Position numbers and translations under genes: made by a program. The notes under the pieces were generated by a model that did not search any database, was not told where the DNA came from, and was given only the letters and a program-made list of their open reading frames with translations. This document shows positions 1 to 64,000 of a stretch of DNA of 64,000 nt, in pieces. Positions within the stretch are counted from its first letter, which is position 1. Each line of letters begins with the position of its first letter. The stretch is from Fragilariopsis cylindrus CCMP1102. Its lineage: Eukaryota > Bacillariophyta > Bacillariophyceae > Bacillariales > Bacillariaceae. The stretch lies in contig FMBT01000424.1 of assembly GCA_900095095.1 (NCBI GenBank), positions 1 to 64,000 on the forward strand, read 5' to 3'.

Positions 1-1195
1 GATCACCATTACTAAATTTCACACATTCATTGATACCATCTTGTGTTGGTATATCAATTAATGGATTATATCCATTATCAATGTCAATGCCATTGTCATT
101 ACTATTACTACCACCACCACTACTACTTTCATTGCGATTAGTATTGCTACCAACTTTACTAAATTCTAAGGCATTTGCTGTGGTTGCAATAAGTTGATTA
201 AAGAAACATTTTTGACCATTCTTCATCGTTTTAACACCTTCTAATATTGGTGTGGTACATTTTAAAAAATTCTTATCGACTATGGTACCACTCGGTCCAA
301 CCCCCCATTCATACGTCCACCCCCCTGCCTTCATTTTGAGTTCACATTCATTTTTGGTTGTGACATGAAAAAATGATTTCCAGGATCGACCGGACCCTTT
401 TGTGGAATCAGAAGTTATTCCAGAATATATGGTATATTGTATACCAATAGTTTCTAATTTATTTATAAATGTTGGATATAATTGTTGGAGTTTTTCATAT
501 ACTGTAATGGATGACACAATACCCGTTTCACCACCATCATTTTTTGCGGCCGGTAATTCACAACAAAAAAAGACATGACTGGGCCATAATGGTGTCTGAG
601 CTTGTTCATGATGAAACACTAATCCACCCGATTTACCTTCATTTGTCGTACAGATACGATTCATTATTTTGGTACGTACCGCAAAGGACATACTTTTGTC
701 ATAACTTAAATCTTGAAACTGTAGACAGTCGTCAAACGATTCCACAAATGTATTGAAATTATCGGCTGCTGTGGCATTATTTTCCTTGGTTACTAATGAT
801 GGAAAACCACGAAATAATATGGCACCACATTGTTCATTTACTATTGTATCAATACGATTCGAATTTACTTGAATAAAGTTAGTTAATTTTTCGGATGTAT
901 CAATCATTGTTACACCATTCGCAACAGCAGTTGGTGGTGATAGAACGAATGGAAATGTATGTCTATTCTGATGATCGTCATCGTCATCGTCATCGTTTGA
1001 TGTCCGTTTTCGTTGTTGGTGTTGTTGTTGTTCCGGTGCATCCGTTACGATACAAGCATCAAATGATGGTAATGCCAACAATGAAACGTCCTCGTCTCTG
1101 TCTATTGTAACAGCTGTTGTTGCCATTGCGTCGGATGACGAAGAGTCGTTACGTACAATGACAGCAGTATTAGTAACATGTGTTGTAGTTGTCAT
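1..1195 (-). CDS. TauD/TfdA-like (clavaminate-synthase-like) dioxygenase, partial
   Basis: The frame is open from an ATG at 1195 to the left edge, giving 398 codons; the C-terminus lies outside the window. After a disordered, Asp-rich first ~75 residues comes a TauD-type core: 'GAILFRGF' (~residues 124-131), 'GLVFHHEQAQTPLWPSHVFF' (~191-210) and 'GGETGIVSS'. This matches the plant and algal clavaminate-synthase-like branch, in which the H-x-E of 'HHE' supplies two iron ligands. The second ligand His, expected near the C-terminus, is not visible because of truncation. Family members are Fe(II)/2-oxoglutarate-dependent oxygenases; the substrate cannot be told from sequence. An Asn/Ser/Gly insert lies near the left edge. 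I see no signal peptide, so it is probably cytosolic. The family call is firm, the function general. Confidence 0.85.
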   Translation of the reverse strand, partial: MTTTTHVTNTAVIVRNDSSSSDAMATTAVTIDRDEDVSLLALPSFDACIVTDAPEQQQHQQRKRTSNDDDDDDDHQNRHTFPFVLSPPTAVANGVTMIDTSEKLTNFIQVNSNRIDTIVNEQCGAILFRGFPSLVTKENNATAADNFNTFVESFDDCLQFQDLSYDKSMSFAVRTKIMNRICTTNEGKSGGLVFHHEQAQTPLWPSHVFFCCELPAAKNDGGETGIVSSITVYEKLQQLYPTFINKLETIGIQYTIYSGITSDSTKGSGRSWKSFFHVTTKNECELKMKAGGWTYEWGVGPSGTIVDKNFLKCTTPILEGVKTMKNGQKCFFNQLIATTANALEFSKVGSNTNRNESSSGGGSNSNDNGIDIDNGYNPLIDIPTQDGINECVKFSNGD

Positions 1196-2338
1196 TTTTT
1201 GAGATTACAATTTGAGATCTGCGAGTGATTTGATTTGATTCGATTCTTTCTTCTTTTTTTTGTGTGTGATTTAATTGCTTTTCCAATACAAATGAGAGAT
1301 CGTTGAGTTGAGTTGAGTTGAGTTAGGTTGAGTCAATTCTTTTTGTGCTTTGTTTTAGACTTGCTCGTATAAAATCGCCTAACTATACATCGCATCTCTA
1401 CTCTACCAGCAAGACTATAACTCCTCTAACACAGTTGACACGATACAGTACAGTAGCCCCACTTATTTGACTGATACTAGTTAGTTGTTACGTAACCATC
1501 GAGCGAAGCCAGTTGTGTGTCGTGTCGTGAGAACAAATAATACTGCACATGCATAAGTGTCAAGATGTTTGTTTCTGAATTCTTTCAAGATTGATTATTC
1601 CTCCATCGATGATTGATTGCATCATCGTCAAACAACAAGCACGACTGAAGACATCAAAAGATAAATAAAATGGTGAGGATAAAAAGCTTTACGCTTGCGC
1701 CATGAATTTTTTACGTCTGTCCCTTGCACCGCGAATATGGAAGTGAAGTAATTTTTATTTCTTGCTCGTTCACTTCGCGCGCAAAAAGATTCTAAAAAGT
1801 GGATCCATCTTTCATCGTTTACAACTTGTTCCACATAATATTTGTTGCTTGGTAGAAGTATCTTTGTATTGTGTTTCGCATAGAAGCTAATGTACTCTGG
1901 TATGTCCTTTTGGGACAGGGATGATAGGAATTACGACTACGGCGGTTACAACTGGGATGACGAAGAGCACAAAGACATACACTTTTATCGACCCAATCAA
2001 GCTATCCAGCAAATACCTGCTGGTCTTTGACGGAAGGCTCGGGCACTACAAAAAAAGAAGAATCAATCTACAGCTAACTCCTCGAGCACGTCCTTATAGT
2101 CAGTGGAGACCGTATCCGATCCCATTCCAAAGAAAGAAACTCTTCCACGAAGAGCTTTGCGTGTGACGGATTTCGAGATTGAATTTAGGGGGTACAGCAC
2201 CATCGAATGAGATGTCCCCCTCCCCGGCCGGCAAACGGAAGATAGACCTAGAAAAATCGCTATCAATAGAGAGTCAAGAATTTCGATGTGAAGAAGTAGA
2301 GCAGAAGAAAAAATAGTCCATTTTAAAAATATATTATA
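1196..2338. other. Intergenic; probable 5' region of the dioxygenase gene
   Basis: No convincing gene. It holds a short TTGAG direct repeat near 1304-1330, and at 1890-2210 a coding-like but interrupted stretch listed separately. The first few hundred bases are the likely promoter of the leftward dioxygenase gene. Confidence 0.5.
1890..2210 (+). pseudogene. Possible short protein or decayed coding remnant
   Basis: An ATG at 1890 opens a 46-codon frame beginning 'MYSGMSFWDRDDRNYDYGGY', rich in Asp, Tyr and Trp, and closing with TGA at 2028. The same frame then stays coding-like through a TAG at 2097 to a TGA at 2208, including the stretch 'RALRVTDFEIEFRGYSTIE'. The composition is less repetitive than the surrounding intergenic DNA. 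It may be a real small protein (1890-2030), or the last part of a gene that has acquired two in-frame stops. I recognise no family. Confidence 0.25.
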
Positions 2339-3567
2339 TTAACCCTCATCATAAATACGACGAGAGCCATCATCATGAAAACTATTACTACCGCAACGAT
2401 CAATGTTACTTGACAATAAGCCACTATCAGAAATACTATTGCAGCTATTGTTATTGTTATTATCATTATTGTCTTCGCGCAGTACTGTAGTAGAAGCAGT
2501 GGTAGTGGCAGTAGTAGAACTATGACAATATAATAATTTGTTTGTATCTATACCTAACCAATAGGCTGGATAACAACGTAATGGATGTAAATTATTGATT
2601 ATAACACCTAAACTCAATGTTAATATTGTACCAAATAATTGTAATATAACTTTATCCCATCCTAATAATTGAGAACTGAATATTAATGCTAATGCACCAC
2701 CTGGTGGATATATGATACACATTTTAGCCATAACAGCAGCTGTTAATGATGTTGCTAATGCCATACGTACACCTAATGGTACACCATATAGACTTGAATA
2801 ACTAATGACTTTACCAATAATCATACCACATAATGCACCACCAATTGTACTACGTGGTTGAGATGGTGACATTGATGTCATCGCAAATATTAATATAACA
2901 GTTGCACCAAATGGGCCCATAATTAATGCAGTTTCTGCTGCTTTATCATCTTTATCATCACCAAAGTCAGTAGCAATAGCACCAACAGCATCAGTATTAT
3001 TTGTACTTGTATCTGGTATTGGTACTATAGAATATCGTCTATCATTTAAATATGTATTGAATAAATTAATTATGTATATTGTAATAAAACTACCAATAAA
3101 TGTAAATATAGTTTGTTTCCAATCCAATGACTTTGGACACAAATCAAATTTCATACCACCACCTTTACCTTTGAATTTTACTATATATGCTATAAAATCT
3201 TTTTTAATTTCATTTGTTATGCAACAAAAACATGTTTTTGCACCCTCCACAACTACACGACTTTGTCGACTCAGCAAATGCTGTTGCTGTTGTTCATGTT
3301 CATTTTCATTTTGTGTTATTTCAAGTGGTTGTTGTTGAACTGTACTGCTATTGATTTTTGTTGTCGCTGTTGTAGTTCCCTCTTCTATGTCTCGTCGATC
3401 ATGCCTGTATTGTTGTCGTTGTCGTGGTTGATCTTGTGATTTACGTACGCTACAACTACCAATATTCGTGTCCGACACTAATAATAAATATGAATACGTT
3501 GTTGCAATATGCTCTGTAGCATTAATCAAAAAAGAATCTTCTTTATTATAACAATTATTAAACATTT

Positions 3568-3599
<32 letters not shown>

Positions 3600-4573
3600 G
3601 CTGTTGATTCATCATGTTGTATATAATTGATTTCACCTGGATTGTTCTTATTCTTACTGTCATGCATCATATACCAACACATTATACCAGTGAAGCTTCT
3701 TATCTTATCACTTGTATTATTATTAGGTAATAAAACGTCATCAAAACGAACAGTCACAATTTCATCTATTGTTTGTAACAGCGACGACGACGACGACGAC
3801 AACAACAACAATCGTTTATTCTTTTTAATGATATTGCAAACTCGATGCCGTCTAATGCGACAACAAGATTGTTGTCGTCGCCGCTGTTGTTCATTCGTTC
3901 TATTGTTATTGTTATTGTTATTGTTGCCATCGTTGCCGTACAAGAAGACATCTGTTAATAATTGTTCTCTTAGTAATAATTTTTCTTCTTGGGATAATAA
4001 ATGATCAGTATTAGTATCAGTATCAATATCAATATCAGTATCGTCATTGTCATTGTCATCGTCTACACTTTTGTCGTCGTGGTCGCCACCGCCGTAGTCA
4101 TTCACCGGTGGTGGTGTTATTCGCCAATATGCACCATCGGGTCGAGATAATTTCTTCTTCTTCTTTTCGTCGTTATCGTCGTCACTGTTGTTGTTTTGCG
4201 TGGTGGTGGTGGTGGTGGTGGTGTTTGTTATTATTTTTGATTTCGATTCTATTTCTGTTTCTGTTTCTGATTCGTATATCAACAACTCGCAGAAGACTAC
4301 GACACTACCACTATCACCATCTTGTGGTGCAGCAGATACATGTTCTCCATAATATCGAATAGTTTGTTTTAATAACAGATTCTTCTCATTCTCATTCTCA
4401 TTCTCATTTTCACTATTAGCATTAGCATTATCGTCCTTAGTCGTACTAGACTTTGACGATTTATCATCATCATCATCATCATCATCTTCATCTTCATCTG
4501 CAGCATTTATTGTTATTGGGTCGTTGATGATATAGTCTTCTTTGTCTTCGTTCATCATGATGGTCGTCGCCAT
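2339..4573 (-). CDS. HPP-family integral membrane protein
   Basis: This 744-residue protein has two parts. Residues 1-~450 are low-complexity (Asp, Glu, Asn, Thr and Gln runs) with a few structured islands. Residues ~485-675 form an HPP domain with about four or five membrane helices: 'GPFGATVILIFAMTSMSPSQ' (~553-572) with the family's SPxxQPR-type signature, then 'GGALCGMIIG', then 'YPPGGALALIF' (~622-632). The name-giving His-Pro-Pro is Tyr-Pro-Pro here. HPP proteins in plants and cyanobacteria have been linked to nitrite transport into plastids, but the substrate here is not known. No clear plastid presequence is visible behind the initiator Met. The start at 4573 is the first ATG of the open frame. 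There is no intron and no frame break despite the long repeats. Confidence 0.85.
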
Positions 4574-5758
4574 CTAATTGTATATTGACTTGTTGACTTG
4601 TGACTTGATCTATAGTAGTATAATATGATGTGATTGATCTCTATAATATATATATTGCATACGGGTTATGATGAGATCTTGACTACTTATCATCAGCGAA
4701 CAAATCAAAGTAGGCGGTAGGTTTGTCTAGTGACGTTACGTGTGCGTAAGGTATTGTTGTTCTGTTCATTTGGGATTAATTGAATTTCGGGAATCATCCA
4801 ATGATCACAACAATGATAATTATATATATCATGTCATGTGTTTTCAAATAAATATATCACCCAAAAAAAAAGATCCACTCATCTCGCAAGAAAGAAAATT
4901 CTTATTTGCTTTATTGACACGTTTCGATTTTGCTTTATTTGACTCGTTCGACTAAAACGAGATTATCTTGGCACAGATTGCATTTCAATGTTGAATGAAT
5001 CTTATTCGCGGAGTGCCATCTGGCACTAGCCCTGCACACGCCACAAGAATTTGGTGATACTACTCATTTGTGAACAAACGACGCGCACCAAATCACAATC
5101 AGCAGATGAAATTACAAAAATCGACGACGCACTTTGAAGGAGGTGGCATCATCCATCATCGATTATGCGATTTGATATTCATTCGTTCAGAGAGCGTGTA
5201 ATGATGCGTGTAATTACTGTACATGAACAAGCATTGATATCGTCAATAAGGTGATGTGTGTGTCTTTGACACGGACATTAATGATGAATGCGAAAATGTA
5301 CAGTACTACATCACACCACGCATGATGAGTCGACAAGACATTTTGTTCTTTGTTTTATGATATACTGTATGTAATATTATGTGAACATAACTTCCGATCA
5401 TTTATCCGAACTAACTTTGGCGACGACAGCGCATGCGTATTCTTCAATGAGAAGTTCGCATTTTAACTTAGTCGTTGTGCTCGGTATGAGAAATGATACA
5501 AATAATGTGAAGACAATGGATTGTATTCATACAGTAGGTAGTAGTAGTAGCAGTAGTAGTAGTGAATAATAGATGTATTACTACAGGTTTTGTGTATCGA
5601 AATTATTTCTTTAGGTAGTTAGTTAGTTAAGTGTAGTTATTAGCGCTTTTATGAAATATTGTTTTGTGAATGAGAATGTGTTGGCGTATGCGTTTCTTAT
5701 TAAAAATGAGTACAGTATAGTAGTTTGCCTTCGTTTCGTTTCGTTCATTCATTCCTTA
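4574..5758. other. Intergenic, no gene seen
   Basis: AT-rich, with only short unsupported open frames and a small AGT/AGC trinucleotide run near 5537-5567. It contains the 5' region of the HPP gene and the 3' region of the next leftward gene. Confidence 0.5.
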
Positions 5759-6616
5759 TTATATATCAGTTGCAAGATATTGTTGTTTCTGTAACTTATG
5801 AAGTTGTTGTTGTTGTTCTTGGTATGTATTTGTACGATCTTCTAATTCTTCTGTAGTACATCCAGCAACTTCTAGTAGTAATCTTTTACGATCAAGATGT
5901 GATCGTCGTGAGCAACTAAATGTATTATTATATTTCCTTGTTCTTCGTTGACTATTACTTCGGAAGTTGTTGTTGTTGCTGTTGCTACTACTTTGTGGAT
6001 GATAATATCCTCCATAGTATCCTTGTACTCCTGGATGAAATTTACAATCTTCATGTAATTGTAAATCAATGTTTTCACCTTGTTCCGAATCATAGTCCCA
6101 TCCCATTTCTATTGCAAGTCCATCATTACATAATGGATGATCCCCTAGGACTAAATTATATGTCCGTACCTGTAAATGTTGTGAAAATCGTACATTCTTA
6201 TTATTGTTGTAATTGGAATTGTTTTCTTGTCTTCTCTTTCGTGATACTGTATTCGCATTAGTTGATTCTAGAGAGGTAGTTGAACTGCTGTTGCTGCTGC
6301 AAGATGATGAAGCGAGTGAACACAATGATGCTGATGATGATGGTGATGATGGTGACGATGATGATGGCGATAATGATGATGATGAATCATCATCAAACGA
6401 AGGAGAGGAGGAGGAGGCCGAAGGTGTATGGTAGGAAGGCGATTCTTCCACAACCATCGGAAAATCGGACCATGAGAAGAATGATTCTTCTGGTGTAGGT
6501 CGTTGAATAACAAGTGCTGCTTCCATACCACAAGATGATGATGATGGATGGTGTATTTTAAAACCAAACAAAGGGATATCGGTATTCATCGCAACGGTGG
6601 TTGGTGAGTCAAGCAT
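5759..6616 (-). CDS. Conserved diatom-type protein with 'VRTYxxVLGDHP' motif, function unknown
   Basis: This 285-residue protein starts at an ATG at 6616. Residues ~55-125 are a Ser-rich linker. The recognisable block is 'VRFSQHLQVRTYNLVLGDHP' (~143-162), followed by 'LAIEMGWDYDSE' (~167-178) and later 'RKRLLLEVAGCTTEELE' (~244-260). I know this pairing of an 'LGDHP...GWxY' block with a downstream 'RxxLL...GxTxEE' block from many uncharacterised diatom proteins. No enzymatic motif, signal peptide or membrane segment is visible. A basic 'SRKRR' at ~125-129 could be a nuclear signal. Single exon, no frame break. Confidence 0.75.
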   Translation of the reverse strand: MLDSPTTVAMNTDIPLFGFKIHHPSSSSCGMEAALVIQRPTPEESFFSWSDFPMVVEESPSYHTPSASSSSPSFDDDSSSSLSPSSSSPSSPSSSASLCSLASSSCSSNSSSTTSLESTNANTVSRKRRQENNSNYNNNKNVRFSQHLQVRTYNLVLGDHPLCNDGLAIEMGWDYDSEQGENIDLQLHEDCKFHPGVQGYYGGYYHPQSSSNSNNNNFRSNSQRRTRKYNNTFSCSRRSHLDRKRLLLEVAGCTTEELEDRTNTYQEQQQQLHKLQKQQYLATDI

Positions 6617-7467
6617 TGTGTAGATTGAATTAATTAATTAATTAATTGTCTTCTTTTTGTATTGCACTTTTTGTGTTGTACTTTTTTGTGTTGTGCTTTT
6701 GTGTTTTGTATTTTTACTAATCAATTTTTATGTGATGTTATGAGCTGTGTGAAGTTTTAGAGTCGACTCCCTCGGATATATTATTATTTGTGTGTGACGG
6801 TGATGGATCGATGATTCACACACCACTACCTGAGTGAAACAAAGTTAAAAGTTATGTGTAAAGTAACGCACAACTTTCGTTTGTTCTCCTTTCTTCTTCC
6901 GAAGTCAAATCACAATTCTTCTTGAAGTGTCGCGCACTTGCATCTTACGTCTTGCCGTGCACCTTGTCACGTAGCATTATACGGCGTCGTTTTTGTAAAA
7001 AAAAAAAGAATTCGAATAACTTATTTACACGTGTATTCTTGTCCACTCAATGGACAGATTCTCAAAACACTGCCTACTTTTTTTGGTGATTGCGTCGTCT
7101 CATTTATGATGTGTGTGTCGTCGACACGCATTTGTGGTTGTCACATCACGACGTGAACATTTTTTTTGAACAAATCGACACGCGACTATAAGTATTAATG
7201 AAAATACATTTGTGTATATAAGCGAAAAAAGAACAACTATGAGCTGTGTCGAAAATACAGTACAGTGGGGAATTCTGAATTCTGCCTACAAAGTATGTTG
7301 TGCACGTACCGGTAGATGATTCTTGTTGTGCGAGAGCTTTGCAATAGAAGTTCCGACAAAAAGGGATTAAGGAGAATTGAGAGATACAAGTTGTTCTAGA
7401 TTGCTGTTTGAAAATAAACGTGAATACGTCCAATCTAGTACAGCTTGGCAAAATCATTTATTACCCC
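6617..7467. other. Intergenic, no gene seen
   Basis: Begins with a TTAA-rich and T-rich stretch upstream of the leftward gene at 6616. Only short open frames with no recognisable content follow. Confidence 0.5.
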
Positions 7468-7995
7468 TTAAGGTGAAGAAAGTGAGGGATTCATATGCCA
7501 TTCCGGGTTTTCCTGTACTTCTCTTAACATCTCGAGGAATTCGAAAGCCCGTACCCCACGCAGAATGTCTCTAAAAAGATCTATTCTCCCTACCGGTACG
7601 TCTATCTCCCCATCCTCCCCATCCTTCGATACTTCTTTTGCGATGATATCCAAGACGATCATCACAGTCGAAATACATGCAACGATAAAACCCACCACCC
7701 GTTCTCGAGAGTAAAAAAAATCTCTCCATCCTTTGCCTCCTGCTTTGATCGTCACAAACATTTGCACTCCAACTTCGATCACAAGCATAGAAGTAACAAT
7801 GATATCGATAGGGAAAATCCAATCGGGTTCTTTCGTATGTTTGGCCCATTTTGCGCTGATGGTGAAAGGAAGGATTCCCAGTTGGACGATTAAAAAGAAT
7901 ACATACACCGAAAAGAAATACAACAGATAGAAAGGAATTTGTTGAGCGCGCCGGACAAGTTTGGTCCGTTCGTTTGAGAGAGACAGTTCATTCAT
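7468..7995 (-). CDS. Small four-helix membrane protein, voltage-sensor-domain-like
   Basis: 175 residues from the ATG at 7995. Four hydrophobic segments are seen: ~20-44, ~60-84, ~98-119 and an amphipathic one at ~137-157. The second reads 'IDIIVTSMLVIEVGVQMFV', with an acidic residue in mid-helix. The third ends in Asp ('STVMIVLD'). The fourth carries spaced arginines in 'LFRDILRGVRAFEFLEML'. This order (acidic S2, Asp in S3, Arg-bearing S4) is that of a stand-alone voltage-sensor domain, as in Hv1-type or TMEM266-type proteins and the Ion_trans fold. Only two or three arginines fall in the S4-like helix, so voltage sensing is unproven. No pore helices follow. The alternative is an unrelated four-helix membrane protein. 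Confidence 0.6.
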   Translation of the reverse strand: MNELSLSNERTKLVRRAQQIPFYLLYFFSVYVFFLIVQLGILPFTISAKWAKHTKEPDWIFPIDIIVTSMLVIEVGVQMFVTIKAGGKGWRDFFYSRERVVGFIVACISTVMIVLDIIAKEVSKDGEDGEIDVPVGRIDLFRDILRGVRAFEFLEMLREVQENPEWHMNPSLSSP

Positions 7996-8579
7996 CTTTC
8001 AGTCGTCTTTGTTTGTTTTTGTTGCAAAGGAATCGAATGTCGCCAGGGCAAAGATTTACGAGGATGCTTTGCAGATAGTAGTATCGTGTTAGGTGATTCG
8101 TCTGAGAAAAAGACTGGGTTTAAGCTGGACTGAATCATCAGCAAATGAGCACTTCTATTTTTTGTATGCACGCTCGGTCAAGGCATCGAAAGACTACTAC
8201 GGGGGTCGTAAAAAAAAGGGGTATGCCAATAAAGAGGGCCATAGTATTATCATTTATGGCCCCCGGATTAACGAAAGAAAGAACGATGTATTGTACGATT
8301 CAAAAAATTAGTCGTGGTCATAAATTAAGCAAACGGCAATACTGTATTCCGATTCTTCTATTATTTGCACAAGAACATATTGGATCGTGTTTTTATCGAC
8401 TACAGTATGCACACTGTGCAAGAATTAAGATTACGCTCCGTTCTACGAGTTAGAATTCTAATACGTTACGAGAGAAAAGTTCCATGAACTTCTACCCACA
8501 AAATTAAAAAGCAAAAGCAAATTAGAAAACAAAGCAAAGCAAAAAATATACGGTATATTATATCATCGAAAACAAAATA
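7996..8579. other. Divergent intergenic region
   Basis: Lies between the leftward membrane protein and the rightward inhibitor gene, so it probably holds both promoters. An A-rich tract with 'TATATTATATC' at about 8555-8570 sits just before the inhibitor ATG. Two overlapping short open frames at 8093-8453 have no protein-like features. Confidence 0.45.
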
Positions 8580-8918
8580 ATGATCTTCAACACTAAGAAT
8601 ATCATATTTACAAGTATTGTCATTTTCTCAGCAACAAATCATCATCTTATTCAGGAGGTAAATGCTATAGATCAAATTCGAGGTGCTACTAATTATGATG
8701 CCCCTGAGCAGTATGTGAAACAACCGTTCCCTGAATTAGTAGGCAAGACTGGAGAAGAAGCGAAACAATATTTAAAAGAAACGTATGGAGAAGATGGCTA
8801 CTACAATAATAGGAATACCACCGGCATGTATTGTTTTGCTAGAAATATTGATTATGGTAGAGTATGTTGGGAAGAAGATGATAACGGGTTGATTATTTCT
8901 ACACCGTTTTCAGGGTAA
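8580..8918 (+). CDS. Secreted potato-inhibitor-I-like serine protease inhibitor
   Basis: 112 residues. Residues 1-~29 form a signal peptide ending near 'EVNA'. The mature part carries the two hallmarks of the potato inhibitor I (PIN1/eglin/CI-2) family: 'FPELVGKTGEEAKQYL' at ~50-65, matching the usual WPELVG...EEA helix start, and 'DYGRVCWEEDDNGLIISTPF' at ~91-110, matching the D/YxRV...G-I...P..G end. Aligning RV with eglin c places the binding loop at 'CFARNIDYGRVC' (85-96). Arg88 falls at P1, which would favour trypsin-like targets, and Cys85 and Cys96 bracket the loop. Length fits the family plus a signal peptide. The alignment of the loop is my inference; the family call is good. Confidence 0.72.
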   Translation: MIFNTKNIIFTSIVIFSATNHHLIQEVNAIDQIRGATNYDAPEQYVKQPFPELVGKTGEEAKQYLKETYGEDGYYNNRNTTGMYCFARNIDYGRVCWEEDDNGLIISTPFSG

Positions 8919-11000
8919 TTTTTTGCCAATCAAAAGGAAAAAGGGCTTTCCGTCGCCGCTCTTCAGATACACTACAATACATCAATAGTCCTATACTCAA
9001 AGTAAAAGAGACGAAAAGATAAGAAAATGAACGAGAACCAGACCTACAACTGGAAGATGAAGGCAAATGTGATGTACGCAATGTCATTAAAGAACCAGTA
9101 TATATTGACAACTAAATTTAGGAATTAGAGAGAAAATTATGTATAGAAAAATAATGCGTACGCACAATAGTTGAATAGTTAAACAATATTCCTTACTTAT
9201 AAAAATACATACCCTTTATGTGTAGACTATAGGAAATTATTTCTAGTCGCAATATTCTAGTAAGATAAATACCTGATTCAAACCTCCGAGGAACGATGGA
9301 ACTTTCTTTATATAATCCATTTCTCGAAAATGTATGCAGAAGAGATGTTGTAAAACAATATAACCAATTATATTGTACCACACAATGAAATGCGCTTCTC
9401 AGTCCCTTCGTTGAGTGATAGTCGTACGTTCTTAGATGTACGGGGCCGAGTTATCTCCTTTTTCTCCTTCAATCCCAACATTCTACGAAAAGAATCACAA
9501 CGTCGAACGACAACGTTGGGTTCTTTTTCTAGCTTTGATTTCCTCTCGGCGAGCCTTCAACAAGGAAAGAAAAATCAAATCAGATGAGCATAGCAAAACA
9601 ATTATTCTAATGTTCTGTGCCTATCTCGTGGTACAGAATAGGATAATTTTTACTGTAGATGTGTACTTACGTCATGGTTTGAAGATTATTATTCTGATAT
9701 AAAATTAGGTAAAATGCGGAAACGTCAATTTGGTTTAGGTCGAAGTGGAAGATTCTACATTATGAGAGTAGTCGTTGGCAACTTTTAGTAACACGCCTGA
9801 TGGATGCAAGGATGATTACTTTCACAAGCTTTGCTTCTTTTTTTGCATGAGCGAATGAAACAATCATTAATTGTTAGGGTGGTGCGCCTAAGTTGAGGTT
9901 TTGGTGAAGTACCGAAGTTGCCTTCGGGAAAAAAAAAAAATCATAGGTGAAAGGTGTCAAGGTATTTTTACTATTCTTTGGAAAAATATCAACAACGCGT
10001 CTTTTTTGAATGAATCGAATCGTGATATGATTGGTCATATATTTTGTTAGTTGTACCAGTAAAGCGCTTCAAAAATGCAGCGGTAGTAGCTGATACCACT
10101 ACGTCCACTTTCATTACACATTTTATTCGCAACTACTTGAAGTACTAACGTTAGAGAAGAAGGCCGGTGAAATCTAGAATCACCGTACATTTTTCATGTT
10201 GCTTGCCCATGCGGTCTAATCGTGTCTAAACTGTGCATGGTATATCATAGATAAAATTGCTAAAAAAATGTATCGGTGATTTTTTGATTTCATTACGATT
10301 GCTATTGTTACATTAGGCGAGCAACTTCTTCAACTGGATACGACGAGCTCCGTGTCATGAACAACTTGCCATGTATATGAGACAGGATTGGACCCAAACT
10401 ATTACAAACCAACCAGGAAAAGTAGAAGGAACAACTGCGACAAAAACAACAACAAACGCAAGAGACACAAACATAGCAACAGAGGAAGAAAGAACCTGTC
10501 GTTTGTCCTCGACCACCATCATCATCATCATAATCGCCTCTCCTTCCTGATGATACTGGGATTAAAGTCCTCAATGATGATAGCAGTATTATTATTTTTG
10601 ATGCTGTTTAGCCTGGTCCAATCAAAATATATTTCTCAATGCAAGATCGCTTCATTGGCCTCTGGAGGAATGCAGCCTTCTCTGTCGGTTGCTTAGATGA
10701 CGAATCACGAATGTCCAGTAACTTATTTCCCCCTCTTTCTCTTCCTCCTTCATTTTCAGAGAAGAGATTTACTACTACTACTACTACTACTCTACTATAA
10801 ATAAAGGAATTAAAGTTTAATAACTGTAACTACAAATGCTACAATAGCAGAACAAGCAGTGTTGAAACAATAGAGTATTGTAGTGTTGTAGTGTAATTCA
10901 TTTCGTTATTTTTAATTTTACTTATTTGAACCTTATATAATTATATAATAATGATCTTCTTCTCTATCCTTCTCTTCTTCCTTCGTTGGTTATACGCACA
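8919..11000. other. Intergenic, about 2 kb, no supported gene
   Basis: Several 60-100-codon frames occur but none has convincing composition. One at 10388-10696 contains a hydrophobic stretch ('MMIAVLLFLMLFSLVQS') preceded by a His run, and is discussed among rejected items. A run of ACT triplets lies near 10770-10795. Confidence 0.45.
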
Positions 11001-12887
11001 TTAGTTACTGAGGCTTCCACGTAATAACGATCGTTTGGAACCGGATTGATTGGAATCGTCGTTATTGCTCCTACTACTGCTGCCGTTGATAGTTTTAGTA
11101 CTAGTGATATTAGTAATAGTAGTAGTAGTAATGGCGTCGTAGTTTTTCGGAAATTGAGTTGGCCACTTATATTCTTGACGAGGTGGTACATCTCTCTGTC
11201 CAATTCCATGATATACTTGAAACATATTATTGGGATCTATCTCCATTTTAATTTTTTCCATCCTTTCCATATTTTCTGTACCCCAGACAGATTCCTGTGC
11301 ACTCATACATTTTTTCTTACGTTCTTCATCTGATAGATTGTATGGACATACTTTTGTCCAATCATCTTTTAATGGTAATGGAGTATTCCCCTGTAAGTGG
11401 TTCTTTTCTTGAAATCCAGGGAAGGTTCTGGCTTGAATATCGTCTTCACTGACATATTCCATAATCTTTGATTGTACTTCTGAAAAGTATTTATCTAGTT
11501 CGCCGTACGTACTCCTATCAGAACTATTAAGGTCAATTCCAAGTTGACACCCTTTCAATGATTGTCGAAATAACTTTGGCATTGAATCCATTCCATCACT
11601 AGATATTGCTGTATTCCGTCCCCATTCATGCCCTGGACATACACGTAATAACTCTAAAACGAAATCACTTTTTTCCAATATCATTGCTGTCGGAATAAGG
11701 AGATTGTATGTATATGGCGAATAAACTCCAGCTGTTTTGGAGGAACGAGCATGGCCGAGTGGAGTTTTCATCCAAATAGATGGTTGCATTGGTGTATCAG
11801 CTCCATCTTCTAGCGACAAGGTATGATTAGCAAGAAAATATCCAAGTCCTACACTTTCTCCAATTGACGATGCTTTACTTGTAAAATCTCCGTAATTTCC
11901 AGCTATGGGAGCCATATGAATAATGTCTTGTAATAATTCCGTATCATTAAAAGAATCCAATAAATATCCTGACTTACGGACATATATTCGCCACGAAGCA
12001 ATCATTTGGTTTGCAGCATCCTTTCCGATACATGTCAACTCAACAATACCGTCAAAGAAAGGCATTTTTTCACCAAAAATGATATCAGCATTATTGAATC
12101 CACAGTCAGAACTCATTTCGTTTCCAAATCCCTCACTTATTGGTCCATTCATAAAATCAATAACGAAATTGACCCATATTTTATTTGCCATTTTTTGAAT
12201 GTCTTCACAGTTTCCTTCCTTCCTACACTTGTCAGTCAACGCATTGGACGCATCTATGTTAGAGGATAATAGAAACCATTCGTCATCGTCATGGAGTTGT
12301 TGCCATGATGAAATCAAAACGCCCCATGTTCCACCTCCTCCGCCTCGAACTGCAAACCACAAGTCGTCAAATGCAATATCCTCTTCACATTCACCCCATT
12401 CCCATTGTGTTTCAAGGTGGTGTATATTCTTGTTGCACAGCCCTTTGACGCGTTTGGTTTGAGGGTACAAGAAGCCTTCTACTACATCCCAGTTGGATGG
12501 TCCAAACTTAACATGCTGACCATTTGCCAGTACCATTTCAAGTTCTGTTGATAATCCAAAGATAAATAAGGTTAGAACGTGAGGATGAGCATTGTAGATT
12601 ATTGAAATATAGTCAACGCAATAGCTATTTAGGAATTTGAAGAAAGTACAGAAGGAAAGAAGGAAGACGAGACTTTAATAAAACTTGACATACCTAGGAC
12701 TTGATCAATTGCAATACCCCACTTGCGATCATTACTTCCCATGCCTAGTCCTAGAAATAATAGCAGAGTTGAGCGAGTGAGTGACTTAATTAGAAACAAA
12801 TGATATTGTAAATTGTATATTGCATATGAATGTACTTACCACCACCCATCAAGTAGCCTCCCCCCGCTCCAACTGCGCCTTCGCCAC

Positions 12888-12925
<38 letters not shown>

Positions 12926-13928
12926 TATAAATACAACAATTGAATAAAAATAGATGAGAAGATAAAATCAATACTCCAAACAGTTTGATAAAATAGGACA
13001 AAAAAACGAACATACCCACTAATTTGAAATCTTTTTTCTCTTGGCATTCGATGATTCCAGTCATGAACATTCTTATAAATGCTATCGTTACCTTCACTGC
13101 CAGATACACGAACGACTATTAGTACATTGGAATCAAAAATAGGCAATACAAGCGTTAGTTGATAAAAAGAAGAAAAAGAGAAGGACAAGAAACATATAAG
13201 TATGACGAAGACTTACTGGCAGTTTTTCCACGTGCAAGAGCTAGTACACATGGTGGTCCTTCTAGCGGGCTTATTTCGCTACCCTCTTTACAAACAACGA
13301 TTTCATTTTCACTATACTTCGGGAAATTTCTCATATTAAGTTGTAACGAATCTTTCACATCCGATTGACCAGCGTAATCGTGCCCAGTATTCTTTACACT
13401 AAGTTGGAGACCATGTACCTTTGCAAAGTTGACAGCCTCAACTGCATCTTTAGCTGTCCGTGGCTCAATCATATAAGATGGAAGAGACATAGAAGGAAGA
13501 GACTGTTCAATTTCCGAAAAATTCAATCTCATATGTTCTTTCGATCCAGGTTCAATTCCATTAAAGTAGTCATCGAATACAGCTTTTAAAGTGTAGTTCC
13601 AATTCATCATACCGAACGCACTCTCTAGCTTCATTGTACAGTGTCCATGTTTAGCATCCTTGTAAAAATAATCAGTTAAAACCCAACCATTATCTACAAC
13701 TGGTTCCCCCGGATTTTTATCAGCGTAATCTACATTCATAATGTAAAATGCACATTCTCTTAACCAAGCATCAGAATCTACATGCTTAGGAACGGCGAAT
13801 GTACTTAATTCCTTGTACAATTCGTCAAGATCATCGTCTGTCACATTATGCGAAGGAATAGCGGAAGAAAACGACAGTCTAGCAGTACAAGTAATAATTG
13901 CAAATAGGTTGGGAGAAAGTATTTTCAT
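11001..13928 (-). CDS. Secreted FAD-linked oxidoreductase, berberine-bridge-enzyme-like (5 exons)
   Basis: Spliced gene; exons in coding order are 13928-13217, 13115-13016, 12889-12840, 12750-12694 and 12544-11001. All four introns have GT-AG ends and phases that join cleanly, giving 820 codons. Residues 1-~23 look like a signal peptide ('MKILSPNLFAIITCTARLSF'). The FAD-binding PCMH half has 'SVKNTGHDYAGQS' (~177-189), where His183 corresponds to the His that binds FAD covalently in the family. A glycine-rich block 'GAGGGYLMGGGLGMG' is assembled across exons 3 and 4. The C-terminus has the BBE-type end 'IDPNNMFQVYHGIG'. Such enzymes oxidise alcohols, sugars or alkaloid-like amines; the substrate is unknown. 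An upstream in-frame ATG at 14129 exists, but 13928 gives the signal peptide. A (TA)n tract lies in intron 2. Confidence 0.88.
12891..12922. repeat. (TA)n microsatellite inside an intron
   Basis: About 16 TA units directly upstream of the acceptor site of the third exon of the FAD oxidoreductase gene. It takes the place where a pyrimidine tract would be expected. Confidence 0.9.
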
Positions 13929-14333
13929 GTTGTTGTTGTTGTTGCTTTGTGTTTTTGTTCTTGTTTTTTTATTTGTATTTGTATTTTTTGTATTTTCAAT
14001 TTGTGAATATGATTCTAAATATTTGTATTCCACTCTTTTGTGACAAGTAAGAGCTACGAATTGTTCGATTGTGTTCTCACTGGATTTGTCTTGGATCGTG
14101 AATTGGGGGCTCAATGAATCTCGCGCCATGACCCCGTCTCGCGCATCTGGGGGTTTTCCTGAGAACTAGTGTCTTTAATTGCTGTAACTAAAAGTGTAAC
14201 TGTTTATAAATAATAATCCCCCCAAAATAGCATAGAGGGGGCCCCGAAAATAAAATGTATTGGGGACAGAAAAATGTATTGGGGGAAGAAATATTTCATA
14301 CAAAAATATTGTTTATGTACTAGACTAGTACTA

Positions 14334-14810
14334 TTTGAAAGGGTTGCAGAAGACAGCACCAAATAGGCCGGTGCACATACATCCACATAGTGTACTAGAA
14401 CATTGTGTGTGCCTCCTACAACTTTTCTATTCCTGTGGTTGCGGAATAAAATTCATCTCGCTTTTGTGGCAGGCACACAAAAAATAACATGATTTTTGAT
14501 CAGAAATGAACACAAAATGTCTCATTTGAAATGGTTACAGTTGACAACACTAGATGGGCCAGGTGACCAAGCATCCACGTAGTGTACTAGATCATTGTGT
14601 GTGCCTCCTACAACTTTCATCTCCAAACAGTTGAGGAACAAAATTCGTTTTACTGTTATGACAGGCACACAAACAACATGATTTTTGATCATCAGAAATA
14701 ATGAACAACAAAATGTCTCATTTGAAACAGTTGCAGAGTATAACACCAGATGGGTTGGGTGCACTAACATCCACATAGCGTACTAGAACATTGTGTTTCC
14801 CTCCTACCAT
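14334..14810. repeat. Tandem repeat, unit ~192 bp, about 2.5 copies
   Basis: Units begin with TTTGAAA at 14334, 14525 and 14721. Each contains 'CATCCACATAGTGTACTAGA' or a close variant (14380, 14572, 14768), then 'GTGTGCCTCCTACAAC', 'CAGGCACACAAA', 'AACATGATTTTTGATC' and 'CAAAATGTCTCAT'. The third unit is cut short after the CTCCTAC motif. A related single copy in the opposite orientation lies at 38418-38575, so this is a dispersed family and not merely a local duplication. Confidence 0.85.
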
Positions 14811-15743
14811 CCCTGGTGGTTCATCATCACCTGACTAAAGTAATTCTGGAGTTTGGTTATTGGAATATTATTTGAACAACTTTGAATAATAAGATTATGA
14901 ATAACTTCTACTTAGGTTCTAGAACCAGCATGGTGCACCAAAATCCCACCCAGTCATCCATCTCATACCTATAGGGGATGAACCACGGGTTACAATCCCT
15001 CATACTTACCTTCTTCTTGCCTCCAGAACACAAACATTGCATTTTAGCCAACATGTCATTTTCCATGCCCAAAAGTATCATTCAGAAATAGGCTACCACA
15101 ACATCAATAAAAGGAATTGGACCATGGATTGAACAACCAGATATTCTCATATATACATATGGTCAAAATACACCAACAATACTTGAAACATTTGCCATAT
15201 TGGTGGTGTGGTGGGGTGAGGAACAATAAAATAGACATAAAATAGCCCTAAATGTACATGTTGCAAAGATTTTTAAGATGCTACTGCGCCCATAAGTCCC
15301 AAATTAATCTAACTCATAGAAGTTTTGGATTCTATCATTGCTTTAGGTAACCATACATATATTTGGGGTGTCACTGGTCACAACTGACCGCTATTAAAAC
15401 ACACAATTTCTCTAAGTGCCAAGTGTGTGTGTGTAATCAAGGCCGTGATACACCATCAATACAGACCTAATAACTTTGAAAGATTGTATGGAGCTCAGCA
15501 TGATACCTATGGGTACAAGGTACAACTATTGCTTAGAGCTGTAGAGTGGTTAGGAAGGGTCAGGGTGTGCTAAGCCCCAAAAAGGGTTTTTAGGCCCCAA
15601 AATAGGTTTTCCTCCTTTAGCACCCACATCAGCATGGTCCTGCCCATAGCTCGCCAAGTTTATATTCCATTTGGTGTATATGGTTAATCCCATGTGCTTA
15701 CTTTGGGATAATTCATCTTTTTGAGTGTATACTAGGTCACTTA

Positions 15744-15761
15744 CCCCCCCCCCCCCCCCCC
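15744..15761. repeat. Poly-C tract (18 C)
   Basis: Uninterrupted run of cytosines in non-coding DNA. It is a likely place for length error or polymorphism. Confidence 0.9.
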
Positions 15762-16230
15762 AATGGGCCATTTTCCCGTGTCCTAGGCCTTCCAGTGTGA
15801 AGAACACATACCTAGCGCCCCAAAGTCTGGTCCAGGTATCAACCCTATGCATATTAAGCTCAGACTATACCATCTGATTGGGACTTTATACATGCTAGGA
15901 TGGGTTAGAATGCCAGAAAGTGGATTGGTACAGGTAGCAAGTACCACAGGACATGATTCAGTTTTTTCGCGTGATTTAAAATAAAAACTAAATAAGTACA
16001 GTTCTGTCCTTTGACTACTGTAGAAGTTAAAATGTTATTAAATAAGTACTTTTTTGTCCTTAACATACGTGTCTTTAATTAATTTAAAAAGCTTGAAAAA
16101 GTGCTTTAAAGTGCGTTCAAAAACGTAAAGTTGTACGCAGTGACGCTAGCTATGAATTTATACTTTTTACTTTCTATTTGACAGTACTAAAGAGAAGAGT
16201 TTATATATAGTGATTGTTTTACTTTATTTA

Positions 16231-16974
16231 TTATTCGTCGGTGACCCGTTGTTTAACTCGTCGTCTAGGCATAGTTTCTGCATCTTGTTCAGTCCATGAT
16301 GATCGGGTCATTTTTCGTTTTAACATCATGGTTGAAAATTCTGTTGGTGGAATCATTGACGCTACCGGAGGAAGACTTCTCAATGCAGCAAAAATTAATG
16401 ATGCCTTTTTTTCATCATCATCATCATCACTTGGTAGTACATCGTAGATTTCAATATAGTCGTGAATGGCTTGGACCAACGCTACCTCTCTTGCCCATTT
16501 ATTCCGTTTTTGATATATTGCTGCGACATTTTTCATACCATGTTTATGTGCGTGTATAGCACAACGATTTGATAATAATCTATACCTTCGTCTTGCATCC
16601 GTACAACTTTCGAAACCTCGATGATCAGTTTCTGGTGATGACGATGATGACGATAGAGATGAAGCAGAGGGCTGCTGATGTTGTATTTGTTTTATATTAG
16701 CTGCCATTTTCCTATAAGATGATGCCATTTTGATTCCATTCGCTTTGGATTTAGCAAAATCCGATGCGCTGAACCATATATTTTTTGATTCAATAGCAGT
16801 TGCTCGTTCGAAGATTATTACATTGGCGAATACATTCCAAGTTACGGATTTCTTTACTACTGCTCTGTTATTAGTTTTTGTTTGAAACGAGGAATGAGGT
16901 GTGAGTTGTGGACTCATTGTTGGTCGGGTTGCTGCTAGTATGCTTGTATCTGTACTTGTACTATTACTGTTCAT
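16231..16974 (-). CDS. Diatom-type 'IWFS...RGFE' protein of unknown function
   Basis: 247 residues, single exon. A short region 'SVTWNVFANVIIFERATAIE' (~43-62) leads into 'SKNIWFSASDFAKSKAN' (~63-79). Then come a Ser-rich linker and 'DHRGFESCTDARRRYRLLSN' (~117-136), ending in a helical stretch with 'VAAIYQKRNKWAREVALVQAIHDY'. The order IW(Y/F)S, RG(L/F)E, Arg-rich helix, then an Ala-rich helix with 'A..Y...' is one I know from a large expanded group of uncharacterised diatom proteins. No catalytic motif, signal peptide or membrane segment is visible. The basic C-terminus ('RRRVKQR') could be a nuclear signal. Confidence 0.7.
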   Translation of the reverse strand: MNSNSTSTDTSILAATRPTMSPQLTPHSSFQTKTNNRAVVKKSVTWNVFANVIIFERATAIESKNIWFSASDFAKSKANGIKMASSYRKMAANIKQIQHQQPSASSLSSSSSSPETDHRGFESCTDARRRYRLLSNRCAIHAHKHGMKNVAAIYQKRNKWAREVALVQAIHDYIEIYDVLPSDDDDDEKKASLIFAALRSLPPVASMIPPTEFSTMMLKRKMTRSSWTEQDAETMPRRRVKQRVTDE

Positions 16975-18785
16975 TTTATTTATCTATAGGTTTCTATATA
17001 CGTTTAGATTGTTGTAATTTTATATTTTGTGATTGTTCCTTCATTCGTTTCTTTTTAAATCTCGTTGGCATCTCGGTTTTTTGAAGGAACGCGACTGAGA
17101 ATGATAATGTTTGATTGCCTTTCGAGTGATGGCTGTCATGTTTGTAAAAAGCTTCTCCTACTTCAAGTACTTGTACGAAATGTTAGCGGATACTGCATAC
17201 GATTGAAACAACGAATGAAATGGAATTCGGAGTTTAAAATCGCCGAGTAGTTTAGTCGTAATGCAAAAGACGAAAAGAGTGAATTCACCGACTGGGTGAA
17301 ATTCAGGCGCATTTGTGTAAAAATATTATTGTAGTGTAACACACATTTTCAGTCACATATTATAATCAATCTTTATTCGTGCTCGCGGCATCATTAAAAA
17401 ACCAAACTACTGCTCTAATAGCTACAGTGTAGTGAATTGTATAAAGAAAGTATAGGAGATGGAACAATGACCATCCATTATCAGAGCATGTTTTGAGTCT
17501 GCAGAAGGAAGGAGTGTTTGTGGGTATATTGTAGAGTATTGGGCTAATAACAAACACCATAGCAAATGATTGCTCTACAACCAGATATCTACTTCTCCGG
17601 AAAGGCTAGTTAACTACTGATCATTCTTCCCTTGATCATTGAAACCATCATTGTCGGAAAAATATTGGTTTATACAATACAAAAATATGTGATACTGTGG
17701 GATCTTCCATTTATACCACTCATATTGGAAGATTGTGAAAGGAATATCAGTAGTACCATATATTGTAATTTCTTTATGGTAGAGGGTATCATACGTTTCA
17801 TGTATATGTATACAGTGCACTCTGGTGACTTCTCAAAATCAGCAATGCTTTTGGGGGAAAACAAAGCTTCTTTCATTTCATCATACATATATCTCTCTCT
17901 TCTTTCATCCCTATTATCCTCCTCATTCTCCTTATTCTTCTACTGTGCAACATACTACTTGGCTTAGATCATCTTTTCTTCTACCAACGTAGCAGCAGTT
18001 TCCTTCCTCTCAAGTTTGTCTTGCTGCTAATGCATTATTGTGTTAATTATTTCAAACATCATCTCATCACACAGATACGGTACTACGGTAGCAGAATTAT
18101 GCCGTATTTCTCGCACCACGGCGGTATATGGCAGGCACAAGCCGCGAGCAACTGATTCTTCTGTTCATGTAACAGATGTCTATTTAACGTCTATAATTTA
18201 CATAATTTTATATTTGATTCGGTTAACAAGCGTGAAGGTTGTTTCTGTTCAGTCCCGGTTTCCATTAAAATAAATATTTGACCGACTGGAGTGAAAAGTA
18301 CTTTAGATAAATGTTTATTGGACACTCTTGATACAAAAAAGGTGTTCGCCTCTGTATGTGACACGCGCAAATAGGCGCTCATCGGCGAAGAACAGTGATT
18401 TCAGATTGAGGCGCTTGTTTTTGTGCCAAAGATGCGATCTTTTTCTTCTTTCACGAAACTGTATTTCAGCCCCTACTAGTAATATTTCGCATACTGTACT
18501 AATAATATCATACATGTCACGTGTACTTTTAACTTGGTGCTGTACGACACAACCATTCGGGTGGAAAAAGTTTTGTTGGACGATTGTTTGTCATTGATAT
18601 AGGGACATTGAATAGCATTGTTTTGGTTTTTCTACTCTTGGATCCGGACGAGTTCAGATATCACATTAGCCTAATAATATCTCGACACGACAGAGAAGTA
18701 ATATTCTCAATTCTGAGCTCTAATAATCTCTAAAGAACTAGGAGATTCGTTCATTCATTTCAACCATCTATCAACATCTATCATC
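16975..18785. other. Divergent intergenic region, no gene seen
   Basis: Contains the 5' regions of the leftward RGFE-type gene and the rightward LRR gene. Many short frames occur on both strands; none shows conserved-looking content. Confidence 0.5.
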
Positions 18786-21700
18786 ATGGTTGAGAGTGAT
18801 GGTGCTGCTGCCACTAATACTGCTGCTGCTGCTGCTGCTGCTGCTGCCGCTGCCAAGAACAGCAACAACGACGACAACAACAAAAACAATTATGATTACG
18901 ACGATGAGCATTTTAAGGATGATTTAACGTTCGATAGATTGTTATGGAGTGATTCATCCGCTAATACTGCTGCTACTACTGCTGCTGCTTCTGCTTCTGC
19001 TGCTGCTGCCAAGAACAACAACAACAACAACAACAATTATGATTACGACGATGAACATTTTAAGGATGACTTAACGTTCGATAGATTGTTATGGTGTGAT
19101 TCATCCCAAGATGATTACCTGAAACATAAGATCAAAGAACAGTATTCTGGTTCTGGTTCTGGTGAAGATGATGGAGATGAAGAAGAAACAAATCCACCAG
19201 CTGCGCTTGAGCCTGCTGCAATGGATGACGATGATTACTATTATGATACTGACTATACTAGCTCTATTATCCGAGATGAAAAGAAACAAGAAGAAGAAAG
19301 AAGTAGTAGTAGTAGTTTCTCATCAAAGAAGAAGAAGAAGAATATAATCGGTAGTAGTTTAGAAATGATTATTCGTTTTGGTGGTGGTAGTAGTATTAGC
19401 AGTAGTAAAAGAAAGATGGTGGTGGTAGTAGCATTAACAGTAGTAAAAAGAAAGAGAAACTGGGTACCAACAACAGTGATAATTTTACTATTGATGAAAT
19501 AATTGAAGAAACCGAACGTGAAGAGGAAGAATCTGCTAAATCGTTGTCTTCTTCTTCTTCTTTTCCAAAAACAACAAGTGCAAAAGATATAGGAAAGAAT
19601 TTAGCAAATGCTAACAATAATAAATTCGTGAACGATGAAACATCAGTTGGTAGTATAACAGAAGAAATTGAAGTCATCGCTAAAAAAAATATTAGCCAAA
19701 GTCAACAACAACTTGATATAGAAGAAGGTGGTGGAAATGAGGATAATGATGAACAAGGAACTATTTCAAATACGATGATAAGTTCATTAAGTAATGATGA
19801 TGATACTAATTCTTATATAGTTCGTGCACAACAATTATTGGGAATTCAGCAATCAGTTTCATCAACACAACAACAACATCAAAAGAAGGATATCAATAGC
19901 AGTAGAAGCAGCAACAGCAGCAGCAGCAAGGACAATGAAAAACAACCTTGGTGGGTCGTAGCGGAAAAGGTTCCATTACCGCAACCATCCGATATTGATG
20001 ATGATGATGATGATGATGATGATAGCAGCAAGGATGAGAATCATCATAGCCCACACAATAGTGTCAGCCTATCGTTACCTAGCTTGTCTAATAATAATAA
20101 TGATAATATTAATAATAATAATAATAATAATGATAACAATACAACGAATAGGAAGGACGTGGACGAGGAGGAGGTAACATCTTCACCAGTCACACCACCA
20201 CGGTCCTATGATATAAGTAAGGATGGTAAACCTACGAAAATGAAGACAAAGGATACACCAAATACACCAGGTACACCATCAACTGTTATTTTTAAGATGG
20301 GACATCCATTAGGATTAGCAACTCCACCACCTTCTGATACGGATGGCGATCATGGTTATCAATACAACAAAAACAAAAAATATTCAGATGATGATAATGA
20401 TGATGATGATGGATGGTATTGTAGCTCATTTGGTTTCCTTATACGTGCAGGAAATAACAACAAAGTATATCGTCGATCAATTGTATTGGTTGGTGTTTTA
20501 TTAGCATTATTTTTAATTTTAATTGTTGTTGCCTCTGTACAATTAACAGGTAACTCGAAATCAGAATCATCAACTAATAATAATAATAATAATAATAACA
20601 CTTATAATTATAATAGTAATAGTAATAGTGATAGTAACAATGACGAGGTGATATCATCACCATCATCATCGACGATCGAAGGGTGGATAGCAATCCGATT
20701 ACGATCGGAGAATCTTCATCCGAATTCGATTTAAGTGGATGGGAAGATCGACCGACGGTATGGACAATTGTTGGCAGTGATGCTGCTGCTACTGGTCCGC
20801 CATCAGTTGCAACGGCAGACCAGACAATTGTTGACAGTGGTGTTGCTGCTACTGGTCCGCCATCAGTTGCTGCAACGGAAAACCAAACTTTCGATCCTTC
20901 CCAGCACTTCTTCCAGATAATGGTACACCTGTGGAAAATCTTGATGAAATTCTAATGCAAGTTATTAATGAACGGTTACCAGAAACTGTAACGGCGTTAG
21001 TTAATGATCCATCATCACCACAATATCGAGCATATGAATGGACCGTTAAGACAATCCACTAACGAAGCAAGAATTAGAAATCAATCCTATGCGTTTGATT
21101 CAACGATACGTTTTAGCCGTGTTGTATTATATGACGAATGGTAACCTATGGACGAATTCCACTGGCTGGCTAGATACGCACGATGAATGTGCATGGTTTT
21201 CAACATCTGGTAATGATGAAGTGTGTGACCCATTAGGTCGAATGTATGAGATTGACTTACGAAGAAATAATTTATCTGGACCAATTCCATCGGAATTTGT
21301 TTTATTATCAAGTACAGTAACATACATTCGTTTGAATGGTAACTCGTTAACGGGACCAATCCCATCTACATTATTTGATGGTAGCAGCAGGGGTAATAAT
21401 TTTAGTAGTGGTTCCTATATGACAAATTTACAACGATTCCATGTCCATTATAACTCGATGACTGGTAAAATTGGTACCGGTAAAGGAATGCCTAACTTAC
21501 TAAGTTTACGACTTGATCATAATGAATTTGTCGGTACGATACCATGGCAGTTAAGTGAATTGTCCAGTCTAGAATCATTAGTAATTGCTGCAAATAAGCT
21601 ATCGGGTGACATCCCATTTCTACTTGGTGATTTAACCGCATTGAGTAAGTTGTGGTCTTGTCTCGTAGTTGTGTGCCGCTTTCTACTTTGTCGTCGTTTT

Positions 21701-22059
21701 GTATCTTATATTTTCGAAGAAGTAGAAGAAGACGAAGACGAAAGTATCGCCATAAAACTCACAATGAACGGTTTTGTTGTTTACCCTCCTTTTTTGCATG
21801 CCGTTGCGTTACAGCCCACCTCGATCTTAGTGATAACAAGTTACAAGGTACAATCCCATATGAGATATCAAATTTGAAGTTATTAACAGATCTTGAATTG
21901 GACTCTAATGCCTTGACTGGTAATATGCCATTTGCGGTTTGTAGCCAATTACCATATTTGGAAAATGCTGTAGTAGATTGCGATGACGTTGTTTGTTGGT
22001 GTTGTGAAGGATGTACTATCGATCTTAGGAATGCGATAACGCCATTTGATGAACCTTAA
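18786..22059 (+). CDS. LRR membrane protein (diatom receptor-like), reading frame interrupted
   Basis: The order of parts is that of diatom LRR membrane proteins. A long acidic N-terminus runs from 18786, a membrane helix 'SIVLVGVLLALFLILIVVAS' is encoded at ~20476-20535, then a linker and a pre-LRR block 'PSSPQYRAYEWTVKTI', then 'RLIQRYVLAVLYY', the cap 'WLDTHDECAWF', several plant-type LRRs ('NNLSGPIPSEF', 'NKLQGTIPYEI') and an end block 'VVDCDDVVCWCCEGC'. A GT-AG intron at 21645-21814 joins 'LTAL' to 'THLDLSDN'. The coding frame changes about four times, near 19420, 20690, 20905 and 21055. The first change is caused by a 38-bp tandem duplication. It is therefore either a recent pseudogene or carries assembly indels. 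Internal repeats: a 147-bp duplication encoding 'YDYDDEHFKDDLTFDRLLW' twice, and a 60-bp duplication at 20764-20885. Confidence 0.75.
19380..19455 (+). repeat. 38-bp tandem duplication that shifts the LRR frame
   Basis: Two near-identical 38-nt units (19380-19417 and 19418-19455), each beginning GGTGGTGGTAGTAG. Since 38 is not a multiple of three, the upstream frame runs into a short tail, while the downstream frame continues the acidic domain. Confidence 0.85.
20764..20885 (+). repeat. 60-bp in-phase tandem duplication in the LRR linker
   Basis: Units start with ACAATTGTTG at 20764 and 20824 and encode 'TIV..(S)D..AATGPPSVA' twice. A length of 60 nt keeps the frame. Confidence 0.85.
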
Positions 22060-22922
22060 AAAGAAAAGAAAAAGAGAGGTAGGCAAAATACAGCGTATGC
22101 CGAGACAGAAAGAATTCTATGTGATAACTGATATAAATAACATAATTTATATGAATTTTCTATAGGAAACTACCGGTATAGAACTAGACGACGTAAGTAA
22201 GACAACTATTAGTTCCGATTGTCGACTAATGGGAGCCTCTACAACCCGCAAGCAAGTCAGTTTCGATACCACGTTAAAGAAAACACTACCAAGTTGTTGC
22301 ACTAGGAGCAAATGCCATGTCACGCCGTGCTCGTCCCATCGATCATCTCTACTAGCTACTGTAGTTATCTATTTTAATGCCCGCTATTGCTCTACTAAAC
22401 GCTCTCCCCTCTCGTCGCTCGCTCGTGTGTGCCTGCCATCAAAAAACACCTGACATGTGCTGTAATGTGATCTGTGGGAGGATTATAAACTGCACAAGTA
22501 ACCTGCTGTCTACAGAAAAGTACAGTAACGTGCACGTGTAGCTAGTCAAGTCTAGCTTAGATTGATTGTGTTTGTATCATGCCAAATAATGATATTGCTT
22601 ATTAGATTTAATGTTTTATATGTACTGTACTATGCATGATGTGATGCGATGCGATGTATGTTGGAAATGCAGGTCTCCATATAGCTGTATGAAGTGTGAA
22701 TGATATTTTAGTGTATCATATTTCGTTCGAGATCTTTTCTTTGTTGTTGTCTTCTTCATTTTTAATTTGCTGCTTAAAAATCTACTGTACTTTACCACAG
22801 TAGTCCAGAAGCACCACCACCATTAGTAGTAGAGATAAGATATGAAGTAGCCGGATTAATAGCAGGTGTTGTTTGATGAGGAGAAGAGTGGAAGGGAATG
22901 GGAGGAGGAGGTGGATTCTTAT
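22060..22922. other. Intergenic, no gene seen
   Basis: Convergent region between the LRR gene and the leftward Ser-rich gene. It has no supported coding content; a 75-codon frame at 22229-22453 looks random. Confidence 0.5.
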
Positions 22923-23927
22923 CTACCAATGATAATAGGATGGTGTAGTTGTACCTACTACTGGTGCATGATTATTATTTAAGGTGTTGTTGCTGTTGTT
23001 GCTGTTACTGATCTCACGAAGACGAAGCATACGTCGTTTCTGTTCCTGCATATTTGATGTATCTGTTAACTCTTGTATGTACCGATGTGCATCTATCCTT
23101 GACATAGAATAATACGTGTATTTCATACGGTACTTGCCATCCCTTTTACTATTATTATTGATAGCAGCACGTTCTCCTTGTTGTTGTGCTGTGGATGTGG
23201 CTTGTGTGGCGGTAGTAGTGATGGGTTGTGGATGAGTTAATGTTATTTCCATTTCTGGTGATATAGAAAGATGGCCTTGTTGTGGCAACGATGATGATGA
23301 GGATGATGGGTAGGAGAATTGTGGGAAGATACCTAATACAGTTGATGGCTCTAATGATTTCGATGGCCATGGTGAGGAGGATACCGCGTTGTTACTGTTG
23401 CTGTTGCTGTTGACCATCGAAGAAGGAGGTGGAGGTATTAGAAACCATGGTGGTTGTGATGATGATGAACGTGATGACAATCGCGATGCCGATCCACCAT
23501 CATAATCATCAGAAGAAACGGCAACAGGAGCAGGAGGAATAGTGTGAACTAATGATGATGATGATGACTTCATCACTCCAACTACTGTTCCGTGTGACTT
23601 GTTCATCATTTTGTTCTTGTCGTCGTTATTGTTTAGTGGAGGTATAAAAGAAGACATCGTCGTCGAGTGGTTTGATAATGGATGACTTTTTCTTTTTCTC
23701 GGTTGAGCACTACTGTCACCATTACTTATACTATTTCCCAAAGCATCACAAGCAGCTTCAGCAGCAGCAGCACGCGACAATAATGCCAGGGGACTATGAT
23801 TGTAGTTCTTATCGTTGATGTCAACAGGAATCATTGTTTGATTTCTCAATGGCGTAGGAGATGTATTAGCATTCATATCTTTCGTATGGTCTAATTCTGG
23901 TTCTACCTCTGTTCGTTTTGTTGTCAT
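22923..23927 (-). CDS. Unrecognised Ser/Pro-rich protein
   Basis: 334 residues from the ATG at 23927, single exon. Mostly disordered, with Ser, Pro, Asn and Gln runs. Two islands look structured: 'SPLALLSRAAAAEAACDALG' (~44-63), and near the C-terminus 'YRMKYTYYSMSRIDAHRYIQ' followed by 'EQKRRMLRLRE', a basic helix. 'PRKRKSH' (~76-82) could be a nuclear signal. I do not recognise the family. The islands make a regulatory or nucleic-acid-associated role possible, but that is a guess. The open frame through long low-complexity DNA supports a real gene. Confidence 0.6.
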   Translation of the reverse strand: MTTKRTEVEPELDHTKDMNANTSPTPLRNQTMIPVDINDKNYNHSPLALLSRAAAAEAACDALGNSISNGDSSAQPRKRKSHPLSNHSTTMSSFIPPLNNNDDKNKMMNKSHGTVVGVMKSSSSSLVHTIPPAPVAVSSDDYDGGSASRLSSRSSSSQPPWFLIPPPPSSMVNSNSNSNNAVSSSPWPSKSLEPSTVLGIFPQFSYPSSSSSSLPQQGHLSISPEMEITLTHPQPITTTATQATSTAQQQGERAAINNNSKRDGKYRMKYTYYSMSRIDAHRYIQELTDTSNMQEQKRRMLRLREISNSNNSNNTLNNNHAPVVGTTTPSYYHW

Positions 23928-25146
23928 CTAATCTTTGCTCGTACTTTTTTGTGTGTGTGTTCTCAATTGAATAGGATTTAGTGTGCTAGGTCCTATATTT
24001 TATGGCGTGGATGTATATGTGGGGTGATGAACTTCTCCGTTTCAAATACTGCTTATCTCAACTTTTTATCGTGGTAGGACATCTTTTTTTTGTGAAGGTG
24101 AGAGGTGATTGATGGTGGGTGGCAACTTGTTTTATTATAATGTGACAGTGTTTTGAATTTTGCCGTTGGAGTATAAGAAATTGCATTGTAAACCATTAAA
24201 AAATCAAAAGGCAGACTTTTTGAACCTAGCATAAGAAAATGAGAGACGAAACATGATGCATGCTTTATTATAGACGGACACGTGCATGCTTTATTATAGA
24301 CGGACACGTGCAAAGATATATACGGTATGGCAATTGTGTATCAATGCACACTTTTGTATAAAATCGAAAAAATGTATCTCGCTTACGTAGCTACTTATCC
24401 GAATCACACGCGACTTTTAGCAAAGAACCTCGTTCTTTTCCCACGAATCAGCAATCGTGAATCAAATCACCGAAAGGCGAAGGGTTCGCAGTAGTTGTTA
24501 TGCACGTGTATTTATAAAATTTATTTATCCGCCTGTCAAATGATTTCTTAACATGCACGCACTAACATACTATTTCCATATCACTATATTTTGTAGACTT
24601 TACCCGCGCCTCCACGTACTATGCGAAAATTCTAGAAGAAGTCGATGCCCATCATAGTATGACGCGTTCGGCGAAGTTGTCGAAGTACTGTACAAATTTG
24701 TTTTTGTGTTATAAGTTATAACCCGTCACGTATGAAGCGAAGATGTATTTGATCTCCCTTTTGTCTTGCACTGCAGTACCACTACTTCTGTAGGTTGTTG
24801 TACTGTACAGTACGGTAGCATTTTGGATTTGTTGTTATAGAGATACCGTTAGCACCACGGAAAGAAAGAAAGAAATAAAGAAATAAAGAGATAAAGAAAG
24901 AAAGAAGTCAAGAATCAAATAAAGGATTTCAGTTGTGTACAGTAAGCATCGACTAACTAACTCTAAAAAGACAGTTCTTCTCGTAGAAAGAGATAGAGAG
25001 AGAGAGAGAGAGAGTGTGTGGTCAGTAATATATCCCTTTCGTTTTATCAATTAATCAATTCCGTACCGCACCCTGCTGCCCATCGCTGTCTTTCTTTTTA
25101 ATCCAATGATTCGATACATACATTCGATTCGACCTGATTAATTAAT
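23928..25146. other. Divergent intergenic region
   Basis: Contains a perfect 26-bp tandem duplication (GCATGCTTTATTATAGACGG..., units at 24258 and 24284), GAAA-type repeats at about 24858-24904 and a GA run at about 24995-25013. Probable promoters of both flanking genes. Confidence 0.5.
24258..24309. repeat. 26-bp perfect tandem duplication
   Basis: Two identical copies beginning GCATGCTTTATTATAGACGG, each ending in CACGT. Confidence 0.9.
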
Positions 25147-27039
25147 ATGAATAACCAACCACCCCGCGGTAGCAACGATGGAAGTCCCCACTGCCAGCAG
25201 CAGCAGCAGCAGCGTGGTGGCGATGGCGGTGGTGGTAATAATGTTGACGAGAATCCACGAATTGTTGATCGTTTCTTACTCTTACCGAGTCTTTATCAAA
25301 ATGAAGAAGATTGTAACCCGATCGTAAGTAATAACAACAGTCCGCAGCATCAACAGAATCATCAACAGCGTCGGCATTCACATACACATACACATACACA
25401 TTCAAATCAGCAGCAGCAACAACCCTACAATACAGCACATATCGATTATCGTATTGCACAAGCTTGGATCTCTTCCGCCGCCACGTCAACGATTAGAGAT
25501 GCAAATGTCAATACCATCGCGAATGGGAATAGAAGTGTGAATATCAATTCGTTACGGGAAAACGCAAACAACAACAGCAGCGGCAGCAGCAACAACAACA
25601 ACGGCAGTAATGGCAGTGGTGGTGCTGCTGCTGCTCGAGAACAGGAACAATTCGTAGATGAAATCATAGACGATGAGAATATTCACCGAAGTCCTATGAT
25701 GGGAATACGTAGAAATCTTTTCTCCTCAACATCATTGTCCCCATCAGCTCAGCATCGACATCGGCATCGACAGCAACAACAACAACAACAACAGCAGCAG
25801 CAGCAGACAGAAATCAATATAAAGATGGTGGATATCGATGATGATAATGACGATGATGATGATGATAATGATGCGCTTTCACCTTTACATAGTACTCCTC
25901 CATCTGTTCGAGACGATTGTTTGATTGATTTAAGTGTTGGTAACAATAATGACGATGAAGGCGGCGGCATTAACATCCGTCATTCGTGCGGATACAAAAA
26001 CAACAACAGCAACAACTACAACAAAAACAATATAAATCTTGATTTTCCGCTTCCGAATAGTAATAGTAGTAGCAGTAGTAGTGACAATGACAATGGCAAC
26101 AATAATAGTGATTCTTTCAATGCGGTAGTAGCGATTACTCCCCGTGCTACTACTAATGAAACGAACAATAATCATTTCTGTGGATGAAAACGAATCATGA
26201 TCCTTATATTCCTGATGAAGTAATAATATTATCCAACGATGATGATATCGCTGATCGTAATAGTGTCCACGATGAGCTACTTACAGGAGATGGTGATGTT
26301 GATGTTGATGGTCGACATCATATTCAATACCATGAACAAGGTGGTGATTCTCCTCCAGGAGGAATAGAAGATGAAGAAAAATTAATATTCCGACCACCAA
26401 CATTAATAGAACGTCCAAAAGCAATATCATATGGTGATCGTGTTACAACACCTACTAATTCATGGCAATCATCCACAAAGAATGCATTGTTAAGTATACG
26501 GCACCGACCAAGTCCGATCAGTATGAGGACAAGAACACGTAGTGGTAGTAATTCATACAGTGTACCAATGTCACCAGCATCGAAGCATTCAAGAAAATCA
26601 ACTAAATCTGAGAAATATTATCATTCCTATGTAACAGATCCAACAACACCACAACGACCGGTACCACCATTTGTTGTTATACATAATAGGGGACATGCTA
26701 TTGTTAAAGTCACATCAAAAGGTACAACAACTGTTGTTAAATCGAAATCAAATTAAGATCAAAATCAAAATCACGAGTAAAGATAGTAATAATAATGAAG
26801 GTGATAAATGTGAGTGCTCTCCGAAACCATGGTGTCATCAATGGGGTCGATCGGTTGCTATTTCATTAACTGTTGCGACACTTATATTAGCTCTCGTAAC
26901 GGTCGCTTCTAGTTTAGTAGCAGATCAACAGGAGAATGGTCAACAACAACAACAACAAACAAATCCAACTATTTCACCTTCCACCGCCGATAATGATACT
27001 ATAAATCCATCCAATTCGTTCCCAATATCAGCACCTACC

Positions 27040-27071
<32 letters not shown>

Positions 27072-28493
27072 ATTACTGTTGCCAGTTGATGCCGATGATG
27101 ATATGAATAGTGATGCTGATAATTCCGTCGATATGATTGATGATAAATTTTTCGATGGAACAATAGTGAAGGTACCGTACGAAGAGACACAAAATCCTGC
27201 ATCAGCAAACAACTTACGACCGACACCAGTTCCACGAACACATCCACCAAACTATTTCGCACCTACCGTTACTCCAACGACCATCCTACTACCATCAATT
27301 CGACGACCATCCACGATGACTATAACAACTTCTGCTCCTACACAACAGCAACAACTACAAGAGCTACAATTCCTTCCAACAAACTTCCCAATTTCTGTAC
27401 CAACAGACCTACCCTTCCTCATTGACGATGAGAACATGGACGACGAATTGGACGCTTACGTTGAGGACGATGACAATGATAATGACAATGATACATCGGA
27501 TGATGAATTAGAGTCAATACCATGGAATAATTATGTTATTGGTTTGTTATCAATTAAATCACCTGATACAATTATACAATTCGATGATCCATCAAGTCCA
27601 CAATTTATGGCATTACAATGGATATCAGTTGATGCAGCAAGAAAAGGTGGATCTACTACATATTCGATGGATGCATCATTACAACGATACGCATTAGCAA
27701 CATTGTATTTTGCATTGGGTGGTAATGGAATGGAAATAGTAATGCTGCTGGATTATCATCAACATTAACATCCTCATCATCATCCTCGTTTATTCTTCTT
27801 TATGGACAAATGATGATGCTTGGTTATCAACTGTTGTTAATGTGTGTGATTGGTATGGTATTACTTGTGATTCAAGTGAGACTGCCGTTCTTGGTATAGA
27901 TATGTCATCCAATGGTCTTGAAGGGACGTTACCAATAGAACTCAAACTATTAAAATATTTACAAACTGTAACACTTCCAAACAATTCTATCAGTGGTACC
28001 CTACCACTAGAATATTCGGACCTAAATGAATTAGTAGAATTAAATCTTGCTAATAATTACATTGAGGGAGGATTCCCATGGCAATATGGTGGTTTTGGTA
28101 GTGGATTAGATATATTGAAAATATTAGACTTACATGGAAACAAATTAAATGGTAGTATCCCATCTACAATCGGTAATATGTTGAACTTAGAATATATTAA
28201 TTTATGCTCTAATTTGCTTGAAGGAACTATCCCATCAACAATTGGATCATTATTTAATTTACAATCACTTAAATTAGGGAATAATAATAAATTATATGGA
28301 AATGTTCCTGATGAAATTTGTGATATGGGAAGTGGTATATAACAAATCTACTTGGTGGGACAATAATGGCGACGACGACGACAGACACGGTATCGGTATC
28401 ATTATTATAGGATTACCCGATATAATTGTTGATTGTACTATAGAATGTAAATGTTGTGATCAATGTTGCAATGGAGGTTGTGCGACGCAGTGA
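25147..28493 (+). CDS. LRR membrane protein (second copy type), reading frame interrupted
   Basis: Same layout as the LRR gene at 18786. An Asn/Gln/Asp-rich N-terminal half from the ATG at 25147 leads to 'CECSPKPWCHQWGRS', then a membrane helix 'VAISLTVATLILALVTVASS' encoded at ~26854-26913. A Pro/Thr-rich linker follows, then the pre-LRR block 'SSPQFMALQWISVDAA', 'LQRYALATLYFALGG', the cap 'WLSTVVNVCDWYGITC', about six LRRs ('NNSISGTLPLEYSDL', 'NKLNGSIPSTIGNM') and the end block 'IIVDCTIECKCCDQCC'. The frame changes about five times, near 26175, 26745, 27740, 27795 and 28335; the third coincides with a 5-nt duplication (ATGGAATGGA). No kinase domain follows. Family members are thought to act at the cell surface, partner unknown. 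Pseudogene or assembly error cannot be told apart here. Confidence 0.75.
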
Positions 28494-28794
28494 CAACAGC
28501 GGTAGCAGCGATGGAAAGAGTAACGACGATGACGATGCATGCTGTGTACTAGTAGTACCATAGCCACTTTTCTGAAGAATAATTAGTTTATAACAAATTA
28601 TATATAGAGAGAGAGTACAGGTATACACTTCCAGGAATGCACGGGATCAAAAGATAGAGATAAAACAAGTACAGTCCTATTGAATTATAAAGTAAATAAA
28701 TAATTGTCATTAATAAGTTGTAATTTCCCCCAAACAATCTTGTTCTCGCTTTATTTTACTTTATGCATCCCCCATGAATAGTTGCGTACTAGTA
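28494..28794. other. Short convergent intergenic region
   Basis: AT-rich DNA between the end of the second LRR gene and the end of the formin gene; nothing further seen. Confidence 0.5.
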
Positions 28795-31700
28795 CTATTG
28801 CTGAGTGTTCGTGGTATTATTAGTAATCTTTGATCGATGAGCTCGAGTTGTCTCTAAACGTCTTCGGTGATGTCTCATTGTATCTCTCGGTGATCTAGTC
28901 GTTGTTGTAGGCGCCGTTGTTGCGGTGGCGGCCGTATTGTTTTGTGATGACAATGATGATTGCAACGCTGTATTAGTATCATTACTGCTAGTATTGATTT
29001 GAGGACTGCTTAAATGCCGCTTTCTTCTCAAAGCCTTCTGTCTCATTGTTTCTCTAGCATTTGATGGTCTTGAGTCCGAAGAAGTACTCGGAGGCGACGA
29101 CGATGGTGTTGGTTCTTGCTCTGCCTCGTCCGAAATCTCGGTTTGATGTGTAGATTTCTATCGGACGATGACGCTGTCGTGACCGTTAGGCGACGGGTGA
29201 TCGGACGGCTGTCTTTCCGTTATTGGTATATCTTCTAATCTATTATTAACATTGTTGTGGGTTTCGGACGACGGCAATTGTCGCTCTGTGATGGCATTCA
29301 ATAGTCCCGCCCTTGGAGAACCAATATTTCTTTCGGATTGAGATTGTCGGGCATTGATACAAGCCAAAAGACCCGCTCTCGATGAAGCAATATTTGATTC
29401 GGAAGGTGATCTTTGTTCTTTGATGGAGTGCAAAAGTCCTGCCCTCGACGATGGTACATTTGAATTCGATTTGGATGACGGTCGTCTTCCTTGATCTTTA
29501 GATTTCTCTTGACTTGAGGAACTGGTAACGGAGGATGGTTGCCGTTGCTTGATATCACCAAACAATTTGCTCATATTAGGTTGGTGACTTGATGCTCTCA
29601 TCAAAGGTTGACTGGTAGGACGTTCTGCACCTGTAGGTGGAAGACTTTTCGATTTATCTGGAGTCTGAATGCGTGCCTTCTTCCGATCCTCACGTAATCG
29701 TTTATGGACTGTCGAAAATACCTCTTCTTTCGCCTTCCGAAAGTCTCGAGTGAAGGAGGAAAATGCACTAAAAATCTCCTGGGGCTCCGTATCTTTGCCT
29801 GACTCGCCAAAGTAGTCTTGGACACGCTTACACTTCACCTTGGTATGTTCGATCTTCTCGCGCAAAGCAGAAACCTGTTTGATGGCACCCAATGTGAACA
29901 TACCTGTTGGAGTTGCCCTCAATGCTACAACTTCTTCCTCTAGCGTGAGTTCCATCTCTCCTAAACTATCATCGTCACTGGCGCCTTCGGATAGAAACTG
30001 ATCTTTCGCTCTTGATTCATGGAGAGCAATTCGACGCACATTTTCAAGTTGATTCTCGACTTCTTCGAGATCCTGCTGGCACTGGTCCCAGAATACTTTA
30101 TCAGCTTCTAACACCGTAGGAATGTCATCATAATATTTCAAAAGAAGTTCGTTGTTTCTCTGTACGATTAGGATGATATAGTGAAGAAACGTTGTCTTCT
30201 TGTCGAAAGCTTTTGCTTGACTCAATTTCGAAAGTGAATCCAGCGAAAAGGCTCCCGCTTTGCGCTTGCTATTGGCACCGGCTGTGTTCAGACGGTTTCC
30301 GAACTGTAAAATAATACCAAGAAGTTGTCGAAGACGAGTGGAATTGACCAATTCTTCGCTTGCACTGTCAATCATTTGTGCATCTTTCGCAATAGATTCC
30401 ATACATTTCATAAACTGCAGTTTGAATAGTAAAGCGCGAACCTTCCGCTTGCATGCTTTACAGTCATCATCGACACCATGAATTTCTCACACTCGCAAAG
30501 ACCATCAAATTTCTCGGCAGCATCCTGCCCACCATCTAGCATGTACTTCTCTAGTGCGTCCCGTTCTTCTTTCGTAGGAAGATATTCGATAACATTTTCG
30601 ATTTGTTCTGCCGTTAAAGTAGCAGCATCGATGCGATCCACTGCATCCGCCATCTGATCGTGTGTCATTTTCAACCGGGCGAGAATAATTCCGCCGTTAT
30701 TAGCTCGTTTCGAATCGATGACACGGACCGCAGCACCCTTTTTCTTGGAACTTGTGGGTGTCTTGAGAACATTTGATGCCTTCAAATCAGCTTGGAATAG
30801 ATCTTTGAATTCATCTTCATCAATATGGATTCCGTCCGATTCTGATTCAACTTTACCCATATGGAGTTTTTCACTACATTTGAGATGGTTTTCCAGTGCA
30901 GTCGTGCTCGTCGATGCGTCTCTTTCTTTATCTTTGTTTTTTGTTTCTCGATGGTGATTACCGGGAGGCTGTGGTCTTGATTCATTATGTCAGGATTCAA
31001 TCCGTCTGTACGCATAGGAATGCTTCACTTGTTCCATTGAAATTCCAATCTTCATCATCTTAAAGTATTTTTGAAATTTAGGATCTTCTTTTAGGGGAGG
31101 ACCTGTGGGTTTGTCAGGATCATGATCCAGAATTGATGGGTCTAACCCATCTCTGATCATGGCATGCTTCGCGACGTCAAGTGGTAAACCCATTTTCAAC
31201 ATTCGGAAGTAACGTTCGAACTTGGGATCATCCTTCAGAGCAGGTATACCCTCAGATGCACTATATGTAGGGGGTGGACGTGGCGGCGGGGAACATTCTT
31301 CTTCATCTCTAGAAGATGCACTTAGTGCACTTAGCGGTGACCTCACGTGATGCTTCTTTAGACATTCGGTATCGTCTTCATTTGTTGGTAACGGAAGCGC
31401 AGGCGGTGCTCGTTTGCGAAGAAAACCTGATAACATCGATTTAACGTCAGATTGTGATATATCATCAGGAACGGGCACTTTTTGCGAAACATCCGGTTTG
31501 GAATGCGTTGACTTGTTGTCGTCGTACATAGATTCTTTTACAGGGTTCTTTACAGAAAGAAAATTACCAAGCATCTGGGAAGGGGATTTTACAGGAGAAG
31601 CCAGCTTCGTAGGAGATGGGGGGTTCGTCTGAGGAGGGGGAGCTCTAGATGCGAATAAGTTTTCAAGCATTTTTACTGGATTCTTACGAGGAGATGAGCC

Positions 31701-34700
31701 CTGTTCCCGAATCTCATACTCTCTCGACGATCGTTCTTGTACTTGCGTACTGCGAAGACCACCACCGGTATTAGTCGACGATTCGTATGCAGCATTAGAT
31801 TGCGTAGGAAAGGATTCCTCAGAATGAGGAGCAGGTGCGTGCTGTGGAACAGACGATGATACTGCATGATTGTGACTTGATTGATGATGTCGATGAGTGA
31901 TATTTTGATCCGATCGACCCCTATCATGTGACGAAGAAGCTGCTGGTTGAGAATGAACCACTGTTGAATCAGTGGAAACAACGGAAGCGGATGAAGACTT
32001 ATTAGATCTATTTGCTGCTATACGTTTTCGAATCAAAGATGCGACGTCTTTTTTAGATGCTTCTTGCCGTGGAGATTTTTTCGGAATACTTTCTTCTTGT
32101 TCTCGCTGAGCATTCAATTCCATCTCACGACGTTCTCGATAGGTCAAATTCCTATTTTCTTTCTGAGGAGATTCTTGGAGTGATAGAGATTCCATATTCA
32201 TGCTCTCTTCCTGTTCCCGTTGCACTTTTAACTCCATCTCACGTCGTTCTCGGTAACTCAATTTCCTTTCGACAGGTTTTTCAATACTGGCCGGAGGATC
32301 ATCGTGCTTGACTGCACTTGATACTTCCAGTACAACTTCACCATGTTCTTCATAGGACGACGTCCTTCCATTCAACGGGGGAGATACATCAACACTTCTA
32401 CCATGTATCGTCGTCGGAGATGGTGTTGATACCACAGCAGCCACCGGATTAGCAACCTTTCTTAGCCTTACATTGGCAAGGAAGGAAGGGGTCGATCCAC
32501 CTTCCGATTTAGTTTCAACAACATTTTCACCGCCACCCGAGGAATGGATTGATTCTCTCGGAGATGAGGATTCTCGACGGACACGATCTAAAACTCTATC
32601 AACAACGATGGATCCACCGTCTCTCCATCCTCCACTATCCGACTTGGGTTTTTGTTGCTGTTGCTGATGCTGCTGCTGCTGCTGCTGCTGCTGATGTTGC
32701 TGTTGCTGTTGCTGATGGTTTTGTTGCTGTTGATGCCTCATTGCTGTTGTATCATCAACAACTCCCATTGACTTCCGTAGATTTACAAATTTGTTCTTAT
32801 TTCGTTCTTGCCGTCTTTCTTCAACTATTGCCGGTGTCAACATTTCGAATGAATTGTCCAGAACACTAATGCTCCTTCTCGTCCGTTCCGATCTTTCCTC
32901 CGGGACCGCTTTTGAAATCGGTTTCTCATCAGCGACAGATGCACCACGACTTTTTGCTTCCCATCTTGCCTTTAAGCTACCAATATTCTGAGGTTGCGGT
33001 TGTGACTGGATGTCTCTATTTTGTTGATGTGGTGCCTGCTGTGTCGGCAAATGTTCCTCTTCTTCTTTCTTTCTTCTACGCGATCTACATTATTGGCATT
33101 CATTGAATCAACAACCTCCTGAGTCTTCTGTGGCGTAGATGATTTCTGTTGTTGTTGTTGCTGCTGTTGTCTCCATTTTGGAACGGCAGGCGACGACGAC
33201 GATGAATTTTGTTGTTCATCAGCCCGTGTCGGTTGTTGTGAGAAATTCTTCGACTTTGATGCATTATACGATGATCGGAGTGACCCATAATTCGATTTCA
33301 CGACAACGTTTCTATTGTTATTATACGATGGCGTTGCTGATGCTGAAGGCTTTGGCTGTATTCCGGGACTCGCCTCATCCTCATTATTATTATCATTATT
33401 GCTATCATCCTCGTTGTATCGTAATATCCGATCCATTGTTTGTGGTTGTGGTTGTTGTTGTTGTTGTTGTTCTCGAAATGTCTTCTGCTGCTGCTGCTGC
33501 TGCGGTTGGTGAGCATTTCGATAACTATTACTATTCCGACTTTGACTCCAACTTCGATGACTTGACGTAGATACTGATCCCGTTGGGGATTTTGATAACG
33601 TCTTTCGTACAATATCTTTTGCAAATTCATGTGTCAAATCATCTTGCATTTGATCCATATCATCACTTTGATCATCACTTTCATAATTGTTGGGGCTGCT
33701 CCTATTGTTGTTATACTGAGGTTCTTCTGGTGGTAATTGATAGAATGCCGGTGCATGATTACGTCGTACTCCAACATCTGATTTAGCTTCCGAATATTTA
33801 TTATTCGTCGTTGGTGACGAATTTCGATCATCATCATCATCGTTATTATATTATTATTATGATCGTTTATAATTGCATTAGTAGCAGCTGCAGTTCCTGC
33901 GGCATAATAATCTTGTACATCCGATTGTGTTTCTGAATACAACCTACGAGCAGTTCCAGCTTGATCAACGATATCAACATCACTTGATTCAAAGAAATCT
34001 GACATCCGTTCACCACCATCATCGGATGACGCCCATGGATCGCCATCGTTCCATGCTGTATCTTTATTACCAACAGTATTACTAAATGCCTCTGTAGTCG
34101 TTAATGAAGATGCTGCAGAATTACCTCGTGACGTTGGTGACGCATTGTTTCCTCCTTCTCCTCGTTGTTGCATAGTTCGTTGAAGACGTCGTTGTTGTGG
34201 AGTCGTCTCCTGTTGCTGTTGCTGTTGCTGTTTTTGCTGATGTTGGTGAGGGGTATGTTGAGCAGCAACACGGAATCCATCCACAAAATTTTCTGATCCT
34301 GATCCTGTATCATCCTCATTACTACTATTACGGTGTGAATGTTGTGAATAAGATGGTGGAATAGGTGATGCAGTCCGACTTGGATTCGGTGATGAATCCC
34401 ATCCCGGTTGGGGTAAAAAACTATCATCACTAACAGCACTTTCATTAGCACCAAAACTATCCTTGCGATATACATTATTGTTACTACCACCACTATTCTT
34501 GTTTTTGTCGTTGTTGTTGTTCTTCTTACTACTACTACTTTTATTAACAAATATAGAAAATCCATCCCACCTAATATGTCTTGCATCGCATCATTCACTT
34601 CACGTTCCACTTGTGATTCATCTAATCCAAATGCATCAAATGTAAAACCACCATCTAAGTTATTCGAATCAAATAAATCGGATGGTGATGCACCACTAAA

Positions 34701-36041
34701 ATCACTTCCAGCCGTAGAACTTCGGAAGGATGAATTTATGTTATTGCTGTTGCTGTTACTGTTACTTCCACTGCCACCACTTCCATCATGGCTACTAAAA
34801 CTATTTCTATCATAACCATTATTATACGCTGAAATGCGATTCTTGCTAGCACTTGATGATACTGATGCACCACCAACACCTGAGTGGTTACTACTACTAC
34901 CTCTTAAAATCATACCAGGAGATTGTGGTGGTGGATAATGCTGCTGATTATCTACTGACATTCCTATTGACATAATAGATCCTGACCCAACACTCGATGT
35001 ATCACTTGCGTTGTTGTTTGAAGAAGAAGTATGTTTCATGTGAGATCTCATACGTCTTCGTGCTGCAGCATTAGCATTAGCATTAGTATTACTACTATTA
35101 ACGCTAGCACCACTACTACCAGCAATCGTAGTCCGTTCACCACCACCAACATTAAATGATGATACTGATGAATCTTCTTCTCCACCACCACTACCATCAT
35201 CAAAAAAATGATCTAATGAAATTGGTGGTTGATTCCTCCTTCTTTGTTTGTTGTTTTTGCTACTAATACTACTAACACTACCCCCACCACCACTAGAGCG
35301 TCGTTGTCTCGTAGTAGATGGCGTCGATCGACTTGGTGTCGTATTCATAGCTGCTGTCGTCGCTGGTACACTACTAGTAGAAAAGAAATCCGTTTCAAAG
35401 AAACCTCCTACGCCGCATGGGTAGCGGAACTTTGATCTGAATGTCATGGATATCGAATGTTGTTGATGATGTGATATTGTCGCGAAGGGATCCGATGAAC
35501 CGAATGCATCAAAGCTTATAGTACTACTCTCACTACTTCGTTGTGGAGTTGATGGTGCTGTTAATCGTTGTGTCGCATAATTATTACCTTTACTTTCATT
35601 TTTATTATTTGTAGGTGATATTATATTCGTATCCATATTATATGCGGCTGTAGGATGTCTATGAAAATCATTATTTTCATGTGAACTGGATGTTGCTGTG
35701 GTTGCTATACTTGTTGGGTCACCTAATTCTAATGGATCGTCACTATATGCTAAATTTGCTAATTGTTTGGCACGTTCTCTTCGTTTCGCATCTTCTATGC
35801 TATTACTATTGCTTTTACTACCAACACCAGTCTTCAAGAAACTAAAATTACGTCTTCTTACAGATCCTTCTTTTTCTTGGTGTTGTCTTGCCTGTTCGAT
35901 ACGTTCTTCACGTTTTGATGAACGAGATGATGATCTTTTTCTTCTTGGTGAGTTCAATGAAATACCAGTACTGCCATTGCTGACGTTGCCACTGTTGCTC
36001 TTACTTCCACCCAACGGTGATCCAAATCCAAATCTTGCCAT
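28795..36041 (-). CDS. Formin (FH2) with WH2/CCDC53-like repeats, reading frame interrupted
   Basis: Coding-like sequence is continuous from the ATG at 36041 to a stop at 28795, about 2,400 codons, but the frame changes about six times (near 34580, 33860, 33070, 31025, 30880 and 30440). An in-frame TAG also lies at 29158. The N-terminus (36041-33100) is disordered, rich in Ser, Asn and Gln. Three repeats follow at ~31270-30970, of the type 'DPKFERYFRMLKMGLPLDVA' then 'GLDPSILDHD'. The FH2 domain starts at 'LHWKTISNVVKNSIWVKL' (~30930) and includes 'RLRQLLGIILQFGNRLNTAG' (~30330) and 'FSLDSLSKLSQAKAFD'. A tail with basic 'ALRRKRHLSS' follows the TAG and resembles an autoregulatory (DAD-type) end. 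Formins nucleate and elongate actin filaments. Whether this copy is functional is uncertain. Confidence 0.8.
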
Positions 36042-38666
36042 GATGATGATATATTAAACTAAATATGAATTGTCAGATAGCTGAGCTGAGCTGAGGTATC
36101 GTTCCTAGTGTGTGTTGTCTTTTTTGATTTGATTGGTGTTGTTTAGCTACCGTATTCTACCAAGCTACCGTAGACTAAGGTCTCTTGTTATCTAAAAAAA
36201 TTCCGACAACAACTCCGTTGCTATCTATCTTTATGTTTGGGGTTTTGGTCGTCGTCGTCGTCTCGAGTTGTTTGACTTGACTCGAGCTGATAAAAGGATT
36301 GACGGTTTGTGATAGGAGACTAGTAAGTTAGCAGTAGAGCCAACTCCTTCCAAATTCAAACTACGTCGACGGAAGTGTTGCGCCGTTTTAAAGAAAAGAG
36401 GAATGACAGAAGAAAACAAAAATATATATTGATTGGAGTGTTAGTTGAGTGAGTCCAGTCGAGTCGTTCGCATTGAATTAAAGCATTCTTCTAATACACA
36501 TGAACGTTGTTGTATGTTTGTACCCTAACGCGATACTACTACGATGCACTACTGCTTGTGCGTGAACATTTTTTTGTGCGCTTCATTTGTTTTGTTTTAT
36601 CCGTTTGTTAATTCAATTGACAAGAGCAAACAGCCAACACTTCAACCGTAAAATAACGTCCAAAAGCGAGGTGAGATAAATTTAGAGATCGGTTTTTTTT
36701 GCTGTCTCTATTATTTGTATCATACTGCTAAATCATACCAAGCTGTACTATAGTCCCACATGACACAATGCTTTTGTAATATCTTGAAGAATATCATCAT
36801 TCATCAATGCATCATTCATCAATGCATCATCCATCATAACTCTGCTTTTAAAAGTAAACTGTACTACTTTTATTGTTGAACAGGGTGTAGTGTGTAGGTT
36901 ATATAGAAGTAGTAGAGTAATAATAGTGGTGATGTGCCATTTTCTCAATTAGAACTGAATCAACTTTTCCTATTATGTTACAGATTTCTGCCTTATTTGT
37001 GTATAATTCACTGCATGATGATACCTTTTTTAAATAATGCACCTCCTAGACATCCTTTCTATCACAATGATAGGAATAATAAGAATGATGATGAAATGAA
37101 TAATGTGCATTTAGATAGTCCCATATTTGACTACAGCAAATAAGCTTAAAACAAAACCTTTCTACACCAAACATGCTTGATTACAGTAGTACATTGCTAC
37201 TCCCTTTCTTCCACAGCATCTTCTTGTAGTTTGCAAGCAGTGTTGGTGATTGGTGTATGTTCAGCTCTAGCTATAGCTCTAGCTATAGCTAATGATGATG
37301 ATGATGATGATGATGATGTACGCACAGTAGTAGTTGAATGCCTACTGATGATATATAAGATACCATAAGAGAATGGTATGTGGGTTGGTGGGTGGATGTG
37401 CATCCTTGTTCTCATCTTCTTCTTCTTTCTAAATTATATGTGCTGGTATAAGTGCTATAATGTAGTATCTTTGTTTTAGGAGTGTAATTTGTTTCAAGCC
37501 GTTGGTATGGTGGTAGTATACATAATCTTGTCACGTGTCATGTATTTATATCATGTACTTAAGAAAGCTTGGAAGATGACACATAGTAATTCCAAGAATG
37601 GTGAGGTAATGTTATGTAACCAACTTACTGAAACAGCAAGACTTGTAGAAGACTTGTAAAAGACATATTGATGTGATGGCGAAAGGAAGCCATAAAAATA
37701 AGAGATGTGGGTATGCTCAGGAGCATAGAGGTTGTGGTACTTCTTTCTGCTATTATTTCAGAATACCAATAATAATAGGATTATGAGCTGCCCAGCTGCC
37801 CAGCAACAATGCTTGCAATCAGAGGAATTAGTGTAACACCAAGTATGCAGCTACAGAAAAGAATTGCAAATATGTAGAGCCTGGATACATGCAATACCTC
37901 CAGTACCAATTTGAATGGTCAGACTCAACTATCAATAGTATAGCATGGAAAATCTTCCAAACTTCAGTACAACAAATAAGATGCACATTTTAATCACAAA
38001 GATATGCAATGACCTCTTGCCAACGTCTGAGGAGGCACTATAGAAGAGGAAGTATCAAGCACATGATACTTGCCTACTAGATTATGCCAACACAAGGAGA
38101 CCCATAATCACATCGTCCGCTGCAAATCACCATCATAATATATCAAGAGAAGGACTAAGTTATGCTAAGCACACATCAAAGGAGGCTAGAATACTTGGAA
38201 ACATAATTTCTGATTTCAGAATCTTTGCTCATATGTTGTGCTTTTTTAATGTCATTAGGCGCAGTACAAATGGTGGTAGTAATTATATAGTCTTTTCATT
38301 CCATAGCATTTCCATAGCATTCCGTCCTACATCATCACAGGAAAATATGTAGGGGAGTATGCATGGGAGGTTTGCACAACCATTGTTGTGTCATGATGTT
38401 GTGTGCGTATGTTGTGTGAACACAAATGAGACACTTTGTTGTTTATTCATCAACCACAGGAACAAAAAAATTGTAGGAGGCACACATAATGATTGTGCAC
38501 CCAACCTATCTGGTGCTGTCCTCTGCAACCCTTCCATATGAGATATCTTGTTGTTCATTTCTAGTCAAAATCTTGCTGTTGTTATTTTATAAGTAATAAA
38601 CACACCATTCCACACTACATATAGTAAGATTATATAGCCCAAAACACAGCTCTTCATTATCTTTAT
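36042..38666. other. Intergenic, about 2.6 kb, no supported gene
   Basis: Begins with the 5' region of the formin. Contains a 15-bp direct repeat (ATCATTCATCAATGC) near 36799-36828, a GAT run at about 37293-37315, and a reverse-oriented copy of the 192-bp repeat family at 38418-38575 just before the transposon. Two 60-70-codon frames at 36934-37368 look random. Confidence 0.5.
38418..38575 (-). repeat. Dispersed, inverted copy of the ~192-bp repeat of 14.3 kb
   Basis: The reverse complement reads 'AGAAATGAACAACAAGATAT', then 'GGGTTGCAGAGGACAGCACC', 'AGATAGGTTGGGTGCAC' and 'ATGTGTGCCTCCTACAA'. This is the order seen in the units at 14334-14810, with a central deletion of the 'CCACATAGTGTACTAG' part. 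Confidence 0.75.
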
Positions 38667-38684
38667 TTAACAGCATTCAAGCTA

Positions 38685-38702
38685 TGGCGCCCCGCGGGGC
38701 GC
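38685..38702. repeat. Subterminal palindrome of the piggyBac element
   Basis: The sequence GGCGCCCCGCGGGGCGCC is its own reverse complement. The equivalent place in the small relative at 62689-63281 holds GGCTCTCAGCCGAGAGCC, with 7-bp arms, a different sequence and the same pairing. Confidence 0.9.
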
Positions 38703-39265
38703 CACTTTTTGGGGTCAATTTTTTGTAGGGGCATATTTCCCTCAAAAAATGGACTTATACCCCCCTATTGAGACACAGTACATCTCCGTTCAAAGACACG
38801 TGCTTTCTTATTAAGTTAAAATAACTCCCAGTGGGTAAGTATGGGGTCTTACTACTCCGGCAGCTGCAGTCCTAAATAAAATTCGGAAGAGCATGTGTTC
38901 AAATATAGAGAGTCGAAAAACGTGCCGGGCAACCCTCTTTTTGGTCAATATTATTATGTGACTCACACCCAAGATTCAAAATTTCAAAAATGAACCAAGT
39001 TTTAAAAAAAAGAAGGAGTCAACGCATCAAAAATATGAGTCAAATGGTCAGTCTTGTAAACTTTTGGGAAAATAACTAGTAAAATTTACTAACAAATCCT
39101 CTTTTTCAACGAAATATTTCAAATTTTCATACTAAGTAACTACTAGCTTTGAATATTTAGTCACTAGCTATTTTCGTCAACTTTACCACGCATTTTACGT
39201 ATTTTCATATTATTACAAAGCCACACCCAATATAATCAAAATATTTGGAGTAAAATGGCAATAAA

Positions 39266-41718
39266 ATGGCTCCTAGAAGCGCCCGAATTAGTTTAGAATG
39301 GGCCAAATCATTAGTAGGACTGTCTATGAAGGTCCCTGATTACTGGTGGGATGGTTGCAAAGGCTATAGGCTAAATGATGGGGTAATTGATTCATACGAT
39401 ATTGTTGAACAAAAATGGAATTTGTTATTAAACAGTAGAGATGACAATGATAGATATCTTATGAATTATACTGCTGTTTCTACCTATGCAGATAGCGACT
39501 CGTCCACTATTGATGAGTACCAGCTTCCATTCGCTGAAATCTATGATGGAGATGATATCATCGATGCTAATAATGGAGTAAGGTATTTTCGAACACCTCC
39601 TTCTGAATGGAGTAAAGTTGAGTTGGAAGATGGTGTTAATGAAGGTGGAAGGACAATAGATCCGATTGAATGGACTGGAGAGAAGGAGGAGCCCGTAAAT
39701 ATAACTGATGAGGAGATCGAATCATTAAAAGACAGTGATGGAGAGATCAGGTATGAGAAAGTTTTTGAATGGCTTCTTCCAAGGTTTGGTGAAGACAACA
39801 ATGAAACTTATTTGATTGGCAAGCTGCAAGAATGAGGAATTATATGAGAAAGAAAGAGGTTGAAGATGGATGGAAACCGAAATACTATCAAGGAGATGAT
39901 ACAATTCAACCTAATCATGTGGCAAGATTCTATGGTTCATTGCTTGCTAAGATGCTAACTGGTAGTCGATCGATTAATCAAATGTTTTGTACAAGAGAAA
40001 TCTTCAATGCAGTACCACCTATTCAAGAATCAATGCCAAAGAATGCTTTGGAAGAATGACTAGCTGTCTGCACTACAGTGACGATTGGGATTCATGGGAG
40101 ATGGGATTGGGATGAGTGTATGATGATCCAAAAGTTATGGCACCACCACACACAGCAAGACATAGAGTGAAACATGGAATATTAGAAGATTGCTATATTC
40201 AGGTATGTATATGTTTGTTGTTGTTGTTGTTGTTTCGAATCGATTACTAACCTACCCTCCTTCTTCTTCTTCTTCTTACAAGCGATGGCAGTACTGTGTC
40301 AACCCATCAAGATGGATTACAACTGATGAAAGTCGAATTGCAGGATGGTATCATAGTTGTATGACTATAGGACCAGACCCCAAACCAATTCGAACTGGGG
40401 CTACTCTTCATACTGTCTGCATTACTCAAGGTCCTCTCAGCTCATACAAGCTGTATGCTAGAGTCTATGGTGGTAAAGATGATCAAGATATGAATGTACA
40501 TCACAGCATACTGTTAAGAGGGCTAAGATGGTATCACTCTATGATTTTATGCTTGAATCCTTTAAACATAAAGGACATTGTGTTGTAATGGACTCTGCAT
40601 ACATGAGTGATGCTATGGCTCAAATCGGTCGAAACCATTGGGGTATTAATATGGTTGGTACTTGTCAATCGGATCGGACAGGGGCTGGAAAGCTTGGCAA
40701 GGCTGATGTCAAAGCAAAGGAAGTTGTTATTGGTAGTCATGAGTCTCTTATGTACCAACACAACACCAAGCCATTGCTTTATACTGTTTGGGGAGACAAC
40801 AACTTTGTCAAGACGCTTTCGAATTTCCATTCACCAGTTGTAGTGAGAGGTGGAATGAAAAGGAAGAAAAGAAATAGAAGCACCAAGAGAAGAGATAGAG
40901 AGTTTACTGATGTTGATTGTCCTATTCAACAAAAGGATTACTGTGAGACATATCATTTGATTGATAAAGGCAATGGTGCTGAAGCCAAGTATGATCTCTC
41001 TACTGAATCGCATTTGCATGGTTGGTCCCCCAAGTTAGCAGCCAGATATTTCAATATGAATATTAATAATGCCTACAAGATTCATTGTTATCTGTTTAAG
41101 AAGCATCATCCAACCAAAATTGTAATGCCCTTGAAAGAATGCATACATAATTTGACACACTCTCTTCTACAAAGAGGTGATACTATGAGGAAGCGAGGGG
41201 GTGGAGCTCCACCCAAAGCGACCAAGGATATTACTACTTCATCGTCTGTGGATGGAAGAAAAGTTAGATCTGATTCTGTTAGACAACCATTCACCTCCCC
41301 TACTGCAACAGTAACTGGTACACCCCAAACCCCAGTGTCTGGTTTAGATCGCAGGACTCTCCAGTATCGACAAGTTGCTTTTAAACGTCGAAAGGAAAGC
41401 CAGCCTGGAAGGAGTCATATATCGATTCCAGTGGTTGTAAAGGGTAATAGGGCTACATCTTATTGCAAGTACAACAAATGCCCTGGTAAGAATACTGGAG
41501 CAAAGAGAAAAAAACCCTATAGGTCAAAGTATGCATGTGAAGAGTGTGGTTTGGAGAAGGGAATCGATTTTTGGCTTTGCAATTCTACCAAGAGTGTGGA
41601 TGGAACTTTGGTTGTAGTTGATTGTCACACAGCATATCATGTGCAAAAGAAATTATATACAGCACCATCACCAGTGAGTACTGCTGAAAGTAGTATTATA
41701 TCCGAGCTAACAGAGTAG
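39266..41718 (+). pseudogene. piggyBac-family transposase, interrupted
   Basis: The segments join up in the order of a DDE_Tnp_1_7 (piggyBac) transposase. The N-terminal part runs from 39266 ('DYWWDGCKGYRLNDGVIDSY'). Then 'MRNYMRKKEVEDGWKPKYY' (39832 on) and a GT-AG intron at 40203-40282. The catalytic core has 'ITTDESRIAGWYHS' (first Asp), 'GHCVVMDSAYMSD' (second Asp) and 'YHLIDKGNGAEAKYDL' (probable third Asp), followed by 'GWSPKLAARYFNMNINNAY'. A C-terminal Cys/His cluster 'CKYNKCPGKN', 'CEECGLEKG', 'DCHTAYH' resembles the zinc-binding end of the family. The frame is lost near 39810 and 40057, an in-frame stop occurs near 40116, and the frame shifts again near 40500, so no intact protein is made from this copy. 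Confidence 0.88.
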
Positions 41719-42196
41719 TAGATACTTAACCAGGTAATATATAACCTCTGTTTAATGGAGATCATGTCCGTTATCTTCTTTTTTACTGTAGTTGAGAGGA
41801 AGACCACATACTATTAGCATGTGTGTTGATACTCGTATATTTCCCATTATCAATCTTGATTCGAACGAAAATCACTGCTATTTAGCGCGTGTTAATTTAG
41901 CGCGCTTTATGGTTTATGTACTCAAATCCGTTGCTTCACTTCAAGGTGATAAAATCTTCCACAGTTATTGGTTTAACTGGTTGAAAAGATAATATTATTA
42001 ACTGAGGTCACTGGTTCGAGTCGATCTAGCGCCATCTTACAGGCTGAATGATTTTGTATTTATCTAGCAATCAACCAGTGAAAATTCGCTATATTTTCTA
42101 AGTTAAATTATTTTTTTTGGAAAAATAACCCGTGATTTAACTAGCAATTTTTTTAATAAAAAGACGAAAAAATCCTTATAGCTTGAATGCTGTTAA

Positions 42197-42487
42197 GTAA
42201 TTATTTCCGACAAACGAGAAATTCAATTAGTAGATCTAAAAAAATTACGTTTCGTTACAAAATGTAATGAGTCGAGTGAGTCAGTCATACAATATGATGA
42301 AGACAGCACCTATTATTATCATCTCTCTTTCTCTGAACTCTGAACTAGATATATTATTATAGCTAGTAGGGATTTTCTATCTTCTGTATCTAGCTGCTAG
42401 GGATTTTTCCGTACCTTCTCATGCCGAGAGGCGAGCGACAAAGAAGTCTGTAGTAGTCGTCGAAGTCGATATTACTTTTGCTTGATA
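42197..42487. other. Probable promoter and 5' leader of the glycosyltransferase gene
   Basis: 291 bp between the right transposon end and the GT92 start codon. It contains a direct repeat with 'TATC..CTAG..GCTAGGGATTTT' near 42345-42405. The transposon sits less than 300 bp upstream of the gene. Confidence 0.4.
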
Positions 42488-45400
42488 ATGGCGAAGAAGT
42501 ATAACCAGACGATACATGTTTCTTCTTTCGACGTTAACAATAAGAAAGGCGCTACGAAAAGCAACACGAAAACGAAAAGCAATAAACCACGCAACAAAGA
42601 CAATAATTCGTTTCGACGATATGTATTATACTTCTTCGTTGTTGTGATCGTATTCCTGCCACCATATTATATTCATTTGGATTATTTACCTACAAAAGAA
42701 TCATCAGAAATCGGACACGGACCACCACCACGTTCGCAACAGCCAACAATAATTGAACAACATTTGGAATTATTCAAGAACAACAACAACACAACAACAA
42801 CAACAACAACGACAACATCTCAACAATCTCAACAATCTCAACAACAATCTCAACAATCTCAACAATCTCAACACGACGACCCTACGACCGCACAGACACT
42901 CGCACATACGGATATAACAACGAATGTTGGCGACATAAAGAATGAAAATGATATATCTACAACAACTGCAGCAATGTCAACCGCCAATCACAATAATCTT
43001 GTTTTGACTGCATATTTGGAGCCACCGGGATCTGTATTTCTGACAGAAAAAAGAAAAGAAGATGATAACATTGTATTGATACGGAATACATCGGCATCAA
43101 TCCTTCGATCGGTGACATTTCCAGATACGAATAATTGTTCGACTTTGATGCAAAATTTTCCAATTGATAATTTTCCATTAGAAGATCCATATCTTCCATG
43201 GATACATGATTACTTTCATTCGTTAGATGGGAAACATATTCAATTTGTTGCTCAGAATCGACGGAAATGTGATACCGGAGTTGATCATAATCAAACTATG
43301 AAGTTTTGGGAACCACAAGTTAGTCTATTTCAAAAAATACCTATTGTTGTTGAAGAAATAACAACAAATGTTCAACAACAAAATCAGACTGCTGGAATAG
43401 CAGCAGCAGCAGCAACAACAGCAGAAACAAACTATCGATTAGCTACGTCATTTCAGGAAGCTACTCATAATGCTACACGATTTCAGTGTCGATTCCATCA
43501 TGGAAATATCACAATTACTACGCTTTCTGTATTTCCATTTGATTACGAATTTGTTACATGGAGGAAGGGGGAACATTCAATGTACGACACGAAAGGGAGA
43601 GACAATGGGTTGTTCTGGTTGAGTCAATTAATGTTCTCTTGTCCTGTACCGAGTGAATTCCAATCTTTGTTATTGTTGCAATCATCTGAATCAGAATCAG
43701 AATCGTCAACTACTACTACTGCTAATAATAATAATAATGGTAATAATAATAATAATTATAGTAAGGCTTACTATGAGCAACCCGCACTGTATGTTGATTT
43801 GATTCCTATACGGATCCCGCCTCGACAGCAAGATTATCTTTTGACATATGAACAAACTGGTCTGAAGAAATTTAAAACGAACAAACAAATAGATCTTACA
43901 AAATTATTTGGTAGTAGGTATGTTATTCCTCCAATGGATGACGCTGGTAGATGGCAAAATTTACCGATTTGTCGACGTCATGATCGTCGTCGTAATTTTG
44001 ATTCGCATGAACGAGTACAAGACCAGAAACAATCAACTATTAATGCTAAAACAAATCATTCTACAATAAAAAGAGAAGAAAAGCCGTACCGGCTAGTGGC
44101 CTGTACGTGGACTTCATCGTCTTACTCCCGTCGAGGTGACGAGGATAATATTTCAGATAGTGCTCAACGCTTGAGAGAGTGGATTCAATTTCATTTGATG
44201 GTGGGTGTTGATCATTGTGAGTACAATCCTCTTATTATGTCGTCATTATATAAGTATACTAACTAATATCGTGTAATCTTACCCTAAATGTCATTGTCCA
44301 ACCCGATCTAATTTGTATTTGTCTCATTATAATTTTCTTCTTCTTCTTCTTCTTTTTTTCCGGTTCTTTATTGGGTACATTCAGTGTATATTTACGACAA
44401 TACAGACACAGCTACAAGAAATGGAACTCTATCTGATGTTTATTCTGTAGTAAAATCCTTTAACACAGATCGACTAACATATCATGCCTGGCCATGCAAA
44501 GTTTGCAATAATGTGCGTTACAATCATTGTTGCTGTTGTTGTTGTTAATAATTTTAGAACCAACTTGCAGTATTAATCATATGACTATCGAAGAATAAAA
44601 GAAATAAAGCAAAATAAATATGTGATCCACTCAACTCTCATGTACATTGTTATTCATATGATTTTTCCTTTCTTTCTTTTTCCAGAATCGACCGGCTCAC
44701 AAAAGTCCAGGCGAACGGTCTAGTCAATATGCTGCGGAAAGTTCCTGTCGTGAGCGATACGGAGAACTCACCGAATGGCTCACCTTCATAGATACAGATG
44801 AGTATATGGTAAGTAATTGGTATTTTGTAGTACAATTTCATCCATAGATATTTTGAATTCCAAAGATCAATTTTAACTTTATGTGTTGTATCTTACTGTA
44901 TTTACACGTTATAGGTTCCCATGAAACAAAACAAGGATGGTGAATATAGTTGGTATCCTGTCTTGGATGAAATGGATAGTATGAGTATAAATATTATGAA
45001 GTTCCGATCAAGTAGAGGGAAGCCGCGAATTGAATTAACAGAGTAAGGAAAGATGGCTCAATATCAGTTTGTCGTTTGTATTATTATTGTTATCACTTGG
45101 CTTAATTTTACTTATTTTCCTGTCTTCTACTATATATAGAAACCTAGAGGACCAATCAGTATGTGTCGACCCTAAGAAAGTTGAAAAGAGAAAGGCTAAT
45201 ATTACTACAGAACCGTGCGTTGGTCCGATGAGAAATAAAACTTTTCTGCAAGTATATAACTGCGAGTACATTCCTCCACCCAAACCAGATCGCTTTAAAC
45301 GGGCCATGAAACAAATATATCGTCCTTCGTACGTTTTAAGTCACTATGTGCATTATTCCACCGTGACTACCGATATGGACCAATCGTATAGCAGTTTTAA

Positions 45401-45740
45401 GCTAATATATCCTGATAAAGAGTACATGGCAAATATCCACAAACATAACAGACATTGGGAAAAGAAAAACCCTGAAATGTTTATGGATGAGACTCAAGGT
45501 GTATTGGTTCATACACGGAGTGTTTTGCCTCTCGAAACGACACGACGCTCAGGAGAGTGTCGTGTCGGATCAAAGTTTAGTTGCACGATGGGATTTTTGT
45601 GTGAGGATGATGTCAAGTTTGTCGACGATCTGCACCAAGACAATATCTTCCATAATGCGGATGGAAGTTATTGTAACTGCTGGAACAACAAAGTTATAGA
45701 AGAGATCCTTGTTCCGAAGCTAGAAGCCTTATTATTCTAA
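42488..45740 (+). CDS. GT92 (DUF23) glycosyltransferase, 5 exons
   Basis: Exons 42488-44216, 44385-44512, 44686-44808, 44915-45042 and 45140-45740. All introns are GT-AG and the phases join, giving 902 residues. A type II anchor lies at residues ~45-61 ('[17 protein letters not shown]'), followed by a Gln/Thr-rich stem. The GT92 catalytic signature is spread over exons: 'HLMVGVDH' continuing to 'LYIYDN' (~570-582), then '[15 protein letters not shown]' (~646-660) with the D-x-D-E motif, and '[16 protein letters not shown]' near the end. The family adds galactose or related sugars to glycans in the Golgi; the acceptor is unknown. A TTG-led extension upstream of the ATG at 42488 is not needed. 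No frame break, in contrast to the formin and LRR genes nearby. Confidence 0.88.
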
Positions 45741-45873
45741 TTCTGCAGGACCTTTGATAAAGTAAACTCTACTACGAAGTATAAACCATTAGTTTTGATC
45801 TGTTTCGTTACATCATCTTTCTAAAAGATATTATTATGGTATACAGTATTGTTGTCATGATTTTCACCCAAAT

Positions 45874-48805
45874 TTAATCTTCTAACCTAGGAAGGGCAAG
45901 GAAATTGTCGCCCACCATAGTAGCTGAATTAACATCACCGTCATCAGATTCAACTCTGTGAATATCTCTTTGTTCTTCGCTTTGGCCAGTATTCTCAAAA
46001 TCGTTATAGGACAACTTCATTTCTTCGGTTTCAAACCATCCCCGACCACAAAAGCTTAAGATATTAGGCCATAAGTCAAGAAAAATACCAGCCCCATTCT
46101 GTTCTAGTCTCTTTCCAACCCGTAGGAGTTCCATAATAGCCTTTCGATCGTGTGGAGTGAAAAGCAAGTGATGGTCAGGACTCCAACTTTGTTCTGATTT
46201 CAAAATCAGATCCTTGCATTTGTCTATCGCTTGCTGTGATAAGCAATTCCAAGGTTTCGACGAACTAATAGGTTGAGAAGGAATCATTGATCTCAAGACG
46301 GGGGATGTAACTGGAGAAGTGCTTGTCGATGCTGATGATGACGATCGAGAGCGATTTGGAGTCCCGGGTTCTTCCGGCAGCGGCGGCACAACAATTAGTT
46401 GACGAGCAGCCATAGTTGCTGCTGCTGGTAAGAATCCAAAATGGATTAGAGCACCCGCAGAAGGGGGTGTCCTACTGCGTACAGTAGGACTAACGTCCAC
46501 TCTTGCACCGGCATGAAGTAGTGCTCTTAGTACGTCACTACTTCCTCGCGCTACGGCCACATGAATGGGCAGCCGTCCACTCAAGTCAGGAACTTCCATT
46601 GCAACTTTTGCTTTCGAATGGCCTAAAAGTACATGCGATGCACGTTGGGCATTATAATGAGCACAATAATGCAATGGTGTGTATCCACTAAAACGAGAAT
46701 GGGGATGATTAGGAAGTTGGAAGTGGTATTGATGTTGTGATATATCATCCTGCGGTGGACCTGCACATCGTGCAGACAAATCAGCCCCTCGTTCCAAAAG
46801 TAGTTGAGCAGCCTCCGATGCATCTTCTTGGGCTGCGAAACATAACGGTGTTGCACCACTATTCGCCTTTGAATCTATTTGTGCACCCTTCTCACACAAA
46901 AGTTCAATACACGCAGAGGAGTTGCTGTATGCGGCATCGTGTAGGGGTGACCACCCCGAAGGATGAGCCCGCGCGTTGGGATCAGCGTTGTAGTGCAACA
47001 GAAGAGCAACACATTTCGCTTCATTCTTGAAGGATGCCCAATGAAGAGGTGTATTACCATGTCCGTCAGCACATCCAAAGGGTCTCAAAAATGAATGATT
47101 CGCATAGAGAGAATCATTTCGGAAGGAACAGGATCTGATCAAGGCAGTTTGAGTTGTTTCAAGAATTGGTACATTATCTAAGAGGGAGCATGCAGCTTGA
47201 AGTTCTGAAATTTTCCCTTCATTAACTAAAGCAGTATAGCTTTGGAACTGTTGAAGGACTGAGAGGAAATCAGTATCATATCTGGCATTATCGTTGTTGT
47301 TGTTGTTGTTGATCTTACTTTTCTTCTCTGAGCCAATAATACTCATACTAGTGTTGATATTGTTCATCCTTCCTTCGAAATGTCTAAAACTCATAGTAAT
47401 TGAAGGCGGCGGTCGAGCGGCTAATCGAGGAGGAGGCAAGGACATAGTTGTCAGGGAAGAAGATGTATCCATATCATCAGGCAGGAAAGGGACGGCACAG
47501 TTGTTGTTGTTATTATCAACAGAAGTTTTAATAGTATCGTTGTTATTCTTCTTTCTTTCTGTATCTTTCGTTGCATATTTATGACCCATTTCTAATAAGA
47601 GCGTCAAGCAATTGATTGAGCCATTGCATGCAGCTTCATGAACCATAAGACGACGGAATGCAGTGTGATTAGCTCTACCATCAGCTCCCATAATCAATAA
47701 GAATGCTAACATTAATGGTCTATCCATTGCACATGCCAAATGCAGAATTGTTCCGGACCCAGCTTCACCTCCACCACCATGCGTAGGAAGTGGTGTAGCA
47801 TTTGCAACAGACCCATCAAAAATAGGTGGATCGTTGTTGTTCTCATAACTATTATTATTATTATTATTATTGTTGTCCACAGATGATAATGATGATGATG
47901 ATGATGGAATCATCGAACCAGATTTGTCATAAATGCATAAGTTAGCAGGTGGACGAGAATCTGCTAAACTCGCAGATGCATCCCAGATCAACCGATATAC
48001 ATCTCTCGATACTGTTCCTCCTGTATTACCTGCTGCTGCTGGCTGCTAGTGTTGGTCGACGTCTATTGTTGTCAGTAGTTGTTTGATATTTAGAATTATT
48101 TCGAGTAGAAATGAATGCCGATAGTTGTTGTAGGGTAAAATAATAACGAGAGCTATCATCATTCTGTTGTTGTTGCCTTGCATTATCATTATCATTTATT
48201 ACTATTATTAATGCATCATCCGTTGCTGCGATGAGGATTCCGAATATGATAGATGTTGCAAAAATTCATCTATTTTTTCTTCTGCAATTGGGTAGGAAAG
48301 CGAAGCGAAACGAAGTGATTGTATCATATTATATTATATTATATTATATTATATATCATAAGACATTCTTTTTGTGTGAGAAAAGTATGTATCAAAGAAA
48401 GATATAATAAACAAAAGATCCGATCATGATTTTCGATCAACTCAACTCAACTGTACTCCACTGATACACAAGTATTGTTCAGTATTATACTGTTATATGT
48501 ATATAGTACGTACCTGACTTTGTCATAGAATCTTGTTGTTGTCTTGCCCATCTTGATTTCATAGAAATATAAGATAATATAGAATCACGAGCATTCTCTG
48601 CAAAAATCTGCATTAATCCATTGTAATCTTTTTCAACAACAGCTTGAAAAATTTGATGAGGAGGAGTAAGATTTAAATTTAAGTGCTGCTGCTGCTGCTG
48701 CTCATTATTCTGTGCCTGCATCATCTGTTGTTGTTCGCCATTTCCATTAGTACTTGTATCATCAATATCGAAGGTACCTGTAGACGACGACGACATCATC
48801 ATCAT
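45874..48805 (-). CDS. Ankyrin-repeat protein, 2 exons
   Basis: Exon 1 runs from the ATG at 48805 to 48514, where GTACGT begins the intron. It encodes 'PPHQIFQAVVEKDYNGLMQI'. Exon 2 ends at a stop at 45874 and begins within a CAG-rich stretch at about 48030-48050; several AG positions there keep the frame, so the acceptor is approximate. The protein is ~810 residues. Ankyrin repeats are clear: 'GTILHLACAMDRPLMLAFLL', 'GNTPLHWASFKNEAKCVALL', 'GWSPLHDAAYSNSSACIELL', 'GATPLCFAAQEDASEAAQLL', 'GYTPLHYCAHYNAQRASHVL' and 'GRLPIHVAVARGSSDVLRAL'. The C-terminus 'AGIFLDLWPNILSFCGRGWF' is a short conserved-looking tail. It is presumably a protein-interaction scaffold, probably cytosolic or nuclear; partner unknown. 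Convergent with the GT92 gene, 133 bp apart. Confidence 0.85.
48326..48356. repeat. (TTATA)n microsatellite in the ankyrin-gene intron
   Basis: About five ATATT units within the intron of the ankyrin-repeat gene. Confidence 0.85.
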
Positions 48806-49643
48806 GATTATTTGCGGATGTAAGTAGAGAAGAACAAGTACAAGTATTAGAAACAAACCCACCAACCTATAAAGACCTCAATCAATATGTCCTCACTGTC
48901 AACACCAGTATCAATTCGAACTTTTTATGTACGTTATAATATCTTGAAAGATCATATATTATGTACATGTAATACTGTAACACAAGATGAGAAAATAATT
49001 ACAAAGGCCGTGAAATAAATTGAAATTTGTGTGTTAGACAGTATATTTCTGCCTAATAGCTATTACCTTTCGTTTGTTGACACTGTAAAGAAAAAAAGAA
49101 GGATGTTTTCCTTCTTTTCTAATCACGGTAAAGAATTTCCCACAACCGCATCAAGTTTTTTGGTTCTTGGAGGTATGTAAGTTACAGTAAAGATACCGAT
49201 TGATTGGACTCAAAAATACTACTAGTACGTGCATGTGTCGTGATAATGACCCGCGACTCAAAATACCCGCCTTTTTTTCAAGTGCCACACGAACGCGACC
49301 AATCAAATGGACGCAATTGGAGGCTGAACGGAATTTAAATTATTTAACAAGAATTTTTATGACTGGATTGTATGTTGTGGTTACGATTTTCAAAGTTGAT
49401 GGATGAGCCTTCAAATTCAAATTCAAAGATCGTCGTCGACATCAAACATATGTTACAAGTGTTACTATCCGACTGCCTACTAGCTAATATCTGCCTTGCT
49501 CAAGACGTTATTGATGTATTGTAGCATTTTGTAACACATGTAACACAATTTTATTATCTATTATTTATCACTACAGTACAATTGCACTTGTATCATCATA
49601 CGCAGAAATCATATCGAGATCGATCATCGATTTCGTCGAAAAA
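48806..49643. other. Divergent intergenic region
   Basis: Probable promoters of the ankyrin gene and of the plastid-type protein. No gene seen; a 68-codon frame at 49200-49406 is unsupported. Confidence 0.5.
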
Positions 49644-50243
49644 ATGAATAATAATATTAACCAAATGAAGAAAGGGAGAAAAATGAAATCATTGCTATTT
49701 CCCGTGTCGTCGTCGGGGCGTTTCTCGTCTATCACGATAACAACAGCAATAACAATGTTGTTGTCATTGATAGCATTCAATTACAAATATCAACCGGTAT
49801 GCGTGTCGGCGTTCATGATGAAATACAATCATCATCCCAATAAACGTTTTGATGTACAAGTACAAGTACTAAATAATAATATTAATGATAACAATGACGA
49901 CGAGCAGAATAATAATAATAATAATTATAATAATAATAATAATAATAATAGTGACGACGAACAGAATAAGGAATTTTATCGTGATTTACAAAAAGCAAAA
50001 ATGAAAAACTTTGGTAGAGCATTACCACCAGAACAATTACGTGAATCAGCAATACAAGCTGAATCAGATTTTCTTACTGCAATGAAAGAAACGAAGAAGG
50101 ATTTTCAGTCAATTAAAAACAAAGTTGGATCAGATGGTGCTGTTGATGTATTCCTTGAAAGAATACGAAAGGAAGAAGAAGAAGAAAATGATGACGTTGA
50201 TGATGATGAGGATGATGATGATGGAACACAGGAACAAATATAA
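49644..50243 (+). CDS. Probable plastid-targeted protein of unknown function
   Basis: 199 residues. The N-terminus holds a basic start and a hydrophobic stretch 'ITTAITMLLSLIAF', ending in 'VCVSAFMMKY'. The 'SAF' at the cleavage point is the diatom plastid presequence mark (usually ASAF), so import across four membranes is likely. After an Asn/Asp linker comes a conserved-looking helical domain, 'EFYRDLQKAKMKNFGRALPP' (~109-128) and 'QLRESAIQAESDFLTAMKET', then an acidic tail. I have seen similar helical domains in uncharacterised diatom proteins but know no function. Internal Met at codons 8 or 14 could also be the start. Single exon. Confidence 0.7.
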   Translation: MNNNINQMKKGRKMKSLLFPVSSSGRFSSITITTAITMLLSLIAFNYKYQPVCVSAFMMKYNHHPNKRFDVQVQVLNNNINDNNDDEQNNNNNNYNNNNNNNSDDEQNKEFYRDLQKAKMKNFGRALPPEQLRESAIQAESDFLTAMKETKKDFQSIKNKVGSDGAVDVFLERIRKEEEEENDDVDDDEDDDDGTQEQI

Positions 50244-50270
50244 ATCTCTTCTTTTTGGGTAAGCACTAAA

Positions 50271-50271
<1 letters not shown>

Positions 50272-50305
<34 letters not shown>
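50272..50305. repeat. (CA)n microsatellite
   Basis: About 17 CA units just downstream of the plastid-type gene. Confidence 0.95.
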
Positions 50306-50309
<4 letters not shown>

Positions 50310-50617
50310 CAAAACTAAGAGAGAGAAAAAATGCAACTGCAGTAATCATTTGTTGTAGGATTATATAATACAATGCGAGTATATATTATATATTCAAATG
50401 CTTCATCATTAATACACTACCAACAATCACTTCACGGAATTATTCCACAGAGATGGAACAGTTTTAATCAGCTTTTTTTTCGACAATACATGCATAGCAA
50501 AATCTAGCTAAGCTATAATAGACTGCTACTGTATAGAAAGTATTAAAATATTACAATAATGATTACCTTCAAACTTCTTTGTCTTGAAAATTAGTTGTGA
50601 GAGTAATTTATTAAGCA

Positions 50618-50639
50618 TATATATATATATATATATATA
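50618..50639. repeat. (TA)n microsatellite
   Basis: About 11 AT units in non-coding DNA. Confidence 0.9.
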
Positions 50640-50933
50640 CATTGGGGTGAAAATTTGCACAAGTCCGATGGCTTTGGAATTCTGTAAAAACAAAGGAATC
50701 TCACACGTAAATGTTCTAGCTAGTAGAATAGGATCGAGTACTGTACTACAATACAATGCATGTACAATATAAGTACTTATTGTAGAATTTGTACCGTACA
50801 TTACAGTTTATAAATTATCCAGAGTTACAATTAAGGTTTGTTATTGTTGGTTTGGGGGAAGGCTGTTTGATTTATCACTTGCGATATAATTATTTCAGGG
50901 GAGGGGGATAAAATTGAGACATATTAGGGGTAT

Positions 50934-51132
50934 GAAACAAGGTGAAACATTTTCCCCTTGTTTGACAAACAAGGTGAAACATTTTCCCCTTGTTTGTCAA
51001 ACAAGGGGAAACATTTTCACCTTGTTTCAAACAAGGTGAAACATTTTCACCTTGTTTGAATTCATTCCCTTGTTTTATCGCGCAAAACCTCGCGCTTTTT
51101 CCCCTTGTTTCCCCTTGTTTATCAAACAAGGG
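50934..51132. repeat. Tandem array of short hairpins
   Basis: Four consecutive units have the form AAACAAGG-(G/T)GAAACATTTTC-(A/C)CCTTGTTT, so each unit has 8-bp complementary arms around a ~15-nt loop. They are followed by further CCCCTTGTTT copies and a closing AAACAAGGG. Neighbouring units share arms in opposite orientation, so many alternative stems can form. The minus strand gives a repetitive open frame ('KQGENVSPCL' twice), which I consider incidental. Confidence 0.85.
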
Positions 51133-51168
51133 TACAACATGAAAATGGGAATGTATTGAATCGATGCT

Positions 51169-51460
51169 CCATCAATATAGGTCCATTTAATACAAACTTT
51201 ATAGACGAAATGTAGATATTCGTACCGTTAATAAAGACGAAAAATTTTGGAGTGATTTGGTCATTTCGAATTTTTTTTATGAGGATGTATGCGAGTGGCA
51301 GGCAATTCCTGGCGATTCGAAATATGCCTACCACCCATATAAACCCTCATATAATTTTCCCCAAATGACCAAATTCAACCGAAACTTTTTGTATTTATTA
51401 ACAGTACACGTATCTACATTTCGTCCATAAAGTTTGTATTAAATAGAACCATATTGATGG
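51169..51460. mobile_element. 292-bp foldback (long inverted repeat) element, MITE-like
   Basis: The left arm starts at 51169 (CCATCAATATAGGTCCATTT) and continues with 'ACAAACTTTATAGACGAAAT'. The right arm ends at 51460 and is its reverse complement with scattered changes (…CATTTCGTCCATAAAGTTTG…ACCATATTGATGG). The arms are ~100 bp each; the centre also pairs imperfectly (TATGAGGATGTATGCGAGTGG against CCACCCATATAAACCCTCATA). No protein is encoded. No target duplication is obvious, so the family cannot be named. Confidence 0.75.
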
Positions 51461-51748
51461 AAAATGACACGTTTGGCTTACTAACGGAAGGCCCTGGACT
51501 CACTGTGTTTAGTTGACCTATCCTCTTTTTTTCCACCATTCGTTAATACCCCCGAATCAATCCCTTTTTTGTAGAAATATAGGGGTTATTAAATTAGAAT
51601 TCGGAAGTCGTTGAAAAAACTGTTGACAAAGACAGCAGTCCGTCCTAAGAAGTTACAATTCGAGTATTTTAGTAGAGTAAGTAGCAGAAATGCAAATGCT
51701 GTTGGCTTCTATCGAGCAGAGGTAATAGACTAAAAGTCAGTTCCAACA

Positions 51749-53054
51749 ATGACGACCAATGATGCCGAAAGTATGAATCCGATTCCTGCCTTGGCATTTT
51801 CCGGTACGTAATTATTAGCTATTTTAAAATAATGCTCCCATTGTGCGATTAGATTCGATTCAATACATTCAATTTTAGTATCTTACATATTAAGTATTTC
51901 GTCGTTATTCCTTTACTTATCACTTCAAAAAATCCTCCTCCTTCCCAGAAATTACCCTCGGCCGAATAGTAGGTCAGGGTGGTTTTTGTTTGGTATGCAA
52001 AGTCGAGAAAATTGCATTGAATGAAGTCTTCGATACGTCAGATGAAACTGCCAAACTCCGTTCGGACTTTGCAGCGTCCGTGAGTGAAAAACAATATGTC
52101 ATAAAAACTTTAAGAACTGACCTTCCTGAAGAGGAATACGTTAAAGGTATTGTTGATCTTGCCATCGAGGCTGAATTTCTATCAGTCTTATCACACCCCA
52201 ATATTATTTCGATGCGGGCGTTGGCCAACTCTGATCCGCATGAATCTAAGTTCTTTGTCATCCTCGACCGACTGGTAACGACACTTGATCGTAAATTTAA
52301 TAAGTGGAGGAGAGAAGTTGGAGAAAATTCTGGATACTGGCTTGGACCCTTCGGATACTGTTGTGCAAAAGAACACGGGCTATACAAAACATGGTACGAA
52401 CGGTTATCGGCTTCTAGAGATATTGCTAATGCCATATATTATCTACACTCCCAGTCAATTGTATATCGCGATTTGAAGCCAGACAATCTCGGATTTGATG
52501 ATGATGGAACTTTGAAACTTTTTGATTTCGGTCTTGCCAAACGTATGGACCCAGTAGACAAGACTGATGATGGACTTTATCTTTTAACAGGCAACACTGG
52601 CTCACTGCGGTACATGGCACCGGAAGTTGCAATTGGTCAACCCTATAATCAAAGCGTCGATGCATACTCTTTTGGTATGTTATTTTGGCAAATATGTTCG
52701 CTTCAAACACCATTTGCTGGAATGAGCGCACGAGCGCATGCAGATAAGGTAATACAGAAAGGTGAACGACCGAAACCTGACAGATCCTGGCCGTTGAGTT
52801 GGATAGATATCATGACACGGCTTTGGGATACTGATCAATCGAAACGTCCTGAATTCGACGAGATTGCTGTATTTTTGGATCAACAGGTTGATGAAATGCG
52901 TGGCAATGACGGTGAAGTTCCTTGTCGTGCAACAGAAATCAAAGCTAAGAAGAAAAACAAACCAACTGTAGCAGAGAGGTTGGATGTAGATACCCGGCTA
53001 TCAACTAATGATGATGGCCCTAATGTCAAGAATTTTGACCAGGAAGTTTTGTAA
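51749..53054 (+). CDS. Serine/threonine protein kinase, TKL-like diatom type
   Basis: Two exons, 51749-51803 and 51949-53054, with a GT-AG intron of 145 nt, give 386 residues. Nearly the whole protein is a kinase domain: Gly loop 'GQGGFC' (27-32), ATP-binding Lys71 in 'YVIKTL', catalytic loop 'YRDLKPDN' (191-198, Asp193), 'DFGLAK' (211-216), 'MAPEVA' (241-246) and the substrate-side 'DAYSFGMLFWQ'. All key residues are present, so it should be active. Tyr replaces the usual His of HRD, which I know from related diatom kinases. A C-terminal basic stretch 'EIKAKKKNKP' follows the domain. No membrane segment is seen. The short first exon supplies the true start; a TTG-led shorter frame would lose the Gly loop. 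Confidence 0.9.
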
Positions 53055-53263
53055 TAATAATAATATTAAATGTATTTATGGATAAAATAAGATATCTTAA
53101 ACCCCAAGATGGTATGATATGATTTCTGGATGCGTCATGTGAAGTTTCTATATTATAATGCATTACACCTTCACTCGATATTGTAACTTAGTGTGATCGT
53201 ATTATGTCTAGCTTCTTTGAGAATGGAGCATATATGTACTGGTAATTGATTCAATTCTTATCT

Positions 53264-54302
53264 TTAGACGATCTGTAAAAGTACACCTTCGTAGACAATT
53301 TTCTTCACGGGTAGCAAGGTCTTTTTTTGCTCGTTGTCACCGAACGCATAATATACAGTTTCTTCGAAATCATCATTATCATCAATTGATTCTTCATCAA
53401 TCTCCGCCTCATCATCATCTTGCTTTCGGATGCGTCGTGCCAACATAAATGTAAGAAATGTTAACGTTGTAACGTAGATCCACATCATGTTAACAAATGC
53501 ATCTTGGCGACGACTAAACTTGTCTTCAAGAACAAATGTCTTTTCCAGTGTACTAATAGATGAAGCACATCTAGGAGAAACCCTTTGTTGCTCGAAAGCA
53601 TGTCTCAAGCAGCAATTCTTACGACCGAAAGGTAATTGTACATGGTAATTGATAGTTTTTGTATCCATCTCGGTCAAACGACGAGCCATTCGGAATTCAT
53701 CTGAACCATCTTCTGCATTAAGAAGCATATTAGCACCATAATTTTGCAGTTCATTTGCTAATTGAGGAATTTCCTCAGGCTGTTTTTCAGCAGCTAATCG
53801 GGCAACTCCAAAATCAACAATGAATTGGGGTGACCCAACTTCGATAAAAATTAAAGAAGACGATGATTGGTAGGAACTGGATACAAGAACTGAATCAAAC
53901 ATTTGATCAATGAAACGGTTCAAATCATAGACTTCGGACGACGGTGTAGAAGGGGAGGATAAAACCCATGTAAAGAAAGGATCAGCGGAAAGCATAAACA
54001 TAGGCGGAATTTCTTCTTTACAAATTTCTTCGACATCTGTAGCACATGAATTTTCGACATGATGATAGGCAACATGGGTATGTGGCTTCAAGTCTTTATG
54101 GTTATGGTCTTCATCACGAGAGCCTATTTTAAACAGATAATGCAACGTGAGTGTTACTGGTACAAGTATCCATTATTTAAAAGTATGTATTGTATTTGAC
54201 AGAATTATCGTGTTCGTTGCAGAAGCAAAACTCACCTTCATCAGCAATCGCTTTTGAAGTAGTTGCCAGGAGGAGCGACATTACTTGTAGACAGAATCTC
54301 AT
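53264..54302 (-). CDS. Secretory single-pass membrane protein with GLG1-like Cys motifs, 2 exons
   Basis: Exon 1 54302-54236 encodes a signal peptide 'MRFCLQVMSLLLATTSKAIA'. A GT-AG intron of 112 nt follows, then exon 2 54123-53264, giving 308 residues in total. The lumenal part has 'SCATDVEEICKEE' and later 'KNCCLRHAFEQQRVSPRCAS'. This resembles the C..D...C / CL......S..C pattern of Golgi glycoprotein 1 (GLG1) Cys-rich repeats. One membrane helix, 'AFVNMMWIYVTTLTFLTFML', is followed by 'ARRIRKQ' and an acidic cytosolic tail. Function unknown; secretory-pathway location is well supported. The likeness to GLG1 is motif-level only. Confidence 0.75.
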
Positions 54303-55754
54303 TTTCAACTAATTGTTTCTTTTCCCTTTTGGATAGATAAGTTTTTCACAATGCAATCGCCTTCTTGGAAAAAAACTTTGTTTGTGAACTTTTAAAAGTT
54401 ACCTTCTCTCTATTATTTGATGACACCGACTTCGATCTTACGACACGATAATTGTTGTACCGTTATTACCGGTAATACAGCGTTAGCGAAAAAAGAACAA
54501 ATCGTGAAGAATTTACTCATCCACGACAACATTGTTACGTTGCATGTGTTCGTCATGAGCCTAATACTCAAACACGAGTCACTAGTGAATGAACATTTAA
54601 GAAGACAATCACAACTTCTTGCCTCGTAGTAGATTTGTGTCTTTCTTGTCACTTCCATGGCCTGTGCGAAGAAGGACCACCGAAGCATCTCTTTATTTAA
54701 TAACTACAGTAGAACAAACTTGACTCATTAACAACAGTAGAAGAGAACATAACCCCTCTGGCATTAGATGAAGGAAAAGACACAAACTTTGATCATGACA
54801 ACTGATATACTTTCATATATCAAAGGAACATTCAAGTCCAGGTAGTAAAAAATAACAACAGGATGGGGGGAATTGCCGCTGTAATCAAAGGAAAATGGCA
54901 CGGGCTACTAAAGAGACAAACACTACAAACCTAAAATGTGCAGAAGTAGATTTGCTACTGTATGTTTTGGAGCCATGTGATCAGTAACTATGATTTGGGG
55001 ATGTGAAGAAATATTTGCTGAAGAAGGAATGCTGTTTGATTGCATCAGTTTTCATCAACATAGCACATTTGTGTGCAGGGCAAGAATCTACTACAGGCAG
55101 GTAGTAATGAACAATACAAGCAACCATATTAAGAAGCAAAAGTAAATTATATGGTTCATTTAATAGGACAGTAATTGCCTTGTCAAAGCAAGCAAACAAG
55201 AAGACTGATACCAAAGAACAACGGAGCCTTATATACCATCGGATAAAATGATGGGACAGTTGCTAATGTTCTATTACCACTCTCATTATATGTAAACAAC
55301 AACAACAATCTTCTGGCTACATTTAACTTGAAACAGTTAAATTTGTTGTATATCATTGCAGGGAAGGAAATATTTAAGTGGATTCTCATTGAACAAACTA
55401 AGCTTTGATCCATCTGAATATTCTCTAAGCCCCTTTAATATTATAAAAGGAGTCTAATGTATTGTGCAGAAGGAAGAGAAAGAGATGAACAGAAAGGATA
55501 TGAACAAGTTGGAAATTCCCCCTCTGATCTGTACTTAAAATGACATTCTTGCTTGATAATAATGATATCAATGATGTCTATCCATCAGAGACCAAGACAG
55601 ATTATTACCAGTCTTTTGTACTTAGCTATTCTACTACAGTATGACCGATGTAGACAGCAAATACATGATATGCAAATCAATTTCAAAGATGATAGAAGAT
55701 CTATCTAATAAGGTTTATTAGAGGAGAAGGCAGTACTATATTGTAGACTGAATT
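54303..55754. other. Intergenic, no gene seen
   Basis: About 1.45 kb with only short frames (up to 91 codons) of random composition. It includes the 5' region of the Cys-motif membrane protein and the 3' region of the phosphodiesterase gene. Confidence 0.5.
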
Positions 55755-57557
55755 TTAACTAGAGAAGTCGCCAAATATTGATATATTTGCAAGTGTTGTC
55801 ATTACTGCCAGTGTAACGACAAACAAGGATACACTAGTAATAGAAGTGAAGGTAAACCTATGGCTCAACACAGGTGCAGCACTCTCAAAGTTCAAGTTGT
55901 CGTCATTAGCCTCAAAAGCATACACAGAAGCTTGCTTGATATAATCGTTGTCAATTTGTTGGGTTGACAATGTGTTGTCTTGTGAATATGAATTTGAATC
56001 TAGCAATGAGGGTGCAACTTTATCCAAGCCCCTATGACCTGGTATCACCGTGGACAACAATATATTACCAGTATCTGCATCATTCGGGGCAAAGCTTCGC
56101 TGTCTTTTGCTGTGCGGCTGTCTTTTGCGGTGTGATGCGATGGTATCAATACCATCATAGCTTGAAGTCATCGTGTTCGATGATTGATATGTATGATTTT
56201 GTACTGATGTTCGTTGTTCCCTCGATAGTCGGTCATTTTTCGATGAAGTGGGTATGTAGGTCTTCGCTAATGTCAATTTCGAATTCTGATCGTCAATAAA
56301 TCGGATAAGACTACCCGATTTCCAAAAGTCAACAGAAATGATGTTGACTTTGGTCTTATGGGTTTGTTCACAAGCATCCAATATTGGTTGTAGAAAAGTT
56401 CCTTCGTTGACTACTTCAGCTGAAGCCTGACTAGGTCGAAAATTGTAGCCCCAAAAACTCTTCGTCACAAAATCATTGACCATTAAAAAATCTCTTCTAT
56501 TGGATGAGTCTCGTTGTATCACGCATCCGTTCGAAGCTGTATCCCTCAAGTCAGAGACGCTCGGATAAGACCAATGAGTAGACATACCATATTCATAGAA
56601 GTAATGGATACCAGTGTTTGATTCCTCACCCCCGTCGGGACCTCCCATATAAAAGAATAGAATTTGCTGTTCATTTTGAATAAGTTTCGACAAAGTCGGC
56701 CATTCCTGGTCATCATCGTATCGATCTCTTTGATACAACCGCTCGGAAAAATCTAGACCTGCAGTTCCTAGTGGAACATCCTTCACAAGTTGGTCGACAT
56801 CCTTCAATGATATAGGACCTCCAGCACTCTCGTTAATTTGCAACCAGATCATAATGACATTGTTAGGGTTTAAAGTTATCCACTCATTAATAAATTTCAA
56901 AGTTTCGATAGGGTCCCTCTCCCCAATTCCACACCCGACCTCTTTCCCCCCGTGACATAATACTAGATTACCGTTGCAATTACATAAATCAAGTGACAAG
57001 CCTCTATATCCTATTAGGAATGGAAAGTTTAAATCGTTTAGTAAGTTGGCAGATAATTTCGGAAATTAACGCTGAAAGAGTATGGATTCGACAGCAACCG
57101 CAACACGTCGAGCCTTACCTGCATCTAACGATTCGACGATCGGGTCGTTCATATGATTAGCAAAGAAGTAAAATCCTGCCTGTTCCACATCATTTGTTTT
57201 GTTCCGTTCGATAGTGATAACAATCAACGTAAGTTTTTGTGTGTATCGAAACAAGAATATATGAATTATAGGACGAAAAAGTCACACACCGCACCGACAC
57301 GCACGCGGACTTACCGAAGGAGACGACATAGCATTATGAACCATACCAAAAAGAATTTCATCTACCGGAAGATAGCATAGATTCTCGACGTTATTGCAAA
57401 GAGTAGGTGTAGTAGTAGTTGTCACATCATACCGGCGGTAGTAATCCTCATCAACAACTGATGTTCTTGCAGCAGGCGATCCAAATGAACAAGGGATGTA
57501 TCCAAAAACGAAAAAAACGAAAGCGCCAAATAGATGATAAAAAAGAGACTTGCCCAT
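55755..57557 (-). CDS. PI-PLC-like phosphodiesterase, secreted and membrane-anchored, 3 exons
   Basis: Exons 57557-57315, 57179-57119 and 57001-55755, joined by GT-AG introns, give 516 residues. A signal peptide spans residues 1-~26 ('MGKSLFYHLFGAFVFFVFGY'). The fold of the PLC-like phosphodiesterases is shown by 'DEILFGMVHNAMSS' (His74, place of the first catalytic His), 'IVESLDAGLSLDLCNC' (~94-110) and 'LVLCHGG' (His118, place of the second). Then comes 'NNVIMIWLQINE', matching the barrel strand motif. A hydrophobic segment 'SVSLFVVTLAVMTTLANISI' ends the protein, suggesting a membrane or GPI anchor. The family cleaves phosphodiester bonds in phosphoinositides or related lipids; the substrate is not certain. 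No PH, Y or C2 domain is present, so it is not a canonical signalling PLC. Confidence 0.85.
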
Positions 57558-58031
57558 TATGAATTAATTCACTGTACTGTAAGTTAGTGCTTTGATGCCG
57601 AATAATAATGATTTAAATATATGAGCAAATCAATTATTATTATTTCATACTTTTACATTCGATGCTACCGTACTTGATACTAATAAAAGGGGTACAATGT
57701 ATCTATTATTTAGATATCTCGAGCTCGGAAGGTCGATACGAGTCGTACAATTCGTAAATACTTATGCCTTTTTAAAACACACTGTACTTTGAAGTACAGT
57801 ACCAGTAGTTAGTTAGAATGTAATACAGCAGCATATAAAATCGGAATGCTTAAAACCAAAATAAATATGTTGCATTATAAACTTTCCCCCAGCGCCCTTT
57901 TTGTTGGCTACACAGTTATTCTTATTATTGTCGCTCAAAAACATTCATAATAAAATATAAGTAATTGTACAAGAGTCAAGTAAACGTCAGGGGGACGAGG
58001 AGGAAGACAAGAATAGAGACAGCCAGGATCA
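57558..58031. other. Divergent intergenic region
   Basis: Probable promoters of the phosphodiesterase (leftward) and the acidic nuclear-type gene (rightward). Nothing else seen. Confidence 0.5.
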
Positions 58032-60296
58032 ATGAGTAGTCCTAATAGTGCTAGTGGAGCTACTAGTAATATCTTTGGTGGTGGTAAAACTATAAATAAT
58101 GGTGGCGGCAGCGGTAACAACACTACGTCTTCCGAAGATGATGATGATTATGGTGGTCATGACACGACGAGAACTACTAACACTACTGCTGCGGTGGGCA
58201 GCCATCAGCGTCAGTATCTGCTAGGGGGTAAGAATATATTGGGTGGAAAATCTATTAAGGCTATGAGGAATGAAGACGAAGATGAAGATGAAACAGATAT
58301 CGACGACGACGACGATGATGATAATAATAATAATAATAATAATAGTGATGGGGACAACGATGAGGAGGGAATTTCAATAGGTGAAGAATCTTTACAACAT
58401 CAAGAAGAAGAAGAAGAAGAAGAAGAAGAGGAGAAGATGGAAGTAGAAGCAGATGTGGAGGAGGAAGAAGATGACGAAGAAGACGAAGAAGTTGATGTTG
58501 ACATTACCGAAAAAGAGAACGAAGACGACGAAGAAGATCAATCAATGGAGAAAAATTATAATGTCAATAACGAAAATAATGCTGGCAACAACTATGAAGA
58601 AGAGGAAGACGAATTACAAGAAGAAGAAGAAGAACAACAACAACAACAACAACAACAACATCAGCAGCAAGGCCTAAAAAAGCAACGTCCAGAAGATCCA
58701 ATATCGATACAGTTCCAAGAACAGGGAAAGCAGAAAAATCCATCACAGGCACAGGAAGAAGAAGAAGAAGAGGAAGGAGAGGGAGACAAACAAACACAAT
58801 TAGAGGCATGGAAGGAAGTACATACATGTTTGACACGGGCTGTATTAGTTGCACGGGAGGCAATTGCATCGAAAAAATTACAACGTAGGTTTTGGTTAGA
58901 AACAATCTGTGCTAATCTTACCCGTCCGGTTGACAACATTGTCGTACCACCTGTTGCAACAGTAGTAGTAGCAGTAGATGAAACTAGTAGAAGTATTACG
59001 AATGATGAAAATGATGATGATGCTGTATCACATTCGCAAACACGATTAATGTCACATTCAATTTGGTTCAAACCTGATCAACGAAAGAAAAAACGTGGAA
59101 AACAAAAAAAGAGAACTGCTGATTCTGCTAAGAAGGAAGAAGATAATGATCATGATTATTATCGTGGAAAACAAAAAAAGAGAACAAAGACTGCAACAAA
59201 CTCTTCATCGTCAACGAAGAAGAATCCTTCAATTATGTTGCCAACGACAAAGAAAAAGAAGAAAGCAGCAACAGTTGCAACAGGAACAGGAACGGCGACA
59301 ACAATAAAGAAAAGAAAGAAAGCGATTCTACCTATGAAGGCAAAACTGGCATCATCTACTATCAAGAATAAAATGAAGACAAATGATAATAAGAAGAAAA
59401 CTACCGGTGCGACTGGTAAGGCAACGAGTACAACCGTTCGGAAACGACGTATGACTGCACAATTACCTAGAACCAGTAATAGTAATAAAACGAAACCGAA
59501 AATACGTCTTAGTATTAGTCAATCTAAGATTACTGCATCAACGGCAACAGCATCTGTAGAATCAGTCCCTCGATTATCGGTGTTTGGAGACGATGACGAC
59601 AGTGACGAAGATGAGGATGTAAATGAAAATGTTGCAATAGAAATCGATGAGAAGGATTATGATGACGATACTGACGAGTACGACATCGATAATGGCAATG
59701 ATAATAGTAACAATAATGCAGTGGAAGATGAAATTAAGAAACAGTCTTCTTCATCTTATGCATTTGCTCTCAATGCATCATCATCGTCAGAAGCTTCATC
59801 AGTAGCCTCTGACAATAATGATAGTGACAATGAAAAAGAGGAAAAAGAACATGATAGCGACGACGAAACAGAAGAAGAGGAAGACGATAATAATAACAAT
59901 GACGATAGTGATGATGCAAGTGACGACGATGACGATGACAACGAAGAGGAAGATGCGGACGATGATGATGATGATGATGATGAACGGGCTCCTACATCTC
60001 CTGATTGGGGTGCTTCTCAAAATCGGCATCCGTATTTATCAACGAAACGACGACGATCGTCTATAGCTAGATTGGATAGTTCTGGTATATATTCAACATT
60101 TAATGTTGAGGGAGCAACTGCAGCATCAACAACAACGGAGCCCCCATCATCTGCAGTGACGGCGACTGGAGAAACAGCAGCAGCAGGAACAACGACCGGT
60201 GGTGCTTTGACTGCAGGCGGCGGTGGAGGTGGTGGATTTAGTTCATATGGATTCGGTGGAAGTGAATCATCATCCGAAGATGAGATTCCGTTTTAA
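58032..60296 (+). CDS. Highly acidic, Lys-rich low-complexity protein, probably nuclear
   Basis: 754 residues, single exon, frame clean throughout. Residues 80-260 are almost all Glu/Asp with a Gln run. The only globular-looking segment is 'LEAWKEVHTCLTRAVLVARE' to 'KKLQRRFWLETICANLTRPV' (~257-300), helical. A Lys-rich region (~350-510) holds a repeated 'RGKQKKRT' at ~355 and ~378 and several NLS-like clusters. A second acidic block and a Gly-rich end 'GGGFSSYGFGGSESSSEDE' follow. Alternating acidic and basic tracts are typical of chromatin or nucleolar proteins, but I recognise no family. Its unbroken frame through extreme repeats is a useful contrast to the formin and LRR genes. Confidence 0.7.
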   Translation: MSSPNSASGATSNIFGGGKTINNGGGSGNNTTSSEDDDDYGGHDTTRTTNTTAAVGSHQRQYLLGGKNILGGKSIKAMRNEDEDEDETDIDDDDDDDNNNNNNNSDGDNDEEGISIGEESLQHQEEEEEEEEEEKMEVEADVEEEEDDEEDEEVDVDITEKENEDDEEDQSMEKNYNVNNENNAGNNYEEEEDELQEEEEEQQQQQQQQHQQQGLKKQRPEDPISIQFQEQGKQKNPSQAQEEEEEEEGEGDKQTQLEAWKEVHTCLTRAVLVAREAIASKKLQRRFWLETICANLTRPVDNIVVPPVATVVVAVDETSRSITNDENDDDAVSHSQTRLMSHSIWFKPDQRKKKRGKQKKRTADSAKKEEDNDHDYYRGKQKKRTKTATNSSSSTKKNPSIMLPTTKKKKKAATVATGTGTATTIKKRKKAILPMKAKLASSTIKNKMKTNDNKKKTTGATGKATSTTVRKRRMTAQLPRTSNSNKTKPKIRLSISQSKITASTATASVESVPRLSVFGDDDDSDEDEDVNENVAIEIDEKDYDDDTDEYDIDNGNDNSNNNAVEDEIKKQSSSSYAFALNASSSSEASSVASDNNDSDNEKEEKEHDSDDETEEEEDDNNNNDDSDDASDDDDDDNEEEDADDDDDDDDERAPTSPDWGASQNRHPYLSTKRRRSSIARLDSSGIYSTFNVEGATAASTTTEPPSSAVTATGETAAAGTTTGGALTAGGGGGGGFSSYGFGGSESSSEDEIPF

Positions 60297-60814
60297 AAAT
60301 GATTTCTGAAAAACGTCGTAATCGAGCACATTTTACTGATGATTTTTGATTCTGGGAATAGCACTCACAGAAGTGTGATCTTCGTTTCTACTACTGATTC
60401 ATTCCAAAGACTAAAAATACTGGATGTACACTAGTACCACTGGTGCAACGACGAGAGCGCGTAATCACTAACAACGACAAATCGGGAGGAAAAGACCATG
60501 CCTACAAGAGAGAACGACAACGAGAAAATTTAGTATGCTCCCGTGGAACGCACTCATCTAACAACTCTAAGTAGTTATCTAAGTAGAGACCTTCAATAAT
60601 TAGTATAGAAAGGTACGCATGTAGCTTCCGTAATATAATGTTGCTTCTTAATTTTAATTTGTTTTTATAGTAGAAGATGTAGGACAAAATGTCGTTCCTT
60701 CCATTCGTATAGTCTTATTTGGTTATGCTATGTGTTTGTGTGTCGAAGTAGAGCAACTGATGCCGATGTCGTATAATGTATTGTTTTTGTTGTTTGTATT
60801 CACTTTTAAAAGGT

Positions 60815-60846
<32 letters not shown>

Positions 60847-61507
60847 CTTGTGAATCAAACAATCCCAAATGAGTGTGTACCTACCAAGAAATTCATACTT
60901 GAATCAAGACAATTGATTTGTGAATGCCTGTCCATCATCATGATGATGCCAAACAATTATCATAGTAGCGCAGTGTCAATCATTATGGTCATCTCCTACA
61001 AAGTATGGTGTATTCCGTACATAAAAATCAAAATTGATTGAGAGAACGTATATTTTTCTTCATTCCATTATCCATCAAAGAATATATAATCCATCTAGGA
61101 ATAAGCATAGGTAAGGTATCATAGGTGGCAAACACATACTTGGTACTTTTCCTTTGATTCATTCACTAATCACAGAAGATAAAAGGGAGTTGATTTATTT
61201 CGAACAGTCGTACACGTGTACATTCGACATTTATTATTGTTTTTAAGAAAGAAGACTAACTTAACGTTACCTTTTAATTACTCATTTTAACGATTCGCAA
61301 TTATATTTCCGAACTTACAGTAGCTTGCTTACCTATCTACCACCGCCCCACCATCATCATCCAAATTGTAAACAGTGTAACAGTGTCGTGTGTCGTTCAA
61401 TGCATCAATGGACGAATGACCCTGAGCTGATCAACTGTTGTATCGTTTCCAAACAAAACACCAGGAGCCCATCCTTTCATACTCTGACGACAGCATAGAT
61501 AGACGAC
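60297..61507. other. Intergenic with (GT)n tract
   Basis: No supported gene. A (TG)n microsatellite lies at 60813-60843. The last few hundred bases are the probable promoter of the KDEL protein gene. Confidence 0.5.
60813..60843. repeat. (TG)n microsatellite
   Basis: About 15 GT units. Confidence 0.95.
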
Positions 61508-62185
61508 ATGGTACAGTTTCTCTCCGTCATATCTTTTGTGATATTTATCGCCGTTGTTGTTGCATCCTCTTCTGCAGACAATAATCACGACGATGATGCT
61601 ACGCTTATCGCCGTCGAAAAAACAGCTTTAGAATTGAATTATGGTGTAGACGTATATGAATGTGACAGCAATTTGGATTTGTTGGAAGGAACAGATCGTG
61701 CTAAGAAAGTGGTAGCGACTTTAATTCGAATCTGTTTTGTACCGAACGAAGAGACAATCGAAGCTGGCGCTACTATTGATAAAGTGAACTCTTTTGTTTG
61801 GTCAACAACCACCCGTGACGGCGACGAGCTTGTACACGAGGCTGTGATAAACGGAGAAGGAGATAACATTATGAGCGCACTTACATGCAAAGATGGAGGA
61901 AAAATATGTTCACTAGAATCGTTGTTGAGTACAAATTTCTATGGACAAGATACAGGATCTGCTATAGGGATTGGAGAAGTAACGTTAACTAAAGGAGCTG
62001 GCACTGTCCCAGCAAATAGAGATATCTTCCAACTTAATTTCAATGTTAAATTTACCAATGACGATGGTACAGAGATGAGTGAAGAAGAAAAGGCTGATCT
62101 TTTTGAAAAAGCTAATGAGCATAATGCTGCCATTGAAGCAGGTAAAGATAAGACTGTGAACGAAGAAGTAAAGGATGAACTTTAG
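61508..62185 (+). CDS. Secretory-pathway protein with C-terminal KDEL, family unknown
   Basis: 225 residues. Residues 1-~23 are a signal peptide ('MVQFLSVISFVIFIAVVVAS'). The C-terminus reads 'NEEVKDEL', a classical ER-retrieval signal directly before the stop. The body has four cysteines, in 'VYECDSNL', 'LIRICFVP', 'LTCKDGGK' and 'KICSLES'. These sit in a mostly beta-like domain ('ATLIRICFVPNEETIEAGAT', 'FQLNFNVKF'). Cys-bearing secretory proteins with 'V..(Y/F)(E/Q)C' and 'IR(I/V)C(F/V)' strands occur in diatoms without known function. Signal peptide plus KDEL predicts a soluble ER-resident protein. Single exon; the ATG gives the signal peptide, so the start is well supported. Confidence 0.75.
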   Translation: MVQFLSVISFVIFIAVVVASSSADNNHDDDATLIAVEKTALELNYGVDVYECDSNLDLLEGTDRAKKVVATLIRICFVPNEETIEAGATIDKVNSFVWSTTTRDGDELVHEAVINGEGDNIMSALTCKDGGKICSLESLLSTNFYGQDTGSAIGIGEVTLTKGAGTVPANRDIFQLNFNVKFTNDDGTEMSEEEKADLFEKANEHNAAIEAGKDKTVNEEVKDEL

Positions 62186-62688
62186 ATGACTGAGAGTGAG
62201 ATACGCGACTTGTAAAAACACCAAGTATGATGATTCTTTCACTGCATAATATTATGATATGAAAAATGTATCCATTGATATACATACTATTAGTATTAAT
62301 ATTACAGTATTAGGACCTATTATATAACAAACTACGATGCAGTGAGTATCGATTCTTTACTTTGGATTTTTAGGCCTGTAACGAATATCTCCTCCTACAG
62401 TACAGCTCCTACAGAGTGGAGGGCACTTGTGTCTATATTTCAGTCTTTTTTTCTTGATATATTGTTTCTCTATATATCAATTCATTTATGTTGTTCAGTC
62501 CTAGGGGGATTCCTATTATATTAGTGTGTTCATATACATGGCAACATGTTGTGCTTTGCCTTTTTTCCTCCTTTCCCCCTTTCTCCTTTGCTTGATGTTT
62601 GTCTATCAAAACAGTAAGGCATTTCATTGTTAATGTGATTCCACAAGCTGGGGGGGGGGGGGGCAACTCTAATCCACAACAAGACTAC
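62186..62688. other. Intergenic, no gene seen
   Basis: T/C-rich DNA with a poly-G run (62650-62663) 25 bp before the small transposon. No coding signal. Confidence 0.5.
62650..62663. repeat. Poly-G tract (14 G)
   Basis: Uninterrupted guanines near the left end of the non-autonomous piggyBac element. Confidence 0.9.
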
Positions 62689-63281
62689 TTAACAGGATTC
62701 CTGTTAAAAGGAATTTTGCAGTATTTTACGCGTGTTAATAACACGCGTTAATTGGAAGAAGAAATTTTCAAAAATAAGATGAAAATCTTTGGAAGCTGAT
62801 AATAATAAAAATACTAGTGCAAAATTGTACAAATTCGACGCATGCAAGAATCGAACCAACGTCCTTGTACTGAACCGCGGTGGTGTGTCACCAACTACGC
62901 TACAAGCGGAGTTACGTTGATTCGTGCAAGTCCCTAAATATTCTGAGGATATATAGATTGAAAAAATCGCGCAGAAAACCCACTCAAATTATTCCTCGTG
63001 CTTTTACTCGCGCCGGATTCGATCCCTGCACCTCTCTCGCGAATTTTCCCAGGGGGCTCTTCCGATTTATTATTATTGCCACGTATTACGCTGTAGGTAC
63101 GGCCAATACAAAGCTTTTTCCGCGTATTTTCACTGAATAAGAAAGCACACGCCGTTGAACGGAGACGCGCTGTGTCTCAATAGGGGGCGCTAAGTCCGTT
63201 TTTTGGGGGAGAAATGCCCCCCCGAAAAATACACCCCAAAAAGTGGCTCTCGGCTGAGAGCCATAACAGGAATCCTGTTAA
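62689..63281. mobile_element. Non-autonomous piggyBac-type element (593 bp)
   Basis: TTAA lies at both ends (62689-62692 and 63278-63281). Both ends read TTAACAGGATTCCTGTTA inwards, a perfect 18-nt terminal inverted repeat that is itself almost a palindrome. From the right end inwards come TATGGC, the hairpin GGCTCTCAGCCGAGAGCC, CACTTTTTGGGGT, and then a strip matching the left subterminal strip of the large element (38685-38817), including CCCCTATTGAGACACAG, CTCCGTTCAA and GTGCTTTCTTATT. It is thus a relative in inverted orientation. No transposase is encoded. A perfect palindrome ACGCGTGTTAATAACACGCG(T) lies near the left end at about 62728-62748. Confidence 0.9.
62841..62915 (-). other. 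tRNA-like sequence with A and B boxes
   Basis: On the minus strand TAGCGTAGTTGG (62902-62891) fits the tRNA D-arm/A box and GGTTCGATTC (62857-62848) fits the T-arm/B box, 33 nt apart as in a tRNA. The acceptor stem does not pair and the T stem is mostly wobble, so it is not a working tRNA. It may be a tRNA-derived remnant inside the small transposon, or chance. Confidence 0.4.
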
Positions 63282-64000
63282 GACTTTCAATTTAATTTAC
63301 CTAAAACATAGGTCATTGGAAGTGAGAAATGTTATCTCCATATTTTGAACTACCCTCTTCTTCGTCTAGATAGTCATGTCACCCACTCAGAGCCAATTCA
63401 CTGCCAAATAGACTTCAGCATTATGCAACAGTGTGTGCAACAACAACACACAGCAGCAGCAGCAGCACCACCACCACAGCACTTCCATCAATCCAATGGA
63501 TTACTTGCCACAACAATCTGCTGGATGATATGACCGCCTCAGCCATCTATTCTGCTTACTAAGCACTACAAAATAATTACATTGAATCTACCAAAAGAAA
63601 TGAAATTGAATTGAATTGAATTGAAATAATATGAGGGAACACATACATACTGTACATTTTCATCTTAATTTGGTTAGGGGGAAACGGTTTTTCTGAAAAA
63701 CAAAAAATCTCATAATTTTTGAGTGTGAAGTAAGAATCAATAAAATGAGCGTGATCGATGGCGTCATTTTTTATGAAAAACACGAACTGAAAGCATACCC
63801 GTTGCAATGATAATGGGTCCCTCTATAAGAATATAAACAACAACAATAACCTCCGTGGATTTCACTCAACGGTAACATTTATCATTTCGAATTCATTCAT
63901 TTTCACTTAGAGAACACTCATCCGCTTCATCAAACTTCAGATAAGCAACGACGTTGACTCCACTATCATTCAACATTCAACATCCAACATTCAACATTCA
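63282..64000. other. Right-edge intergenic DNA
   Basis: No supported gene. It contains an AGC/ACC trinucleotide run near 63454-63480, TTGAA repeats near 63605-63625 and a short ACATTCA-type repeat at 63973-64000. Confidence 0.45.

Follow-up and report, generated by a model that had tools for sequence, protein, structure and literature searches.

The palindrome at the left end of a family of piggyBac-type transposons in the diatom Fragilariopsis cylindrus CCMP1102 is very probably a symmetric duplex site, bound by a dimer of the cysteine-rich domain (CRD) at the C terminus of the transposase and coevolving with that enzyme. The two arms of the palindrome covary among copies much as the two sides of a stem would. 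The initial annotation of this DNA had argued that a hairpin structure, and not its sequence, is under selection; symmetry is indeed kept while the letters change, but the sequence is not irrelevant, as the letters of each half-site track CRD residues encoded 2.8 kb away.

Two palindromes of this kind lie in the window (the whole stretch that was analyzed, 64,000 nucleotides of contig FMBT01000424.1, assembly GCA_900095095.1), each in the left end of a TTAA-flanked element. The first, GGCGCCCCGCGGGGCGCC, occupies positions 38686 to 38703 of the plus strand, one base to the right of the span originally assigned to it (38685 to 38702); the second, GGCTCTCAGCCGAGAGCC, is found at 63245 to 63262 on the minus strand, and neither was present in any of 100 shuffles of the window (0/100). 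As first described, their context is the same, with an identical upstream TATGGC and an identical flank, GCCACTTTTTGGGGT, and two arm positions differ in a paired fashion: pair 4 is G-C in one and T-A in the other, and pair 6 is C-G in one and T-A in the other, so both remain paired. The central bases also differ.

The larger element runs for 3,530 bp from TTAA to TTAA (38667 to 42196, plus strand), and its transposase gene is broken in this copy. A 15-bp left tip, CAGCATTCAAGCTAT (38671 to 38685), is followed by the palindrome, which lies at bp 16 to 33 from the tip (TTAA uncounted) and has the half-site GGCGCCC (class B, below), and then by a conserved flank, ACTTTTTGGGGT (38704 to 38715), which served as an anchor. 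The N-terminal piece of the broken frame (MAPRSARISLEW...) lies at 39266 to 39832, as converted from element coordinates, and a C-terminal transposase ORF of 396 amino acids, with a match to DDE_Tnp_1_7 (PF13843; E value of 3e-12 in the window ORF), at 40528 to 41718. The CRD is encoded at 41422 to 41715; within it, the codons for the residues equivalent to residues 732 and 755 of copy L019, both arginine here, occupy 41449 to 41451 and 41521 to 41523, respectively, all on the plus strand. The right end (42178 to 42196, minus strand) consists of TTAA and the 15-bp tip seen on the left, but has no palindrome. The second element is a short, MITE-like copy of 593 bp (62689 to 63281, minus strand), and its palindrome has the half-site GGCTCTC (class C), with one central base altered relative to the commoner AGCT.

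Several other features of the window were recorded. Palindromic units about 32 bp long (CAAACAAGG...CCTTGTTTG) are repeated in tandem at 50930 to 51132, with four copies at 50930 to 51059 and a further part at 51108 to 51132. An inverted repeat at 51168 to 51461, with 137-nucleotide arms that are 78% complementary and a 20-nucleotide gap, resembles another short inverted-repeat element; the mutually similar flanks of copies L010, L026, L034, and L076 perhaps derive from this same repeat. An ORF of 754 amino acids at 58032 to 60296 contains many acidic-codon repeats and gave no match in a Pfam search. A second, less variable palindrome, CGCGTGTTAATAACACGCG, is found at 62729 to 62747 and, in many of the short copies, some 40 to 60 bp in from the right end; the corresponding DNA of full-length copies is of the CACGTG type.

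Further members of the family were collected from the same genome, which also contains a silicon transporter match (PF03842, E value of 1.1e-226), a diatom trait; one scan of viral contigs found nothing. An anchor outside the palindrome, ACTTTTTGGGGTNNNTTTTT, matched at 173 places with at most two mismatches, versus 64 for the reversed control. Seventy-four element ends were examined in a first pass and 89 after more DNA had been fetched, duplicates included, and 14 full-length copies (about 3.5 kb) and 31 short copies were delimited. TTAA is present at both termini of all 14 full-length copies; a small number of short or old copies have one of its bases changed. Each full-length copy (14/14) contains a single palindrome of this pattern, which lies at bp 16 to 33 from the left tip, and none at the right end, where the 15-bp tip is otherwise the same as on the left in 13 of the 14 (L015 differs by one base). 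The tips fall into a few types; two of these, AGG and CTG, compared in nine copies, are split by five transposase columns. The transposase has about 820 residues, with an open reading frame in 7/14 full-length copies, and its C terminus is a cysteine-rich segment. The assignment to the piggyBac type, already made from the letters, is borne out by the TTAA ends and by PF13843, which was found above its curated cutoff in two open copies (E values of 2.7e-12 and 5e-17); it was the only domain to pass the cutoff in the two open proteins scanned, neither of which showed an HuH/Rep-type enzyme.

The assembly contains duplicate contigs, as seen from identical flanks and from identical scores on contig pairs in the PF03842 search. 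L045 appears to be the same insertion as L069 and L090 on different contigs, the flanks of L045 and L069 scoring 103 over 110 bases, and the palindromes of L069 and L090 are damaged through small indels. Different copies also occupy the same TTAA target in flanking sequences that are related (L023/L036/L085, L043/L074, and L035/L079).

To measure covariation we used a flank-only pattern with 18 free bases in between, which matched at 93 places with no mismatch or one (62 and 31, respectively). We excluded four unrelated chance matches (C43, C664, C90:120095, and C525) and two presumed duplicates, C367 for a flank in common with C307 and C760 only for a palindrome equal to that of C711; this left 87 palindromes, 39 of them distinct, a set that may include further duplicate contigs among the places not fetched. 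Collecting further copies had been suggested as the way to examine covariation, and in this genome the outcome is clear: over arm pairs 1 to 7 of the 39 distinct palindromes, 243 of 273 cells are Watson-Crick, compared with a mean of 186 and a maximum of 206 when the 3' letters are shuffled (0/5,000 shuffles reach the observed value). Pair 4 occurs as G-C, T-A, A-T, and C-G, pair 6 as C-G, G-C, and T-A, and pair 7 as C-G, A-T, and G-C. Pairing declines toward the center, with pair 8 paired in 18/39 (a level reached by 12/5,000 shuffles) and pair 9 in 16/39, which is no better than shuffles (619/5,000).

Alleles that recur are the better paired. Among the 10 alleles found two or more times, 67/70 arm pairs are Watson-Crick and none is G.T, whereas the 29 alleles seen once have 176/203 Watson-Crick pairs plus six G.T, which argues that the palindrome is kept among the copies that spread. 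The failures among repeated alleles involve pair 4 in GGCTCCCCACGGGGCGCC (three copies) and GGCTCCCCACAGGGCGCC (two copies) and pair 7 in GGCGCTGTTAAAAGCGCC (two copies); palindromes with pair 4 unpaired, GGCTCCCCACNGGGCGCC, account for 5 of the 87, a point against the duplex-site reading. Free loss of pairing within unchanged flanks had been named as the result that would speak against selection; such loss is mostly confined to single-copy variants, although some ends with the same flank have no palindrome. They include the left ends of L042 (minus strand), L089, and L102, in which the downstream flank and the tip-like DNA are still present; L042 and L089 appear to be a single insertion on two contigs.

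Symmetry of this kind could arise with no selection at all if, during DNA synthesis, template switching from one arm to the other kept the palindrome perfect and flipped its center. Two alleles do have a flipped center within unchanged arms (GGTG and CACC), and in yeast, short inverted arms are reported to be homogenized and their spacers inverted (PMC8604942). The arms here, however, are 7 to 9 bp, the poorer pairing of single alleles argues that in-place correction is insufficient, and template switching predicts no match between palindrome and transposase, such as is described below. We consider it very unlikely as the sole cause and have set it aside in that role, but it may be a source of the two-sided changes. 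A terminator-like reading (a GC stem followed by TTTTT), made from the letters alone, was dropped, as no link to the CRD would be expected from it.

The palindromes of the 14 full-length copies fall into half-site classes A (GGCGCCA), B (GGCGCCC), C (GGCTCTC), and D/E [GGCTCG(G/C)], and we compared these with the transposase, scoring 809 columns, of which 350 are variable. Residue 755 is the sole column that separates all four classes perfectly: it is proline with class A, arginine with B, lysine with C, and methionine with D/E. At the DNA level, the middle base of codon 755 is likewise the only perfect column. The 14 copies are related to one another and are not independent samples; no perfect column arose, however, when classes were shuffled freely (0/2,000) or within the two body lineages (0/2,000), nor in any of 600,000 columns generated by simulation along the body tree under ten settings. 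Residue 755 was then predicted from the palindrome of seven further copies before their CRDs were read, and all seven predictions were correct (7/7), these copies being mostly close kin of the training copies. A search for the CRD listed 83 matches, which include many fragments and distant relatives. All 21 copies in which palindrome and CRD could both be read are consistent at residue 755 (21/21), a set that leaves out C91, C266, and C354, where the palindrome is lost or altered and a CRD match lies at a fitting distance. The distant family with the CAGCTTTC tip (L058 to L060, CRD about 49% identical) breaks the rule, with lysine at the corresponding place and the half-site TGCTCCA; we excluded it on grounds of its distance, a decision that favors the coevolution reading.

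Residue 732 ranks second, with an association of 0.855. It is threonine when base 7 of the half-site is G (L011 and L041), arginine in classes B and E, where base 7 is C, and asparagine in class C; for class A, whose copies lack one residue nearby, column 732 is uncertain. It was also predicted correctly before reading in 4/4 cases, four of the same seven copies and again mostly kin of the training copies. Copies L011 and L012, whose bodies are 98.3% identical, have palindromes that differ at pair 7 alone and CRDs that differ at three residues, including 732. More generally, different palindromes are found on copies that are 93 to 98% identical over 3.4 kb.

A match of this sort might reflect hitchhiking, with the palindrome and residue 755 both marking element lineages that spread as units. 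The copies are related, and although each main half-site class is found on several tip types, class is associated with tip type (0/5,000 shuffles reach the observed value) and with the next downstream bases (15/5,000; 71 ends in both cases), in part owing to old copies, in which both are different. Yet the DNA between the palindrome and the CRD lacks the match, above all next to the palindrome: the association with class is at most 0.21 for the 17 variable columns at element positions 38 to 150 and at most 0.57 for the 112 at positions 151 to 586, whereas it reaches 1.00 among the 127 variable columns of the CRD-coding stretch (2701 to 3043); elsewhere in the gene, three columns lie between 0.6 and 0.72. 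Class B with arginine and class D/E with methionine each occur on both transposase/body lineages, which are about 75% identical in DNA. The body tree requires at least six changes of half-site class, and since the match is one to one, residue 755 changes together with class. As neither within-lineage shuffles nor tree simulations reproduce the match, we regard hitchhiking as extremely improbable.

The same match bears on the reading favored by the initial annotation, that transposition requires a hairpin or cruciform at the left end, for its shape rather than its sequence. Strong arm covariation is in its favor, as is the greater freedom of the center relative to the arms, which would be expected of a loop; hairpin or cruciform forms have been raised for piggyBac-like subterminal repeats in a preprint on PGBD5 (PMC12324416), and a hairpin read with some sequence preference would likewise covary with the protein. 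Against it, no G.T pair is found among the 70 arm pairs of repeated alleles, and the piggyBac-type palindromes described at this place are bound as duplexes (PMC7351741 and PMC11707139). Pairing is also not independent of arm sequence, as it would be at an end recognized by structure; arm class corresponds one to one to residue 755 in every one of the 21 copies. Once the letters of the half-sites proved to go with the transposase, selection for a hairpin or cruciform became a rival reading, and one that we judge unlikely.

We propose instead that the palindrome acts as a double-stranded, twofold-symmetric site to which a dimer of CRDs would bind, each copy of the domain reading one 7-bp half-site. 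Residue 755 would go with bases 4 and 6 of the half-site and residue 732, apparently, with base 7, in both cases possibly by direct contact. If the preference of the CRD shifts, both half-sites must shift alike, and the arms would covary like a stem; twofold-symmetric recognition by a protein can thus give apparently compensatory changes without folding. A matching symmetric site would act as a filter on new insertions, including those of short copies that use the transposase of another element, while template switching could supply two-sided changes and flipped centers. AlphaFold models were of too low a confidence to bear on this (mean pLDDT of 28.8 for the whole transposase and 36.8 for the CRD).

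At least four, and perhaps five, parallel transposase/end pairs of the family might exist in this one genome, their main differences lying in CRD residues 755 and 732 and in the half-sites that match them. The same pairs are seen on bodies that are about 75% identical, despite the 2.8-kb separation of the two parts, as if these had been exchanged or had re-evolved together, and a specificity code of a few residues could yield sets of elements and MITEs without cross-mobilization; we put this forward tentatively, as a suggestion with somewhat less than an even chance of being right. Among the matches listed from the open-license PMC literature, no title or abstract opening reported that a piggyBac-type CRD coevolves with the end of its element. 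If the proposal is correct, the family is a natural record of a eukaryotic DDE transposase changing its DNA preference along with its own binding site, in which the likely residues and bases are already indicated. How transposon lineages cease to cross-mobilize would then be testable by a few binding assays, and the pairs could be of use in designing orthogonal piggyBac-type tools. The family would also caution against inferring a folded structure from changes in a DNA palindrome that look compensatory.

Helitrons, IS200/IS605 elements, and integron attC sites have hairpin ends at which a folded strand is recognized. The diatom element resembles them in having a palindrome near the end of a mobile element, with pairing kept while the letters vary; unlike them, it has a transposase with a PF13843 domain, and the letters of its half-sites track that enzyme. 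The closer likeness in ends and enzyme is to piggyBac from Trichoplusia ni, with which it shares TTAA ends, a PF13843-type transposase, and a cysteine-rich C terminus, although PDB sequence searches matched no piggyBac chain and revealed no sequence match between the two CRDs. Counting back from the third cysteine, in what we take to be the piggyBac sequence, residue 755 would match the position of K569. In piggyBac, a CRD dimer is described as binding the left-end palindrome at bp 17 to 33, compared with bp 16 to 33 here, as a duplex bent by about 40°, with Y558, R567, and K569 named as crucial for recognition (PMC7351741). The main diatom alleles are GC-rich, unlike the piggyBac site, and the palindrome is confined to the left end, whereas the piggyBac repeat is reported at both ends (PMC7351741). 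In this respect the element is closer to piggyBat from Myotis lucifugus, whose right end is also described as having no repeat, which indicates that a missing right-end palindrome does not exclude membership of the piggyBac superfamily; the left end of piggyBat is reported to have three palindromes, compared with one here (PMC11707139). The piggyBat CRDs are described as binding an imperfect left-end palindrome unrelated in sequence to that of piggyBac (PMC11707139), and divergence of this site between families is thus already known. In the diatom, by contrast, the divergence is found among the copies of one genome, where several half-site classes track the residues of the CRD.
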